Source: a bacterium A37T11 (GTDB lineage: Bacteria; Bacteroidota; Bacteroidia; Sphingobacteriales; Sphingobacteriaceae). From it: a stretch of 64,000 nucleotides of DNA. This document shows positions 1 to 64,000 of this stretch, piece after piece; the stretch's first letter is position 1, and each line of letters starts with the position of its first letter. The stretch lies in NCBI GenBank assembly GCA_900109895.1, contig FOBR01000006.1, positions 1 through 64,000 of the forward strand. The letters run 5' to 3'. Below the pieces are notes generated by a model that was not told the origin of the DNA, ran no database searches, and saw only the letters and a list, made by a program, of their open reading frames with translations. The position numbers and the translations under genes are program-made.

Positions 1-1
1 G

Positions 2-682
2 AAATTTGACATTCGCAAAGCCTTTGGGATGCTGTATGATATTACGACCAGTAAGAAAGGAGCGAACAGCATCTGGCTTGCCGAGCGGTACGGTGTTAAT
101 CAAAAAACCTCCTGGCTTTTCCGCCAGAAAGTACAGCTGGCCATGAAGAGCGGTGAGCAATATCCCCTTGAAGAAGAAGTTCATGTTGATGAGTTTGAAA
201 TCGGCACCCCTCAAAAGGGCGAGCAGGGACGCAGCAAAAGCGAAAAGAAAGTACGTGTGGTGGTGGCTTTTGAAAATCGGGACGGAAAAGCAGGCAGAGG
301 CTATGCTCGTGTGATAGCAGATTATAGCTCCGCCTCTTTAAAGCCCTTGTTTGATGCCCATATCAGCCATGATGCCAAAATAATGGCAGACGGGTGGCCA
401 GGCTACAGCCCGCTCAAAGAGGAATATGAAGGTTTACAGCAAACACTCTCTGATAAAGGAAGGAATTTCCCGATGCTGCATATCCAGATCAGAAACTTTA
501 AGAACTGGCTCAGAGGTGTACATTCTTATTGCAACAGGGAGTATCTGCAGCGATATATGGATGAATACTTCTTCCGCTTTAACAGGAGGAACCACAGGGA
601 AACAATTCTGGACAAAATCATCATCCGTTGCGCTAAGCATAAACCGATGACTTATGCTCAAGTAAAAATAGTTGAGAACTAA
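2..682 (+). CDS. IS1595-family (ISXO2-like) transposase, 5' end outside window
   Basis: This is the C-terminal part of a DDE transposase; the frame is open to the window edge, so the N-terminus (normally a zinc ribbon) is missing. About 226 residues are visible. The acidic residues of the ISXO2-like domain appear in VDEFEIG and in ADGWPGY, followed by the conserved NFKNWLRGVHSYC region and EYFFRFNRR near the C-terminus, as in IS1595 transposases. The frame ends in a clean stop and looks intact as far as it can be seen. A GGGTAACCC motif at 685-693 may belong to the right inverted repeat, but the left end is not available to confirm it. The element borders the exporter locus, whose genes point toward it. 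Confidence 0.85.
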   Translation, partial: KFDIRKAFGMLYDITTSKKGANSIWLAERYGVNQKTSWLFRQKVQLAMKSGEQYPLEEEVHVDEFEIGTPQKGEQGRSKSEKKVRVVVAFENRDGKAGRGYARVIADYSSASLKPLFDAHISHDAKIMADGWPGYSPLKEEYEGLQQTLSDKGRNFPMLHIQIRNFKNWLRGVHSYCNREYLQRYMDEYFFRFNRRNHRETILDKIIIRCAKHKPMTYAQVKIVEN

Positions 683-741
683 ATGGGTAACCCTATAAGT
701 TTTTTATCATAACGTTTACTTTATATTCTAAGCGAAGCGAT

Positions 742-763
742 GATCCAGGCCTATGCCGGGATC
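742..763 (-). terminator. possible hairpin after the exporter operon
   Basis: The arms GATCCAGGC and GCCGGGATC flank a CTAT loop with one mismatch. The hairpin lies just beyond the stop of the leftward permease operon. There is no clear U-tract, so an intrinsic terminator is only tentative. Confidence 0.3.
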
Positions 764-771
764 GATTAAAA

Positions 772-3210
772 TCATTCATCTCTTAAACTATCCACCGGAT
801 TGACTACCGCGGCTTTAATGGCTTGAAATCCGACCGTCAACAGGGCTATCAATATCGCCCCCGACCCGGCTAAGGCAAACATCCACCACTGGATAGTGAT
901 GCGGTAGGCAAAATCATTTAACCATTGGTTCATCGCCCACCACGCAATTGGCGAGGCAATGACTAAGCCCAAACACACCAATTTAACAAAATCTTTAGAC
1001 AACATCGCGAAGATGCCCGATACCGATGCTCCAAGTACTTTACGGATACCAATTTCTTTTGTCCGTTGGGATGCAGTAAGCTTAGCCAGACCAAACAGGC
1101 CGAGGCAACTGATCAGGATGGTAACCGTCATGGCCGCATTGATTAATTTGGCGGTTTGTTGTTCCTGTTCATACAAGGAGGCGATCGTTTCATCATAAAA
1201 ATGGTATTCGAAGGGTGCCTGCGGATATTGTTGGTGCCACGCTTCACCGATCCGCTGAATGGCTTTGCCCCAAGCCTCCGGATGTGCCGGAGGCAATTTT
1301 ATATTCAGCGTACCAAGACCCCATTCGACCGACGAAATGAACGCCGCAGCATCGATCTTGCTTTTCATACTGAACTCATGATAATCGCGCACCACCCCAG
1401 TGATCGGCAAACTTTTCTGTCCATCGTAATTATAGAGCCGCTTGCCGATGGCCGCCTGGGGCGAACTGAAGCCAAAGGCTTTTAACGCGGTTTCATTGAT
1501 GATGTATTCCTTTACCGTATCTGATCCTTCCAGGTTCTTTCCGGCCAGCAAGTCCATTTTATACAGATCCAGATAGTCGGCGTCCACATTTTTCAGCATA
1601 ACCTGTTGTTGGACGTCGCCACTGTCGCTTTTATAAATAAATAGGCTGGCGTTCATCCCGTCGCTCATGGGAATATCACCCAAACTGACGGATTCAATTT
1701 CCGGACGTTTTTTCAACTCACGCTTTAAAATAAGTTCCCGGTTTTTCAAAGCCGGGTCTTGGCGCAACTTGTAAGGAATCTGCACCTGGAGTACGGCCTC
1801 GTGGTCAAATCCGGGATCTTTGGTTAAAGAAAAATGCAATTGCTGGCCCATTATGACCGCACAAATGACAAATACCTGGGCAAAAGCAAACTGGAAAACC
1901 ACCAACGCTTTGCGCATACTGATCTGTCCCTTGCCCATCTTCTGTACCTGCCCCTTTAATACCTGAACAGTTTGCACCCGTGTGACCAGCCAGGCCGGGT
2001 AGAGACCTGAAAGCAGGGTTATGGCCAATATCAGGATCGTTCCAAAGGCCAGCAGCCCAGGTATATTTGAATATGCTAACATTCCTTCAGGGATGTAACC
2101 GCTAAACAGGTGAAGGGCCAATTGGGCAAGTAAAACGGACAGTAACAGGGCCATCAGGGTGATCAGCAAAGTTTCAATGAGGAACTGCAGAATGAGCCTG
2201 TAGGGAGTATCGCCAAGGGTTTTCCGCACACCGATCTCCCGGGCACGTTCCGGCAGTTGTGCCGTGCTTAAGTTAATGTAATTGATGCAGGCCAATGCCA
2301 GCAGGAAGAAGCCTACACCCACTAAGCCAAACAACACGCTTTTATTCGCGGTACGCGTATGCCATCCATATTCCGTTGCAAAATGCTTGTCTGGCAAGGG
2401 CAGTAATTCATACCACGATCTATATTTATATTTTTCGAACTCCGCCTTATTATGGGCTATATTGAGCGCATTGATCTGTTTTAATACCTGCGCCGGTGTC
2501 ACCTCTTTTCTCAATTTGATAAAGAGCAGCTCATTGGAATTGACACTGGACCAATCCGTACTGGACATGTCCTGCGAAGAAATGGCAAAAAATTCCTGTG
2601 CCGGAAAACTGTTGGGGGATACCAGGTCGGCCACTACGCCCGATACACTGACAGACAAGGTATCGTTATAGATAATAGTTTGCCCGATCATCTTATCAAC
2701 CGGCCAATTTGGGAAATATTGGTTGGCGCGGCTACGGGTAAGTACTATCTTATCCGGGGCATCCAGCGCATGCTCCGGTTCCCCGGAAAGCCACTTATAG
2801 CCCAGAAGCCTAAAATAATCCGGCCGTGTACCGATCTGTTCTGCCGGCTCTTCAAGCCAAAGAGGCTCCTTGTTGGCGGTTCCCTGTGTTTTTGCTGATT
2901 CGCTATACCGGTAATAAGCTGGCGCCACCAGTTCTATGCCGGAAACCGCGCCTGTGATTGCCGGGAGAAGGCCTTTGGAGATCGCTGAACGCCCCCCACC
3001 CCGTCCATCTTCGGTCTGCATGCGGCTCACGACCTGAAAAACGCGGCCGGCATCCGGCTGATGCTTATCAAAACTAAATTCATAATCCACCATCAGGTAG
3101 ATGACCCAGCAGGCACTGATTCCAATACTCAGCCCCACGATGTTCAGGATGGTAAATAGTTTACGCCGCCATAGGTGACGCAATGTGATTTTAAATAAGT
3201 TCTTTATCAT
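772..3210 (-). CDS. MacB/FtsX-type ABC transporter permease (812 aa)
   Basis: Inner-membrane permease of the MacB/LolCE type. Such proteins have no pore of their own and transmit ATPase-driven movements to the periplasm. The layout is the Bacteroidota duplicated form. An N-terminal membrane segment lies near residues 20-40. It is followed by a periplasmic MacB_PCD-like domain, three membrane segments carrying the FtsX motif INYINLSTAQ...GVRKTLG (about 310-335), a second periplasmic domain, and a C-terminal FtsX block with KEIGIRKVLG and the ending NPVDSLRDE. The start MIKNLFKITLRHLW is the usual one for this family. It is the last gene of a three-permease operon, 63 bp after its neighbour. 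Its last ~95 residues are almost the same as those of the adjacent permease, although the rest is diverged. The substrate cannot be read from sequence; peptides, lipids or antimicrobials are possible for the family. Confidence 0.9.
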   Translation of the reverse strand: MIKNLFKITLRHLWRRKLFTILNIVGLSIGISACWVIYLMVDYEFSFDKHQPDAGRVFQVVSRMQTEDGRGGGRSAISKGLLPAITGAVSGIELVAPAYYRYSESAKTQGTANKEPLWLEEPAEQIGTRPDYFRLLGYKWLSGEPEHALDAPDKIVLTRSRANQYFPNWPVDKMIGQTIIYNDTLSVSVSGVVADLVSPNSFPAQEFFAISSQDMSSTDWSSVNSNELLFIKLRKEVTPAQVLKQINALNIAHNKAEFEKYKYRSWYELLPLPDKHFATEYGWHTRTANKSVLFGLVGVGFFLLALACINYINLSTAQLPERAREIGVRKTLGDTPYRLILQFLIETLLITLMALLLSVLLAQLALHLFSGYIPEGMLAYSNIPGLLAFGTILILAITLLSGLYPAWLVTRVQTVQVLKGQVQKMGKGQISMRKALVVFQFAFAQVFVICAVIMGQQLHFSLTKDPGFDHEAVLQVQIPYKLRQDPALKNRELILKRELKKRPEIESVSLGDIPMSDGMNASLFIYKSDSGDVQQQVMLKNVDADYLDLYKMDLLAGKNLEGSDTVKEYIINETALKAFGFSSPQAAIGKRLYNYDGQKSLPITGVVRDYHEFSMKSKIDAAAFISSVEWGLGTLNIKLPPAHPEAWGKAIQRIGEAWHQQYPQAPFEYHFYDETIASLYEQEQQTAKLINAAMTVTILISCLGLFGLAKLTASQRTKEIGIRKVLGASVSGIFAMLSKDFVKLVCLGLVIASPIAWWAMNQWLNDFAYRITIQWWMFALAGSGAILIALLTVGFQAIKAAVVNPVDSLRDE

Positions 3211-3273
3211 TTCTTTAAACTATAGTTATTCATCGCGCAAAGACTTGATCCCAATAAATTCGGAATCTCCAAG

Positions 3274-5946
3274 TTACTCATCCCTAAGGCTGTCGACTGG
3301 ATTGGTTACCGCTGCTCTGATGGCCTGAAAACCGACCGTTAACAAAGCGATCATAATCGCTCCAACGCCGGCCACAGCAAACATCCACCACTGGATCGTA
3401 ATGCGGTACGCAAAATCATTTAGCCATTGGTTCATCGCACACCACGCTAGTGGTGAAGCGATGACCAAGGCCAAACACACCAATTTAACAAAATCTTTAG
3501 ATAGCATCATCACGATGCCCGATACGGTGGCTCCTAATACTTTCCTGACACCTATTTCTTTTTTACGCTGATCTGCCGTAAACATAACCAGGCCAAGCAA
3601 ACCCAGGCAAGCTACAAAAATAGTCAACCCGGCAAAAAGACCCAATATAGACCCCGTGACCTGCTCTGCCCGATACGTATAATTGAAAAAATCGTCTAAA
3701 AACTGATAACTAAATGATATTTCCGGATTTAGGGAGTTATATCTCTTTTCTATGCTCTTTATGAGCCCTTCCATATCGGCCTTTTTTGTCTTGACCATCA
3801 GGTTGCCAAAATTGTGCTGCATGACCATCACCATAGGGCTAATGGACTCATGAAGGGACTTAAAATGGAAATCTTTGACGACTCCGACTACACGGTAAAC
3901 TTTGTTGTCTTTATTAACCAACGTTTTTCCGAGTGCATCATCTTTCCATCCGAGCGCGGTGGCAGCTGTTTCATTGAGAATGGCGCTGAGGGAGTCTGTA
4001 CCGTAATCCTGTGAAAAATTTCGGCCGGCTTTCAACTGGATGCCCAACGTTGGGATATAACGCTCATCTATGTCATAGCGCAGGGTCTTGGTCCATGATG
4101 AAGGGGCTGCCTGAGTATGAACGAAGAAATTATTATTGGCAGATGGCCCAACGGGCATATACGGTGAATTGGTGACATTTAGCACACGCGGATCCTGTAA
4201 TAACTCCTGCCGGAGGACTTCTTCATTTTTATCCAATGGCCAGCTCTGGATCACCAGCACATGATCTTTGTCATATCCTAATTTCTTATGCTGGATGAAA
4301 AAGAGTTGTTCATAGATCACCAGCGTACCAAAAACCAGCACGATAGAAACAAAAAACTGAAAAACGACCAGTCCACTACGCATTCCAAGGCCCTTTTTAT
4401 CGGTTTTGAACCGTCCTTTGAGAACGGCAATGGGCTTAAATGCCGAAAGGAAGAATGCCGGATAGCTTCCGGAAAGAATTCCTACTAACAATCCGAATAA
4501 AATTACGCCAGGAAATAACCATACAAACATAGACGGGTGCAGGTTAAGGGATAATTTAAAAAAGTGATTGAATAGTGGCATACCTATAGCCAGCAGCCCG
4601 AATGCGAGAAATAAACTTAAATATACCAACAGAATGGATTCTACAAGAAATTGAGCTGAGAGCTCCCGTTTACCAGAACCGAGCACTTTCCGAACTCCAA
4701 CCTCTTTTGCCCTTCTCGAAGCTCCGGCTGTAGATAAATTCATAAAATTGACCATCGCGATGAGCAGCATGAAAATAGCGACCGCGCCAAAAATATAGAC
4801 ATAACGGATATCACCTGGTGAAGCAAGGTCACTGCTGAAATTGGTCTCTAAATGGATATCCGTAAGTTTTTGCAGGAATAATCCAATATGATTGCCTGCC
4901 TTACGAAATTCCGAATAGCTCATTCCGAAAGCTGCCGGAAATTGCGGACCTGCGTATTTTTCAAAAACCGTCGGAAGTCTTTCAGCAATTGCCCCGGCGT
5001 TTGCACCGGGCCGCAATAATAGATAGGTATAAAATTCGGAGTCCATCCATGACGTGGATGTGGCGTCGGGTAAACCAGCCATGGATGCAAAGACATCGGC
5101 ATGAAAGTGTGAATTTTCTGGGATGTCTTTCATAACGCCTGTGACGGTTAAAAGGGAGTCACCACCTTCAATAGAGAACGTGCGGCCAAGCACCTGGAGG
5201 CTACCAAAGTATTTTAGGGCGGTTTGCTCTGAGACGACGACCCCATGAGGCGCTGTAAGAGCAGTTTCGGGGTTACCTTCCAAAAGTGGCAGTGTAAAAA
5301 CACGGAACAATGCTGGGTCTGCATACAGCATCCGATTCCCATAAAACCTTTTTCCTCCCAGGACAAAGAGGGGCCTCCCAGCATCCCTTAAACGGACCGT
5401 TTCTTCCACTTCCGGGAAGTCGGCTTTTAACACTTGTGCTACCGGAGGCATCACATGGGCTTCGCTGATCTTTCCTCCGGGCACGTTGCCTTTGAAAACG
5501 ACCCGGACGATACGGCCTGCTTTCACGTTGAACCGGTCATAGCTGAGTTCATGGAACACATACAGCCCGATTAGCAAAAAAGTAGCAAGCCCAATGGCCA
5601 GGCCCACGATATTGATGGATGAAAAGACCCGTTGCCGGAGCAGGTTACGCCAGGCGATCTTTAGATAGTTACGTATCATATAATTGTTTAATGCCAACGG
5701 CCAATTCCTCTCTTTGTCTACGTTTTTACCAGGCGGTTGTAAAAAGTTTAACAATTGTTTCTTTTCCAGCTCGCTTATTTGCGGATCCGGATCCTGGTAG
5801 CTTTGCAGGAATTCCATCACCTGTGCTTTTACTATCGGATGGTCATCCAGCAAATCTTTCAGCTCGCTTAATGCCTTTGCCTGGGCATCACCTGCCAAGG
5901 CCTTTTCTACAAGATCCCAAATCCGCTCTTCCATCATCTCATTCAT
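3274..5946 (-). CDS. MacB/FtsX-type permease with N-terminal cytoplasmic prefix (890 aa)
   Basis: Permease of the same duplicated FtsX layout as its neighbours, but preceded by about 87 extra residues. The prefix is soluble, with no membrane segment, and helical. It includes EERIWDLVEKALAGDAQAK and an LLDDHP motif, and resembles the prefix domains annotated on some Bacteroidota permeases as well as the start of FecR-type anti-sigma factors. The permease proper begins near MIRNYLKIAWRNLLRQR at about residue 88. The FtsX motifs are MNLSTAGASRRAKEVGVRK (first block) and KEIGVRKVLGA (second); the protein ends NPVDSLRDE. It is the middle gene of the operon, 27 bp after the upstream permease. The prefix could bind a regulator or the ATPase, but that is inference. 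The C-terminal ~95 residues form a near-identical patch with the 772-3210 gene, which suggests gene conversion. Confidence 0.9.
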   Translation of the reverse strand: MNEMMEERIWDLVEKALAGDAQAKALSELKDLLDDHPIVKAQVMEFLQSYQDPDPQISELEKKQLLNFLQPPGKNVDKERNWPLALNNYMIRNYLKIAWRNLLRQRVFSSINIVGLAIGLATFLLIGLYVFHELSYDRFNVKAGRIVRVVFKGNVPGGKISEAHVMPPVAQVLKADFPEVEETVRLRDAGRPLFVLGGKRFYGNRMLYADPALFRVFTLPLLEGNPETALTAPHGVVVSEQTALKYFGSLQVLGRTFSIEGGDSLLTVTGVMKDIPENSHFHADVFASMAGLPDATSTSWMDSEFYTYLLLRPGANAGAIAERLPTVFEKYAGPQFPAAFGMSYSEFRKAGNHIGLFLQKLTDIHLETNFSSDLASPGDIRYVYIFGAVAIFMLLIAMVNFMNLSTAGASRRAKEVGVRKVLGSGKRELSAQFLVESILLVYLSLFLAFGLLAIGMPLFNHFFKLSLNLHPSMFVWLFPGVILFGLLVGILSGSYPAFFLSAFKPIAVLKGRFKTDKKGLGMRSGLVVFQFFVSIVLVFGTLVIYEQLFFIQHKKLGYDKDHVLVIQSWPLDKNEEVLRQELLQDPRVLNVTNSPYMPVGPSANNNFFVHTQAAPSSWTKTLRYDIDERYIPTLGIQLKAGRNFSQDYGTDSLSAILNETAATALGWKDDALGKTLVNKDNKVYRVVGVVKDFHFKSLHESISPMVMVMQHNFGNLMVKTKKADMEGLIKSIEKRYNSLNPEISFSYQFLDDFFNYTYRAEQVTGSILGLFAGLTIFVACLGLLGLVMFTADQRKKEIGVRKVLGATVSGIVMMLSKDFVKLVCLALVIASPLAWCAMNQWLNDFAYRITIQWWMFAVAGVGAIMIALLTVGFQAIRAAVTNPVDSLRDE

Positions 5947-5973
5947 TCGACCAATCGCAACTTTCAGGCTTTC

Positions 5974-8391
5974 CTACTCATCCCTAAGCGAATCCACCGG
6001 ATTGGAATTGGCGGCTTTCAGCGCCTGTACGCTGATCGTGCAAAAGGCGATGAACAGCGCCACGCAGCCCGAAAGCACAAATACCCACCATTCCGGCTGT
6101 ATACGGTATGCAAAGTCATCCAGCCATTTGCTCATCGCCCACCAGGAAACGGGGAACGCAATGACCGCCGCGAAAACAACCAGCAAAAGAAAGTCACTAG
6201 ATACCAGCCGGACAATGGAACCGCTGGTAGCACCCAACATTTTGCGGATGCCAATCTCCTTGACCCGCTGCGAAATGGTGAAAGCAGACAAACCAAAAAG
6301 CCCCAGGCCCGCAATGAAAATAGCAATGCACGAGAACAAGGTGAAGATAACCTGCTGCTGTTGTTCGGCCTTGTAGAGATCCTCAAAGCGGTTGTCCAGA
6401 AAGGTATATTCAAAAGGTGTTTGCGGCAAAAACTGTTCCCAGGTATGTTGTATGTGACGGATCGCCTGCTGTACATCGCCCTTTACTTTGACGGTAATCC
6501 TGCCATAGCGATTTTTTTCGGTGTCATTAAATAAGACCAACGGGATGATCCGCTGATGCAGGGACTCAAAATTAAAATCGTTCATCACCCCGGCAATCTG
6601 TCCTTTCCTGTCGTCGTATTGAAAAGGCAAGCCTATTGCGTCCGCATTATTTTTTATCCCAAGAGCCTTCACCGCCGCCTCATTGAGGATGAACGATGAA
6701 GTATCGCTTCCGTCGTTTCCTTCAAAATTCCGCCCAGCTTTCAACCGAATGCCGTAAGCCGGGATGAAGCCTTCATCAGCCCGGACGTATTTGATATCGG
6801 CTTTGGCCGGCTCCAGGTTATTTCCCCGATCGATCTGGGAGCCGGCGGCATCCAGCAGTCTTCCGGAAGGGATACGGCTGGAGCGGCCAACTTCGGTGAT
6901 GGAAGGATTGGACAATAGCATCGTTTTCATCGACTGAAAACTGTTCTTTAACGCATCATCGTTGTTTAAGATCAGCAAACGGTCTTTTTCGAAACCCAGG
7001 CTCTTCTGCTGAATGTATTGCAATTGCCGGAAAACGATGAGTGTACCGATGATCAGTATAATGGAAACAGAAAACTGGAAGACCACCAACACCTTTCTCA
7101 GTGAGATGGTTTTGTTACCAGTGTTTACAATCCCCTTTAATACGCTGATCGGCTTAAAGCCGGCAAGGAACAAAGCCGGATAGATACCCGATAAACCGCC
7201 CACCACAAACGGAAGCAGACAGATGCCAATGAGCGTACCTGCGTGCAGGAATTGACCTGGCGTCAATTGTTTCCCCGATAGCATATTCAGGCCGGGCAGC
7301 GCCATCCAGGTAAGGACCAAAGACAGCAGGCAAGCCAATAGGCACAGCAAAAAACTCTCACTAAGGAACTGCCAAACCAGTTCTTTCTTTTCTGCCCCGA
7401 TCACTTTCCGGATGCCGATCTCCTTGGCGCGCAGGGCAGAACGTGCGGTGGAAAGGTTCATGTAATTAATGCCTGCGATCAGCAAAATGAACAGGCCGAT
7501 CAACCCGAAAATGTATACCCGGCTGATATCGCCGTTTTCCTCTAATTCCGAATCCTTATGTGAATACAGGTGGATATCGGTTAGTTTCCGCAACGACAAC
7601 GAGGTCCACTCCTGTGTCCGGTCATCGGCATTCGGGATATGCCGGTTTAAAAAGGCCGGAAACTGTGCTTCTAAATGGCCTGCATCGTAGTTTTTTGGCA
7701 ATAACAGATAGGTATAAAAAGCATTGTTGCCCCAATTGGTCCTCAATTGTTCAGCTCCGTAAACCGCCGTGTCCCTCAGTGTGGAAAAAGACAACAGCAT
7801 ATGGGGATGCCAGTGCGCATTGGAAGGCAGGGCCTTATAAACCCCTGTAACGGTAAAAACCAAGTTTTGGTTAAACTTGACCAACTTGTTGATGGGGTCC
7901 TCGTTACCGAAATACTTGCGGGCAGTCTCTTCCGTCAGCATCACTGAATACGGCTCTTTGAGGGCGGTGGCAGGATTACCCTTCAATACGTTCACGTCAA
8001 AAACCCTGAACAGGTTTTCATCGGTAAAATAGTTATTTTCTTCATTAAAGAGCTTATCTTTGTATTGCATCGCAATATTCCCTCCCGGCAAGATGCTGGT
8101 AACGGCTTTTATCTCCTTAAAATCGTTTTGAAGCAAAAGCCCTACAGGTGGGGCCACTGCCCCTAGTTCCAGGGAGACGCTTTTGCTGTCCTGATTCAGA
8201 AACGTCCGCTCGACCCGGTAAACCTGGTCTGCCTGCGAATTGTAGTGGTCATAACTCAGTTCATCGGAAATATAGATCCCGATCAGCAGGCAGCAGGTGA
8301 TGCCGACACTCAATCCAAACAGATTGATCAGGGATACAAACCGGTATCTTAAAAGGCTCCGCCAGGCAATCTTGAAATAGTTCTTTATCAT
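5974..8391 (-). CDS. MacB/FtsX-type ABC transporter permease (805 aa)
   Basis: First gene of the intact three-permease operon. It starts MIKNYFKIAWRSLLRYR, has one membrane segment at about 20-42, then a periplasmic domain. The first FtsX block contains INYMNLSTARSALRAKEIG; a second periplasmic domain follows, then the final FtsX block with RVKEIGIRKMLGA, ending NPVDSLRDE. No lesion is seen. The upstream 330 bp carry no complete gene. They hold a palindrome at 8527-8542 matching those upstream of the ATPase and adaptor genes, so this operon probably has its own regulated promoter although it lies downstream of two decayed permeases. A TATATTTG box at about 8490 on the minus strand could serve as a -7 element. 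It probably shares the single MacB-type ATPase of the locus; that pairing is inference. Confidence 0.9.
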   Translation of the reverse strand: MIKNYFKIAWRSLLRYRFVSLINLFGLSVGITCCLLIGIYISDELSYDHYNSQADQVYRVERTFLNQDSKSVSLELGAVAPPVGLLLQNDFKEIKAVTSILPGGNIAMQYKDKLFNEENNYFTDENLFRVFDVNVLKGNPATALKEPYSVMLTEETARKYFGNEDPINKLVKFNQNLVFTVTGVYKALPSNAHWHPHMLLSFSTLRDTAVYGAEQLRTNWGNNAFYTYLLLPKNYDAGHLEAQFPAFLNRHIPNADDRTQEWTSLSLRKLTDIHLYSHKDSELEENGDISRVYIFGLIGLFILLIAGINYMNLSTARSALRAKEIGIRKVIGAEKKELVWQFLSESFLLCLLACLLSLVLTWMALPGLNMLSGKQLTPGQFLHAGTLIGICLLPFVVGGLSGIYPALFLAGFKPISVLKGIVNTGNKTISLRKVLVVFQFSVSIILIIGTLIVFRQLQYIQQKSLGFEKDRLLILNNDDALKNSFQSMKTMLLSNPSITEVGRSSRIPSGRLLDAAGSQIDRGNNLEPAKADIKYVRADEGFIPAYGIRLKAGRNFEGNDGSDTSSFILNEAAVKALGIKNNADAIGLPFQYDDRKGQIAGVMNDFNFESLHQRIIPLVLFNDTEKNRYGRITVKVKGDVQQAIRHIQHTWEQFLPQTPFEYTFLDNRFEDLYKAEQQQQVIFTLFSCIAIFIAGLGLFGLSAFTISQRVKEIGIRKMLGATSGSIVRLVSSDFLLLVVFAAVIAFPVSWWAMSKWLDDFAYRIQPEWWVFVLSGCVALFIAFCTISVQALKAANSNPVDSLRDE

Positions 8392-8526
8392 GGCTATTTA
8401 ATTATTTAAGATAATTAGCGATGGGCCTCCGTATAACAAAGGAACATACTCCTGTAAAAACATCAATTACGCCAAAATCACAATACACTATAATACAAAT
8501 ATATAAACTAAACCTACTTTGCGAAC

Positions 8527-8542
8527 TGTCCGCTATCGAACA
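8527..8542. promoter_or_regulatory. 16-bp palindrome, predicted activator site upstream of the permease operon
   Basis: The sequence TGTCCGCTATCGAACA fits TGTnCG-N4-CGnACA and lies about 136 bp upstream of the permease start at 8391. The same consensus recurs at 13774 and 21030. Only one good copy is present here; 8548-8564 holds two degenerate half-sites that are out of register. Binding by the sigma-54 response regulator at 21176-22525 is inferred from co-location. Confidence 0.6.
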
Positions 8543-8577
8543 GTAACCGTTCCATATGCGTACATTCAGGATCTCCC

Positions 8578-8703
8578 TATTATATATATAGGCCAATCAG
8601 GAGGCAGCAGACCATACCAATCGCCAGGCCAATATATTATAGATGCGTAACCTTTGTTTTTTAAGAGGTTCCGCCAAGCGATTTTAAAGTGGTTCTTTAT
8701 CAT
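8578..8703 (-). pseudogene. N-terminal stub of a MacB/FtsX permease
   Basis: Reading leftward from an ATG at 8703, the DNA encodes MIKNHFKIAWRNLLKNKGY, the typical start of this permease family. After one frame change it continues as IGLAIGMVCCLLIGLYI, the usual first membrane segment. Nothing permease-like follows; the sequence runs into a TATATATATA tract and then the promoter palindrome. It is the remains of a further permease gene, showing that the array was once larger or was rearranged by recombination between paralogues. Confidence 0.75.
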
Positions 8704-8723
8704 GGTTTCAAATCCTCCAATTA

Positions 8724-10494
8724 TTATTCATTTCTAAGGCTCTCTACCGGGTTGGCGATAGCCGCCCGGATGGCCTGGAAACTGATGGTAATAAAAGCGA
8801 TCAACGTCGCGATCAGCACGGCTATGCCAAAGATCCACCAGCTCATGCTCACCCGGTAAGCATAGTCCTGCAGCCAGGCATCTACAGCTATCCAGGCCAG
8901 CGGTAAGGCCAATAATGCGGCAACCAGCACGTATTTCAAAAAGTCCGCAGACAACATGGCGCCGATGTGCTGCACGGAAGCGCCCAATACTTTCCGGATC
9001 CCTATTTCCTTCACCCTTGTTTTTGCTGAGTAAGACGCCAGACCGAACAATCCGAGGCAGGAAATAAATACGGCCAGGCCCGCCAATACGCCGACTATCG
9101 TACTTACCTGTGCATCCGCGCGGTATACTTCCGCAAAATGCTCGTCCAAAAACTGGTATTCAAACGGATGGTCCGGAAAGCTGCACTGCCAGACATACTG
9201 AATAAACGGGAGTGCCTCTTTGGCATGCTGGCCGCTTATCTTTATGGAAAGATTGCTGAAACCCCACTCTTTTTGATTGAACAGAAACATCGTTTCGATG
9301 GCATGATGCAGGGAATTGAAGTTAAAATCCTTTGCGATACCCACAATGGTACCCAACGAATCGAAGCCAAAATTCGGCAATTGGAGCCGGCGCTGGATCA
9401 GGTTATTTACGACAGGCAACAATGTCTCCACCAGAATAAGCGCAATAAACAGGGCGATCAATGAAAGCAGCAACGATTCTCCGATGAACTGTGCACCCAA
9501 TTGCCATCGATGGGCACCCACAGACTTCCGCACGCCGACCTCTCTGGCCCGTTCTGCCGAACGAGCCGTAGAAAGGTTCATGAAGTTGATGCACGCAATC
9601 GCCAATACGATTAAAGCTATACCAAAAAACATACTGGTATACGTTTTATCAAATTTCTGGTAATTGACATAATCCAATCCGATATCGGTGGCATTGGCAT
9701 GTACATCCCGCAACGGCAAGAGGAACAATTCGTAGAATTTCCAGCCTTCCCCCCGGAGACATATACTTTTTTAAATAACCTGGGAATTGCTTCTCCAAAG
9801 CAGCTACATCTGTGCCCGGCGATAACTCCACATAGGTATTAAGCCAATTGCCGCCCCAATTGTCTTTCCAATTTGGCTGATAGATGGTACTAAAGGAAAA
9901 CAGGCCGTCAAACTGAATTTGGGAGTTTTGCGGTACGTCTTCCAGAATACCTGTCACTACGAAGCTGGTCGTATCCCCGGCATAATGGGTCAGTGTTTTG
10001 CCTAGGGCCTCCTCTTTGCCAAACATCTTTTCTGCTCTGGATTTTGTAAGGACCACACTATTGGGCTTTTGCAGCATGGTAGCCGGGTTCCCTTTGACCA
10101 GCTTAAAGTCAAACAACTGCAAAAAGGTGGAATCTACAAAAAGCATCTGAGGGAAGTACACCTGTTTCTCGCCATAGGTCAGCGGATATTTTTGCCGCCA
10201 GCTGAGCCGGGTGAAGTTTTTTATCTCCGGGAATTCACTTTTTAAGGTAGGCCCCATGGGAAACATGGATAACGCCACTTTCTGAGATGACAACATCCCT
10301 TCAAATTTCTGCACTTCATTCAGGCGGTAAATGTTCTTTGAATGAAAATTATCAAAACTACGTTCATAAAAAACAAACAGCAGGATTATCAGGCTAGCGG
10401 CTATGCCGATAGCCAAGCCCGAAATATTAATAAACGAATAACCTTTGGACTTCCAAAGGTTCCGCCAGGCTATTTTAATATAGTTCTTTATCAT
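8724..10494 (-). pseudogene. decayed MacB/FtsX permease (frameshift plus internal deletion)
   Basis: The gene starts at the ATG at 10494 (MIKNYIKIAWRNLWKSKGYS). It keeps a normal N-terminal membrane segment and first periplasmic domain, up to FPGYLKKYMSPG. A frame change follows in a six-C run at 9749-9754. In the new frame the protein resumes as WKFYELFLLPLRDV, then the FtsX motif INFMNLSTARSAERAREVG. A second lesion is an in-frame deletion: near 9370, LPNFGFDS runs straight into GTIVGIAKDFNFNSL. About 200 residues (membrane segments 3-4 and most of the second periplasmic domain) are therefore missing. The C-terminal block (KEIGIRKVLGA, NPVESLRNE) is complete. The total is about 590 codons against roughly 800 in intact relatives. 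It lies 30 bp after the next decayed permease in the same direction. Confidence 0.85.
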
Positions 10495-10524
10495 AAAATC
10501 TCCTTTTCGCTTTATGCTCAATAA

Positions 10525-12904
10525 TCACTCATTCCTAAGTGACCTGATTGGATTTTCCCGCGCAGCCCTGACCGTAAGCGAGCTGATTACCGCTAGCGCA
10601 ATGAAAATGGCTATCATCCCTGCAACGGCAAAAAACCACCAACTTAGACTGATATGATAGGCAAAATTGTCCAACCATTTATACATAAAAAACCAAGTTA
10701 TTGGAGTAGCGATTAGGATGGAGATAACTACCAATTTTATAAAATCTGCCGATAATAATTTTACAATACCTGTGATGCTTGATCCCAATACCTTCCGCAC
10801 GCCAATTTCCCTGTAACGCTGTGTTGTATTGTAGGACACAAGTCCAAATAAGCCTAAGCAAGAAATAATAATGGCTAATACGGCAAAATTGAGAAAAATA
10901 CTGCCGAAGCGGTTTTCACTCTTATATTGACGGTTGAAGTATTCGTCTGCAAAGTAGTATTCAAATGGCCGGTTCGGGATCATTTCCTGCCATTTTTTCT
11001 CAATAGCTTTTAGTGTAGAGGCTACATATTTACCGTCAATCTTGACAGAAACCAAATCGCTTGATCCCGTATTGTATTGCATGCTCAGGGGTTCAATTTT
11101 GGACTGCAAAGATTTAAAATGAAAATCTTTGACCACCCCTATGATCTACCCTTCTGCCCCATTGTGAAAATCGCTTGCCAATGGCTTCTTTCGGGGATGT
11201 GTAACCTAATAAACGGACGGCGCTTTCAATAATGATTAAAGCTTTGGCCGTATCTGTACCAAACTCTTTGGAAAATGCCCTGCCTGCTACCATGTGGATT
11301 TTGTACTGCGGAATATAATCGTCATCCACATAATACAAAGACAAGCTGCATACCTACAAATCGCCTTTATTGTTCTCTAGTTCTGAATATGCGATCGCAT
11401 TTCCTCCTCCGGGAACCGAAGAAGATTGTGAACTTGACAGTACACCCGGTAGATTGGTCAGCGCTTCTTTTAATAACTCACTTTTGGCATCGCCATCAGT
11501 CTGTAGCACCAGCATTTGGTCTTTGCTATATCCAAGGTCCTGATCGCGCATAAAACCCAATTGGCTGGAAACGATCATCGTACCGGCAATAAGTGCGATA
11601 GACACGACAAATTGAATGATCACAAGCGATTTCCGCAAAAACTGTCCCTTTGCATTGGAAGAAAATTTACCTTTCAATACAGTTACGGGGTTAAAGGAAG
11701 AAAGGACCACCGCAGGATAAATGCCCGCCAGCAAGCCAAAACAAATGGACAATAAAAATAAAATCCCTATATAAATGGGTTCATGAAACAACCCTGCGCT
11801 GATCTGTTTACCCACTATATCATTAAAATAAGGAATAATAAGCCAGCAAAGTAGTATAGCTATTACAAATGAAAGCAGGCAGATCAAAATAGACTCGCTG
11901 AGGAATTGCCGCATGATCTGGTTTCGGTAGGCACCGACCACTTTACCTAATCCCACTTCTTTGGCCCGTTCAAGCGCCCTTGCAGTGGACAAGTTAATGA
12001 AATTAATAGGCGACCAGCAAGACAAAGATGGCTATAATGGAAAAAATATAGACATTGTTAATGTTTCCGGTTTCAAAACCTTCCGTCCGGTCGGAGCGCA
12101 GGTAAACATCCCTAAAAGGCTCTAGCGCTAAATTATATTGCATTTTTTGTTTGTACATCATCTCCCCTACCCTCGTTTTCAGGAAACCAGGAAATTTGGC
12201 TTCCAGAGACGCTGAATTGGTGTTAGGTTTGAGCAACAAGTACGTGATTACGCCAAAATTTGACAATTGGTTCTCCAGTGTATCCTTAAAGGTGTGAGAC
12301 ATGGTTGACATGGAAGCCAGCATATCTGCTTTAAACTGTGAATTTTCTGGCATATCCATCATAATTCCCGTTATTTTCACCGGAAAGGAACGATCGGTTA
12401 TCAACAAGCTTTTTCCCATGGGGTTTTCGTTCCCGAAATATTTTTTTGCGCTTGACTTGGATATCACCATGCTCAGTGGTTCCACCAAAGCTGTTTTGGG
12501 ATTTCCGGCTATTAAGGGAAAGTCAAAGATGTTAAACAAGGTGGAGTCTGCTAGGAAAAACCGGCTTTCCTGAAATTTTATGTCGTCCTTCCGCACTAAG
12601 AAGCTATTCTGGGCTAGGCGGACATATTTTTCTACTTCCGGAAAATCTTTGGCAACATAGGCCCCATTGGTCCTGAGGTAACCGCTAAGTGCAGTTTATC
12701 AGAAGGAGTGTTGATATCGCAGGCTAATCGGTATAACCGGTCGGCTTTACTGTGAAAATTATCATAACTAAGTTCAAAATGAACATAAATAGCAATCAGG
12801 AAACAGGCAGTCATTCACACCGCCAAACCAAAAATATTGATCGCAGAAAACCCTTTAGTTTTCCAGATATGGCGCCAGGCAATTTTGAGATAGTTCTTTA
12901 ACAT
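10525..12904 (-). pseudogene. decayed MacB/FtsX permease with at least five lesions
   Basis: The gene is near full length (about 793 codons) but broken. From the ATG at 12904 it reads MLKNYLKIAWRHIWKTKGFS, then meets TGA at about 12815-12817 inside the first membrane segment. There is a frame change in the GPMG region near 12650, another near 12010-12025 at the start of INFINLSTARALERAKEVG, a TAG at about 11351-11353, and a further frame change near 11130, just before VKDFHFKSLQSKIEP. The C-terminal FtsX block (REIGVRKVLGS, NPIRSLRNE) is intact. Several independent lesions in two adjacent genes, with clean genes all around, argue for real decay and not sequencing error. It follows the ATPase gene by 48 bp and was probably cotranscribed with it. 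Confidence 0.9.
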
Positions 12905-12952
12905 ATTATATCCTTGTTATCCACTCATCATTCACCATCCTTCAGTTATTCA

Positions 12953-13627
12953 TTAACCCACTGCCTCCATAATCACCTGCCCATCCAACATTCGTATCAC
13001 CCGGTCAGCATAGCGGGCGTCGTGCTCACTGTGGGTTACCATCACGATGGTTGTTCCCTGCTCATTCAGTTCTGTGAGCAACTGCATGACTTCATTACCA
13101 TTGTTAGAGTCCAGGTTTCCGGTTGGTTCATCCGCCAAAATTAGTTTAGGGTTGTTGACGACGGCACGAGCCACGGCAACCCTTTGTTGTTGCCCACCCG
13201 ATAACTGCTGCGGGAAGTGGTTGCGCCGATGCATGATCTGCACCTTTTCCAGCACCTCTTCCACCTTCTTTTTACGTTCTGCCGCAGGAACCTTGGTATA
13301 GATCAGCGGAAGCTCTACATTTTCAAACACAGTCAACTCATCAATCAAGTTAAAACTTTGAAAGACGAAGCCAATATTGTGCTTACGCAAATCCGAACGT
13401 TTACGTTCGTTGAATTTAGCTACTTCAATGTTATTAAATAGATAACTGCCTTCATCCACATCATCCAGTAAACCAACGATGTTTAGCAATGTAGACTTTC
13501 CACATCCGGATGGACCCATCACTGCCACAAATTCACCTTCTTTTACGTGAATGCTCAGGTTATTGAGCGCTACCGTCTCTACTTCCTCAGTCCGGTAAAA
13601 TTTTTGAAGATTTGCTATTTTGATCAT
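12953..13627 (-). CDS. MacB/LolD-type ABC transporter ATP-binding protein
   Basis: ATPase subunit that would power the FtsX-type permeases of this locus at the inner membrane. It has 224 residues from the start MIKIANLQKFYRTEE at 13627; an upstream in-frame extension exists but family alignment favours this start. Walker A is GPSGCGKST (about 38-46), the Q-loop VFQSFN (about 88), the signature LSGGQQQR (about 142), Walker B LILADEPTG (about 162), and the H-loop lies in VTHSEH. All ATPase motifs are complete although the two permeases directly behind it are dead. It is the only MacB-type ATPase seen in the locus, so it probably serves several permeases. Upstream lie two palindromes (13774-13810) and a TAACTTTG box on the minus strand near 13690 resembling the Bacteroidota -7 element. 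Confidence 0.93.
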   Translation of the reverse strand: MIKIANLQKFYRTEEVETVALNNLSIHVKEGEFVAVMGPSGCGKSTLLNIVGLLDDVDEGSYLFNNIEVAKFNERKRSDLRKHNIGFVFQSFNLIDELTVFENVELPLIYTKVPAAERKKKVEEVLEKVQIMHRRNHFPQQLSGGQQQRVAVARAVVNNPKLILADEPTGNLDSNNGNEVMQLLTELNEQGTTIVMVTHSEHDARYADRVIRMLDGQVIMEAVG

Positions 13628-13773
13628 ATTTTTTATTGTTAAAGCCAAGACGCACTGTGGCAATATATAGCCTAGTGTTTAACACCCAAAGTTAATGACA
13701 CATAGCCGATAATCATTCCAAAAGTTTAAGTTTATGGATATCAAAAACTTAAATTACCAGGATTATATATACA

Positions 13774-13810
13774 TGTCCGATATCGAACACTACCTGTGCG
13801 CTAGTGAACA
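13774..13810. promoter_or_regulatory. paired 16-bp palindromes, predicted activator sites upstream of the ATPase
   Basis: Site 1, TGTCCGATATCGAACA (13774-13789), and site 2, TGTGCGCTAGTGAACA (13795-13810), have centres 21 bp apart, two helical turns. They lie about 147-183 bp upstream of the ATPase start at 13627, in the gap behind the zinc-ribbon gene. The same consensus and the same 21-bp spacing recur at 21030-21066. No -24/-12 promoter with the standard spacing was found between the sites and the gene. Confidence 0.65.
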
Positions 13811-13841
13811 GGTTTCTGCCAGCAGAAATAATGCATTCTAT

Positions 13842-14960
13842 TCAGCCGCCGGCAACCAAGTAAATTATGAGTACAATCAGAATGACAACCAATACCGCAA
13901 AGATTATTTTTAAGGCACTATAAGGCCGTTCACCAATCACCTCGCCGGTAGTGGCATTGATGGCTATTTGGTAAACTTTGTTTTTAAATTGATAGGCACT
14001 GATCCAAATAGGAAGCAGGTTATATTTTAGTTTTATGTGGTTATATGTACTTTCATGATCACTAATTTGTTGCTCATCTCCACCAATATCATTGTAGATA
14101 GCTGAAATAATGGTATCCTCCATTTTCCTTTTAGCGATGTTAAGTCCTGCAACAGCATCAATACGGTAGGTTTCAGACCGGAAGCCACTTATATACCGTT
14201 CATCAAATACCTGTAATTTATCCAGCTGCCATGGTTCCAGTTTATCAGCTACATTCCGGGAAAGACTGTTGCTTGCTAAGACGAGAACATCTTTAAAACT
14301 ACAGGATACGCGACCAGAAACCGGATACCACCTGGTTCGCTGCACCTGCCTGGTCCGTGTCACGGTTTTACCATTTTCCTCGGTTGTATACGACTCTGTA
14401 CCCCAGTAGTGAATTCCCTGTTGACCGTCATAGCTCGTCTCGGTTTCTGTATCATAGGCCCAATGTGGCAAATACATCCCTACAAAATGATCCCGTTGTA
14501 TCTGCTTAACGTTTTTGATCAGCGTACTGGGCGCAAACCAGAGGGCGCTCATCCAATTTGACAAGCGTTCTTCCGCTTCTTTGGCTTTTAATAAGAATGG
14601 AAGGATATAATGCGGTCGTAGCAATTGTTCATTTTTCGCTGTGGATACAACCAACGGTGAATTGCAAAAAGCACATAATTCGGAGGTTATCCCATCGGGA
14701 AGACTCGTTTGGGCACCGCACTGCCGGCACTGCACCACCCGTATTTCTATTTTGTTTTCAGGTTGCAGCGAATTTCCTGCAATAAACGCTTCATAATCCA
14801 ACGCTTGAATATCATCCGGATTTGTTTGTTCAATTTCATTGATCGTGCCACAATACGAACATTTTAACTGAAAAGTACCTGGCTCATATTGCAAGGTGGC
14901 CCCACAGTTATGACAGGAAAGCGTGTGGTTGAGATCGGTATTCTTGTCTTTAAAAGACAT
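13842..14960 (-). CDS. double zinc-ribbon membrane protein, YdjG-like (372 aa)
   Basis: Predicted membrane-anchored protein. The first zinc ribbon (CHNCG ... CSYCG, about residues 16-38) is TFIIB-like. The second is CRQCG ... CAFC (about 78-100). A long middle domain follows, containing KAKEAEERLSNWM and HFVGMYLPHWAYD. One membrane segment lies at the extreme C-terminus (about 347-370), so most of the protein should face the cytoplasm. The layout matches the YdjG-type proteins of the Bacillus PSP-like YdjFGHI membrane-stress module; that name is an inference from architecture. It is the second of two tandem paralogues, 9 bp after the first, and lies downstream of an SPFH protein gene. It differs from its paralogue by an inserted segment with TTEENGKTVTRTRQVQR. 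Confidence 0.7.
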   Translation of the reverse strand: MSFKDKNTDLNHTLSCHNCGATLQYEPGTFQLKCSYCGTINEIEQTNPDDIQALDYEAFIAGNSLQPENKIEIRVVQCRQCGAQTSLPDGITSELCAFCNSPLVVSTAKNEQLLRPHYILPFLLKAKEAEERLSNWMSALWFAPSTLIKNVKQIQRDHFVGMYLPHWAYDTETETSYDGQQGIHYWGTESYTTEENGKTVTRTRQVQRTRWYPVSGRVSCSFKDVLVLASNSLSRNVADKLEPWQLDKLQVFDERYISGFRSETYRIDAVAGLNIAKRKMEDTIISAIYNDIGGDEQQISDHESTYNHIKLKYNLLPIWISAYQFKNKVYQIAINATTGEVIGERPYSALKIIFAVLVVILIVLIIYLVAGG

Positions 14961-14969
14961 ATTAAGTTA

Positions 14970-16055
14970 TTAAATATATTGGTGTATATAGAAATAAATG
15001 GCCATCGCTACCAGAAATCCCAATACCCCAAAAGCTATTTTGATGGTACTGTAAGGCCGATCACCAATGACCCGGCCAGTTGAAGCATTAATAGCCACCT
15101 GATACACTTTGTTTTTAAATTGAAAAGCACTGATCCAAATTGGAAGGAGGCAATATTTCAGTTTTACCTGTTTAATGGTACTTTTATGGTTATCGATAAG
15201 TTGCTCATCCCCGCCAATATCTGCTTGTATAGATTGAATAATTTGTTTTTCGAATTTTTCTTTGGCAATTTCCAACCCAGCGACAGCATCTATACGATAC
15301 GTTTCTGAGCGCAAACCACTTAAATAGCGTTCATCAAAAATCTGCAATTTGTCCAGTTGCCAGGGTTCCAATTCATCTGCTACTTTTCTGGATAGGCTTT
15401 TGCTCGCCAATACAAGCACATTTTCATATTTGAGGGAAAGATCATTAGCTACTTGATACCACCTGGTGCGTTTTCCCAGCAATTTATTTGCCAGAAAACC
15501 CGGGTGAACACCCTTTTTGCCATGGTAATGAATGTCCGTTTCAGCATTATAGGCCCAATGAGGCAAGTATATCCCTACAAAATGATCACGTTGTATTTCT
15601 TTGACATTTTTGATAAGCGCATTGGGTGCAAACCACAGTTTACCTATCCATGTTGATAAATGACTTTCTGCTTCTTTGGCTTTTATTAAAAATGGCAATA
15701 TATAATGAGGACGCAATAATTGCTCATTTTTTGCCAGAGAAAGGACTAAAGGCGAACTGCAAAAAACACAAAATTCGGAGGTAACGCTTTCGGGTAAACT
15801 CGTCTGGGCACCGCATTGTTGGCATTGCACCACCAGAGCTTCCATTTGCTCATCTGCACGACGAGCATGTCCTTTTATAAATTCTTCATAATCCAGTGCT
15901 TGTATTTCACCCGTATCTGTATGTTCAATTTCATTGATTGTACCACAATAAGCACAGGTTAGTTGATACGTGCCGGGCGCATATTGCAAGGTTGCCCCAC
16001 AGTCATTGCAGGTAAGAGTGGCGTTTAGATCAGCGTTTTTGCCTTCAAAAGACAT
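14970..16055 (-). CDS. double zinc-ribbon membrane protein, YdjG-like (361 aa)
   Basis: Paralogue of the following gene, with the same order: first zinc ribbon CNDCG ... CAYCG (about 16-38), second zinc ribbon CQQCG ... CVFC (about 78-100), a shared middle domain with HFVGIYLPHWAYN, and a single C-terminal membrane segment (about 335-355). The region around residues 185-205 is shorter than in the paralogue. It lies 6 bp after the SPFH gene and 9 bp before the paralogue, so the three genes form a tight operon. Two non-identical copies suggest either a heteromer or different partners. In the Bacillus system the zinc-ribbon protein helps bring an SPFH protein to the membrane; a similar job here is inference. 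Confidence 0.7.
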   Translation of the reverse strand: MSFEGKNADLNATLTCNDCGATLQYAPGTYQLTCAYCGTINEIEHTDTGEIQALDYEEFIKGHARRADEQMEALVVQCQQCGAQTSLPESVTSEFCVFCSSPLVLSLAKNEQLLRPHYILPFLIKAKEAESHLSTWIGKLWFAPNALIKNVKEIQRDHFVGIYLPHWAYNAETDIHYHGKKGVHPGFLANKLLGKRTRWYQVANDLSLKYENVLVLASKSLSRKVADELEPWQLDKLQIFDERYLSGLRSETYRIDAVAGLEIAKEKFEKQIIQSIQADIGGDEQLIDNHKSTIKQVKLKYCLLPIWISAFQFKNKVYQVAINASTGRVIGDRPYSTIKIAFGVLGFLVAMAIYFYIHQYI

Positions 16056-16061
16056 AACTAC

Positions 16062-17192
16062 TTAATTACGGGGTAATGGTGGAGGCACATGATCAAATAA
16101 TGATTTCAGCACATCTGCTGAATCGGCACTGGCCCAGGTTTCCATACCTGTGGTCCATACAAGCGTATCTTTGGTCAGTTGCCCTGAACTAATCAAGCTT
16201 TTTAATTCTTCCAGGTTATGAGGGCCTGATTGCTGATTATTTGAGGCAACATAAAAGGATATCCCCGCAGGAATGGGTGGTGGTGCACCTGCTCCTGAAA
16301 CTGGGGGCGGCGGATTGCCCTGTATACTATTGTTTTGAAAAATACCGCCCATTTGTGAACCTATGGAAGCCCCTAATCCTACTCCCAAACCAGCACCGAC
16401 TATACCACCGGAACCTGTGTTTTCAGCGCTTTTTTCCATGGCATTTGCCGCCTGAAACTGTGCGTAAGCTCCTAAGTTACCCACAATGCCCATACTACTG
16501 CGTTTATCAAGGGCAGCTTCCACTTCTGATGGTAGCGAAATATTCTCAATCAGGAATTTAGTAAGCTCAAGGCCTAGCTCCGTAAATTCAGGTTTTATCT
16601 TTTCAAAAATGATCTGTGAACATTCATCGTAATTTGCCGCCAAATCAAGTACGGGTATTTTCGATTCGGCGATGGCATCCATGCCTCTGCTTACCGCCAA
16701 ATTGCGCAATTGCTCATTAATATCTTCCACCGTAAAAGTAGGATTGGTGGCCGCAATGATTTTCAAAAATGCTCCCGCCTCCTGCACTTTAAAGGCATAA
16801 CTGCCAAATGCACGCAATCGTACAGGACCAAATTCGTTGTCACGCAGCATAACCGGATTTTTGGTGCCCCACTTCTGGTTGACAAACTGCCGGGTACTCA
16901 CAAAAAACACATCTGCTTTAAATGAACTATTAAATCCATATTTCCATCCTTTTAGCGTAGAAAGAATGGGCATGTTTTGGGTACTTAGCGTATACATACC
17001 CGGAGAAAATACATCCGCTATAGTTCCTTCATTTAAAAATACAGCCACCTGCGATTCGCGCACAGTTAGCTTGGCATTCATCTTTATTTCATTCTGATAT
17101 CTGGGAAATTTCCAAACAATGGTATCCTTGCTGTCATCGACCCATTCAATGATATCTATAAATTCATTCCGAAGTTTATCAAATAATCCCAT
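16062..17192 (-). CDS. SPFH (virion core/YdjI-like) protein with C-terminal GYF_2 domain
   Basis: Predicted peripheral membrane scaffold of the SPFH class. The start is taken at 17192 (MGLFDKLRNEFIDIIEW), the typical beginning of this family; 19 further in-frame upstream residues look like untranslated sequence. The SPFH domain spans about residues 20-240 (VFSPGMYTLSTQNMPIL, then LELTKFLIENISLPSEV). Next come an Ala/Gly-rich stretch and a Pro-rich linker. A GYF_2-like domain covers about 300-360 (FYVASNNQQSGPHNLEEL, with TLVWTTGMETWASA). The protein ends in PPPLPRN. It is the first gene of a three-gene cluster with two zinc-ribbon proteins, the combination seen in PSP-type membrane-stress modules. 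It lies 108 bp behind the permease of the adaptor operon and may be cotranscribed with it. Confidence 0.8.
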   Translation of the reverse strand: MGLFDKLRNEFIDIIEWVDDSKDTIVWKFPRYQNEIKMNAKLTVRESQVAVFLNEGTIADVFSPGMYTLSTQNMPILSTLKGWKYGFNSSFKADVFFVSTRQFVNQKWGTKNPVMLRDNEFGPVRLRAFGSYAFKVQEAGAFLKIIAATNPTFTVEDINEQLRNLAVSRGMDAIAESKIPVLDLAANYDECSQIIFEKIKPEFTELGLELTKFLIENISLPSEVEAALDKRSSMGIVGNLGAYAQFQAANAMEKSAENTGSGGIVGAGLGVGLGASIGSQMGGIFQNNSIQGNPPPPVSGAGAPPPIPAGISFYVASNNQQSGPHNLEELKSLISSGQLTKDTLVWTTGMETWASADSADVLKSLFDHVPPPLPRN

Positions 17193-17300
17193 TCTTCTTG
17201 TTTCAAGTATTTTATGGGATAAATATAGAAAGATTTTTTTAAAAAACAATAACCCCCTAACTACAGGCTCTAGCTTTAGGCTTTAAGCTTATAGTAGTAC

Positions 17301-19664
17301 CTATTCCGTCCTTATTGCTTTGATCGGATTTTCCTGCGCCGCTTTGAGCGATTTTCCACATACGGTCAATACGGCTACAGCAAAGGCAACTAAACCGGCA
17401 ACAAGAAATACCCACAAATGAATATTGGTCCGGTACACATAGTTATCCAGCCATTTGTTCATCATCCACCAGGACAATGGGAATGCTACGATAAATGAAA
17501 TCACCACCAATTTCAAAAAATCTTTTGAAATCAACAAAATAATATTGTTTACACTTGCACCAAGCGTTTTCCGTATTCCAATCTCCTTAACACGAGTCTC
17601 TGCTGTGAAGGTGACCAATCCAAAAAGTCCAAGGCATGACAAAAAGATCGCTATACCTGCAAAAATATTAAACAACTGCCCGGCACGAATATCACTTTTA
17701 TAAAGTTCATCAAACGATTCATCCATAAATTTAAAATCAAAATTGTAATCCGAATTATATTCGTTCCAAAGCTTTTTGACTGCCGATAATGCCTTCTCTG
17801 CATCAACTCCTGTCGTTTTGACGTACATGGTTCCCCATCCCCAATTGGGATCCATAAACAGGATACAGGGTTCTATGGGCGTTTTCATATCTTTAAAATG
17901 AAAATCTTTAACTACACCCGCAATGATACCCGGTTTGTCGTGAAATTTGACCGGCTTACCAATGGGATCAGAAATGCCCATCAATTTGATCGCAGTCTCG
18001 TTCAGGATGTAATTGCCCCTATCAGCTGCTGTTCCTGTAAAACCTTTTCCCTGCGCAAACTGCATATCCATTACTTTAGGAAAAGTACGGTCTACAGAAA
18101 GCTGATTGATCATAAAATTATCCATAATTGCTGGTTTCCCCTCCCATTCCAGGTCGCCGGTTGAACTTTGTACGTTAAGCACAGACTGATTGGACACCGT
18201 CACACCAAGCACACCAGGCTGTTTTTCCAGTTCATTACGGAGGGCATCGTACCGGGACTGCCGGCTGAAATTGTAGGAATCAAAGCTAAACACATTATCC
18301 TTGGTATAACCCAAGTTCATATGGCGAATGTAACGTAATTGCTGACTGATGACTAAAGTAGAAACGATAAGTACCACTGAACAGGTAAACTGGACAACCA
18401 CCAACAGTTTTCGGAAACCATTGTTCTTACCCAACCCCGGAAGTATACCTTTCAGGGCCAGGGCTGGATTGAAAGTAGAAAGCATAAGTGCCGGATAGAC
18501 TCCTGCCAGCAGCAGTACGGCTAAAAGTGAAGCACCAAACAATGCCCATACTTTGCTATCCAATAAACTAAAAACCATTTCTTTACCAGAAAGTGAGTTA
18601 TATAATGGCATAATAGCATAGATCAATCCTACAGCAATCCCCATCGAAATCACAAACACAACAAAGGATTCGGTAATAAATTGCCAAAAAAGATGCCCCT
18701 TATTTGCGCCGATCACCTTACGAACACTAATTTCCTTGCTGCGACGGCTGGAACGGGCAGTCACCAAGTTCACATAATTAATGCAAGCGATCAGTAGGAT
18801 CACCAGCGCTACTAAAATAAACCCCTTGACCTGTTGCATGCCCTGCTCTTCTCCCTGAGGCCCATATAAATGCCCTTCATACAAAGGTTTCATCAAGTAT
18901 TTCAGGTCTTTGAAAAAGGGTGAGGGCTGGTTTTTCTTATGAATTGCTGCCAGTTTTAGGCCAACTTTGACCGGATCTGCTCCAGATTTTAATAAAAAAT
19001 AACACTGATAGTTAAAATTGCCCCAGTCCTGATCCATCGGATTTTTTTCGCGGCCCTCATTTAATATAGCAAACGGCATCAACATATCATAGCGCATGGA
19101 TGAGTTAGCAGGCATATCCTCCATGATACCTGTCACCTTATAAACATCTTTATCGCCTATTTTTAATACCTTTCCCATCGGCTCCGCTGTTCCAAAAAAT
19201 TTTTTAGCATAGGATCTTGATAATATAACTGTACGGTTATCTGGAAATGGCTTTTTTGAATTCCCCTCTACAATTTTAAAATCAAAGATGGTAAAAAAGC
19301 TGGGATCCACATACCGCATAATTTCGTTAAACTTTTTCCCCTGATATTCCACTAAGCGATTACCCTGATTATCCTGTATACGGCAGGCATCTTCAATTTC
19401 AGGTATTTCAGCTTTTCCAAAAACTGCTAAAGGAGCATTGCTGGTTGTCCAAACCATCCCCTTTGCCGGATCAATGGCTGCTACTGTTTGGTAAATCCGA
19501 TTACCCTTGGAATGCATGCGGTCAAAACTCAACTCATCCCACACCCACATCAACAAGAGCACCGCCGCCGCCAGGCTCACCGCCAACCCTGAAATGTTGA
19601 TTGCAGAATAAACCTTGTTCTTGAACAACGTCCGGAATGCCGTCTTAAAATAATTTTTGATCAT
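17301..19664 (-). CDS. MacB/FtsX-type ABC transporter permease (787 aa)
   Basis: Intact permease of the duplicated FtsX type. The start is MIKNYFKTAFRTLFKNK, with a first membrane segment at about 20-42. The first FtsX block holds INYVNLVTARSSRRSKEIS; a second periplasmic domain follows, then the final block with RVKEIGIRKTLGA, ending NPIKAIRTE. It directly follows the adaptor gene (3-bp gap), so the adaptor and this permease form a pair. This fits a MacA-MacB-like machine whose ATPase is encoded separately, 3.7 kb downstream. Its ending differs from the SLRDE/SLRNE ending of the other permeases, so it is probably an older branch. Confidence 0.92.
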   Translation of the reverse strand: MIKNYFKTAFRTLFKNKVYSAINISGLAVSLAAAVLLLMWVWDELSFDRMHSKGNRIYQTVAAIDPAKGMVWTTSNAPLAVFGKAEIPEIEDACRIQDNQGNRLVEYQGKKFNEIMRYVDPSFFTIFDFKIVEGNSKKPFPDNRTVILSRSYAKKFFGTAEPMGKVLKIGDKDVYKVTGIMEDMPANSSMRYDMLMPFAILNEGREKNPMDQDWGNFNYQCYFLLKSGADPVKVGLKLAAIHKKNQPSPFFKDLKYLMKPLYEGHLYGPQGEEQGMQQVKGFILVALVILLIACINYVNLVTARSSRRSKEISVRKVIGANKGHLFWQFITESFVVFVISMGIAVGLIYAIMPLYNSLSGKEMVFSLLDSKVWALFGASLLAVLLLAGVYPALMLSTFNPALALKGILPGLGKNNGFRKLLVVVQFTCSVVLIVSTLVISQQLRYIRHMNLGYTKDNVFSFDSYNFSRQSRYDALRNELEKQPGVLGVTVSNQSVLNVQSSTGDLEWEGKPAIMDNFMINQLSVDRTFPKVMDMQFAQGKGFTGTAADRGNYILNETAIKLMGISDPIGKPVKFHDKPGIIAGVVKDFHFKDMKTPIEPCILFMDPNWGWGTMYVKTTGVDAEKALSAVKKLWNEYNSDYNFDFKFMDESFDELYKSDIRAGQLFNIFAGIAIFLSCLGLFGLVTFTAETRVKEIGIRKTLGASVNNIILLISKDFLKLVVISFIVAFPLSWWMMNKWLDNYVYRTNIHLWVFLVAGLVAFAVAVLTVCGKSLKAAQENPIKAIRTE

Positions 19665-19667
19665 TGC

Positions 19668-20921
19668 TTACTTCCCAATATTCAATTCCTGAACCTTATC
19701 GTAAGTTTCATAACTTGAAGTGACCACCTTATCCCCTGGTTTCAGGCCTTGCAATACCTCATAATATTCTGGATTTTGCCGGCCCAACTGCACTTCTGTC
19801 CGGAAAGCTGTTTTACCGTCCTCACTTACTTTAAACACCCAGTTGCCGCCTGTTTGTTGGTAAAAACCTCCTTTGGCTAATAATACAGCCTTAGTTTCAT
19901 CGCTTAGTGCCAAACGGATCTGAAGGGTTTGGCCACGCCGAATTCCTTTCGGTACTTCCTTATCAAACACCATGTCTACTTGAAAACGGCCATTGGTCAC
20001 CTGCGTATACACTTTTTTAATCTTTAAAGTATAGTCTTTGTCTGACAGGGTAAACTCACCCTCCAGATCCGGAAATATGCGTGAAATATAATGTTCATCA
20101 ATATCTGCCCTTACTTTAAATCCAGTCAGCACATCTATCTGACCCAATCGTTCTCCAGCAGGTTTATTTTGGCCGATCTCTGCATCAAAAGAAGTCAACT
20201 GGCCATCCACAGGTGCACGTACGATGAGATCACCAACCTTTCGGCGCATCAGTTCCAATGCACTGCGGGTACGTACATAGGTCTGTTTGCTATCTTCCAG
20301 CGACCGTTTGTTCCTGATTGAGTCCTGCTCCACATTTTCCCGGGTCAGTTTCATTCGTTCCTGCTGATAGGTATATTCATTTGATGCTTTTTCAAATTCC
20401 TGCCGTCCAATCGCTTTTTGATTATAAAGGTGTTTATTCAGGTCAAACATACGTTTCGCTTCCTTCAGCCCATTTTCAACCGAAGCCAATTCGTTCCTGT
20501 TGGAGATAGAAGCCTGCTGCGCGTTAGTTTGGGATATTTGCGATTGGGTCAATAAGTTGAGTACGTTGGTTTCCTGATTAACCAGACTCAATTCAAGATC
20601 CGTATTGGACAACCGCATAATTGGGTCGCCCTTCTTTAAAATCGCCCCATCTTCCACATATTTCTCTTCTACCCGCCCCCCTTCGGAAGCATCCAAATAA
20701 ATACTGCTAATTGGCATCACAGCACCGTTTACCGGTATGAACTCCCTGAATGAGTCTTCTTTTACTTCCGAAATGGTGATACGCTCGGCCTGCACATTTA
20801 ATTTACTGTTTCCCGATGTAAAGTAATAGCTCGCAAAAATAAGGGCCAATAAGGCCACTATCCCTACAAGCGTTAAGATCCGCTTGGTGTTCCACTTCTT
20901 TTTTTGTATAACTCTGTCCAT
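19668..20921 (-). CDS. HlyD/MacA-like periplasmic adaptor (membrane fusion protein)
   Basis: Adaptor that would link an inner-membrane permease to an outer-membrane channel. A single N-terminal membrane anchor (ILTLVGIVALLALIFASYY) is followed by the first half of a biotinyl-lipoyl-like domain (EGGRVEEKYVEDGAILKKG). A long alpha-helical coiled-coil hairpin covers about residues 105-225. The second lipoyl half is DLIVRAPVDGQLTSF, and beta-barrel and membrane-proximal domains reach the C-terminus. The start is set at 20921 (MDRVIQKKKWNTKR). A longer in-frame start at 20981 would run through the predicted promoter at 20960-20975, so the shorter form is preferred. It is followed 3 bp later by the permease. 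No TolC-like gene is in the window. Two palindromes lie about 110-145 bp upstream. Confidence 0.9.
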   Translation of the reverse strand: MDRVIQKKKWNTKRILTLVGIVALLALIFASYYFTSGNSKLNVQAERITISEVKEDSFREFIPVNGAVMPISSIYLDASEGGRVEEKYVEDGAILKKGDPIMRLSNTDLELSLVNQETNVLNLLTQSQISQTNAQQASISNRNELASVENGLKEAKRMFDLNKHLYNQKAIGRQEFEKASNEYTYQQERMKLTRENVEQDSIRNKRSLEDSKQTYVRTRSALELMRRKVGDLIVRAPVDGQLTSFDAEIGQNKPAGERLGQIDVLTGFKVRADIDEHYISRIFPDLEGEFTLSDKDYTLKIKKVYTQVTNGRFQVDMVFDKEVPKGIRRGQTLQIRLALSDETKAVLLAKGGFYQQTGGNWVFKVSEDGKTAFRTEVQLGRQNPEYYEVLQGLKPGDKVVTSSYETYDKVQELNIGK

Positions 20922-20959
20922 TTTACTCGCTGTCGACTTTAAAATATTTTCCCAACTAT

Positions 20960-20975
20960 AGATAAGTGCGTGCCA
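20960..20975 (-). promoter_or_regulatory. sigma-54-like -24/-12 promoter of the adaptor operon
   Basis: On the minus strand the sequence is TGGCACGCACTTATCT. The -24 part, TGGCACG, matches the sigma-54 consensus fully. The -12 part, TATCT in place of TTGCW, keeps only the C and flanking T. Transcription would start near 20949, between the two candidate start codons, and so supports translation from 20921. Paired activator sites lie 55-106 bp further upstream. Confidence 0.5.
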
Positions 20976-21029
20976 TAACACAAAAATTTTAATTATCAGT
21001 CATTTAAACGCCGCCCACTAAACTTACAC

Positions 21030-21066
21030 TGTCCGTAAGCGGACACTTTTTGTGCGCTGGCGCACA
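21030..21066. promoter_or_regulatory. paired perfect palindromes in the adaptor/regulator divergent region
   Basis: Site 1, TGTCCGTAAGCGGACA (21030-21045), and site 2, TGTGCGCTGGCGCACA (21051-21066), each have perfect 6-bp arms with a 4-bp spacer; their centres are 21 bp apart. They lie between the leftward adaptor operon and the rightward sigma-54 response regulator. The placement relative to the -24-like box fits an upstream activator sequence. They could also mediate autoregulation, but no -24/-12 sequence was found on the rightward side. Confidence 0.7.
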
Positions 21067-21175
21067 ACCAATTATTTTGTTCAAAATTTGTTTAGGGTGC
21101 TCATTTTTATATATCAACCCAATGTTGTAGTTTTACCATCCATGCGGTCGTTAGGACCACCAAAAATAAAAAACT

Positions 21176-22525
21176 ATGCTTAAAAGCGCGCGAATACTCG
21201 TCATCGATGACGATACAGATGTTTTGACAGCTGTTCGACTGTTGCTGAAGCAACAGGTGGCTGAAGTTATAACTGAAAAAAATCCAGAAAATATCCCTTC
21301 GTTGTTGACCAAGGGCCATTTTGACCTTGTACTCCTGGATATGAACTTCAAAAGCGCCATCAATAGCGGTAACGAAGGCCTTTATTGGTTGGGCCGTATT
21401 AAAAGTTCCAAACCGGCGCTCCCGGTTATTATGATCACAGCATACGGAGCGATTGACCTTGCCGTAAAATCGCTGAAGCAAGGCGCTGCAGATTTTGTGG
21501 TCAAGCCCTGGAAAAACGAACACCTGATAGAAACCATAACGGGTTTACTTGACCAGCAACCGTCTAAAAGAAAAGGAAAGCCAGTAGCCAATCAAGGACC
21601 TGAAATTATCGGGGATTCACCTTTAATGCAATCCCTTTTCCATAAAGTTGGAAAGATAGCCCCCACCGATGCTAATATTCTTATTCTCGGTGAAAATGGC
21701 ACCGGGAAAGACCTTATCGCATCGGCCATTCATCAACAGTCAGCCCGTGCAGGAAAACCTTTTGTAAAAGTGGATGTTGGCGCTCTGACAGACACCCTTT
21801 TTGAAAGTGAACTGTTTGGCCACAAAAAAGGTGCTTTTACAGATGCCCGCGAAGACCGTGAAGGGCGTATTGAATCGGCGAATCACGGCACCTTGTTTCT
21901 GGATGAGATCGGAAATATTTCCCTCGTACAACAAGCCAAACTATTAACCGTATTGCAAAACCGGCAAGTAACGCGCCTGGGCAGTAATCAACCCATCCCG
22001 GTTGATATTCGCTTACTTAGCGCAACCAATGTTCCTCTTGTAGCCTTATCAGACGAAATCCGCTTCCGCAAAGACCTTATTTACCGTATCAACACGGTAG
22101 AGATTCAAGTTCCGCCACTGCGCGATCGGGGAACCGATATTTTACTACTGGCACGGCATTTTATACAGCGGTATGCCGAAAAATATGGCAAGACAATCAG
22201 CGATCTGGATAAAAAAGCCGAGACCAAATTACTGGAATACCACTATCCAGGCAATGTACGTGAATTGCAATACAGCATTGAGAGGGCAATCATCATGTCC
22301 GAAAACAATGTATTGGGCGCCCCAGACCTTTTGTTTTCGCCCATTGAGAAAGCCAATGCTATTTCCCTGCAAAATGACCCGGCTAATACCAATTTAACAG
22401 AAATGGAGCGGATCACCATCAGTAAAGTTGTCGAGAAATACAACGGCAACATAAGCAAGGCTGCCATAGAATTGGGCATAACACGTACCGCCCTGTACCG
22501 GCGGCTTAGCAAATACAACCTATAA
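21176..22525 (+). CDS. sigma-54-dependent response regulator (NtrC family)
   Basis: Transcription activator of 449 residues. The receiver domain (about 5-125) has the acidic pocket DDDTD and the phospho-acceptor Asp in DLVLLDMNF, with the conserved Lys in FVVKPW. The AAA+ domain (about 145-375) has Walker A GENGTGKD, Walker B TLFLDEIGN, and the sigma-54 contact loop GAFTDA where the textbook motif is GAFTGA. The C-terminal Fis-type HTH is NGNISKAAIELGITRTALYRR. It is followed after 2 bp by its histidine kinase and transcribed away from the adaptor operon. The AAA+ and HTH domains predict that it binds palindromes upstream of -24/-12 promoters, matching the repeated palindromes in this locus. 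Confidence 0.95.
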   Translation: MLKSARILVIDDDTDVLTAVRLLLKQQVAEVITEKNPENIPSLLTKGHFDLVLLDMNFKSAINSGNEGLYWLGRIKSSKPALPVIMITAYGAIDLAVKSLKQGAADFVVKPWKNEHLIETITGLLDQQPSKRKGKPVANQGPEIIGDSPLMQSLFHKVGKIAPTDANILILGENGTGKDLIASAIHQQSARAGKPFVKVDVGALTDTLFESELFGHKKGAFTDAREDREGRIESANHGTLFLDEIGNISLVQQAKLLTVLQNRQVTRLGSNQPIPVDIRLLSATNVPLVALSDEIRFRKDLIYRINTVEIQVPPLRDRGTDILLLARHFIQRYAEKYGKTISDLDKKAETKLLEYHYPGNVRELQYSIERAIIMSENNVLGAPDLLFSPIEKANAISLQNDPANTNLTEMERITISKVVEKYNGNISKAAIELGITRTALYRRLSKYNL

Positions 22526-22527
22526 CT

Positions 22528-23847
22528 ATGGGTAGTTTTAAACGGCTTATTTGGTTACGGTCCATATTACTGTTTGCCGGCACCAGCGCCTTTGTATGGC
22601 TCCTTTTTAAAGGCGAATACCTCTATGGCTTCTTGTTGTTACCCCTTGTGTTCAGCATATTAGCCATCAATTTCAGATCGCAGGTACGCGCATACAAGGA
22701 GCTCGAAGAATTTGCAGAGGCTGCTCACTACCGGGATTTTACCCGCAATTTCCCGCTTAGTTTAAGCAGAAAGGAGGTACTTCCTTTAAGGCGTGCTTTC
22801 AATGATATTAATGCCGTTTTCCGGCAAATCAGTAGCGAACGCGAAACCCAATATCAGTATCTGCAAACCATTTTACAAATTGTAGATACGGCCATTATTT
22901 CTTATGATGCCCGTTCGGGCAAGGTAATGTGGATTAACGATTCTTTTAAACAATTATTCGGCATTCCCTACCTGCACCATTTTGAAGGCCTTAAAAAGAG
23001 AAATCCGGATGCTTTTGAAAAGTCAACCCGCTTGGTTGCAGGTCAAAAAGCGGTGCTAAGTCTTAAACTTGCTAATGGCGAGATCAAGGTGCAGGCCTCC
23101 ACAGCCGCTTTTATTACATCCGATGGAAACTACAAGCTTATTGCCTTCCAAAATATCAACGAAGCCATTGATGCCACCGAGACACAGGCCTGGCAAAAAT
23201 TACTTAGCGTACTGACCCATGAGATCATGAACTCCATCGCCCCCATTTCTTCCTTGGCCGATACGCTCAAAACCCGACTGCAGACCTTACCCCAAAGCGA
23301 GGAACTGGACGACATCCGGCTGGGAACGGAAACCATTAAACGCCGTAGTGATGGCTTGCTCCAGTTTGCAAGTACTTATCGCTCTCTAAACAAGATTTCA
23401 AACCTCAACAGACAAACCGTCTTTGCAGCTAAGCTTTTTGAAAATTTGTACCAACTCATGGAGCCGTCTCTTCAACAAAAAAATATAGCGCTGGATATAA
23501 TTTTGAAAGAACCCTTGCTTCAGGTCAACCTTGACGTTAATTTGATAGAACAAGTATTAATTAATTTGCTGCTGAATGCCATTGAAGCCGTCAAAGAAAT
23601 GCAGTCTCCTCAAATTAATCTGTCAGCAGAAGCTATATCAGGCCAGCATATCATCCAGGTTAGCGACAACGGAAAAGGTATTCCACCCGAAATTTACGAC
23701 AGTATATTTATTCCTTTCTTTACTACCCGAAAAAATGGTAGCGGTGTTGGGCTCACACTGAGCAAGCAAATAATGCTGCTTCACAAAGGTAATATCACTG
23801 TGCAGTCTCAGGAGGGGAAAGGAACCATATTTACGCTTAGCTTTTAA
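22528..23847 (+). CDS. sensor histidine kinase, partner of the sigma-54 regulator
   Basis: Membrane sensor kinase of 439 residues. Two closely spaced membrane segments (about 8-50) leave almost no periplasmic loop, so the signal is probably sensed within the membrane or in the cytoplasm. A PAS-like domain (about 108-215) contains ISYDARSGKVMWINDSFKQ. The H-box is LSVLTHEIMNSIAPISSL, the N-box LINLLLNAIEAV, the G1 box VSDNGKGIPP and the G2 box GSGVGLTLSKQ, all intact. It overlaps no gene but starts 2 bp after the regulator, so the two are certainly cotranscribed. A sensor with a minimal external domain, next to PSP-like and exporter genes, suggests sensing of membrane damage or of transporter activity; this is inference. 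Confidence 0.93.
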   Translation: MGSFKRLIWLRSILLFAGTSAFVWLLFKGEYLYGFLLLPLVFSILAINFRSQVRAYKELEEFAEAAHYRDFTRNFPLSLSRKEVLPLRRAFNDINAVFRQISSERETQYQYLQTILQIVDTAIISYDARSGKVMWINDSFKQLFGIPYLHHFEGLKKRNPDAFEKSTRLVAGQKAVLSLKLANGEIKVQASTAAFITSDGNYKLIAFQNINEAIDATETQAWQKLLSVLTHEIMNSIAPISSLADTLKTRLQTLPQSEELDDIRLGTETIKRRSDGLLQFASTYRSLNKISNLNRQTVFAAKLFENLYQLMEPSLQQKNIALDIILKEPLLQVNLDVNLIEQVLINLLLNAIEAVKEMQSPQINLSAEAISGQHIIQVSDNGKGIPPEIYDSIFIPFFTTRKNGSGVGLTLSKQIMLLHKGNITVQSQEGKGTIFTLSF

Positions 23848-23954
23848 AAGTCTGTCACTCAAACAAGCGGGTTAATGTATAGTTCTACCCAAAACCTTTT
23901 ACAGCTTCTTTTGTTATTCTTTTAATTAACAGATAGAGATAGAATTAATTTTAA

Positions 23955-24254
23955 ATGGATAAATTGAAAAAGTATGAACTGATGGAAAAAGTGGTCCGTC
24001 AGTTAGAAGATGTAAAAAACAGCCAGCAGGCTATTATTGAGAAAATAGGAAAGATTGAAGTAGATAATTTTGATCTGGGCGATACCCGTTTGGAAAAAAA
24101 CCTTGCCGATATCCATCAACGTACGGCAGACAATTTAGATTCTATTGCAGATCAATTGGAATATTTTGCGGATAAAACCGAAGACTACGGTGACAAAAAC
24201 AACGTTGAAAAACTGAGAGAACAACGGGATATTGAGGAAGCAAGAAACGAATAA
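23955..24254 (+). CDS. small coiled-coil protein, unknown function (99 aa)
   Basis: No family is recognised. The protein is short, very charged and helical, with no signal peptide or membrane segment. It contains heptad-like stretches (LMEKVVRQLEDVKNSQQ, then IADQLEYFADKTEDYGDKN), so a soluble coiled coil is likely. It lies 107 bp after the kinase gene and 10 bp before a small lipoprotein gene. Confidence 0.6.
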   Translation: MDKLKKYELMEKVVRQLEDVKNSQQAIIEKIGKIEVDNFDLGDTRLEKNLADIHQRTADNLDSIADQLEYFADKTEDYGDKNNVEKLREQRDIEEARNE

Positions 24255-24264
24255 ACGAAGCAAA

Positions 24265-24471
24265 ATGAAAAAAGTAGCATGTATGATTGTTTTAGCGACG
24301 GTCGCTTTGTCTGCCTGCAACAACCATCCTGGATCAGGCAGTAATTCTAAGTCAGACTCAGATACCACGGTCTATAATGCCATGCCACAAGGTGGCGGTA
24401 CTGACAGCACGCCGGCTAATCCGGAACCAAGTGATTCGGTTATGAATAATTCAAAAGGAACCAGTAATTAA
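24265..24471 (+). CDS. small putative lipoprotein (68 aa)
   Basis: The start is set at 24265 (MKKVACMIVLATVALSAC), giving a proper lipoprotein signal peptide with the lipobox LSAC; an upstream in-frame start would place charged residues before the signal. The mature part is about 50 residues rich in Ser, Asn, Gly and Pro, without recognisable domains, and looks disordered. It lies 10 bp after the coiled-coil gene and probably forms a small operon with it. Function unknown. Confidence 0.65.
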   Translation: MKKVACMIVLATVALSACNNHPGSGSNSKSDSDTTVYNAMPQGGGTDSTPANPEPSDSVMNNSKGTSN

Positions 24472-24503
24472 TTCATTAATTATTCAGGAGATTTTTATGG
24501 CTC

Positions 24504-24522
24504 GCAGCCCCTTTGGGGTTGC
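24504..24522. terminator. possible hairpin between convergent genes
   Basis: GCAGCCCC and GGGGTTGC pair around a TTT loop with one G-T pair, between the ends of the lipoprotein gene and ligD. There is no good U-tract on either strand, so terminator function is uncertain. Confidence 0.3.
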
Positions 24523-24553
24523 GTTCGCCAAATCTAAACTAATTTGTATGCGC

Positions 24554-27205
24554 TCATTTTAAATTGTCCAACACCTTTTTCAAGTCAATCCCCTTTCCAA
24601 GCACCCCATTAAACAAATCGCCTGTTTCCTTTACCCGGTCATAAGCATTTTGAATCGTAAAATCCGTCATTTTCAATCCGGATCTGACCTCGTCCCAAGC
24701 TAATGGCATGGACACGGTTGCGCCAGGTTTTGGCCGGAGAGAATAGGGTCCAGCAATGGTAGCACCCGGCCGGTTTTGTAAAAAATCAAGGTACATTTTC
24801 CCATTTCGTTTACTAATCGCCCTTTCTAGGCTTGTAAATTCAGGCAGTTGTTCATGCACAAAGTTTACAATAACCCTAGCAAACATTTGCGACTGGTCAT
24901 AGGTATATTTTGCATTCAAAGGTATGTAAATATGGATACCGGTTGAACCCGATGTTTTTGGATAGCTGGGCACCTGAATACCGTCTAAGATCTTTTTTAC
25001 TGCTTGGGCAGCTTCAATCACTTGTTCAAAGGTATTTTTATCCGGATCGAGATCAATGACACAATAGTCAGGGTTTTCTGGCGACTCCGTCCGGCTGAAC
25101 CAGGGATTCATTTCAATACAGCCTAAGGAGGCCATCCACAGCAAAGTTGCTTCATCATCACCAATCAGGTATTCCTTGCGTTCCCCTTCGCTGGTAACAT
25201 AAGGATAGGTTTTCGTAATCCACTCAGGCGCTTTTCCTTTGATATCTTTCTGGTAAAAACTAGGCCCCTTGATCCCGTTGGGAAAACGGTTCAAGGACAT
25301 CGGGCGATCTTTTAGGTAGGGTAGAATATATTCGGCTATTCGATAATAATAGTTGAACATATCCCGCTTGGTTATGCTATCATCCGGCCAATAAATCTTA
25401 CTCAGATGGGTAAATTTAATTTCTTTTCCGTTCAATTCCCGAACCTGTGTTTCATCCTGAGGATTCAGCAGACTTCGCCGCTCATTTTTTGGAGGCTTCG
25501 TTACCTTCTCTTTAGTTTCAGCATCCGCATTATCAGTTTCGCCCGGTGTTTCAAGTACCACCTCACTGGCATCTTTGTCATTACGCATGCCTTTAAAGGA
25601 GGCCTGCCTGAATAACCCTTCACTGGTTACTTCCGCATAGTTTACCTCACATACCAATTCAGGTTTTAGCCAGGTAGGTTTTGCCCCAAGCCGTTGCGGA
25701 CGAAAGCGCGAAGGTTTGTCCACATCCGGCGTCACCTCAAAAGGACTTTTATCCGTAATAAGCGGCTTAAATTTATCCATCATCTCCTTTTGCAGCTTGT
25801 CCGGAAAACCTGTACCCACTTTTCCGGCATAACGTAATTTTTTTCCCTCATAAACACCCAATACCAGTGCACTGAATGCTTTGTTGGTACCCTCATTCCG
25901 GGTAAATCCTGCAATGACGACTTCCTGACGTCGCTGCACCTTGATTTTCAGCCATTGTTTGGACCGTAGGTCAGCCGTATAAATACTATCAGCCTTCTTG
26001 GCCATAATACCTTCAAGGCCCACCTGTTCTGCAGCATCAAAAAAATCAATTCCGCGCGCGGCGAATACGGTGCTCTGTCTGATCCGGTCGTCATCTTTTG
26101 GAAGAATACTTCCAAGGATGGCCTGTCGTTCTGCCAGTTGCAGGTCCATCAGATTTTTTCCTTCATACCAGAGTACGTCAAAGACATAATAGACCAAGTT
26201 CCCATCCGCTTCGCTGCGCCAATTCTGCAAAGCACCGAAATCAGATAGCCCTTTTTCATTCAGTACCACAATTTCACCATCAATGACCGCATTGGCTTTC
26301 CATGCTTTCAATAGATCCACAATGGGATAAAATTTATCGAAAGGAATGTTATTGCGTGAAATAAGCGTCACATCCGTTTTACTGACGTTGGCAATGGCCC
26401 GGTATCCGTCCCACTTTACCTCATACAGCCAGTCCGGATCGTCAAAGGGTTCATTAACCAGGGTGGCCTTCATCGGCTTAATCTTTGAAGGAATAGGCGA
26501 TTCAGGTGCTTTTTTTAGCAAGGTCACCGCATCAAATTTTGGCGGCTCCGTATTCTCTTCCACTTTATCCGCAAGCTTTTCGTCCGCATCTTTGGCTTGC
26601 CCCTGCCAAACTTTGCCCCCTGACTTTTTCATTTGGTTCACTGTTTTATTTGAAACGACAGACTTGTCTTTTTTTGTGATATCATCTTTGCTGGCAAATT
26701 CATCTTTATGCTTAATAAGCAACCAGGCATTTTCAGCCATACCCTTCGTTTTTACCAACGCAAACTCCCCATTTAATTTTTGGCCATGCAGCTTAACTTT
26801 TAAGGAACCGGCTTGCAATTGCCTAAGCAATTCTTTCTCCTGGGCCTTTTTGCCTTTGAAAGGCTCAATGGGTTCATAGGTACCTTCATCCCAAACTATC
26901 ACCGTACCTGCTCCGTAATTACCCTTAGGGATGGTCCCCTCAAAATTCCGATAGTCATACGGATGATCTTCCACCTGCATCGCCAACCTTTTTTCAGCAG
27001 GGTTCAAGGTGGGGCCTTTGGGTACAGCCCAACTTTTCAGCACACCCTCCATTTCAAGCCTGAAATCGTAATGTAAGCGTGAGGCCTCGTGTTTTTGAAC
27101 GACGAAGCGTAGTTGACCGGCTTCTGTTTTGACTCCTTTTTTACCGCCCTTAGGTTCGGGGGTATCTTTAAAGGAACGTTTCTCATTGTATTTGACCAGC
27201 GACAT
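24554..27205 (-). CDS. ligD: multifunctional DNA ligase D
   Basis: ATP-dependent ligase for bacterial non-homologous end joining, 883 residues, with all three LigD activities in the order phosphoesterase - ligase - polymerase. The 3'-phosphoesterase domain (about 1-170) shows KHEASRLHYDFRLEMEG and VEDHPYDYRNFEG. The ligase domain (about 235-540) has the adenylation motif EVKWDGYRA with the catalytic Lys, then RNNIPFDKF and VIDGEIVVL. The primase-like polymerase domain (about 590-883) has IDLDPDK with the metal-binding Asp pair and KTSGSTGIHIYIPL. A linker rich in Lys, Glu and Asp joins the first two domains. The usual partner, the Ku end-binding protein, is not encoded in this window. The gene is convergent with the small lipoprotein gene. 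Confidence 0.95.
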   Translation of the reverse strand: MSLVKYNEKRSFKDTPEPKGGKKGVKTEAGQLRFVVQKHEASRLHYDFRLEMEGVLKSWAVPKGPTLNPAEKRLAMQVEDHPYDYRNFEGTIPKGNYGAGTVIVWDEGTYEPIEPFKGKKAQEKELLRQLQAGSLKVKLHGQKLNGEFALVKTKGMAENAWLLIKHKDEFASKDDITKKDKSVVSNKTVNQMKKSGGKVWQGQAKDADEKLADKVEENTEPPKFDAVTLLKKAPESPIPSKIKPMKATLVNEPFDDPDWLYEVKWDGYRAIANVSKTDVTLISRNNIPFDKFYPIVDLLKAWKANAVIDGEIVVLNEKGLSDFGALQNWRSEADGNLVYYVFDVLWYEGKNLMDLQLAERQAILGSILPKDDDRIRQSTVFAARGIDFFDAAEQVGLEGIMAKKADSIYTADLRSKQWLKIKVQRRQEVVIAGFTRNEGTNKAFSALVLGVYEGKKLRYAGKVGTGFPDKLQKEMMDKFKPLITDKSPFEVTPDVDKPSRFRPQRLGAKPTWLKPELVCEVNYAEVTSEGLFRQASFKGMRNDKDASEVVLETPGETDNADAETKEKVTKPPKNERRSLLNPQDETQVRELNGKEIKFTHLSKIYWPDDSITKRDMFNYYYRIAEYILPYLKDRPMSLNRFPNGIKGPSFYQKDIKGKAPEWITKTYPYVTSEGERKEYLIGDDEATLLWMASLGCIEMNPWFSRTESPENPDYCVIDLDPDKNTFEQVIEAAQAVKKILDGIQVPSYPKTSGSTGIHIYIPLNAKYTYDQSQMFARVIVNFVHEQLPEFTSLERAISKRNGKMYLDFLQNRPGATIAGPYSLRPKPGATVSMPLAWDEVRSGLKMTDFTIQNAYDRVKETGDLFNGVLGKGIDLKKVLDNLK

Positions 27206-27335
27206 ATCTTTTTGAATGAATAGATTAACAGTCTATTGGGATAAAAGTTTTAAACGAAGGCAGTAGTTTTAAGTTAATAACCTATATTTGCTTTCGGAAA
27301 TGGTGGCTTCCATTTAACCCCAGCATACCCGTACT

Positions 27336-28685
27336 TTGAAAACAAACCATACATCCTTTTCCTTAAGCGCATACTATTCCATCTTCAAACAACTATTTCG
27401 ATGGTGCATGCTGGTTTTACCCATTTCCATCACGATTGGTAGTGCTGTGGCCTTTTTCCTTTGGTTGCTGAACGGGGCCATTGATTTTCGCTTTCATCAT
27501 AATTGGCTACTATACCTGTTACCCGTTGGCGGCCTACTTATTCATTTTATTTACCAAACTATTGGGAAATCGTCAGAAAAAGGTAACAACCTGGTTTTCG
27601 AACAAATTCAAAATAACGGCGGTAATGTGCCCACAAGAATGGCTCCCATCATCCTCATAGCAACAGTAATAACGCATCTTTTTGGTGGTTCCGCTGGACG
27701 TGAAGGTACAGCGGTCCAAATAGGTGGTAGTATTGCAGCCATATTTGGCCGATGGTTCCGGCTCAAGGGCATAGACATGCGAATGTTTCTAACGGCAGGT
27801 GTAGCGGCAGGTTTTGGAGCCGTGTTTGGAACCCCGCTCACCGGGGCCATTTTTGCCCTGGAAGTACTCACCATCGGGAGCATAAAATACGACGCCCTTC
27901 TGCCAGCCCTCATTGCATCCATCATCGGCGATGCTACCGTTGCCGCATGGAAGGTGCAGCACATGCATTACCAAATTGATGGCATCTCACAGACTCCCAT
28001 TGAGGTTTCTCGCTTGTTCCATTTGGACATTTTGTTGCTGGTGAAGGTCCTTGTTGCTTCTGCTTGCTTTGGTCTGGTCAGTTACCTGTTTGCCATCCTA
28101 CTCCATAAATTTAAATCTTTTTGCCTGCATCTTTTTAAACAAAAATGGATAATCCCCGTTTTAGGCGGCCTTGTTATTATTGGTCTAACGGTGCTATTGG
28201 GCAAGCCCGATTACCTGAGCCTGGGCGTAGATGCAGAATACCCCGGGGCGGTAACCATACACTCTGCCTTCCATGAAGGCGGTGCAGACAGCTGGAGTTG
28301 GTTTTGGAAAACAATTTACACCACGGTTACCCTAGGAACTGGCTTTAAAGGAGGTGAAGTTACTCCACTGTTTTATATTGGAGCAACTTTAGGGAATACC
28401 CTTTCCGGTTTATTAAACGCACCCGTCAGCCTTTTTGCTGCACTGGGGTTCATAGCCGTATTTTCCGGCGCCACCAATACCCCGCTTGCTTGCACATTTA
28501 TGGGCCTAGAGCTATTTGGCTGCGAGCATACCTTGTTGTTTGCTGTCGCCTGTTTTACCGCTTATTTCTTTAGTGGGCACGCAAGCATTTACAATGCCAA
28601 GGCTTCACTTCCTGAATCCATGAAACGAAGGGGATATGTTTTTCAAAAACTGAGCAAGTATACTTTATCATTTAAAAAGAGCTAA
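27336..28685 (+). CDS. ClC-family chloride channel/transporter
   Basis: Integral membrane protein of 449 residues with about ten hydrophobic segments. The ClC selectivity motif appears as GSAGREGTAVQIGGSIA (about 113-129), with the gating Glu in GREG. A second pore motif is GFKGGEVTPLFYIGATLGN (about 335-353). The classic GSGIP loop is not obvious, as in a Bacteroidota subgroup. There is no cytoplasmic CBS domain. The frame opens with TTG at 27336; an internal ATG at 27408 would cut into the first helix, so the TTG start is kept. It is convergent with the cysteine synthase gene, 17 bp away. It could be a channel, a Cl-/H+ exchanger or a fluoride exporter; the sequence does not decide. Confidence 0.85.
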   Translation: MKTNHTSFSLSAYYSIFKQLFRWCMLVLPISITIGSAVAFFLWLLNGAIDFRFHHNWLLYLLPVGGLLIHFIYQTIGKSSEKGNNLVFEQIQNNGGNVPTRMAPIILIATVITHLFGGSAGREGTAVQIGGSIAAIFGRWFRLKGIDMRMFLTAGVAAGFGAVFGTPLTGAIFALEVLTIGSIKYDALLPALIASIIGDATVAAWKVQHMHYQIDGISQTPIEVSRLFHLDILLLVKVLVASACFGLVSYLFAILLHKFKSFCLHLFKQKWIIPVLGGLVIIGLTVLLGKPDYLSLGVDAEYPGAVTIHSAFHEGGADSWSWFWKTIYTTVTLGTGFKGGEVTPLFYIGATLGNTLSGLLNAPVSLFAALGFIAVFSGATNTPLACTFMGLELFGCEHTLLFAVACFTAYFFSGHASIYNAKASLPESMKRRGYVFQKLSKYTLSFKKS

Positions 28686-28702
28686 CGAATGCGATACAGC
28701 TA

Positions 28703-29755
28703 TTACCTATTTAATCGAGCTATGCTCGTATAATCGGTAAAAACCGTATCCGTGGAAATATACGAATCGCGCACAGGCTCTTCCTTAACCAAGTCAGTAC
28801 TTAAATATTTTTTATTACTATCTGCCAAAATGGTGACCACGATAGCCTCCTCTCCCATTTTCTCCCGCAATTTGATAGCCCCAATCACATTTGCCCCTGA
28901 CGAGATACCCACAGCCAGTCCCAGTTCACTGGCTAGTTTCTGGGCCATGATGATCGAATCGCCGTCGTTTGCTTGTACCACTTCATCCAATTCGTCCAAT
29001 TTAACAATTGCCGGAATGAACTCATCTGAAATACCCTGTATCCGATGGCTGCCTACTTTATGTCCGGTTGTCAGGGTGGGGCTTTCAGCAGGTTCCAGCG
29101 GATGGACCTTTACAGCGGGATGGTACATCCGCAGGCAATGACCCACACCCATAACCGTACCACCCGTACCAACTCCAGCCACAAACGCGTCAGGAATAAG
29201 CCCTTGCTGGCTCAGCTGGCCCCAAATTTCGGCCCCGGTTGTTTTGGCATGAGCCTCTTGGTTGCCTCCATTCTCAAACTGCCTGGGTAAAAAAACGCCA
29301 CCATTGGCGGCCAAAGCCTCGCATAAACGGATGCTTCCCAAAAACCCACCTTCCTGGCGGCTTACCCTAACCACTTCAGCCCCCATGCTCTGAATAATAT
29401 CAAATCGCTCTTTGCTAAGCCAATCAGGCATGATGATCTTTACTGGATGACCCAAAGCCCTACCTATCGCCGCAAAGGCAATACCCGTGTTGCCACTGGT
29501 TGCTTCCACAATGGTGTCGCCCGGCTTTATGGCGCACGAGCGGTATGCTTCGAATAAAATATTCAGGGCCATGCGGTCTTTAATGCTACCCGTTAGGTTA
29601 TAGTGCTCGCACTTAACATACAATTTTCCCGGACGGCCTTTATAACGATAATGGAGCTCAAGCATTGGCGTATTGCCAACCAAATCCCATAAATGGCTGA
29701 ATTTGTCAGCAAGCAAACCTGTCAGGCAGGCGCTATCAACTATTTCTGTGGACAT
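28703..29755 (-). CDS. PLP-dependent cysteine synthase-family protein
   Basis: Fold-type II PLP enzyme of 350 residues, related to O-acetylserine sulfhydrylase and cystathionine beta-synthase. The PLP-binding Lys lies in [11 protein letters not shown]. The substrate loop is [11 protein letters not shown], and the phosphate-binding loop is [12 protein letters not shown]. About 25 N-terminal residues precede the catalytic core, and there is no CBS regulatory domain. It is transcribed divergently from an Lrp/AsnC regulator across 172 bp of AT-rich DNA, which suggests local amino-acid-responsive control. The family also holds enzymes using other beta-substituted amino acids, so the exact substrate is not certain. 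Confidence 0.88.
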
Positions 29756-29927
29756 ATCTTCTACTGGTAATTAATTGGACAAAACTCAAGATTATCCTTC
29801 ATTAACACAATAGATATTATAAAAAACCATTATTTTAACAGTTATTGTTGTAACTTGCCATTTATTTACTACTATTGTATTCACAATTTAATTTAATTCT
29901 GGTAATTACACATTATTGTTAAACGAC

Positions 29928-30386
29928 ATGTCCTTAGATCTTATAGACCTGGAGCTTTTAAAAATCCTTCAACAGGATGCTACATTAACGAATAAAGATC
30001 TTTCTATGCAGTTAAATAGATCCGTAGCTGCCATCCAGGAAAGGAGGCGTAAGCTTAACGAACAAGGATATATTAAACGTACCGTGGCCATTCTGGATCG
30101 TAAAAAGATTGGCCGCAGCCTCATTGCATTTTCACATGTGCTGCTCAAATCACATTCAGCTGCCACACTTGGTGAATTTGAAACGGAGGTTAGTAAATTT
30201 GCGGAGGTTATGGAATGTTTTCAAATGACCGGTGCATATGACTTTATATTACGGATCGCCGTAGCTGATATGGAAGCTTATAACCATTTCCTGCGGGACA
30301 AGCTGGCAACGTTACCCAACATCAGTACGGTACAGAGTTTTTTTGTATTGAGGGAACCCAAGAGCAGCACCGCTTATCCGTTATAG
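29928..30386 (+). CDS. Lrp/AsnC-family transcriptional regulator
   Basis: DNA-binding regulator of 152 residues. The N-terminal HTH (about 5-55) reads LELLKILQQDATLTNKDLS and AAIQERRRKLNEQGYIKR. The C-terminal RAM/AsnC ligand domain (about 65-145) contains VMECFQMTGAYDFILRIAV. The start is set at the ATG at 29928 (MSLDLIDLELL); a TTG four codons upstream is possible. It is divergent from the cysteine synthase gene, so that gene is the likely target, with a sulfur or neutral amino acid as probable effector. It is convergent with the antiporter gene. Confidence 0.92.
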   Translation: MSLDLIDLELLKILQQDATLTNKDLSMQLNRSVAAIQERRRKLNEQGYIKRTVAILDRKKIGRSLIAFSHVLLKSHSAATLGEFETEVSKFAEVMECFQMTGAYDFILRIAVADMEAYNHFLRDKLATLPNISTVQSFFVLREPKSSTAYPL

Positions 30387-30399
30387 TTTAAACACTACA

Positions 30400-32010
30400 T
30401 TAATTTGAGCCCTCGATGCTGAGTTCTTCCAGGTCCAACCGCCATTCTTCCCGGCGAATCACCTCATCGTCGTAATCTTTACTCCTTCTTAGTGTATGAA
30501 GCTCCCGTCGCTGCAACTTAATTAGTTCCAGCATAATTTCATTATAGTTTAACAAGGAATCCTCCTCTACGCCTCCTGTATGCAACACTTCCATTCGTTT
30601 CTTCTTATCTATCAGAGACCTTTCCAGCTCAGCCTTATAATTACTCATCAAATCATTGTGCAAACATTGTGCAGGGTAGTCACTTTTAAGCTTTCGCAGC
30701 GACAATTCAATAAGGTGCAACTTAATTCGGGATATCTGTTCATCCTCTGGTAATTTAAATTTGTTTTCTGGAATATTTAGAGCACGTACGATCAGCGGCA
30801 ATAACAGTCCCTGCACCACCAATGTAAAAAATATGACCACAAAGGTGATAAACAAAATTAAGTTGCGCATAGGAAAGGGTCGTTCGTCAATCAGGGCGGG
30901 AATAGACAATGCGGCTGCCAGCGAAACCACACCCCGCATCCCCGCAAAAACAGTGACCAGGTTTGAATGCCACGTTACCCCCTGGTAGCGTATCCGGCTT
31001 TGTTTATTAACCAACGAGGTAATATTTGCGGTTGAAAACAACCATACAAACCTAACTACCACAGCCAGCAAGCTCAGAAGTGCACCATAGCCAATGGCCT
31101 CAGTAAGCGGGGTGCCATCTTGTTTGAGCCCTTCCACAATATCAGGAAGCGCTAGTCCTATCAGGATAAAAACCACTCCATTCATCATAAATGTAATGGA
31201 CCGCCAAACAGAATAAGCCTTGACGCGGGTATTGGATGAAAAAATAATATGCGACTGGTTAGATAGAAAAAGCCCGCCAGCTACCACCGCCATCACTCCA
31301 GACACTTCAAAATGCTCAGCTGTAATGTACATGAAATATGGTGCGAGAAATGTCAATACAGTATCGATATCATCTGTTGTTGGCAGCCACCGGTGTATCG
31401 CATAAAAAATACAACCTACGCCCAAGCCTACCAGTATACCAAAGATTGAAACACTTACAAACCCTACCGCGGCTTCATGAAAAACAAACGTACCAGTTGT
31501 AACGGCTAACAGGGCAAATTTAAATACGATCAAACTAGAAGCATCGTTCACCAGACTCTCGCCTTCTAAAATGGCGGAGATTGCTTTGGGTATCTTGACC
31601 CCCTTCAATATCGTTGAGGCAGCCACCGCATCCGGTGGTGAAATAATTCCGCCGAGCACAAAACCAAGTGCCAGTGTAAATCCGGGAATCAGGTAAACAG
31701 AAGTATATGCAATGGCAATAGAGGTGATGAAAACCAAACCAACCGCCATAAACAGGATCGCTCCTTTATATTCCCAAAAATCCTTCCAGGAAGTCAGCCA
31801 CGCGGCCTCATACAACAGTGGAGGCAAAAAAATCAGGAAGATCAAATCATGCCTCACGGTGATGCGCGGCATACCCGGAATAAAACCAATAATCAGGCCG
31901 GCCAATACCAAAAAGATGGGATAGGCTATTTTCAACTTTTGACCCACCATCACCAGGATCGTGATGCCAAACAATAAGATAAGAATTAAGATAAGATTAT
32001 TGTGGATCAT
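30400..32010 (-). CDS. CPA1-family Na+/H+ antiporter
   Basis: Cation/proton antiporter of 536 residues with about twelve membrane segments (1-405) and a charged cytoplasmic tail of about 130 residues. The ion-binding segment EGESLVNDASSLIVFKFAL carries the ND pair typical of electroneutral CPA1 exchangers, preceded by GGIISPPDAVAAS. A further conserved segment is GMRGVVSLAAALSIP. The tail is rich in Lys, Glu and Leu and could be regulatory. The gene is followed in the same direction by nothing until the convergent Lrp gene (13 bp), and is preceded by the TIM-barrel gene 11 bp away, so these two are probably cotranscribed. Confidence 0.92.
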   Translation of the reverse strand: MIHNNLILILILLFGITILVMVGQKLKIAYPIFLVLAGLIIGFIPGMPRITVRHDLIFLIFLPPLLYEAAWLTSWKDFWEYKGAILFMAVGLVFITSIAIAYTSVYLIPGFTLALGFVLGGIISPPDAVAASTILKGVKIPKAISAILEGESLVNDASSLIVFKFALLAVTTGTFVFHEAAVGFVSVSIFGILVGLGVGCIFYAIHRWLPTTDDIDTVLTFLAPYFMYITAEHFEVSGVMAVVAGGLFLSNQSHIIFSSNTRVKAYSVWRSITFMMNGVVFILIGLALPDIVEGLKQDGTPLTEAIGYGALLSLLAVVVRFVWLFSTANITSLVNKQSRIRYQGVTWHSNLVTVFAGMRGVVSLAAALSIPALIDERPFPMRNLILFITFVVIFFTLVVQGLLLPLIVRALNIPENKFKLPEDEQISRIKLHLIELSLRKLKSDYPAQCLHNDLMSNYKAELERSLIDKKKRMEVLHTGGVEEDSLLNYNEIMLELIKLQRRELHTLRRSKDYDDEVIRREEWRLDLEELSIEGSN

Positions 32011-32021
32011 ACCTGTTCCTA

Positions 32022-33080
32022 TTAAATCCCCAGCCCCAACACCTTCCGATTTAGTTCCTTATTAGGCCCTGTTCCTGCAAAATCATCAAACGTTTTATCC
32101 GTAACACGGATGATATGGTCTTTAATAAAAGTGGCCCCTTCCCGCGCACCATCTTCCGGATGCTTAAGCGCACATTCCCATTCCATAACGGCCCAGCCAT
32201 CAAAATCATAAGCTGCCAGCTTGCTGAAGATGGATTTAAAATCGACCTGTCCGTCGCCAGTACTGCGAAATCGGCCAGCACGCTCCACCCAACCCTGATA
32301 ACCGCCATACACCCCTTGCTTACCCGTTGGATTAAATTCTGCATCTTTAACATGGAACATGCGTATGCGCTCGTGGTAAAAGTCAATATAATCAAGGTAG
32401 TTAAGACATTGCAGCACAAAATGCGAAGGGTCATAGAGAAGATTGGCCCTCGGATGCTGATTGACCTTTTCCAGGAACATTTCATAAGTGATACCGTCGT
32501 GCAGGTCTTCGCCGGGGTGAATTTCATAACAAAGGTCTATTCCGGCCTCATCAAAGGCATCTAAAATAGGTAGCCAACGATTAGCCAATTCCGTAAAACC
32601 ATCGTTCACCAATCCGGCAGGCCGTTGTGGCCAAGGATAAACAGTGTGCCACATTAAAGATCCACTAAAGGTACCATGGGCTTTTAGCCCCAGGTTTTGG
32701 GAAGCCTTTGCCGCATATTTTAAATGTTGTACCGCCCACGCTTGCCGTGCCTTTGGATCATTATGGTAAGACTCAGGGGCAAAACTGTCAAATAATTGAT
32801 CATAGGCCGGGTTAACCGCTACAAGCTGTCCAATAATATGCGAAGACAATTCAGTGATGGTCAATCCATGTGAAGCAACGAGGCCATTAATTTCATCGGC
32901 ATAGGTTTTGCTCTCTGCCGCTTTTTGAACATCAAAATAACTGGTGGCCCAAGTAGGGATCTGCACACCTTTAAAACCTATGGAGGCAGCCCAGGCACAA
33001 ATATGGTTTAACGTATCAAACGGTGGTGTGTCTCCTAAAAATTGTGCTAAAAAAATCCCGGGACCTTGTATCGTTTTCAT
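32022..33080 (-). CDS. sugar phosphate isomerase/epimerase (AP endonuclease 2-type TIM barrel)
   Basis: Protein of 352 residues of the xylose isomerase-like TIM-barrel superfamily, probably cytoplasmic. The predicted metal ligands sit in CYEIHPGE, LLYDPSHF, MFHVKDAEF and AVMEWECAL, in the expected order along the barrel. No signal peptide is seen. Bacteroidota relatives act on inositol-type or keto-sugar intermediates, but the exact substrate cannot be assigned. It lies 11 bp upstream of the antiporter gene. Confidence 0.85.
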   Translation of the reverse strand: MKTIQGPGIFLAQFLGDTPPFDTLNHICAWAASIGFKGVQIPTWATSYFDVQKAAESKTYADEINGLVASHGLTITELSSHIIGQLVAVNPAYDQLFDSFAPESYHNDPKARQAWAVQHLKYAAKASQNLGLKAHGTFSGSLMWHTVYPWPQRPAGLVNDGFTELANRWLPILDAFDEAGIDLCYEIHPGEDLHDGITYEMFLEKVNQHPRANLLYDPSHFVLQCLNYLDYIDFYHERIRMFHVKDAEFNPTGKQGVYGGYQGWVERAGRFRSTGDGQVDFKSIFSKLAAYDFDGWAVMEWECALKHPEDGAREGATFIKDHIIRVTDKTFDDFAGTGPNKELNRKVLGLGI

Positions 33081-33165
33081 TTATCTTTATTTATAGGGTT
33101 TAATTATCGGCACTAATTTAGGATATTTTTTTTTCTTAGCCTGCATTTTAAGTTCTGGTAATATC

Positions 33166-33200
33166 AAAAAAAACGCTCCGGATACCGAAGCGCTTTTTTT
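33166..33200 (-). terminator. intrinsic terminator of the thioredoxin gene
   Basis: On the minus strand the arms CGCTTCG and CGGAGCG form a 7-bp stem with one wobble around a TATCC loop, followed by a run of eight T. It lies 25 bp after the stop of the thioredoxin-domain gene. The plus strand also ends in a T-run, so it may work in both directions. Confidence 0.75.
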
Positions 33201-33224
33201 ATCCTTAAACAAGGGGGATATTAC

Positions 33225-34457
33225 CTAGTCTACCCAGGTTTTTTCACCCTTCTTCATTTTATCTAACGTAGTTTGATATTGCGCTTTTTCTTCACCCTGA
33301 AGTTGATCTATTGCTTTTTGCTCCATGGCAATGGCTTCTTCCTTTTTTCCGGTTTTATACAACAAATTGGCATAAGTATCCAGAAAGGCAGGGGTCTTGC
33401 TGTCAGAACTATCCACACTGCGTTTGCTCCAAGCCAGCGCAGATGCTATACAATCGGGATCTTTACAGTTTTGAAATACCGTCCAGGCAAATTCATTAAG
33501 CATTTGAGGGGTCACTTCGGTACCGTATTTTTCCATATAGGCCACTACGGCTGGCTGAAAGCTGGCCCAGTCTTTTTTCATCTGGTATACTTGCAACTTT
33601 AGCATATCTCCTTTCTTGCTTAGGTCTACCTTGGGATATTTGGCCTGTACAATAGCAAGCAGTGAATCAGGGTTGGCCTGAGGGCTACGCAAATGCGGAT
33701 ACACCTCTTCTTGTAAAATAACATTGGATACCACTTCTGCCGCTTTTCCTTTCCCTAATACAGCATCTACTTTTTCAGGTTCATTTAACATGATCTGAAA
33801 TCCCTTACTTTGGCTGCTGGTAGTAAACTTACTCAAAAACTCCAGGTTGTCTTTGGTGTACAGATTTGATTGGGTAGCCAAATACGCATCGGCCATTTTG
33901 TTGGCATTAACCTGGTCATAGGCATCTTCGGCAGCCACGGCCATCGATTTCAAAAAAACCGGGTCTTTGTCTCCAGCTTCATATTTTTTCAGCAGTGTAT
34001 AATATTGGGTTTCGGGCTTCAGGGCTTTTTCTGCCCGGGCTATAAACTCATCTGCCTGGCCTCCACCCACGATGCGGTGCACGATCTCTCCCGATGGGGC
34101 AAATATCAGGAACGTGGGATAAGCCTTGATTCCATAGTCTTTATTGAGCTCGTCAACCACAGGATAATAACTTTTGACATGCTCACTGTCTTTGTCCGTT
34201 TTGTCAAACTGCACACTGACATTGACAAAATTCTTGTTAAAAAACGTTCCTACTTTCTCTTGTGGAAAGATGGTACTGGCCATATATTTACAAGGCCCGC
34301 ACCAGGTGGTGAAACAATCAACCAGCAAAAATTTGTTTTCTTGCTTGGCTTTGGCTTTTACTTGGTCCCAACTGAGCGATTCCTCAAAATGGGTCCCTTT
34401 TTCCTGCGCTGCTACTATTAAAGGTAGCAGGAATAATAAATTGATGATCTTTTTCAT
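33225..34457 (-). CDS. secreted thioredoxin-family protein (410 aa)
   Basis: Predicted periplasmic thiol protein. A signal peptide (MKKIINLLFLLPLIVAAQE) is followed by a thioredoxin fold with the active site CFTTWCGPCKYM (CGPC at about 52-55) and the cis-Pro region KAYPTFLIF. The remaining ~270 residues are helical and repeat-like, ending in a TPR-like segment (TYANLLYKTGKKEEAIAMEQKA). The CGPC site suggests a reducing or general thiol-disulfide role; the helical part may bind a client protein. It stands alone with its own terminator. Confidence 0.85.
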   Translation of the reverse strand: MKKIINLLFLLPLIVAAQEKGTHFEESLSWDQVKAKAKQENKFLLVDCFTTWCGPCKYMASTIFPQEKVGTFFNKNFVNVSVQFDKTDKDSEHVKSYYPVVDELNKDYGIKAYPTFLIFAPSGEIVHRIVGGGQADEFIARAEKALKPETQYYTLLKKYEAGDKDPVFLKSMAVAAEDAYDQVNANKMADAYLATQSNLYTKDNLEFLSKFTTSSQSKGFQIMLNEPEKVDAVLGKGKAAEVVSNVILQEEVYPHLRSPQANPDSLLAIVQAKYPKVDLSKKGDMLKLQVYQMKKDWASFQPAVVAYMEKYGTEVTPQMLNEFAWTVFQNCKDPDCIASALAWSKRSVDSSDSKTPAFLDTYANLLYKTGKKEEAIAMEQKAIDQLQGEEKAQYQTTLDKMKKGEKTWVD

Positions 34458-34568
34458 TGCATATTTTTTTAACTATTTTTTTTATGTGGTGTTTTATACC
34501 CACCCCTTTTTTGCGGTTAACAGGAATTAATTACCCCAAACAGCAAGTAATTATTTCGATACAATCCA

Positions 34569-37500
34569 TTATTTCTCCGTTTTTTTCAGCCTTAAATATA
34601 CTGTTTTAGAACCTGCTAGCGGCCGAATACCAGGCCCACCACTATTGGTGTAATGGGCAGTGATGCGCAAAACGCTCTGTTCCGGGTCTTTCCCGGGCTT
34701 TGGGGCGACAATGGTACCTTTGGCAGGCAGTGATTTTTTGCCTCCATGATCACTAGAGGCGAGTGAAAGTACATATTGAACAATCTGCCTGGCCTCGGCT
34801 TCTTTCATGCCGGGGTGTGCAGGCATGGCTACCTCTCCCCATACCCCGCTGCCACCTGTCAGTATTTTGTGCGTCAAATAGGTTGAAGCATCCGGATTTT
34901 TCTGGTATTTCTGTGCCACCAATGTGAATGCCGGCCCTACACTCTTTTCACTCACCTTGTGGCAGGACTGGCAGTCAGAAGCGGCCATGAGGCTTTTGCC
35001 CATAATAGCTTCAGATACCTGCTGATGGCCCATAGAGGAGCCGGCCAGGTCTGAACCTTTGATATAGTCTGCGGCAATATACAAGTTGGCAGGGTCTATG
35101 GGCTGGCCATGGTCGTCTACTTTTACATCGTAAGCTATGGTCTGGCCGGGTTCATAAAACCGGGAAGTATCGGCCAGCACAATGTCAACCGATGGATCTT
35201 CATTGCCGGCATACACACTTAGTTCGGTGCTTTGTGTACTGTCCTTGTGCGGGTCATATACCGTCACACTCACCGGAAATTCGCCTGATTTGGTCAATGG
35301 ATAAATGAGTTCAGGTACGGTGGTCTGCTTAGTGACGGTACCAATTTTCCAAGTATAGGTTAAAGCTTCCTTCTCGTAATCGGATGCTTCAACATGAGCC
35401 TTGAGTGTAAAAGGCAGGCGTCCGTTTGGTTTCTCTACGCTAAACTTGGAAATAACTGGCGGCAAATTCCCTGGGAGGTAATCGAGCCGTGCGATACCAG
35501 CATCGGGGTTTTTGCTAAACCATCCCTTGCCATATTCCAACACGTAGAGGCGGCCATCCGGCCCAACTTCCATATCGATGGCATTATTAAGGGGTACTCC
35601 TTCCATAAAGGGCTCCATCTTATCAAAATCGCCATTGGGCAACATGGTAACGGCTTTTATCCAACCGCGGATCCAGTCATAAATAAACAGCTTGCCATTA
35701 TAATAGTCAGGGTACCGGGTATCTTTAGCGTACAAATCGGTATAGTATACCGGGCCTGCCATGGCGTTACGTCCGCCGGTAGCAACTTGCGGAAAGTCTG
35801 GTGAGGCAGCATAAGGGTACCATATGAAGGCTGGTTGTGCCGGCGGTAACTGCTGTATGCCTGTATTGTTTGGAGAGTTATTAACCGGTTTGGCAGGGTC
35901 ATAGGCGACACCACTTTTGCCGGTCGCATAGTCATATTCGCGGTATGGGTAGTTGTTGCCCACGAAAAATGGCCAGCCAAAATAGCCAGCTTTCCGGGCC
36001 TGATTAATCTCGTCATAACCGCGGGGGCCACGCGTTTCCAGGCTATCATTGTTGGCATCAGGGCCAACCTCACCCCAATAAAGATAACTGTTTTTCTGAT
36101 CCACCGAAATGCGGTATGGGTTACGGTCGCCCATTACATAGATTTCCGGACGTGTCTTGGGGGTTCCTGGGGGGAACAGGTTGCCTTCTGGGATAGCATA
36201 TGTGCCATCTGGCTTGACTTTAATACGGAGAATCTTGCCGCGCAGGTCATTGCTGTTGCCGGCACTGCGACGGGCATCGTATTGTTCAAAACCCGGCCGT
36301 GAATCCCTTGGTGAATATCCGTGGTTGGCGTAGGGGGTGGGTTGGTCAAACGGTGTAGAGTTGTCTCCCGTTGACAAGTATAGCAGCCCGTCCTTGCCGT
36401 ATGCCAGTGAGCCGCCGGTATGGCAGCAAATCTTTCGCTGCGAATAGAGCTGCAGAATGATCTTTTCTGATTTCAGGTCGAGCGTATCATGGTCAAAGGT
36501 AAACCGCGAAAGGCGGTTGACCGAAGTATCAGCCGGGCTGTAGTAGGCATAGATAAAATGATTGTTCTTGAAGTCGGGATCTGCGGTCAATCCCAGAAAG
36601 CCTTCTTCGGCATTAACCTTGGGCATGCCCGACATGAAGTAGACATTCAGGAAACCAACCTGCTTGACCGATTTTTTCTCATGGCTGTAAAGCATCAGCT
36701 CACCACGGCGCTGCGCAACCAAAATATCAAAATTCGGAAGGAGGGCCATTTCGGTAGGCTCAAATAGTCCGCCTTCGACCAACTGGGTTTTCACGAAGCG
36801 TTGACGCTCGGGTGTTAGCGGTGTTTTGGCCTTGTCATAGTCAAGCTTCAGGTTTTTGCCAATGGCATACTCTATGCCTCCGCGGATCTGCTGCAATACC
36901 AGTGAATCCTTAAAAGCAGCATCCGAATGGCCAAAACCAGTATAGAATGATCGTCCCCCATCAAAATCGTGGTACCAAGCCATGGGATGATCGTCGCCAT
37001 TCTCGCCACCCTCATAACTTTTTTCATCAATTTTTATAAGTGGCTTTATTTCCTTAGAAAGCTTTTTAAAATTATACCATTCATCCTGATAACTGAAAGT
37101 ATCCGGCAGGTTTTTGGTAGCCGGAAAATCGTGGTCCACCACCTTGAATTTAGCCCTTTGAGGTCGCGGGTGGATCTTAAAATACCCTCCTACCAGGCGG
37201 CCATACCATCCCCAATCATACTCAGCATCACTGGCAGCATGGATGCCCACATAGCCACCACCAGCCTGTATGTAGCGTTCAAGGGCATTTTCCTGATAAT
37301 TGTTCAGTAAATCACCCGTTGTGTTTAAAAAAACCACTGCTGAATACTTTTGTAAAGTATCTTCCTGAAACCACGCTGCGTTGGTCGTTGTATCAACTTC
37401 CCAGCCGTTCTCACCGGCCATTTTTAAAAGCGCGGTGTTGCCAGCAATGATGGATTCGTGGTGATACCCTTTGGTCTTACTAAATATAAGGATGCGCGGC

Positions 37501-37592
37501 TTGCCCGATCGTTTGTTGCAGGAGCTAAGGGCTAAAAAAAGGATAGCCAGCACATAGGCTGGCCTTAAAAATTGTTGTTTAGTTAGTATCAT
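34569..37592 (-). CDS. ThuA - PQQ-type sugar dehydrogenase - PKD - cytochrome c fusion lipoprotein (1007 aa)
   Basis: Large exported multidomain protein. The lipoprotein signal ends at LALSSC. A ThuA domain (about 32-245) has YVGIHAASDAEYDWGWYG. A glucose/sorbosone dehydrogenase-like beta-propeller (about 265-690) includes PTEMALLPNFDILVAQRRG and YLSTGDNSTPF. A PKD-like domain is at about 705-795. A c-type cytochrome (about 850-945) has the heme motif CQSCH. A final beta-rich segment carries HYTNSGGPGIRPL. This architecture occurs in Bacteroidota and Planctomycetota. The likely role is periplasmic sugar oxidation with electrons passed to the heme; the substrate is unknown. No redox partner is adjacent. 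Confidence 0.88.
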   Translation of the reverse strand: MILTKQQFLRPAYVLAILFLALSSCNKRSGKPRILIFSKTKGYHHESIIAGNTALLKMAGENGWEVDTTTNAAWFQEDTLQKYSAVVFLNTTGDLLNNYQENALERYIQAGGGYVGIHAASDAEYDWGWYGRLVGGYFKIHPRPQRAKFKVVDHDFPATKNLPDTFSYQDEWYNFKKLSKEIKPLIKIDEKSYEGGENGDDHPMAWYHDFDGGRSFYTGFGHSDAAFKDSLVLQQIRGGIEYAIGKNLKLDYDKAKTPLTPERQRFVKTQLVEGGLFEPTEMALLPNFDILVAQRRGELMLYSHEKKSVKQVGFLNVYFMSGMPKVNAEEGFLGLTADPDFKNNHFIYAYYSPADTSVNRLSRFTFDHDTLDLKSEKIILQLYSQRKICCHTGGSLAYGKDGLLYLSTGDNSTPFDQPTPYANHGYSPRDSRPGFEQYDARRSAGNSNDLRGKILRIKVKPDGTYAIPEGNLFPPGTPKTRPEIYVMGDRNPYRISVDQKNSYLYWGEVGPDANNDSLETRGPRGYDEINQARKAGYFGWPFFVGNNYPYREYDYATGKSGVAYDPAKPVNNSPNNTGIQQLPPAQPAFIWYPYAASPDFPQVATGGRNAMAGPVYYTDLYAKDTRYPDYYNGKLFIYDWIRGWIKAVTMLPNGDFDKMEPFMEGVPLNNAIDMEVGPDGRLYVLEYGKGWFSKNPDAGIARLDYLPGNLPPVISKFSVEKPNGRLPFTLKAHVEASDYEKEALTYTWKIGTVTKQTTVPELIYPLTKSGEFPVSVTVYDPHKDSTQSTELSVYAGNEDPSVDIVLADTSRFYEPGQTIAYDVKVDDHGQPIDPANLYIAADYIKGSDLAGSSMGHQQVSEAIMGKSLMAASDCQSCHKVSEKSVGPAFTLVAQKYQKNPDASTYLTHKILTGGSGVWGEVAMPAHPGMKEAEARQIVQYVLSLASSDHGGKKSLPAKGTIVAPKPGKDPEQSVLRITAHYTNSGGPGIRPLAGSKTVYLRLKKTEK

Positions 37593-37678
37593 TGATTTTG
37601 TTTACTAAATGGCTCGAACATTTGTCTTCATATCTGACTGGCTAATGTAGACTTTTTTAGTAAGAAAACCAAATGCTT

Positions 37679-38251
37679 TTAAACGAATCCCTTTTTTACT
37701 TGTTCAAACTTTTGGTCGTATTGGGCCGCCGTCTGGGTGTACTTTTCCATTTGTTTCTCCAAATCATTAGCAGATACCTGAAGCTTTTTTTCCAATTCGG
37801 TTACCTCGGGAAGTGCCTTGTTACCGAGCAGTTTCTTGTACTTTGATTTATAGGATTTGAACTGCATTTGATGCTCAGTAAGCCTTTTTTCCATGAATTG
37901 CACGAGCCTTTTTTGCTTAATAAGCTCTTCGGCAGCGCGCTTTTTATGCTTCTGAGCATACGTTTTAAGCAGCTTACGGAGGCTTGCCTCCTTATCTGCA
38001 GCCGGGCGTTGGTTGTCAGCATTTATAGCATTGTAATAATATTGATAGTCAGCTTCAATATCCAAATGATTGCCTTCAGCATTAACAATCGCATCATTGG
38101 CATGCTGAAATTCATTCCACGATGCAGATAGGCTGTACAATAAAACTTCCGCTTCTTTTTTGGCTGCTTCTTCGGGAGTGCCGGCAAAACTGTAGGGAGC
38201 CGCTGCAGACATCAGAGTGCCTGCAAACGCAGCGATGATCATTAATTTCAT
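37679..38251 (-). CDS. secreted helical protein, unknown function (190 aa)
   Basis: No family is recognised. A signal peptide with the cleavage region AAAPYSFAG is followed by an almost entirely helical, Lys/Glu/Gln-rich protein with coiled-coil character. Examples are RAAEELIKQKRLVQFMEKR and TELEKKLQVSANDLEKQME. It has no Cys residues and no membrane segment after the signal. It lies 86 bp upstream of the ThuA fusion gene in the same direction, with 224 bp of gene-free DNA before it. Confidence 0.65.
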   Translation of the reverse strand: MKLMIIAAFAGTLMSAAAPYSFAGTPEEAAKKEAEVLLYSLSASWNEFQHANDAIVNAEGNHLDIEADYQYYYNAINADNQRPAADKEASLRKLLKTYAQKHKKRAAEELIKQKRLVQFMEKRLTEHQMQFKSYKSKYKKLLGNKALPEVTELEKKLQVSANDLEKQMEKYTQTAAQYDQKFEQVKKGFV

Positions 38252-38475
38252 TTTTTTCTTTTTTTGTTGTCCTTTTTCCTGATAGGCATCTGCCGGCCGA
38301 CAATTGCTGCTTTCTCGTTTTTCTGTTAATTTTGATATAAGACGGCACCTGATTTAAATTGTTGCATGCAAAGGGTGCCTAATCAGTGAACGGCCGGTTT
38401 TTGTCGGTAAGTTTCATTTTCCTGCCGGTTTATGATGTGCTTTTTTTAACTTAGCTGCCTATAACTCAAATAAAA

Positions 38476-39330
38476 ATGATGAAGAAAATGTTATTAGGTT
38501 TATTTATGCTCGCGTATCTCGCTAACAGCTGTACCAACATGGCTAAAGGGCATAAAAACCTACAGTGGATCCAGCTTTTTAACGGGAAGGACATCAAGGA
38601 CTGGGTCATAAAGATCTCCAAGCATGAGGTCGGTGAAAATTTTGCAAACACGTTCCGCGTGGAGGATGGGCTGATGAAGGTACGATATGACGGCGGGTAT
38701 GACGAGTTTGACCATCAGTATGGGCATATAGCCTATAAGAGCCCGTTTTCTGCTTATTTGATAAGGGTTGAGTATCGGTTTGTGGGTGAGCAGGCCAAAG
38801 GTGGTGAAGGTTGGGCCTGGCGCAATAGTGGGGTGATGCTCTGTGGGCAGGACCCTAAGACGATGCTGAAGGACCAGGATTTTCCCATTTCAGTTGAAGG
38901 ACAGCTGCTTGGCGCGCATGAAGGTGAGGCACGACCAACAGGCAATGTGTGTACACCGGGTACCAACATCGTGATGGATGGTAAACTGTATACGCCCCAC
39001 TGCCTCAACTCTAGCTCAAAAAGTTATCCCGGCGACCAATGGGTCACAGCGGAATTTTTAGTTTTGGCCGATTCGGTGATTAAACATATTGTGATGGGTG
39101 ATACCGTGCTTACTTATAATAAACCTCAAATAGGAGGCGGCAGCGTATCCAATTATGACCCAAAGCAAATGGTAGAGGGCAAACTGCTAAAGTCAGGCTA
39201 TATTTATCTGCAAAGCGAAAGCCACCCGTGTGACTTCAGGAAAGTAGAGCTGTTAAACCTGGAGCCTTATATGAAGAATAAAGATGAACTGGAGGAAGTG
39301 CTGGCACAGTTGAGAGCGGCAAAATACTGA
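38476..39330 (+). CDS. DUF1080 (3-keto-disaccharide hydrolase-like) lipoprotein
   Basis: Exported protein of 284 residues. A signal peptide ends at a possible lipobox (LANSC). The DUF1080 jelly-roll domain follows, with the hallmark start WIQLFNGKDIKDWVIK and the end SHPCDFRKVELLNLEP. Characterised relatives act on 3-keto-glycosides or are predicted beta-glucan/glycoside-binding hydrolases. Together with the nearby ThuA/sugar-dehydrogenase fusion and TIM-barrel gene it points to oxidised-sugar metabolism in this region. The start is ATG-ATG; either Met is possible. Confidence 0.88.
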   Translation: MMKKMLLGLFMLAYLANSCTNMAKGHKNLQWIQLFNGKDIKDWVIKISKHEVGENFANTFRVEDGLMKVRYDGGYDEFDHQYGHIAYKSPFSAYLIRVEYRFVGEQAKGGEGWAWRNSGVMLCGQDPKTMLKDQDFPISVEGQLLGAHEGEARPTGNVCTPGTNIVMDGKLYTPHCLNSSSKSYPGDQWVTAEFLVLADSVIKHIVMGDTVLTYNKPQIGGGSVSNYDPKQMVEGKLLKSGYIYLQSESHPCDFRKVELLNLEPYMKNKDELEEVLAQLRAAKY

Positions 39331-39339
39331 GGAAATTAG

Positions 39340-39371
39340 AAAAAAATCCCGGCTCGGATGAGCCGGGATTA
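39340..39371 (-). terminator. strong intrinsic terminator, rpsT side
   Basis: A perfect 10-bp stem (ATCCCGGCTC / GAGCCGGGAT, 39346-39369) has a 4-bp loop. On the minus strand it is followed by seven T, which fits termination after rpsT 48 bp away. On the plus strand the U-tract is poor, but it may also stop transcripts from the DUF1080 gene. Confidence 0.85.
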
Positions 39372-39417
39372 ATTATCCAATTATAAACCTTAAAAATGAA
39401 AATGAAAAATTTCTATA

Positions 39418-39675
39418 TTAGGAAGCTAAGCTATTGACAAATTTAGTCAGCTTAGACTTGTTGTTGGAGGCTTTTTTCTTGTGGATCACGTTTTTCTTTG
39501 CCAAACGATCCAACATGGAAATAACCAGTGGTAGTAATGATTTTGCTTCTTCAGCGGATGCAGTACCGCGCAATTTCTTTATGGCGTTGCGTGTGGTTTT
39601 GGCCTGGTAGCGGTTCCTTAAACGCTTAGTCGCATTTGCCCTAATTCTTTTAATTGATGATTTATGATTTGCCAT
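39418..39675 (-). CDS. rpsT: 30S ribosomal protein S20
   Basis: Small-subunit protein of 85 residues that binds the 5' domain of 16S rRNA. The start [16 protein letters not shown] is diagnostic. The protein is Lys/Arg-rich and fully helical, and ends VNSLAS. It stands as a single transcription unit, with its own promoter (TACCTTTG box) upstream and a strong hairpin terminator downstream. Confidence 0.97.
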
Positions 39676-39711
39676 TCTTCAGCTTTTTTTCCAATTCTTG
39701 TTTTCGGACTG

Positions 39712-39743
39712 CAAAGGTAAGATGATTTTTTTTAAATTGCAAA
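39712..39743 (-). promoter_or_regulatory. Bacteroidota-type promoter of rpsT
   Basis: On the minus strand TTTG (39743-39740, -33 box) and TACCTTTG (39719-39712, -7 box TAnnTTTG) are separated by 20 bp, matching the Bacteroidota housekeeping consensus. The start codon of rpsT follows at 39675. Confidence 0.75.
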
Positions 39744-39754
39744 AAATTTTATGC

Positions 39755-40711
39755 ATGAAGAATAGTTTACTCTTCTATCCGCTGGGAGCCTGTTGCATAA
39801 TGGGTCTTTCATCCTGGGGTTTTTACGCGCATAAACGCATCAATAACTTGGCGGTCTTTACATTGCCTAGTCCGCTGGCGGGTTTTTATAAGGCGCACTT
39901 GTATTACATCACCGATCATGCCATTGATCCGGACAAACGTTGCTATGTAGATACGGCCGAATCTTCACGCCACTATATCGATGCAGACCGTTATGGCGAC
40001 CATCCCTTTGATTCTATACCCCACCGCTGGAAAGAAGCCGCTACTAAATATTCCGAAGCTCGGCTTCAAAAGGATGGAATTGTACCTTGGCAGATAGATT
40101 GCACGTATCACTATCTGGTTAAAGCATTTAGTGAAGGTGACCTAAAGCATATATTGAGACATTCGGCCGATCTGGGACATTATATAGGAGATGCGCACGT
40201 ACCGCTGCATACAACTAGCAACTACAATGGCCAGGCCACCAATCAAGTCGGTATTCACGCCTTTTGGGAAAGTAGAATTCCGGAAGCATTTGCAGATCGC
40301 TTTAATTTTTTTGTGGGTCGCGCGCATTATATTGGCAATGCGCTTGATACGGCCTGGGCTATCGTGGCCGAAAGCCACCGCCTATTAGACTCCGTCTATA
40401 CGGTAGAATCTGAGCTAAACAAGCGCTTTAGCCCAGACCGTAAATATGCATTTGTAGAGCGAAATAAGCTTTTAGTGCATACCTATTCTGATGAATACAC
40501 GCGTGCCTATCACCAAGCTCTGAGGGGCATGGTAGAACGTCGGATGCGCAGCGCGGTAAAAATGGTAGGTTGTTACTGGTACTCAGCATGGATAGATGCC
40601 GGCCAGCCTGATATTTCAAAGCTACAAGCCCAAACCAAAGAAGACCGAAACAAAATTCCAGAAGAAGACCTGACCGGGAAGAAAATCCTTGGCCGGGAAG
40701 AATGGCGATAA
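39755..40711 (+). CDS. zinc-dependent phospholipase C / S1-P1 nuclease-like protein
   Basis: Exported helical zinc enzyme of 318 residues. The start is set at 39755 (MKNSLLFYPLGACCIM); upstream in-frame codons overlap the rpsT promoter region. The three-metal fold is indicated by the N-terminal WGFYAHKRIN (mature N-terminal Trp, as in the family), SSRHYIDADRY, ADLGHYIGDAHVPLHT and GIHAFWESRIPE, in the order expected for the zinc ligands. The substrate may be phospholipid or nucleic acid; Bacteroidota members are mostly uncharacterised. The downstream TonB receptor gene starts 40 bp later, suggesting an operon in which the enzyme releases something the receptor imports. This is inference. Confidence 0.82.
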   Translation: MKNSLLFYPLGACCIMGLSSWGFYAHKRINNLAVFTLPSPLAGFYKAHLYYITDHAIDPDKRCYVDTAESSRHYIDADRYGDHPFDSIPHRWKEAATKYSEARLQKDGIVPWQIDCTYHYLVKAFSEGDLKHILRHSADLGHYIGDAHVPLHTTSNYNGQATNQVGIHAFWESRIPEAFADRFNFFVGRAHYIGNALDTAWAIVAESHRLLDSVYTVESELNKRFSPDRKYAFVERNKLLVHTYSDEYTRAYHQALRGMVERRMRSAVKMVGCYWYSAWIDAGQPDISKLQAQTKEDRNKIPEEDLTGKKILGREEWR

Positions 40712-40751
40712 AATTCCCTATGTTTGTCGCGAATTTAAAAACGCGATACCA

Positions 40752-42620
40752 ATGATCAGTGCTTTACTTATACCTCTGTTATGTATGGCTCCGCCTGATA
40801 GTAGCAAAACAACCGATACCATCCCTACCACGCTGAGTGAAGTTGTAGTGACAGGCAACCGCTTACAGATCCCTTTTAAAGAAATAAACCGAAATATACA
40901 GATCCTGGACCGCAAAACAATAGATGCGCTGCCTGCCAGGTCGCTCAACGAGCTGTTGAGTTATGCGGCCGGAGTGGACATCCGCCAGCGGGGGCCGTTT
41001 GGTTCGCAAGCGGATGTCAGCATAGATGGTGGAGGCTTTGAGCAATCGATGATCCTGGTGAACGGTGTCAAAGTGACGGACCCTCAAACGGGTCACAACA
41101 GCCTAAACCTACCCATTCCGACGGACGCCATCGAGCGTATAGAGATCATCCGCGGTCCTGCAGCCCGGATCTATGGGGTAAACAGCCTTACCGGAGCGAT
41201 CAATATCGTCACGCGCAAACCCCTGAAATCCGATATCTCGGCCAATGTGTATGCCGGATCGGGCTTTAAGGACAAGGACACCCGCGAGGGTGACGGCATC
41301 TATAATGGACGCGGCGTGCAGTTGGGAGGTAGTTATGTAACGGACAAACAAAGCCATATGCTATATGGAGGTTATGAATCGGGCAATGGCTACCGGTACA
41401 ATACGGCGTCAGACAATGAGAAGATTTTCTACCAGGGGCAGATCCATACCTCTGGCAGTGATGTGCTGACCTTGACAGGTGGTTATGTCCACAACAAATA
41501 TGGGGCGAATGGTTTTTATGCCAGCCCGATCGACTCGCAATCGCAGGAGATCGTCCAGACAGCCATAGCGGCAGCCGAGTACCGGGCAATGTTATCTGAA
41601 AAGTTTACCCTGACCCCACGGATCAGTTACCGGTATGGCTATGATGACTACCGGTTTTACAGGGATAACCTGTCCAAGAGCCGCAGCCAGCATCATTCGC
41701 ACGCGCTGGATGCCGAACTGAACGGCACATACCATACCGGGGCGGGCGATATTGGGCTGGGGTTGGAGACACGCAATGAACGGATCAAGAGCTCAAACAT
41801 CGGCGATCACAAGCGTACAAACTATGGGGGGTATCTAGAATTTAAAACCACACTGCTTAAAAAACTGGACCTGAACGCGGGGGCATATGTAAACTATAAC
41901 AGCGATTTTGGCTGGCAGGCATTCCCTGGTTTGGACCTGGGGTACCGCATGGATGAGCACTGGAAGCTTTTTGCTAGTGCAGGTACCGGGCAGCGTATTC
42001 CCACGTTTCTGGAGCTTTACCTAAACCAGGCTCCGGCCAATGTGGGCAATGCAGACCTGGGTTCCGAGCGGGCATGGCAGGCAGAAGGAGGCCTAAAATA
42101 CTACAATAGTCGTGTACTGCTAAGTGCTAGTTTTTTCTACCGGAAGACTACTCATTTCGTGGATTGGGTAAAGGCGCAAACGACCGACCCATGGGTGCCT
42201 GACAATTTTGACCAAAACCGCACTCGGGGCCTGACCTTTTCAGGTAACTACCGCTTTACCGAACAAGGGGCTTCCTGGCAAACCCTGGCCGGGCTGTCAT
42301 ACACCTGGCTTTCACCTAAATTTAAGGGGGGGGTGGCTGAAGGTTTGCTGTCAAAATATGCCATCGAAAGCTTGCGGGACCAGCTGATAGGGAATCTTAC
42401 CGTGCAGCACCGGGGATTTTCATTGACCGCGGCTTCGCGTTATAACCAGCGTATTTCTTATAAAAGCTATGTATTGACCGACGGGCGCCTGGCCTACCAA
42501 TGGCCACGATATGGTATATATGCAAATGCTCAAAATATATTTGACGTGACCTACGTAGAGGCTGGTGCGGTACCCATGCCGGGTAGGTGGTTCACATTAG
42601 GCCTAAAACGGGCTATCTGA
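40752..42620 (+). CDS. TonB-dependent outer-membrane receptor (BtuB-like size)
   Basis: Active outer-membrane importer of 622 residues. The start at 40752 (MISALLIPLLCMAPP) gives a normal signal peptide; a longer reading would overlap the upstream gene. The TonB box region TLSEVVVTGNRL is followed by the plug domain (about 45-160) with GGGFEQSMILVNGVKV and IERIEIIRGPAARIYG. A 22-strand-type barrel then runs to the C-terminal GRWFTLGLKRAI. There is no SusC-like carboxypeptidase-regulatory domain and no adjacent SusD, so it is of the cobalamin/siderophore receptor class. No cobalamin riboswitch is seen upstream. Probably cotranscribed with the phospholipase C-like gene. Confidence 0.92.
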   Translation: MISALLIPLLCMAPPDSSKTTDTIPTTLSEVVVTGNRLQIPFKEINRNIQILDRKTIDALPARSLNELLSYAAGVDIRQRGPFGSQADVSIDGGGFEQSMILVNGVKVTDPQTGHNSLNLPIPTDAIERIEIIRGPAARIYGVNSLTGAINIVTRKPLKSDISANVYAGSGFKDKDTREGDGIYNGRGVQLGGSYVTDKQSHMLYGGYESGNGYRYNTASDNEKIFYQGQIHTSGSDVLTLTGGYVHNKYGANGFYASPIDSQSQEIVQTAIAAAEYRAMLSEKFTLTPRISYRYGYDDYRFYRDNLSKSRSQHHSHALDAELNGTYHTGAGDIGLGLETRNERIKSSNIGDHKRTNYGGYLEFKTTLLKKLDLNAGAYVNYNSDFGWQAFPGLDLGYRMDEHWKLFASAGTGQRIPTFLELYLNQAPANVGNADLGSERAWQAEGGLKYYNSRVLLSASFFYRKTTHFVDWVKAQTTDPWVPDNFDQNRTRGLTFSGNYRFTEQGASWQTLAGLSYTWLSPKFKGGVAEGLLSKYAIESLRDQLIGNLTVQHRGFSLTAASRYNQRISYKSYVLTDGRLAYQWPRYGIYANAQNIFDVTYVEAGAVPMPGRWFTLGLKRAI

Positions 42621-42634
42621 TAACTGCAAGACCG

Positions 42635-43717
42635 CTAGCTTTCTTCTGAAAGCTGGCGTCTGCTGTTTCTGTAATAGTTAAGGGCTTGCCTAATCAATGC
42701 CTCGTCTGCATACAGGTCATAAAGGCAATGACCAATCTGATCCAGCAATGCAAAGCCAATTTTGCCGCTGGTATTCTTTTTGTCGTTAATCATGTATTCC
42801 AGGATCTGCGGATAGTTTAATTCGTTCAGGGTATAGTCCGGGAAAAACCGGCTGAAGGTTCGATCGATCTCCTCCACATTTGACAGGGGCAGACCGCAAA
42901 CAAGGTGCGACAAATAGGCTTCTGCAACCATTCCTATGGCAATGGCTTCTCCATGCAACAAGGGACGCGAATCGTGGGCCAGCGAAAAGCTCTCTATGGC
43001 GTGGCCGATGGTATGGCCAAAATTGAGGATCTTGCGCAATGACTTTTCTTCGGGATCTGCGGTAACTACTTCACTTTTTATCTGTACTGAGCGGTAAATA
43101 GCTGCTTCCCCTATTTGTGCATGTTCGATGGTTTTGAGCTGATCAAAGTAAGCGAGGTCATAAATAAGCCCATGCTTGAGCATCTCGGCAAAGCCGGATA
43201 CCACCTGCCGGTCCGGTAGTGTTTGCAGAAACCTTGCGTGGATAAAAACGGCTTTGGGCTGGGTAAATGTGCCAATGATGTTCTTAACGCCAAACAGGTC
43301 GATGCCGGTCTTGCCGCCTACTGAGGCGTCTACTTGCGATAACAACGTGGTAGGTACTTGGACAAAGTCAATGCCCCGTTTGAAGGTGGAAGCGGCAAAG
43401 CCACCCATATCGGTCACGACGCCTCCGCCCAGGTTAATGAGCAGGCTGTGCCGGTCGGCCCCAAAATCGAGCAGCATGCGCCAAATGCCGATGCAAAAGT
43501 CAATGTTCTTGTTCTCTTCGCCGGGGTCCACTTCGATATGATCATAGTCTGTCAGGCTGGGAATGGCCTCAAGCAACACCGGCAGGCAATGCTCGGTAGT
43601 TTCACGATCGGTAAGAATAAATATGCGGGAATACTTATATTCTGCCAGGTAGGCGCCCAGTTGGGTTAATGCGTTTTCAAAATACACGTTATAACCGTTG
43701 CTCTGTAAAGGTTGCAT
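42635..43717 (-). CDS. aroB: 3-dehydroquinate synthase
   Basis: Second enzyme of the shikimate pathway, converting DAHP to 3-dehydroquinate with NAD+ and a divalent metal; cytoplasmic. The start is set at 43717 (MQPLQSNGYNVYFE), because the longer in-frame reading would overlap the S4-protein gene. The NAD-binding and catalytic regions GGGVVTDMGGFAASTFKRG and TTLLSQVDASVGGKTG are conserved, as is the metal-site NFGHTIGHAIE. About 360 residues, the normal length. It follows the S4 gene by 13 bp in the same direction. Confidence 0.95.
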   Translation of the reverse strand: MQPLQSNGYNVYFENALTQLGAYLAEYKYSRIFILTDRETTEHCLPVLLEAIPSLTDYDHIEVDPGEENKNIDFCIGIWRMLLDFGADRHSLLINLGGGVVTDMGGFAASTFKRGIDFVQVPTTLLSQVDASVGGKTGIDLFGVKNIIGTFTQPKAVFIHARFLQTLPDRQVVSGFAEMLKHGLIYDLAYFDQLKTIEHAQIGEAAIYRSVQIKSEVVTADPEEKSLRKILNFGHTIGHAIESFSLAHDSRPLLHGEAIAIGMVAEAYLSHLVCGLPLSNVEEIDRTFSRFFPDYTLNELNYPQILEYMINDKKNTSGKIGFALLDQIGHCLYDLYADEALIRQALNYYRNSRRQLSEES

Positions 43718-43730
43718 GCAATGTACTATT

Positions 43731-43940
43731 TTATGAATGGATTTGCAGGGTATGGCCTTCAAACTCGACGGTATCTCCGGCTTTGACTTTAAGCCGCTTG
43801 CGGTAGTCGGTCTGTCCGTTATATTTCACCAGTCCTGCGGCGACGATGGCTTGGGCCTCTCCGCCATTTTCTGCCAATCCGGTAGCTTTGAGCAACTGGA
43901 TTAGGGGTATAAAATCCCCATCAAGTTTAAATTCTGCCAT
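43731..43940 (-). CDS. small S4-domain RNA-binding protein (YbcJ-like)
   Basis: A single S4 RNA-binding domain of 69 residues. The motif is IPLIQLLKATGLAENGGEA, followed by LVKYNGQTDYRKRLKVKAG and a C-terminal beta strand. This size and the absence of any other domain match YbcJ/YaaA-like proteins, thought to bind structured RNA, possibly on ribosomes. It is upstream of aroB and divergent from the proline dehydrogenase gene, with 47 bp between the start codons. Confidence 0.88.
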   Translation of the reverse strand: MAEFKLDGDFIPLIQLLKATGLAENGGEAQAIVAAGLVKYNGQTDYRKRLKVKAGDTVEFEGHTLQIHS

Positions 43941-43962
43941 TCGGGCAAACTTAGCTAAAATT

Positions 43963-43986
43963 ACGCAAATATTTATAATTTTGCGT
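43963..43986. promoter_or_regulatory. inverted repeat and -7 box at the proline dehydrogenase start
   Basis: The arms ACGCAAA (43963-43969) and TTTGCGT (43980-43986) are separated by 10 bp and end 1 bp before the ATG at 43988. Overlapping them, TAATTTTG (43976-43983) fits the TAnnTTTG -7 box, which would place the RNA start at or near the ATG. The repeat could be an operator, or the message could have almost no leader. Confidence 0.4.
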
Positions 43987-43987
43987 C

Positions 43988-45157
43988 ATGAGTAAGCTCT
44001 CATTTGACAACACACAAATTGCCTTTCAAGGAAAAGATAATAAGGATCTGAACCGTGCTTACTGGCTTTTTAAAATAATATCCAGTAATTTTCTTACCCA
44101 GGTAGGCCCTCCCATTACCAATTTTGCGCTCAACGTAGGCCTGCCCATCAAAGGGCTTATCCGCAAAACCATCTTTAACCATTTTTGCGGGGGCGAGACC
44201 ATCGGTGGTTGTGCCGGCACTATAAGCAGCCTGTCTGCACAGGGTGTGGGGACGATCCTTGACTACTCGGTAGAGGGTGAAGAAGAGGAGCAGGTATTTG
44301 ATGAAACCATGGAAGAAACGATCCGTACGGTTCGGGCGGCACACGCTAATAAGGCTATTCCTTTTTCGGTGTTTAAGGTGACGGGGCTTGGCCGTTTTGA
44401 CCTGCTGGAAAAGGTCAATGCCGGCAACGACCTGAATCCGGAAGAAATGGAAGAGTTTGAACGGATCCGCAATCGGGTAGACCTGATCTGCAAAACAGCT
44501 TTTGAGCTGGATGTGCTTGTACTGGTGGATGCAGAGGATTCGTGGATACAGGATGTAATAGACGACCTGGCACGGGAGATGATGCGTCGATATAATAAGG
44601 AAAAGCCGCTTATTTATAACACCTACCAGCTGTACCGACATGACAAGCTGGCATCTTTACAAGCCGATTTTGCGCTGGCAACTACGGCTGGTTTTTATTT
44701 GGGCGCCAAATTGGTGCGCGGTGCATACATGGAAAAAGAACGTAAGCGTGCCCAGGAATTGGGATACCCCTCTCCTATCCAACGCGATAAGGCAGCTTCT
44801 AACCGCGACTACAACGGGGCGGTCTTATTTTGCCTGGATCATCTGGACCGCATAGGCTTCATGGCGGGTACGCACAATGAGGAAAGCTCCAGGCTGCTCG
44901 CGGACGAGCTGGACAAACGGAACATAGCCCATAATCACCCGCACGTGTATTTTGCCCAATTGCTGGGGATGAGCGACAACCTGACCTTTAACCTTGCATC
45001 GGCCGGATTTAACGTAGCCAAATATGTGCCCTATGGACCCATCAAAGCGGTTATGCCTTATCTTTTTCGCCGGGCGCAGGAAAATACATCGGTGGCCGGG
45101 CAAACCGGGCGCGAGTTGGGGCTGATCATGAAAGAGAAGAAGCGGCGCGCAAAGTAA
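43988..45157 (+). CDS. proline dehydrogenase
   Basis: FAD enzyme oxidising L-proline to pyrroline-5-carboxylate, 389 residues, single-function (no PutA aldehyde dehydrogenase part). The TIM-barrel signatures are VLVDAEDSWIQDVIDDL, YLGAKLVRGAYMEKER, MAGTHNEES and YVPYGPIKAVMPYLFRR with the substrate-binding Arg pair. The N-terminal ~90 residues are the helical extension seen in Bacteroidota forms. Its last 32 bp overlap the end of the convergent phosphoesterase gene. Confidence 0.93.
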   Translation: MSKLSFDNTQIAFQGKDNKDLNRAYWLFKIISSNFLTQVGPPITNFALNVGLPIKGLIRKTIFNHFCGGETIGGCAGTISSLSAQGVGTILDYSVEGEEEEQVFDETMEETIRTVRAAHANKAIPFSVFKVTGLGRFDLLEKVNAGNDLNPEEMEEFERIRNRVDLICKTAFELDVLVLVDAEDSWIQDVIDDLAREMMRRYNKEKPLIYNTYQLYRHDKLASLQADFALATTAGFYLGAKLVRGAYMEKERKRAQELGYPSPIQRDKAASNRDYNGAVLFCLDHLDRIGFMAGTHNEESSRLLADELDKRNIAHNHPHVYFAQLLGMSDNLTFNLASAGFNVAKYVPYGPIKAVMPYLFRRAQENTSVAGQTGRELGLIMKEKKRRAK

Positions 45158-46337
45158 TCACGGTGATCTCCGGACGAATACCCACCCTGCCCGGAAATCC
45201 CAGAAAGCCAAATCCTCGATTGACGTACAGCATTTTTTGCCCCTCCCGGTATATGCCGGCCCATTGCTTATAAATATATTGTATAGGGCTCCATCGAAAT
45301 CCGGGAAGCTCCAGACCAAACTGCATGCCGTGGGTGTGCCCTGATAAAGTTAAGTGTATAGGATGGCGCTGCAATAAGATCTGCGCATACCAATGAGACG
45401 GGTCATGTGACATTAAAACAATAAACTGCCCCACCGTAACATTTTGAAGTGTTTTATCCAGATCTCCATATTGATGAAAACCGCGCAACCCCCAATTTTC
45501 AACTCCTGCCAAGGTAATGTGCTGACCATCCTTTGCCAACTTCACCTCTTCATTTAGCAATAATTTGAAACCCATTTCCTGCTGAATGGCTTTTAGATGG
45601 TCTAAGTTTGCTGCTTTTGCCTGTGGATTTTCCCACTGTATATAATCGCCATAATCATGATTGCCGAGGATTGAAAATTTTCCATATGGAGCGTTCAATT
45701 TAGCAAACACATCCTTCAATGAGGTCAATTCGCTAGCCTCATTATTTACAAAATCACCAGTAAATAACAGCAAATCGCTTTTTTGCGCATTGACAAGTGC
45801 TACTCCCCGTTCCACAGCCGCCCTATTTTGCAAGCTGCCTGCGTGGATATCTGAAAGCTGGGTAATAGTAAAACCATCAAACGCCGCCGGAAGATCATCA
45901 AATGCCAAACTGATACGCCGCACCTTATAGCTGTATTTACCCTTACCCAAGCCGTACAAAATAGTCACAAATAAAACTAAGAAAATGGCTATTGCTATTA
46001 TACTGGCGGGCAAATGGCGTAACGGGTATTGACTAAAACCACTAAATGCAAACTGGCCAAACCTCAACACATCGTCTAAGATTAATGGCAGCAGACCAAA
46101 CACTTTCGGCACCAAAAACAAAATGCTTATTCCTATAGCCAGAAAAATTCTCTTGGGATATTTAGCGTTTATCAACCCTGAATAAGAAGCATTCGTGATT
46201 GCACCCATAATTATTAAATCAGGCAACCAAAATAATAAGCGGACAAATGAAGGCCCTGGCAAAATAGTTGCACCCTGGTAAAAATATAACCCAACAAAGA
46301 ACCAGATCGTTGCTAGGAAAAAAAATAGTTTGCTCAT
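45126..46337 (-). CDS. membrane-bound calcineurin-like metallophosphoesterase
   Basis: 403 residues. About four N-terminal membrane segments (1-140) precede a calcineurin-like phosphoesterase domain whose metal motifs are all present: TQLSDIHAGS (DxH), FTGDFVNN (GD), LGNHDYGDY (GNHD), LMSHDPSHW and LSGHTHGMQFG (GHTH). This is the YkuE-like family; some relatives act on lipid-linked phosphates such as UDP-diacylglucosamine, but the substrate here is not known. Its 3' end overlaps the convergent proline dehydrogenase gene by 32 bp. Confidence 0.9.
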   Translation of the reverse strand: MSKLFFFLATIWFFVGLYFYQGATILPGPSFVRLLFWLPDLIIMGAITNASYSGLINAKYPKRIFLAIGISILFLVPKVFGLLPLILDDVLRFGQFAFSGFSQYPLRHLPASIIAIAIFLVLFVTILYGLGKGKYSYKVRRISLAFDDLPAAFDGFTITQLSDIHAGSLQNRAAVERGVALVNAQKSDLLLFTGDFVNNEASELTSLKDVFAKLNAPYGKFSILGNHDYGDYIQWENPQAKAANLDHLKAIQQEMGFKLLLNEEVKLAKDGQHITLAGVENWGLRGFHQYGDLDKTLQNVTVGQFIVLMSHDPSHWYAQILLQRHPIHLTLSGHTHGMQFGLELPGFRWSPIQYIYKQWAGIYREGQKMLYVNRGFGFLGFPGRVGIRPEITVITLRAASSLS

Positions 46338-46541
46338 CGTGTGGTTATGACCAAAACTAATGCTCCGAATTACACCCTTCCCTTTTCTTTACACGGTTCT
46401 TACAATCTTGCTTCATACAGGTCATTAATAAAAAGTGAACAAATTTTAAATTATCCTATTAGTTAAAAAACAAAATTTAATATAGCTTGTTTAATCATCA
46501 AAGTTTAATCCATTATACTTTAATAAAAATTTATAAAAAAC

Positions 46542-47000
46542 ATGACAGCCATTTCAAAAACAACAGAAATTCTGAATGATCTTATTGAGATCAATAATGA
46601 TCGCATTGAAGGTTATACCCGGGCTATTGAAGATTCAGAAGCTATTGATGTAGACCTAAAAACTTTATTTGAATATTATATTCAGCAAACAAAAGGATTT
46701 AACCGTGATTTATCAGCAGAAGTTTCCAAACTAGGTGAGGCTCCTGAAGAGGGCACACGTATGTCTGGCAAACTACACCGTTTGTGGCTGGATGTGAAGG
46801 CAAAATTTACGGGTAGTGACCGTAAAAGCATTCTGGAAGAATGCGAGCGCGGCGAAGACGCCAGTAAAGAAGCTTACACGGAAGCCCTTGCTGACAGTGA
46901 AGGTTTGCCTGAAGAAATTGTCAAACTTATTTCGCAGCAAGCAGATAAGCAAAGAGAAGGTCATGATAAGATTAAGGCCCTGAGAGACGCTCAAGTTTAA
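46542..47000 (+). CDS. PA2169-family four-helix-bundle protein (DUF2383)
   Basis: Ferritin-like four-helix protein of 152 residues without signal peptide. It starts with TTEILNDLIEINNDRIEGY, typical of the PA2169/DUF2383 family, and ends in a fourth helix with SQQADKQREGHDKIKAL. The family is often induced under stress or in stationary phase; no activity is established. It is a single unit with a long AT-rich leader region (about 200 bp) and a strong hairpin terminator. Confidence 0.88.
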   Translation: MTAISKTTEILNDLIEINNDRIEGYTRAIEDSEAIDVDLKTLFEYYIQQTKGFNRDLSAEVSKLGEAPEEGTRMSGKLHRLWLDVKAKFTGSDRKSILEECERGEDASKEAYTEALADSEGLPEEIVKLISQQADKQREGHDKIKALRDAQV

Positions 47001-47021
47001 TTACTATTCTAAATTTTCCTC

Positions 47022-47055
47022 AGGCCTGGTACATTCTCATGTACCAGGCCTTTGT
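47022..47055 (+). terminator. intrinsic terminator after the PA2169-family gene
   Basis: A perfect 13-bp stem (AGGCCTGGTACAT / ATGTACCAGGCCT) with a TCTC loop is followed by TTTGTGT, 22 bp after the stop codon. Confidence 0.85.
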
Positions 47056-47126
47056 GTATATAAGCTAGTCCGCTTATTTTTTGCATATTTGCGCACGGTA
47101 CCGTATCGAGGTGCCCATTTTAAAAA

Positions 47127-48728
47127 ATGAACTATAAAGAAGAAATTAGCAAGCGACGCACCTTTGGAATCATCAGCCACCCCGATGCGGGTAAAACCAC
47201 CCTTACGGAAAAATTGCTACTTTTTGGAGGAGCTATCCAAAAAGCAGGTGCCGTTAAAAGCAATAAGGCTGAAAAAACGGCTGTTTCTGATTTTATGGAA
47301 ATAGAAAAACAGCGTGGTATATCGGTTGCGACATCCGTAATGGGCTTTAATTATAACGGTGTCAAAATTAATATACTCGATACCCCTGGTCACAAAGATT
47401 TTGCAGAAGATACCTATCGGACCCTTACAGCAGTTGACTCGGTTATCTTGGTAATAGACTGTGTAAAGGGGGTCGAAGAACAAACCCGCAAATTAATGGC
47501 CGTATGCCGTATGCGCCATATACCCGTCATCGTTTTCATCAACAAAATGGACCGGGAAGGTAAAGAACCCTTTGACCTGTTGGAAGAAATAGAGCGCGAA
47601 CTCAATATATCTACGCGTCCTTTAAGCTGGCCTATAGGAATAGGTGGTACCTTTAAAGGAGTTTATCAGCTCTACCAAAAAAAATTAAAGCTTTATGCCG
47701 CCAGCAAAACGACGATCAACCAGGATGTGGTAGACCTGGATAGTCTGGATAATACCTTGCTGGATGAGAAAGTCGGCGCATCCGCTGCAAAGCAACTGCG
47801 CGATGAGGTAGAACTGGTTGAAGGCGTTTACGAGCCCTTTGACCTTTCTTTATACCGCACGGGGTACCTGGCTCCCGTATTTTTTGGGAGTGCTATTAAT
47901 AATTTTGGCGTGCAGGAATTACTGGAAACCTTTATTGAAATAGCTCCTTATCCGCAACCCAGAGAAACAAACATCCGTACCGTCGATCCTGAAGAACCCA
48001 AGTTTACTGGTTTTATATTTAAAATCCATGCTAACCTGGATCCAAACCACCGCGACCGCATTGCTTTTTGCCGTGTATGCTCCGGTGAATTTCTGCGCAA
48101 TACCTTTTATTACCACACCCGTCTCAACAAAAAATTAAAATTTGCTTCTCCTACAGGTTTTATGGGAGACAGCAAAAGTTTAATTGAAGAAGCTTGGCCC
48201 GGTGACGTTGTAGGGCTCTACGATTCGGGTAATTTTAAAATAGGCGACACACTGACCGAAGGAGAACAATTACAATTTTTGGGTATCCCTAGTTTTTCAC
48301 CTGAAATTTTCAAAGAATTGGAGAATACCGACCCAATGAAAACCAAACAGCTGGAAAAAGGAATCCGCCAACTGATTGATGAGGGGGTAGCCCAATTATT
48401 TGTACAGAACCCAGGCAACCGTAAAATTGTGGGCACCGTGGGTGAATTGCAATTTGAAGTAATCAAATTCAGGCTGCTGCATGAATATGGGGCCGCCTGC
48501 GTGTTCAGGCCGCTCAGCTTCAGCAAAGCCAGCTGGATTAGCTGCTCTTCTTTGGTAGACCTGAAAGAATTTATGCGCATCCATAGCAGCATCATTGCTT
48601 ATGATAAGGATGACCGGCCAGTGTTCCTGTCTAGTTCTAAATGGGATATCGACTACGCGCTGCGACAGTTTCCGACCCTCAGCTTTCATGAAAATTCTGA
48701 ATGGCAACAGCAAACGATCAAAACGTAG
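47127..48728 (+). CDS. prfC: peptide chain release factor 3
   Basis: Ribosomal GTPase that removes RF1/RF2 after peptide release; 533 residues. The G1 motif is [13 protein letters not shown], the switch region [13 protein letters not shown]3 [11 protein letters not shown] and G4 [14 protein letters not shown]. Domain 2 (about 300-390) and the C-terminal EF-G-like domain follow, with [15 protein letters not shown] typical for RF3 and distinguishing it from EF-G and TetM-like proteins. It precedes the ABC ATPase gene by 6 bp and may be cotranscribed with it. Confidence 0.95.
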
Positions 48729-48734
48729 GTACCT

Positions 48735-49511
48735 ATGGAAGAACAAAATCCTATTATCAGCATCTCTAATCTGGAGAAATGGTATGGCTCAAAACAAGTT
48801 CTCAAGGGAATTAATCTGGAAATCTATCCCGGACAGGTGATCGGCTATATCGGTCCAAACGGGGCTGGTAAATCAACCACTGTAAAAATACTGACCGGAC
48901 TTATTGACGATTTTAAGGGGTCTGTGACGGTGGCAGGAATTGACCTGAAAAGTGATCCATTAGCGGTAAAGGCCAGAATAGGATATGTCCCGGAGAATGC
49001 TGAGATCTATGATGTGCTGACCCCACTGGAGTACCTGGATTTTGTGGGAAAGCTGCACAACATGGAAGAAGAGCAGATACACAACCGGGCAATTCGCCTG
49101 CTTGGCGCTTTTGGGCTTGCAGAAAATGCCGATAAGCGCATGGATTCATTTTCCAAAGGAATGCGCCAGAAGGTACTACTTATATCAGGTATAATCCACA
49201 ATCCTGACATCATTATTCTCGACGAGCCATTATCTGGCCTGGATGCCAATGCAGTGATCATCGTCAAAGAACTCATCGCACTTTTGGCGCGGGAGGGCAA
49301 AACCATTTTTTACTGTTCACACATGATGGATGTGGTTGAAAAGGTATCTGACCGTATCATGTTAATTAACCAGGGTGCTATGGTAGCCGACGGAACGTTT
49401 GAGCAACTTCAAGCTGAGCATGGCGATACGCTGGAGCATATTTTCTCCAAGCTTACCGGCAATGGAGATGCAAGTTCGGATGCAGCCAGCATCATTTCTG
49501 CGTTCGATTAA
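48735..49511 (+). CDS. ABC transporter ATP-binding protein (ABC-2-type exporter)
   Basis: ATPase of 258 residues. Walker A is GPNGAGKST (about 37-45), the signature is the variant FSKGMRQK in place of LSGGQ, Walker B is IIILDEPLSGLD and the H-loop lies in YCSHMMD. The FSKGM signature is typical of DrrA/CcmA-like exporters (NatA-type). It pairs with the following membrane protein gene (11-bp gap) to form a two-gene exporter; the substrate is unknown. It is unrelated to the MacB-type ATPase at 13 kb. Confidence 0.93.
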   Translation: MEEQNPIISISNLEKWYGSKQVLKGINLEIYPGQVIGYIGPNGAGKSTTVKILTGLIDDFKGSVTVAGIDLKSDPLAVKARIGYVPENAEIYDVLTPLEYLDFVGKLHNMEEEQIHNRAIRLLGAFGLAENADKRMDSFSKGMRQKVLLISGIIHNPDIIILDEPLSGLDANAVIIVKELIALLAREGKTIFYCSHMMDVVEKVSDRIMLINQGAMVADGTFEQLQAEHGDTLEHIFSKLTGNGDASSDAASIISAFD

Positions 49512-49522
49512 CTATCAAACGG

Positions 49523-51208
49523 ATGAATAAGTTTTTCCTTTTTCTCGTTCGCACGCTCTCCCCGGTCTGGACCAATCTGGGCGTTGATCCACGACAATTG
49601 TTGATCATTTTGAGCGTAAAGCTTCGCATGGATGACCGTAATCCGCGGGCCTCTTTTGGCAAGCAAGCCAAGGAAAAGAAAACCACCTATGCAACAGTAT
49701 TGCAGTTTTTCATGCTATTGCTTATGGGTTCCTTTTTTATGGCGTTCTTTTTTATGGTCCAAGATCACTTTGTAGCCTCGTCCCTCTATTTTTTATCCGT
49801 CATGAGTGTCTTATCATTATCACTCGTTGCCGATTTCTCCACCATTTTGCTGGATACACGTGACCAATACATTATATTACCACGCCCTGTAAGCGACCGA
49901 ACAGTAGCTATAGCCCGGATAGTACATATAGCCATCAAGGTGCTAAGCCAGCTTCTTGCCCTGGGTTTACCAGCATTTTGCTACTTTCTATTTTTATCCC
50001 ATTGGAGCCTCGCTCTTATATTCATCTTACAGTTTTTGATCGCAGGGTTGATGAGCATCTTTGCCGTCAATCTCTTTTACCTCTTTTTTTTGCGGGTGCT
50101 CAATGCCCAGCGCTTTAAAGACATCATCAGTTATCTGCAAATCTTTTTATCCATTCTTATATTTTCAGCCTATTATGTAGGTCCCAAACTGCTATCATCC
50201 CCTTTCATCCAGCAATTACGCATAGAACACTCGGCATGGACCTGGGTATTGCCACCTGTATGGATCGCATCGCTGCAACAAATAGGTGCTAAGCCACTAC
50301 AGGAATTTGTCATTGTTCTAGCTATATTGGCCCTAGTCACCCCAATTCTTGCCCTTTGGTTAACCAGCCGGATCTTTTCAAGCGGATTTGGCGGAAAATT
50401 GGCTGCCTTGGGAGCCGGCGACATCCCATCAGAGAAAATAGGACTGCACAGCAAACCCAAAGGCAATTCGTTTTATAAACTACTTGGTCAACTATTCACC
50501 ACATCACACCTGGAGCGGGCCGGTTTTAACATTGTCTGGCTGATCTCTGGCCGCTCCCGCGAGTTCAAACAGCAATTGTATCCTACCCTGGCTTACCTAC
50601 CGGTATATTTCATTTTTCTCATATTCTTAAATGGCAACAAGGGCGATCAGCAGTCCTTTGCAGGCAAGTTGGCTATCGTAGAATCAAACGGTTTATATGT
50701 GGTCATGTATTATATGGCGTTGCTTTCTTTGATGACGGTGCTTCAACTCGTATCTACCAGCAACCAGTTTAAGGCAGCCTGGGTATACTACGTCAGCCCA
50801 GTTAGCAAGCCCGGTGAATTAATGTCGGGCGTGCTTAAAGCAGGTTTCATCAAATTTTTTATTCCTTTCAGCTTTTTCTTTTTGGCCATCAGCCTCCCGC
50901 TGTTTGGATTCAAAGTACTGAATGATCTTTTACTATCCGTAGCTATTGGTGGTATCGAAGCGGTTATTATTGCGCTCTTTGTGCTGAAGGCTTATCCCTT
51001 TTCCAGACCCGTAGGAAAAATAAACAATAAATTTCTGGTAAATATTATGCTGATGAGTTTTATCGGCCTCTTTGGCTACGCACATTATTTTTTCATAAAA
51101 CACGAACTCGTAATCTGGGTAGCTACGGCCATTATGTGGGGGATATTCCTTATCATGCTTCGATATTTTAAAGATGACAAATGGGAAAGCTTAGGTTACG
51201 CCGATTAA
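49523..51208 (+). CDS. ABC exporter membrane subunit (561 aa)
   Basis: Polytopic membrane protein with about twelve hydrophobic segments in two clusters (about 60-300 and 345-555), separated by a cytoplasmic loop near residues 300-340 (GDIPSEKIGLHSKPKGN). The N-terminal 60 residues are soluble and basic. The sequence matches no well-known permease motif, but its position 11 bp behind an ABC-2-type ATPase and its length fit the membrane half of that exporter. The substrate is not predictable. Confidence 0.75.
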   Translation: MNKFFLFLVRTLSPVWTNLGVDPRQLLIILSVKLRMDDRNPRASFGKQAKEKKTTYATVLQFFMLLLMGSFFMAFFFMVQDHFVASSLYFLSVMSVLSLSLVADFSTILLDTRDQYIILPRPVSDRTVAIARIVHIAIKVLSQLLALGLPAFCYFLFLSHWSLALIFILQFLIAGLMSIFAVNLFYLFFLRVLNAQRFKDIISYLQIFLSILIFSAYYVGPKLLSSPFIQQLRIEHSAWTWVLPPVWIASLQQIGAKPLQEFVIVLAILALVTPILALWLTSRIFSSGFGGKLAALGAGDIPSEKIGLHSKPKGNSFYKLLGQLFTTSHLERAGFNIVWLISGRSREFKQQLYPTLAYLPVYFIFLIFLNGNKGDQQSFAGKLAIVESNGLYVVMYYMALLSLMTVLQLVSTSNQFKAAWVYYVSPVSKPGELMSGVLKAGFIKFFIPFSFFFLAISLPLFGFKVLNDLLLSVAIGGIEAVIIALFVLKAYPFSRPVGKINNKFLVNIMLMSFIGLFGYAHYFFIKHELVIWVATAIMWGIFLIMLRYFKDDKWESLGYAD

Positions 51209-51298
51209 AAAAATAAAAAATATTTAGTCCCCACATTTTAGCATATGAAAAAAAAAGTGCATTTTTGCGACCTGTAAACACGACGAACTATTAAACTT

Positions 51299-51372
51299 GC
51301 TCCTATAGCTCAGTCGGTTAGAGTAGAAGACTCATAATCTTTTGGTCCCTGGTTCGAGCCCAGGTGGGAGCA
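51299..51372 (+). tRNA. tRNA with CAU anticodon (tRNA-Met, or tRNA-Ile2)
   Basis: Full cloverleaf of 74 nt. The acceptor arms GCTCCTA and TGGGAGC pair with one G-T. The D-arm is GCTC/GAGT. The anticodon stem is GAAGA/TCTTT around the loop CTCATAA (anticodon CAT), and the T-arm is CCTGG TTCGAGC CCAGG. The discriminator is A at 51372; CCA is not encoded. The first pair is G-C, so it is not the initiator. Elongator Met is the simplest reading, but Ile2 (lysidine-modified CAU) cannot be excluded. A CATTTTTG box at about 51260 could be its -7 element. Confidence 0.93.
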
Positions 51373-51379
51373 CAAAACT

Positions 51380-51415
51380 AAATAGCCCTTTTTTTAATAA
51401 AAAATGGGCTATTTT
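51380..51415 (+). terminator. intrinsic terminator of the tRNA gene
   Basis: AATAGCCC and GGGCTATT form a stem, extended by an A-T-rich inner part, followed by TTTT. It begins 8 bp after the tRNA 3' end. Confidence 0.7.
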
Positions 51416-51614
51416 TATGCTTATCTCCTAACCAATTCCTGTTCTTGTCAATAAGATTTTTATAACAATCCCCACCTTTATCCTATTAAAATATTGACCG
51501 TAGAATTAGAAAAGGCTTCGGCTGTAGTTTATGGCTACAATAACCCGTGTTTTGGCTACATTTGTAATATAGTAAGTTGGCAACTTTGCATTATAATAAT
51601 TAAATAAGGCAATA

Positions 51615-52496
51615 ATGAACGTATTTGTAACAGGAGCTTCAGGATTTGTAGGCTCAGCAGTAGTAAAAGAACTCATTCAAGCAGGACATAAGGTCACTGG
51701 ATTCGCACGGTCTGAAACATCGGCCCAAGCCATCCGTGATGCGGGTGCTGAAGTATTAATAGGCGGCCTGGAAGATTTGGAGGCATTAAAGGAAGGTGCA
51801 TCAAAGGCGGATGGGGTTATTCACACAGCTTTTATTCACGATTTTAATCAATATGCAAATGCCAATAGTGTCGATAAGGCCGCTATAAATGCACTGGGTG
51901 AAGGGATAATGGGTAGTGAAAAACCCCTTATTGTGACTGCGGGTATTTTAGGACTTCCTAAAACGGATGGTTATGTTACCGAAAATGATAAGGCTAATAA
52001 CTCGCCAAGAAGTTCGGAAATAACAGCGCTTGGCCTGGCAGAAAAAGGCGTGAATGCATCGGTGGTACGCCTGCCACCCTCCGTCCATGATTTGGGGGAT
52101 AAGGGTTTCATACCATTTCTCATACATCTGGCGCTGGAAAATGGCGTTTCAGCCTATCCACTGGATGGTCAAAATCATTGGCCGGCTGTGCATAGGCTGG
52201 ATGCCGCAAAGGTATTTCGCTTAGCGCTTGAACGAGCTGGCAAAGGGGCTTTGTATAATGCGGTGGCAGACCAAACCATTCCCGTAAAAACAATTGCAGA
52301 ATTGATTGCGCGCAAACTTAATATTCCCGTGATTTCGGTATCGGGAGATGATGTGGTAAAACATTTTAAATGGATGAGTGGTTTTATTGGTTTTGACAGT
52401 CCGGCTACAAGCCTGCTTACACAGGAACAGCTGGGATGGACACCTATACAAATAGGGTTATTAGCAGATATGGAGCTGAATTATTTCACCAAATAA
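51615..52496 (+). CDS. atypical SDR-family NAD(P)-dependent oxidoreductase/epimerase-like protein
   Basis: 293 residues with an N-terminal Rossmann fold (VTGASGFVGSAVVKEL, the TGxxGxxG form of extended/atypical SDRs) and the NADP-favouring region FARSETSAQ. The usual catalytic Tyr-xxx-Lys of epimerases is not evident, and the C-terminal half resembles the NAD-dependent epimerase family with AVHRLDAAKVFRLALERAG. The reaction is unknown. It is followed 31 bp later by a classical SDR gene in the same direction. The 226 bp before it hold only the tRNA terminator and AT-rich DNA. Confidence 0.85.
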   Translation: MNVFVTGASGFVGSAVVKELIQAGHKVTGFARSETSAQAIRDAGAEVLIGGLEDLEALKEGASKADGVIHTAFIHDFNQYANANSVDKAAINALGEGIMGSEKPLIVTAGILGLPKTDGYVTENDKANNSPRSSEITALGLAEKGVNASVVRLPPSVHDLGDKGFIPFLIHLALENGVSAYPLDGQNHWPAVHRLDAAKVFRLALERAGKGALYNAVADQTIPVKTIAELIARKLNIPVISVSGDDVVKHFKWMSGFIGFDSPATSLLTQEQLGWTPIQIGLLADMELNYFTK

Positions 52497-52527
52497 CACA
52501 GACTTCTAACAAAGAAGATTTAAACAA

Positions 52528-53292
52528 ATGAATACAACAAATAAAATAGCCCTCGTTACGGGCGGAAGCCGTGGATTAGGAAAAAACATGGCTTTGGCCA
52601 TTGCAAAAAAAGGATTGGACATTGTCATTACCTATAACACCAACAAAGCTGCTGCAGACGAGGTTGTGACTTCGATTGAAGCTATGGGACAAAAAGCGAA
52701 AGCTTTTCAACTGGATACCAGCAATACTAAACTTTTTGATGGTTTTGTTGGGGAGCTGTCTGCTTATCTGGAGGAAACCTATCAACATAAAAATCTTGAT
52801 TTCCTGGTCAATAATGCAGGAACAGGTTTATATGTTCCGGCAATTGAAACAACGGAAGAACAATTGGATGAAATATTCAACATCCATTATAAAGGCGTAT
52901 TTTTCTTAACACAGAAAGTATTGCCTTATATCAATGAGGGGGGTGGTATTGTCAATATATCTTCTGGTCTTACCCGTATTACCATGCCTGGCTCATCGGT
53001 ATATGGTTCGTTGAAGGCTGCGGTGGAAACGCTATCCAGGTACCTGGCAAAGGAGCTGGGACCAAAAAAAATACGGGTAAACGTATTAGCCCCCGGTGCT
53101 ATTGAGACGGATTTTGGAGGCGGGCGAACACGCGATAATAAAGAAATCAATGCGCACATTGCCAGCCTAACCGCTTTGGGACGTGTAGGATTGCCAAATG
53201 ATATTGGCGGGGTGGTGGCCTTTTTGTGCAGCGATGATGCCGGCTGGATCAATGGCCAACGGATAGAAGTTTCCGGCGGACAAGCCTTGTAA
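52528..53292 (+). CDS. classical SDR-family oxidoreductase
   Basis: 254 residues of the classical short-chain dehydrogenase type. The cofactor motif is TGGSRGLGKNMA, the NNAG motif is VNNAGTGLY, the catalytic Ser lies in VNISSGL, and Tyr/Lys are in SSVYGSLKAA. The C-terminal NADP-SDR signature is GRVGLPNDIGGVVAFLCSDDAGWINGQ in part. Its substrate is not predictable. It follows the atypical SDR gene, and an AraC regulator stub lies 12 bp downstream. Confidence 0.92.
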   Translation: MNTTNKIALVTGGSRGLGKNMALAIAKKGLDIVITYNTNKAAADEVVTSIEAMGQKAKAFQLDTSNTKLFDGFVGELSAYLEETYQHKNLDFLVNNAGTGLYVPAIETTEEQLDEIFNIHYKGVFFLTQKVLPYINEGGGIVNISSGLTRITMPGSSVYGSLKAAVETLSRYLAKELGPKKIRVNVLAPGAIETDFGGGRTRDNKEINAHIASLTALGRVGLPNDIGGVVAFLCSDDAGWINGQRIEVSGGQAL

Positions 53293-53303
53293 ATAAGACA
53301 TAA

Positions 53304-53429
53304 AAGTCAAATACCGTGGTAAAAAAAATTGCCTACGGACTGGGCTTTGAACACTCACAAAGTTTTAGTAAACTGTTCAAGAATAAAACCCATTTATCGC
53401 CTTTGGAATTCAGAGCTTCTTTTAACTGA
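53304..53429 (+). pseudogene. 3' stub of an AraC-family transcriptional regulator
   Basis: An open stretch with no start codon encodes KKIAYGLGFEHSQSFSKLF, then KNKTHLSPLEFRASFN before a TGA. This is the second helix-turn-helix and end of an AraC-type DNA-binding domain. The frame is closed upstream by TAA at 53301, and nothing else of the regulator is found. It probably controlled nearby SDR or azoreductase genes before being deleted. Confidence 0.8.
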
Positions 53430-53468
53430 TAGAAGATTGGACATCGGAGTCAGGACGAGGGTTTGTAA

Positions 53469-56405
53469 TCACTCACTTCTCGGATCCCCCCTCAATGGCA
53501 TCTTTCCACACCGGGTCACTTCGATGCCGGGGCAACCGAAGTCCAAAAATACTTTCCCTTCTACCAGGTAGATACCTGCACCGCGCAAGGGATAAGCCGC
53601 CAGGGAGGGCGGGAAGTGCACGGTATCAAAAAAGTCACCATGAATGTCCAGGAACGTACCAAATTTCATGTGCTTTCCACTCTTTGTCTGGACGTGCTTT
53701 TCAACGACGAAGTCGCCGACCATCCGGACGATCTGACCTTCATGCTGCGGGAGATCTTTGCCCATCACGTCTCCCCGGTAGGAAGATTTAGCCAGGTCAA
53801 ACAAGCTACCGCTCACACAGAAACCAATCAGCTCCATTTCATCGTAGAGGTCTTCCAGCGTGGAGGTTTCCAGCTCGGGAAGCACTGGTTTCACAAAGGT
53901 ATCCCCAAACAAGGGTACCGCGTTGGTTTTCGGCTTATGGCCGGAAAGGTGCAGATGCGCTTCCAGCAATAGCTCCTTCTTTCCTATCCCTGTAAAACGT
54001 AACGCCCCTACCCTGATCAGCACAATGAGTTGTTCCAACCCAGCCCCTGTACGCAGCACGAAGTTCTCCAGACTGGTGTAGTCGCCGTTGCGTTTGCGTT
54101 CGTCCGGGATCAATTGTGCCAGTTCGGTTTGCAAGTGTTGCAGACAGTCAAAACCCAGGTAGATACCCGAACCATGGATACTGGTCAGGAGTTCACTCTT
54201 GTTCACGCAAGGAAGGCAGATCGTCCCCCCAGACTTCCGGGCTTCATTCACATAGACCTTTCGGTTGTAAAAGCCGCCATAGTTGTTCAGCACCGAAACC
54301 ATAAACTCCAGCGGGAAGTAGGTCTTTAAATACAGACTTTGATAGCTTTCTACCGCAAAACTCGCCGAGTGGGCCTTATTAAAGGAGTAACCTGCGAAAC
54401 TCTCCATCTGCCGCCAAATTTCCCGGCTGGTGGCCTCCGGGTACTTCATCTGCTTACAATGATCAAAAAACTTGGCTTCAATCTCGATCAGGTGGTTTTT
54501 GTTGCGGTACTTGCCACTCATCATCCGACGCAGCACATCTGCATCTGCCAGATCCAGCCCCCCGTAATGGTGGCCTATCTTCATCACGTCTTCCTGGTAG
54601 ACCATCACCCCGTAGGTTTCTTTGAGTTGTTCCTCAAAAACCGGGTGCGGGTAAACAACCTTGGATGGATCGTGGTGCCGCTCAATATAGGCCTTCATCA
54701 TGCCGCTGCTGGCTACCCCGGGGCGGATAATGGAACTAGCCGCCACTAACGTCAGGTAGTTGTCACAATTCAGTTTGGTGATTAATTGACGCATAGCCGG
54801 ACTTTCTACATAGAAACAGCCGATGGTGTTGCCGCTGCGCAGTTGCTGGGCAATCTTCGGGTCTTTAAAGAAACGGCGGGGGTTGCCCGTGTCGATGTGT
54901 TTGCCCTGATTTTGCAGGACAATGGCTTTGCAGTCCTTGATGTGCCCGATACCCCGCTGGCTCAGGATATCAAATTTCTCAAACCCGATCTCTTCGGCTA
55001 CATACATATCATACTGTACCGTCGGCAGTCCTTTTGGAGGCAGATCCAACGCGGAGTAATGGGTGAGCGGCAATTCGGAGATCAGTACGCCGCTGGCATG
55101 GATGCTGCGCTGGTTGGGAAAGTCTGCCAGCTGGTTGTACACGCTCAGGATCATGTGCGTCACCTCATTTTTATTCAGCATATTGCCCGGTTCCTCGATC
55201 AGTCGGTCTATCTCTCCTTTGGGCAGTCCATATACCTTCCCGAGCTCACGGATGATGCTCCGGCTTCGAAACGTGCTCATGGTACCCATCAGAGCCGTAT
55301 GACCAGACTGGTAGCGGTGAAAGATGTAATCATACATGTCATCCCGCTCGTTCCAGCTAAAATCTACGTCAAAGTCTGGTGGCGATTGCCGTTTGGGGTT
55401 CAGGAAACGCTCAAAATACAGATCCAGCTCAATCGGGTCCACATCCGTAATGCCGAGGCAGTAGGCTACTACGCTGTTAGCCCCGCTGCCACGGCCTACG
55501 TAATAATAGTTTTTGCTACGGGCATACCGGCAGATGTCATCCGTAATCAGGAAGTAGCTGGAAAAATGCAGGTTTTCGATGACGTCGAGTTCTTTCTTCA
55601 CACGCTCCAAGGCCACGGTGTCTTTCTTTCCAAATCGATGGCTAAATCCATCCATGGTGTATTTATGCAGCAACTGCTTATCGTCATAGGCATTACCGGT
55701 AAAGGTCCTTTTGTTCTTGATTTCTTTAAAGTCAAAATCAAAGCTGCATTGTCCCAGCAGCTGGTTGGTATTGCGGATCAGCTGCGGGAATTCCTTGTAG
55801 GCCTGCAGGAGTTTTACCCGGGCCACGGGCCTCTCATCTTCCAAGGCCACTTGCGCTGGTTTTAACTGCGAGATCAATAAATTATGGTTGATGGCCCGTA
55901 GCTGCATATGCAGTTTATACTGATCCGGCATAAAAGACAGGGGCTGCAGGATGACATACCGCTCCCAATTGGATTTGGGTTCGAGCGCTATTTTGGTTAA
56001 CTCCGGAATACGGATACCGATGTATTCGTTTTCCCGTAAACGGTCGACCTTCTTTTTACTATAGGGATATACCACAAAAACGTGATGAAACGCCGGTGCC
56101 ACCTCAGGCAAAGGCCTGCCTGTTTGGTTGGCCGTCGTCATTAACTCGTTCAGCTCCTGGAAGCCTTCGTTATTCCGGGCGATACCTATATATAACAGCG
56201 TATCCCCGTTCCGGAATTCCATCCCCGCCAACCCATTCAATCCTTTTTCCCGGCACAGCCGGATAAAATCAAGCGAGCCGGTGCTGTTATTAATGTCTGT
56301 TAATACCGCCGTGTCATACCCCAGCTCCAGCATGCCTTCTGCCAATTGCTCCAGGCTAAGGGTACCATACCGGAGGCTGTAATAACTATGGACGTTTAAC
56401 AACAT
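53469..56405 (-). CDS. short DNA polymerase III alpha subunit (DnaE2/ImuC-like)
   Basis: C-family DNA polymerase of 978 residues, clearly shorter than the replicative DnaE of this phylum, and so probably the second, translesion-type copy. The start is set at 56405 (MLLNVHSYYSLRYG), the usual PHP beginning. The polymerase core is intact: YYVGRGSGANSVVAYCLG, the catalytic PDFDVDFSW, and the thumb/finger region SFAGYSFNKAHSASFA. A helix-hairpin-helix and an OB domain follow (EGQIVRMVGDFVVEKHVQT). The PHP metal site is eroded: the first His of HxH is Asn4, and TDH is TDI (Ile38). The usual imuA/imuB partners are not adjacent and not in the window. Confidence 0.9.
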   Translation of the reverse strand: MLLNVHSYYSLRYGTLSLEQLAEGMLELGYDTAVLTDINNSTGSLDFIRLCREKGLNGLAGMEFRNGDTLLYIGIARNNEGFQELNELMTTANQTGRPLPEVAPAFHHVFVVYPYSKKKVDRLRENEYIGIRIPELTKIALEPKSNWERYVILQPLSFMPDQYKLHMQLRAINHNLLISQLKPAQVALEDERPVARVKLLQAYKEFPQLIRNTNQLLGQCSFDFDFKEIKNKRTFTGNAYDDKQLLHKYTMDGFSHRFGKKDTVALERVKKELDVIENLHFSSYFLITDDICRYARSKNYYYVGRGSGANSVVAYCLGITDVDPIELDLYFERFLNPKRQSPPDFDVDFSWNERDDMYDYIFHRYQSGHTALMGTMSTFRSRSIIRELGKVYGLPKGEIDRLIEEPGNMLNKNEVTHMILSVYNQLADFPNQRSIHASGVLISELPLTHYSALDLPPKGLPTVQYDMYVAEEIGFEKFDILSQRGIGHIKDCKAIVLQNQGKHIDTGNPRRFFKDPKIAQQLRSGNTIGCFYVESPAMRQLITKLNCDNYLTLVAASSIIRPGVASSGMMKAYIERHHDPSKVVYPHPVFEEQLKETYGVMVYQEDVMKIGHHYGGLDLADADVLRRMMSGKYRNKNHLIEIEAKFFDHCKQMKYPEATSREIWRQMESFAGYSFNKAHSASFAVESYQSLYLKTYFPLEFMVSVLNNYGGFYNRKVYVNEARKSGGTICLPCVNKSELLTSIHGSGIYLGFDCLQHLQTELAQLIPDERKRNGDYTSLENFVLRTGAGLEQLIVLIRVGALRFTGIGKKELLLEAHLHLSGHKPKTNAVPLFGDTFVKPVLPELETSTLEDLYDEMELIGFCVSGSLFDLAKSSYRGDVMGKDLPQHEGQIVRMVGDFVVEKHVQTKSGKHMKFGTFLDIHGDFFDTVHFPPSLAAYPLRGAGIYLVEGKVFLDFGCPGIEVTRCGKMPLRGDPRSE

Positions 56406-56541
56406 GCTAACAAATGTAGTATTATGAATAAAAACGCACAAATAATTTTGCTATTTGTTACATAATTTTTTTACTGACGCCGGTCAAGTTCTCTAATATT
56501 TCAATATGAGCATCTACTCCTTACATAGAATATATAATATA

Positions 56542-57153
56542 TCAAGAAATAGCTATACGATCAATTTCTTGTTGCAGTACCACGGCTTCCTGAACTTTTG
56601 GATCGCGAAAACCTTCAACTCGAAATACCGTAATGTCTGCCATTCCCAACCAGCCAAATACTGCTTTAATAAGCGGAACTACAAAGTCAAAAGCCTGTTC
56701 ACTACCACCATTTGAATAATTACCAGAAGCCGAAAAGGCGAGGTATACCTTTTTGTCCTTCAATAAGCCTTCTATTCCATTTTCAGTAACCTGAAAAGTA
56801 ATGCCCCTTCTTACAATATGGTCCAAATACGTTTTTAGGGTTGAAGTAATCGTAAAGTTGTACATTGGCGTATCCAAAACGATGATGTCTGCTTCTTGCA
56901 ATTCGTTAATAGCTTTGTCTGAAAAGCTAATCGCGTTTGATTGTTCTGCAGAAAGGTTTTTAGTAGGCGTAAAAAAAGAACTGATGGTTACATCATCTAA
57001 ATGCGGAAGCGGATGTGTGGCCAAATTCCGTTCTTTTACTACGCTATCCGGATATTTAGCTTTGATCTTGCCAACAATGGCATTTCCTAATTTTGTGCTG
57101 ACGGATGCCTCGCCCCTTGGGCTTGTTATAATCCGCAATATGTGTGTTGTCAT
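56542..57153 (-). CDS. azoR: FMN-dependent NADH-azoreductase
   Basis: Flavodoxin-fold quinone/azo reductase of 203 residues. The FMN phosphate loop is ITSPRGEASVSTKLG. The second flavin loop PMYNFTITSTLKTYLDHIVR and the third, ASGNYSNGG, are typical of the AzoR/AcpD family. It is cytoplasmic and likely detoxifies quinones using NAD(P)H. Divergent from an HxlR regulator, with a perfect palindrome between them, so repression lifted by quinones or electrophiles is likely (as for similar pairs such as YodB/AzoR1 in Bacillus); that parallel is inference. Confidence 0.9.
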   Translation of the reverse strand: MTTHILRIITSPRGEASVSTKLGNAIVGKIKAKYPDSVVKERNLATHPLPHLDDVTISSFFTPTKNLSAEQSNAISFSDKAINELQEADIIVLDTPMYNFTITSTLKTYLDHIVRRGITFQVTENGIEGLLKDKKVYLAFSASGNYSNGGSEQAFDFVVPLIKAVFGWLGMADITVFRVEGFRDPKVQEAVVLQQEIDRIAIS

Positions 57154-57198
57154 AACTACAAAACTATTTATATTTGCTTACAAAATATTAGCAGTAAA

Positions 57199-57222
57199 CA
57201 AAAGGTTAGTACTAACCTTTTG
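57199..57222. promoter_or_regulatory. perfect 24-bp palindrome, predicted HxlR operator
   Basis: CAAAAGGTTAGT is followed directly by its exact reverse complement. The site lies between the divergent azoreductase (start at 57153) and HxlR (start at 57240) genes, 46 bp and 17 bp from their start codons, so one bound dimer could repress both. Confidence 0.8.
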
Positions 57223-57239
57223 TATAGCAGACTTAGAAA

Positions 57240-57611
57240 ATGGGAGATTTATTAGGAGAAAAAACGGCATTTACCGAATCAAGATGTGGCCAACACTTAG
57301 CGGCAACAGAAGATGCATTATATGTAGTTGGCGGCAAATGGACCTTGCGGGTGGTTATTGCCTTGCTCAGTGGGCATACCCGCTTTAATGACTTGCAACG
57401 AACGATTAAAGGCATTTCAGCCAGAGTACTATCAGGTGTTTTGAAAGATCTGGAGATTAACGGATTGGTAGAACGCGTGGTGGACCCTCTTCAAATACCG
57501 GTGGTAATAGAATACATTCCCACAGAATACAGCAAAACATTGAAGGATGTTATCCTTACCCTCGCAGACTGGGGAGTTCGGCACAGAAAGAAAATTACCA
57601 GCCGGATGTAG
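57240..57611 (+). CDS. HxlR-family transcriptional regulator
   Basis: Winged-helix regulator of 123 residues. The HxlR core is DALYVVGGKWTLRVVIALL, followed by FNDLQRTIKGISARVLSGV and the wing EYIPTEYSKTL. A Cys lies near the N-terminus (SRCGQHLA, residue 16), the place of the redox-sensing Cys in YodB/HypR-type members; sensing by it is inference. Divergent from azoR, with the palindrome between them. Confidence 0.92.
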   Translation: MGDLLGEKTAFTESRCGQHLAATEDALYVVGGKWTLRVVIALLSGHTRFNDLQRTIKGISARVLSGVLKDLEINGLVERVVDPLQIPVVIEYIPTEYSKTLKDVILTLADWGVRHRKKITSRM

Positions 57612-57670
57612 TTCAATCCTTACTTAGTTCCTTGTAGCAGAAGTGCAAAAAAAATTATAATATAGAGATT

Positions 57671-59668
57671 ATGAAAAATTTATGTCTGTTGTTTTTGTGT
57701 TTTGAAGCATTTGCAGGTGGTACATCCTATGCCCAGCCACGGCTTAAGCCAGTTCCATTTTCAGAAGTGGTATTAGACGATGGTTTTTTAAAAAGCTATG
57801 CTGATCGGGTGGGCGCAGTAACTATCCCCGTTTGTATGGATTATACCGAGTATAAAACCGGACGTATCCGCAATTTTGAGCGGGTTGGCGGTTCTCTACA
57901 AGACAGGAAGGGTCATGAAGGCATTTACTATGATGATTCCGATGTGTATAAAGCATTGGAAGCGGTGGCCTATTCACTAAAAGTAAGCCCAAATGCATCC
58001 ATCGAAAAAAGAGCTGACAGCTGGATTGATAAAATTGCCGCCGCCCAGCAGCCAGATGGATATATAAACACCTATTTTACATTAACAGGACTTCAGAATC
58101 GTTGGACCGATATGGAAAAACATGAGGATTACTGTGCCGGGCACCTGATCGAGGCTGGTATAGCCTATTACTATGCCACAGGGAAACGGAAGTTAATGGA
58201 CGTCGGCATTCGCATGGCCAATCATATGGACCAAACCTTTGGACCTGGAAAAAGGCATTGGGTTACAGGGCATCAGGAGGTGGAGCTAGCCTTGGTTAAA
58301 CTGACAGATGTAACCGGCGACCAACGTTACCTTCACCTGGCCGACTGGTTTATCAGGGAACGGGGACATGGCTATGGCGTAGGCAAGATTTGGGAGAATG
58401 CTGCAATGGGCCCTGGATATTGCCAGGATGATGTGCCCATTGAAGACGTGGAGCGGATCACTGGACATGCCGTGCGGGCTATGTATTATTATACGGGTGT
58501 GGCTGATATAGCCGCCCGCACAGGAAACAAAGAATACCTGGCAGCCATGCGGCGCGTTTGGGAAGACGTCGTTTACAAAAATGTGTACCTCACCGGAGCC
58601 ATTGGTTCCTCGCAGCATAATGAGGGTTTCACCAAGAGTTTTGACCTGCCCAATGCAGATGCCTATGGAGAAACCTGTGCATCGGTAGGAATGGTATTTT
58701 GGAACGAGCGAATGAATGCACTGACAGGCGATGGGCGCTATGTGGACGTGCTGGAACGCAGTTTGTTCAACGGAGCTCTGGCGGGTATCTCCCTTTCGGG
58801 CGACCGTTTTTTCTATCCCAATCCATTGGCCAGTCAACAAGGTGAAGCCCGCAAGGAATGGTTTGGCACCGCTTGTTGCCCATCCAATATCGCTCGGCTG
58901 CTGGCCTCGATTGGTAATTACCTATATGCAACGGATAACCAGGACATCTGGTTAAATGTATATGCCCCTAATCATACCATCATCCCGTTAAAGGGAAGCA
59001 ACGTTACGCTGGTTCAAAAAACGGCTTACCCCTGGGAAGGGTCGGTATCCATCACAATTTCCCCTGATCGGGAGAAGTCTTTTGGTATTCACCTGCACAT
59101 TCCAGGTTGGGCTATCAACCAGCCAATCCCCGGCAACCTGTACTACGTGGAGGGAGAAAACGGCGGCATCCAACCCTCAAAAAAGGCCATTGAGATCTTT
59201 GTGAACGGCAAGCCGACAGATTTTGAGATGGCTGATGGCTATGCCGTCATCCACAAAGTTTGGAAAAAAGGCGACCATGTGGAACTGCGACTTCCCATGG
59301 AGGTAAAACGCCTGAAAGCCTTGGACAGTGTACGACAGGATTCAGGGCGGGTAGCTTTACAACGCGGCCCTATCGTCTATTGCCTGGAAGGAACGGACAA
59401 TCCTAAGGGTGTATTCAACCTTATACTGAAGGCTAATACCCCGCTTGTGCCTCAATGGGAACCCAACTTGCTGGGCGGAGTCTATACAATCACCGGAAAA
59501 GCAATAGATGCAAACCCTCCATCCGGAGAAAACACCATCGCCGCCTCCAATGAACCGTTTAAAGCAATCCCCTATTTCGCCTGGGCCAACAGGGGTGTCA
59601 GCCCTATGCAAGTATGGATGCCTGAAAAAGTAACACAGCAAGAAAAGGAACTTTCAGTTTCGCCATGA
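57671..59668 (+). CDS. GH127 glycoside hydrolase (beta-L-arabinofuranosidase-like)
   Basis: Secreted enzyme of 665 residues with a signal peptide (MKNLCLLFLCFEAFAGGTS). The (alpha/alpha)6 barrel of the family begins near residue 35 and is followed by C-terminal beta domains. The unusual metal-cysteine active site of GH127 is recognisable: Glu334 and Cys336 in YGETCASVG, and Cys402-Cys403 in TACCPSN, matching the Glu-Cys-Cys-Cys set of the Bifidobacterium HypBA1 enzyme, where one adjacent Cys is the nucleophile. It probably removes beta-L-arabinofuranose or related pentoses from plant glycans. It is isolated, not in a SusCD locus. Confidence 0.92.
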   Translation: MKNLCLLFLCFEAFAGGTSYAQPRLKPVPFSEVVLDDGFLKSYADRVGAVTIPVCMDYTEYKTGRIRNFERVGGSLQDRKGHEGIYYDDSDVYKALEAVAYSLKVSPNASIEKRADSWIDKIAAAQQPDGYINTYFTLTGLQNRWTDMEKHEDYCAGHLIEAGIAYYYATGKRKLMDVGIRMANHMDQTFGPGKRHWVTGHQEVELALVKLTDVTGDQRYLHLADWFIRERGHGYGVGKIWENAAMGPGYCQDDVPIEDVERITGHAVRAMYYYTGVADIAARTGNKEYLAAMRRVWEDVVYKNVYLTGAIGSSQHNEGFTKSFDLPNADAYGETCASVGMVFWNERMNALTGDGRYVDVLERSLFNGALAGISLSGDRFFYPNPLASQQGEARKEWFGTACCPSNIARLLASIGNYLYATDNQDIWLNVYAPNHTIIPLKGSNVTLVQKTAYPWEGSVSITISPDREKSFGIHLHIPGWAINQPIPGNLYYVEGENGGIQPSKKAIEIFVNGKPTDFEMADGYAVIHKVWKKGDHVELRLPMEVKRLKALDSVRQDSGRVALQRGPIVYCLEGTDNPKGVFNLILKANTPLVPQWEPNLLGGVYTITGKAIDANPPSGENTIAASNEPFKAIPYFAWANRGVSPMQVWMPEKVTQQEKELSVSP

Positions 59669-59721
59669 ATCATGAATGATGACAAAACCATTTACATTGC
59701 ATTATTCCCAATGCCGTTCGA

Positions 59722-59922
59722 TTGACCGGCTGTGTTAATTTCTCTAAGGCTGACCAGGAAATAGCCAAACTTCAGGCCAGAGCAGATAAAGCGGAAGGTG
59801 ATAAACTAGAAACCGCCAGTTCCATTAAAGAATTAGAAGTACTAAGTAATCAACAAATTGCCGAGAAGTTTCAACCTTCCTCAGGAAATTGTAGAGAAAC
59901 TCTAAGTAAACCTTATTTGTAG
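59722..59922 (+). other. doubtful small reading frame, possible lipoprotein remnant
   Basis: The 300 bp between the GH127 gene and the insertion sequence hold a frame reading LTGCVNFSKADQEIAKLQ, then a Lys/Glu-rich coiled-coil stretch. LTGC resembles a lipobox, but no signal sequence precedes it in frame (a stop lies 14 codons upstream) and only TTG is available as start. It may be the rest of a small lipoprotein gene broken by a frameshift, or not a gene at all. Confidence 0.3.
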
Positions 59923-59978
59923 CATACAGACCATCCGGAAATGTGATAGGTAAATTCCTATATTTAGAATTTATATAA

Positions 59979-61551
59979 CTCAAGTTTCGCACATCACCTC
60001 TTATATTAAGCGGCCTCCTGTGCGTATTCGGAGACAAGCCTTTTAAGTTTTTTGTTTTCGATAATTCTTTGCATGAAAGCGTCTATATTTTCTATAGTCA
60101 GACCAAAGATTTTCACGACAAGGCATACCAATTCAAGAAATAACCCCCACAGACGGTGGTCTAGGGTCATTTTCATTATTTTTTCCTCGGCTTCCCGGAA
60201 TATCTCACCCTTTGTTTCATAGTCACCAAAACGCTTACGTAGTGTCAGTAGAATATATTGTACCATGGTAATGGTAATATCTGCAAACTGTGCGGCAAGA
60301 TCTTCTGCTTGACTTTTACCCATATTCAGATACTGTTTGGATTCTTTGAAGAATACTTCAATTGACCAGCGAACCTGATATAGTTCCATGGTTTTAAGAT
60401 ATGCTGTTTTGAGATCCGTTGATAGGATGAGTTGCCACTTTTCCTGATTGCCAAACCGGAAGAAAAACAACTTTACCTCATGGCCCTTATACTGCACCTG
60501 AACTTCTATATAAAAGGCATTTAGTTTACGGCAACGCTTCTTTTGCGAGTTTAACTTGGATAGCAGTTCTTTAGCAGTATAGGATAAACCCTGATAATCA
60601 TAGTTGGCTTTTGCCATTTTCATCATACCAATTAGTTTGATATTCAGTTTTTTAGCTGCTATTAACATCTTTTCACAAGTAAACCAGCTGTCCATTAGCA
60701 GGTAATCAACATCCAATGATTTACAGGCCTTCCGAATCATTCTGACCGCGCTGCTTATTTTATCCGTATCCATCATAGCTTTGCGCTGTCCAGCCTAGGT
60801 TCTGCTATCACGTTCCTTTCCATACTGACGCTCAAAAACCGACTTATCCAGTCCATAGGGCTTCATTACCTTTTTACCCTTTTCCCGGTGGAGGGAGAAG
60901 TTTACCGGAAGAAAACTTTTGCCATCAAAATAGCCCAGTACTAACAACCGATATCCCAACCGTAATCGATGGATCGCATGATCCCATAACATGCCCGCCC
61001 CTTCCATAAATTTCCCTGTTTTGGGAAGAATGCTATCATCAATAATTAGGAAACCAGGACTCTTTTCGCTCTTTTTAGTGCCTTTCTTGCCAACCACCTT
61101 AACAAAACGCCTCACAAAAGCCATATGGAATGACTCCCAGTTAATATATTCCCGCTTCTTCAACCGATAGTAACTATCCTTGCATGCACCGCTCAATAGC
61201 CCATAACTGCTGCCCAGGAATGAAAAGATACTGCCCTTACCAGTAAAAGGTACCAACACCAGTATTTTTATCAAGTCACTGGCACTATAGCCCTTTTCTT
61301 TACAGTTATTTAAAATCTTATAAACTTGTTTAAATTCAAAAAAATTAATCCATTTTAAAAAACGGTTCACTATATCCCCTTGAGAACCTATTTCTGTTTT
61401 TATTTCTGAAATTCTATTTGTATCTTTGTTCTGCAGCATATTTATTGGGTTGTTTGACGACACTAATATACTTATTTTAAATATATTAGCCAATAAATTG
61501 CTGCTTTTTTTATGTCATTTATTCATCTATTATTCTCCTGCGAAACTTGAA
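59979..61551 (-). mobile_element. IS4-type insertion sequence, 1573 bp
   Basis: Both ends carry the inverted repeat TCAAGTTTCGCA (59980-59991 and its complement at 61539-61550; the outermost base differs, C or T). An 8-bp direct repeat TTATATAA flanks it (59971-59978 and 61552-61559), fitting a target duplication, though the repeat is itself palindromic. It holds one transposase gene with an in-frame amber codon. The right end lies 15 bp upstream of the start codon of a small secreted protein. Confidence 0.85.
60006..61493 (-). pseudogene. IS4-family transposase interrupted by one amber codon
   Basis: DDE transposase reading leftward. The N-terminal half contains FLIIDDSILPKTGKFMEG with the first Asp and ends at ERDSRT; a TAG at 60795-60797 interrupts the frame. 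The same frame then continues AGQRKAMMDTDKIS. It holds the second Asp in YLLMDSWFT and the IS4 signature YQVRWSIEVFFKESK with Tyr, Arg, Glu and Lys. Apart from that single stop, the protein is complete (about 495 codons). A start at 61439 (MLQNKDTNRIS) is as likely as the one at 61493. The element is probably inactive unless the amber is suppressed or is an error. Confidence 0.85.
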
Positions 61552-61566
61552 TTATATAATTGTATT

Positions 61567-61842
61567 ATGGATAAACAGACTTTTACTCTTTTTTTGTGGT
61601 TTTTAATGATTAGCTCAGTCGGATTTTCCCAAATACCTCCTCAGTATCGTGGAGATGTAAACAGGGCATTAAATGGGGCCATGGGACAAATGCAAATGAT
61701 GCAAATGAGCCGCATGAATATGTGGGTAAAGAACGAGAAAAACCTGAATAAAAAGCACATCTTTGAAGTGATTTCCAAGGACGAGTATATCGATACTATA
61801 AAATTTAAGATTTACATGGATACCTTATCATTGCGCAAGTAA
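61567..61842 (+). CDS. small secreted protein, unknown function (91 aa)
   Basis: The start is set at 61567 (MDKQTFTLFLWFLMISSVGFSQ), a clear signal peptide cleaved after FSQ. The mature ~70 residues have a Met-rich stretch (GAMGQMQMMQMSRMNMW) and a charged C-terminal part. No family is recognised. The IS4-type element ends 15 bp upstream of the start codon, so any original promoter is displaced and expression would rely on DNA inside the element. Confidence 0.65.
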   Translation: MDKQTFTLFLWFLMISSVGFSQIPPQYRGDVNRALNGAMGQMQMMQMSRMNMWVKNEKNLNKKHIFEVISKDEYIDTIKFKIYMDTLSLRK

Positions 61843-61874
61843 TAAAGTCATTGGAGATGCGGAATAAAATTCAT

Positions 61875-62144
61875 TTAAAACCGATAACGAAGACAAATTG
61901 AGCGCCAGATAGTCTGGGCAAAATCTGCATCAATGCCATCGGGCAGGTTTTCAAACCGCCAATCTTTCCCCTCTCTCACCATGGTTTGGACCTGTCCATC
62001 TAAATAGAGGGATATGCGGCTGGTATCGCGATTAAGCTGGGAAGGATCCAGTAACCTGAAATGGTAGTCCATACTTTTATAGGTAACCCTGAAGGGTTGG
62101 CCCTGGGATGCATATGTCTGGGATGAAAAAGGTGTTTGTTCCAT
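61875..62144 (-). CDS. small protein, unknown function (89 aa)
   Basis: A soluble protein without signal peptide or membrane segment; no family is recognised. It looks like a compact alpha/beta fold with FRLLDPSQLNRDTSRISLY and a Trp/Arg-rich C-terminal helix (AQTIWRSICLRYRF). It is convergent with the small secreted protein, 32 bp apart. Confidence 0.6.
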   Translation of the reverse strand: MEQTPFSSQTYASQGQPFRVTYKSMDYHFRLLDPSQLNRDTSRISLYLDGQVQTMVREGKDWRFENLPDGIDADFAQTIWRSICLRYRF

Positions 62145-62234
62145 AATCTGTCGCTAAAGATAGAAAATGTTTTACTAATTTTTTAAGCCTTTTAAACCTT
62201 TAAAGATAGATGCCTGATATACTGATTGATTTTT

Positions 62235-62651
62235 TTATTTCAATGGAGGGCGCATGGCAATTATTTTGTCTACGATATAAGGACTAAAGCCTCGCCAAGG
62301 AAGGGGGTGCTTAAATTCCTGATAGTGCAGGTCAAAACTATTCCCGCTATGATACATCAAAACTTTAGCAATGCTGTCATTGGTTACCGAGAATTCAAAT
62401 TCATTGGACTGAATGGTGCCTGCTCTGGAACGAAGGCCTTCTTGAATGAGTTTACCTTCGTAAGTCTTAAAAAGATTGCCTTTTAATACGACATAATTTA
62501 GCTGGCCTGATTTTACCCCTTCGCCAAATACGTAATAATAATTCCACCACAAAGCGATTGCACTAATACCTACGATAATGAGGACTAATAGGACCACGAA
62601 TTTGGTTATCCCCCTTTTTTTACTACCTATCTCATTTGGTAATTCAGCCAT
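62235..62651 (-). CDS. single-span membrane protein, unknown function (138 aa)
   Basis: An N-terminal cytoplasmic stretch (to about residue 17) is followed by one membrane segment (FVVLLVLIIVGISAIALWW) and a periplasmic domain of about 100 residues with GVKSGQLNYVVLKGNLFKT and MYHSGNSFDLHYQEFK. This is a conserved Bacteroidota type of unknown role, by my recollection sometimes misannotated as 6-phosphogluconate dehydrogenase. It forms no obvious operon; the next gene upstream ends 47 bp away. Confidence 0.75.
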   Translation of the reverse strand: MAELPNEIGSKKRGITKFVVLLVLIIVGISAIALWWNYYYVFGEGVKSGQLNYVVLKGNLFKTYEGKLIQEGLRSRAGTIQSNEFEFSVTNDSIAKVLMYHSGNSFDLHYQEFKHPLPWRGFSPYIVDKIIAMRPPLK

Positions 62652-62698
62652 AATTTTTGATTAATATGATATCAAATGTAAAAATATTTTGCTTGCGT

Positions 62699-63337
62699 TT
62701 AGGTATACATCTTAAATTTTTCGATCAGATCCGGGATGTTGTTTACCTGCAATTTTTCAAAAATGCGGTTTTTATAGGTACTCACTGTAGAGGTACTGAG
62801 TTTAAGGGAATTTGAAACGTCCTGTACACCGAGGCCTTTTATTAGAAACTGGGCCACTTCGACTTCCCGGTTTGACAGGCGCGTCAGGGGATTTTCGTTA
62901 TGTAATTTTGATTTGCCATTGATGAGGTTATTAAATATAAGATCTTTTACAGCCTCACTCATGTATTTCCCACCATGTAACACAGTTTCTATGGCATCCT
63001 TAATTTGCGCTTTGTTTGAATTTTTATGCAAATACCCAACCGCTCCGGCTTGCATATAACGAACGGCATACAAAGTTTCATCATACGAAGAATAAACCAA
63101 CACCTTTAAATCAGGTTGCTTAAGCAATACTTGTTCAAGCATCTGGATATTGTTTCCTCCAGGCATGTTGATGTCCAGTATAAGCAATTTATAGTGCTTA
63201 TTAGATAACATCTCCATCATCCCTTCAAAATTCTCCGCCTGTTCAATGTTGGCAATTGGCAACACTTCTTTGATCACGATAGACGCACCTAAACGAACCA
63301 CGCCATGATCATCCGCTATTAATATTTCTGTTCCCAT
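62699..63337 (-). CDS. NarL/FixJ-type response regulator
   Basis: 212 residues: a receiver domain (about 3-120) with the phospho-acceptor in LLILDINMPGGN and the conserved Lys in YLHKNSNKAQIKD, followed by a LuxR-type HTH (about 145-205) with LSNREVEVAQFLIKGLGVQ and STVSTYKNRIFEKL. No histidine kinase is next to it in the window, so its partner is unknown. The 252 bp upstream contain no gene. Confidence 0.92.
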   Translation of the reverse strand: MGTEILIADDHGVVRLGASIVIKEVLPIANIEQAENFEGMMEMLSNKHYKLLILDINMPGGNNIQMLEQVLLKQPDLKVLVYSSYDETLYAVRYMQAGAVGYLHKNSNKAQIKDAIETVLHGGKYMSEAVKDLIFNNLINGKSKLHNENPLTRLSNREVEVAQFLIKGLGVQDVSNSLKLSTSTVSTYKNRIFEKLQVNNIPDLIEKFKMYT

Positions 63338-63589
63338 ATTTAGGAGATGAATTATTCTATCTATAGCTTGTCATCAATGACAGGTCTTATAGTTAGATTA
63401 CTACAAAGTTTCATAATTTTACGGATATATTCAAATATTTTACAAAATGTAATTTTTAATTAGGAAGGATGCTAGTAAACACTAAGTTTAGAATATTTCC
63501 AAATAACATCTATTCACGGTAAGATTTAGGTTTTTGCCTAGATATTCGTACATTCGCTGCACTTTGACCTTAAAAATACAATAAAGCAT

Positions 63590-64000
63590 ATGGCATTTGA
63601 TATAGAGATGATTAAAGCTGTTTATGGCCGTTATGAAAGCCGCCTTGCAGCTGCTCGTAAATTGGTTGGTAAACCGCTTACATTAACAGAAAAAATTTTA
63701 TACACCCATTTATGGCAAGGGGATGCCACTGAAGTGTATGGACGTGGTAAATCATATGTCGATTTTACGCCAGATCGCGTTGCTATGCAAGATGCAACGG
63801 CTCAAATGGCACTATTGCAGTTTATGCAGGCGGGCCGCCCTAAAGTGGCTGTACCATCAACCGTTCACTGTGATCACCTTATCCAAGCGAAGGTTGGTGC
63901 GGCAACTGACCTGGCTGTAGCAACTCATGAAAGTAGTGAGGTATTTGATTTTTTAGGATCAGTTTCTAACAAATATGGTATCGGCTTTTGGAAACCCGGA
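63590..64000 (+). CDS. aconitate hydratase, 3' end outside window
   Basis: The first 137 residues of a TCA-cycle iron-sulfur aconitase, converting citrate to isocitrate. From the ATG at 63590 it reads [18 protein letters not shown] and has the conserved [13 protein letters not shown] and [13 protein letters not shown] segments of the mitochondrial-type family, with the substrate-site His and Asp. The [4Fe-4S] cysteines lie beyond the window. The frame is open to the last base. Confidence 0.93.

Follow-up and report, generated by a model that had tools for sequence, protein, structure and literature searches.

The window, by which we mean the whole stretch of 64,000 nucleotides analyzed here, harbors an array of paralogous ABC permeases, all encoded on the minus strand. 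Two neighbors are of primary concern: gene A (772..3210, 812 aa) and gene B (3274..5946, 890 aa), both duplicated MacB_PCD/FtsX permeases with intact reading frames. The next permease of the array, gene C (5974..8391), is followed by two consecutive paralogues disrupted into several frames, one of two ORFs (8724..10521) and one of three (10525..12596); these are either decaying members of the array or sequencing errors, and either could have been a source of tails. An ABC ATPase of 236 aa (12953..13663, minus strand) adjoins the array, and a HlyD-like adaptor (19668-20981) lies near it. Permease F (17301..19664) has an unremarkable tail that does not pair with that of A or B. In A, B, C and F, both PF12704 (MacB_PCD) and PF02687 (FtsX) match above the gathering score, in two stretches each. 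The first 88 residues of B (5683-5946) have no Pfam match and precede the usual start of the permease; matches to the two nearest orthologues of B begin at its residue 89.

The end of the contig is occupied by an ISXO2/IS1595-type transposase at 29-682 (window 1-710), whose presumed terminal repeat adjoins a truncated permease start at about 694-710. An imperfect copy of this repeat is found at the end of contig C26 of G000 (L017 17600-17711), beside the start of the permease at 193148-195628, and the 11-nt flank TATAAGTTTTT is common to both places. The two contigs are probably neighbors that were split by the insertion and belong to one longer permease array. Two further observations concern the family as such. 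A broken paralogue of A is present at L016 9097-11064 (G000 C21:45096-47063), where the match crosses four TGA and four TAA codons, and G001 carries 22 permeases of the same family within about 60 kb (C34:324000-392000, L080-L083).

For the C-terminal part of A, AlphaFold2 (mean pLDDT of the model 85.2) predicts helices 717-725, 730-764, 775-802 and 805-811. The first of them falls at the expected place of the second coupling helix, a putative role derived from the layout of FtsX and MacB. What we call the 3´ module thus comprises the candidate coupling helix, the last two long helices and a short tail helix; it spans codons 718-812 in A (775..1059) and codons 796-890 in B (3277..3561). YbbAP, LolCDE, MacB and FtsEX are type VII ABC systems. 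They share a common fold with A, but only 10-20% of sequence identity. The structural alignment of A with E. coli YbbP covers 617 residues (Z 16.3, rmsd 9.8); the two halves of A each align with LolE-, MacB- or FtsX-like chains. The ADOP family (NCBIfam TIGR03434) has the same duplicated layout and matches A, B and C over nearly their full length, with 308 bits for A and 302 and 290 bits for B and C, scores that do not reach its cut-off of 622.

The initial annotation held that the last ~95 codons of A and B are nearly identical, with NQWLNDFAYRITIQWWMFA present in both genes, while the rest of the proteins is strongly diverged. The shared sequence is indeed found in both genes and the bodies are as diverged as was claimed, with 41% identity in DNA and 28% in protein. 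The high identity of the tails (A codons 718-812) is real as well, 87% in protein; "nearly identical" is too strong a wording, as DNA identity amounts to only 80% and the longest exact run to 31 nt. When the codon alignment is divided into blocks of 20 codons, DNA identity of A and B stays between 0.23 and 0.60 up to A codon 703, and then takes values of 0.70 (codons 704-723), 0.82-0.87 (724-783) and 0.77 (784-803). The A-C and B-C pairs show only a mild, family-wide rise to 0.50-0.70 in the tail blocks, and the tail of C, with 61-62% DNA identity to A and B, stands outside of the exchange. The best single change-point lies at A codon 702 (LR 179, against a maximum of 34 in 500 permutations), with identity of 0.40 upstream and 0.79 after it. 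The windowed identity thus rises abruptly and not smoothly, into a tract that greatly exceeds the family baseline, as gene conversion would have it.

Exact in-register runs of at least 9 nt in the tails measure 12, 31, 15, 13 and 20 nt; the longest shared run in the bodies has 11 nt. Where A and B encode the same residue, a hand count in the codon alignment gave identical codons at 35 of 45 positions in codons 729-779 and at 10 of 28 in codons 780-812. The core of the exchanged tract therefore corresponds to codons 729-779 in A (874..1026) and 807-857 in B (3376..3528). The observation regarding A and B is confirmed, with an exchanged tract shorter and more worn than the original description implies.

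Separate phylogenies of the two parts are in conflict. We built trees of bodies and tails and performed AU tests with 34 chosen rows out of 103 permeases. In the body tree, A groups with its orthologue at G017 C3:5120-7552 (support 99) and B groups with G002 C4:138192 and G020 C94:327090 (support 100); the arrangement of A and B as sisters is rejected (p 4.7e-74). In the tail tree, A groups with B, with support of 98/80 in protein, where the bootstrap had not settled, and a weaker 89/57 in DNA. The grouping of the B tail with its two orthologues is rejected both in DNA and in protein (p 0.004), while that of the A tail with the G017 orthologue is not (p 0.086). DNA identity of the B tail is 0.63 and 0.59 to the two orthologues of B, 0.69-0.73 to relatives of A in G003 and G017, and 0.80 to A itself. 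Because the bodies sort with different orthologues and the tails with each other, B carries a tail of A type, displaced from those of its own orthologues. The direction of transfer was thus probably from A type into B, judging by these sequence relationships. The recombination or gene conversion proposed for this pair is supported by the identity switch, the conflict of trees and the AU tests alike. None of the 40 relatives searched belongs to the same genus, so the event is undatable.

How exceptional is the pair within its family? We compared 103 permeases from 12 genomes in 5,151 of 5,253 possible pairs (626 within and 4,525 between genomes), and the excess of tail over body DNA identity is highest of all in A and B. 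Part of the contrast is ordinary, since conservation of the C-terminal domain is higher throughout the family (mean column identity 0.54 vs 0.33); 15 places in the genome of A and B carry this tail at E 0.001. A larger set was assembled from 20 stretches chosen from longer match lists, stretches of the own genome and 76 named loci. The named loci were retrieved by means of six peptide patterns derived from A, including one from the tail (AWWAMNQW). ORFs below 600 aa and hits of 150 bits or less were dropped from both sets, ORFs of 1,000 aa or more from the large one, which retained 354 permeases under 72 genome labels.

A scan of this set in 40-codon windows took 61,751 of 62,481 possible pairs. 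A and B tie for the top within-genome score, z 5.1 among 1,282 pairs; of the 60,469 between-genome pairs, 34 contain a window with z of at least 5 in any part of the gene. Scores of at least 4 occur in 20 of the within-genome pairs against 282 of the between-genome ones, and the five within-genome pairs at z of at least 4.5 all fall in codons 701-768. At z of 5.5 or more there are no within-genome pairs and seven between-genome ones, which all involve one gene of Sphingobacterium yanglingense, in codons 69-108. In the best 40-codon window of A and B (721-760), 22 of 30 silent codons are identical where codon usage predicts 9.2; the uncorrected p is 1.9e-6, and only one of the 1,261 within-genome pairs has a smaller one. 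Likeness at silent sites is thus present in the core of the tract and absent in codons 780-812. Uncorrected p below 1e-5 was obtained for 10 of the 1,261 within-genome and 36 of 59,806 between-genome pairs, and three of the latter fall below 1e-6, so single-pair silent tests need to be treated with caution.

We consider it quite probable that recombination or conversion has put an A-type 3´ end on B and that the same module is exchanged recurrently in other Bacteroidota. A and B would belong, as old and strongly diverged members, to a family of duplicated MacB/FtsX permeases arranged in tandem. Within the lineage of this genome, the A-type 3´ end would have been copied over that of B, approximately from where the second coupling helix begins up to the vicinity of the stop codon, with both genes being kept. 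The process would be homologous recombination, of which gene conversion is the simplest form, and it may have taken place more than once; we infer conversion rather than a double crossover. Later drift of the pair would then have left 80% DNA identity and a core of about 150 nt. The identity switch, the conflict of trees and the outlier rank are established by the data; direction and age of the event are inferred. As the best-conserved part of these genes, the 3´ module has seemingly been swapped repeatedly among paralogues of other Bacteroidota as well. The tails of a lineage may thus undergo partly concerted evolution, with each body following its own course as a separate gene.

The rival that survives best, although we regard it as unlikely, is unequal crossing-over between members of the tandem array, resulting in chimeric genes. 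Being arranged head to tail on the same strand, the genes could yield intact chimeras through a crossover inside the conserved 3´ module, and the number of permeases examined differs between genomes (12 in that of A and B, 22 in G001). But in a single crossover of A and B the DNA between the two would be lost or doubled, and both genes keep their own bodies. Moreover, similarity does not clearly continue downstream: past the stop codons of A and B, the alignment score is 27 against the best of 24 in 200 shuffles. The same comparison in eight pairs gave 29/25 for Albibacterium, 42/30 for G003 and a strong 117/26 for Fibrisoma, where the shared start of the next permease is suspected to be the source; in the other four, similarity past the stop is not above 200 shuffles. 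Finally, the excess of silent identity in non-adjacent pairs or pairs from different loci (1.17-1.21) nearly equals that of neighbors (1.21).

Exchange of the tail seems to repeat itself in other genomes. In Albibacterium (G017), the orthologue of A and its neighbor have DNA identity of 0.78 in the tail and 0.44 in the body; the protein tree of 34 rows, where the bootstrap was unsettled, separates the two tails, and the DNA tree of 103 permeases makes them sisters. Of 98 cherries in the protein tree of 314 tails, 19 are formed by permeases of the same genome, in comparison with 3-4 of 90-102 in trees of body columns matched for conservation. The bodies are less than 40% identical in 11 of the 19. 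Eight of these 11 combine bodies of 27-37% with tails of 72-87% identity; the tails of the remaining three reach 41-58%. The eight comprise A and B, two pairs of Fibrisoma and one pair each of Parapedobacter lycopersici, P. tibetensis, a Saprospiraceae bacterium, Runella and Spirosoma. Observed against expected numbers of identical silent codons in the tail are 44/26.1 for A and B, 46/25.4 for P. lycopersici, 40/26.1 for Saprospiraceae, 41/27.4 for Spirosoma (where the body is raised too), 39/24.2 and 27/24.2 for Fibrisoma, 28/20.8 for P. tibetensis and 21/21.9 for Runella. Exchange is well supported for A and B and for some of the other pairs.

A triplet scan of 304 children ranks A first and B fourth in strength, with tracts 701-802 and 721-802. 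At z of at least 8, a donor from the same genome was assigned to 59 of the 304 children and one from another genome to 21. At z of at least 5, tracts fall in the tail in 104 of 114 cases with same-genome donors and in 47 of 55 with foreign ones. Because tail tracts dominate with foreign donors too, part of this result is due to old exchanges or rate effects. The nearest tail belongs to an adjacent gene in 68 of 284 cases, where 55.9 are expected, a weak effect of adjacency.

Tails of the whole family cluster by genome. For the clustering tests, genomes with fewer than three permeases and poorly covered rows were removed from the large set, leaving 322 or 314 rows. In a protein tree built on codons 718-812 (314 permeases, 50 genomes), the genome label changes 229 times, against 272 with shuffled labels (z -13.8). 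When body columns of matched conservation are used instead, z lies between -0.5 and +0.5 in five such sets. For 14% of rows the closest tail comes from the same genome, in contrast to 2.5-4.5% with matched columns. Paralogues thus tend to be closer to each other than to orthologues, as in concerted evolution, in the 3´ module only and at the protein level. In windows of 48 codons there is no signal up to 691-738 (z -1.9); it appears at 701-748 (z -5.7) and is strongest at the 3´ end (-14.7), the onset being near helix 717-725, the predicted last coupling helix.

Much of this pooled clustering is at the level of orders and it is weaker within them. Among 283 of the 314 rows, those of Sphingobacteriales and Cytophagales (98 rows from outside the named loci were counted as Sphingobacteriales here, for the order-specific columns and in the same-order comparison of silent sites), the order label changes 14 times in the tail tree and 39-48 times in trees of six other column sets. 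When genome labels are shuffled inside orders, the tail gives z -4.8 and the other sets +0.7 to +2.5. The named Sphingobacteriales loci alone give z -0.2 for the tail, with controls at +1.5 to +2.0, and Cytophagales alone -1.7 and -1.9, with controls at +1.8 to +3.4. Tail columns 802, 803, 807 and 811 are order-specific: Cytophagales mostly have L, M, K and S there; in Sphingobacteriales the residues vary, the most frequent being A at 803 and D at both 807 and 811.

At the DNA level, two lines of evidence do not carry the general argument. Firstly, DNA trees cannot be the main proof of genome-wide homogenization. The genome label changes 49 times in the tail DNA tree, and 25 redraws of codons cluster nearly as much (52.9 changes, sd 2.5, minimum 49); with the proteins held constant, codon usage accounts for most of the clustering. 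For that reason the general argument was moved to protein trees with matched columns and to counts of silent sites. Secondly, clustered runs of silent matches are not specific to the tail, since the within-genome excess (between-genome in brackets) of 1.036 (1.005) is similar in FtsX1, 1.045 (1.020), and in the N-terminus, 1.042 (1.024). The silent counts themselves show an excess over codon usage that is greater in the tail than in the rest of the gene in 44 of 49 genomes. Measured against between-genome pairs, the excess is positive in 40 of 48 genomes (p 3e-8); against between-genome pairs of the same order it is small, with 30 of 39 genomes positive (p 0.0009), and is not significant when Cytophagales are taken by themselves (8 of 11, p 0.15).

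The main rival for the family-wide pattern is selection by a shared partner: a common ATPase would drive the tails alike, with no exchange of DNA. The pattern begins near helix 717-725, the candidate coupling helix of the model, the four tail columns named above hold order-specific residues, and the family-wide signal stands out far better in protein than at silent sites. All of this would suit such selection. The first coupling region, which is expected to face the same kind of ATPase, nevertheless lacks clustering in protein (codons 299-393, z -0.3; 321-368, z -1.3), and in DNA its region 299-393 reaches only z -3.4 vs -22.4 for the tail. Nor would selection on protein be expected to make synonymous codons of A and B identical in runs of up to 31 nt. 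As the overall explanation we find it improbable, more so than unequal crossing-over.

Ordinary inherited conservation of the FtsX C-terminal domain in all paralogues is very improbable. The initial annotation named as a counter-sign that all permeases might share the same C-terminal conservation; a better conserved tail is indeed a property of the family, but the rank of A and B and the columns matched for conservation exceed it. For A and B, plain conservation is rejected by their outlier rank among the 5,151 pairs, by the matched columns and, unless their model is misleading, by the AU tests, and the A-C and B-C pairs are without a jump. Weakest of all is an assembly artefact, for which speaks only that the window begins at contig base 1 and A ends 772 bases from this contig end, beside a transposase; with 80% identity, many scattered silent and amino-acid differences and both frames open, it can practically be dismissed.

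For the general pattern we return to exchange. It is likely that we are dealing with domain-restricted concerted evolution of the 3´ module and that exchange is its cause. We further propose, tentatively and stopping somewhat short of favoring it, that the 3´ module of duplicated permeases in Bacteroidota is an exchangeable cassette, homogenized within lineages by recombination across many diverging bodies, which would yield a lineage-specific "house" version of the end that contacts the engine.

Neither gene conversion nor concerted evolution is new in bacteria. rRNA operons are a known case, and such cases are generally known as homogenization of whole, highly similar genes. As in known concerted paralogues, copies from the same genome are here more alike than orthologues and the copies exchange sequence. 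Unlike in the whole-gene cases, only the last ~95 codons are concerned, and the bodies share about 28% of protein identity. Long-lasting gene conversion or concerted evolution of bacterial paralogues has been described in 26 cases (Wang and Chen 2018, PMC6053082); the main text of that article makes no mention of permeases, ABC transporters or Bacteroidetes. Among the best matches listed in a search of the open literature, there was no report of conversion in MacB/FtsX-type permeases. Confinement of the process to one end of very diverged permease paralogues was likewise absent among the matches listed in the open literature.

If the general pattern is true, then one protein has two histories: the body follows the gene and the tail partly follows the genome. 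Full-length trees of FtsX/MacB-like permeases, as well as orthology calls, would then mix both histories, and some genomes hold at least 20 such genes. It would also mean that concerted evolution in bacteria can be restricted to a domain, in genes whose bodies are too diverged for conversion of the whole gene. Finally, it would give a testable prediction of which end of the transporter must fit the shared ATPase.
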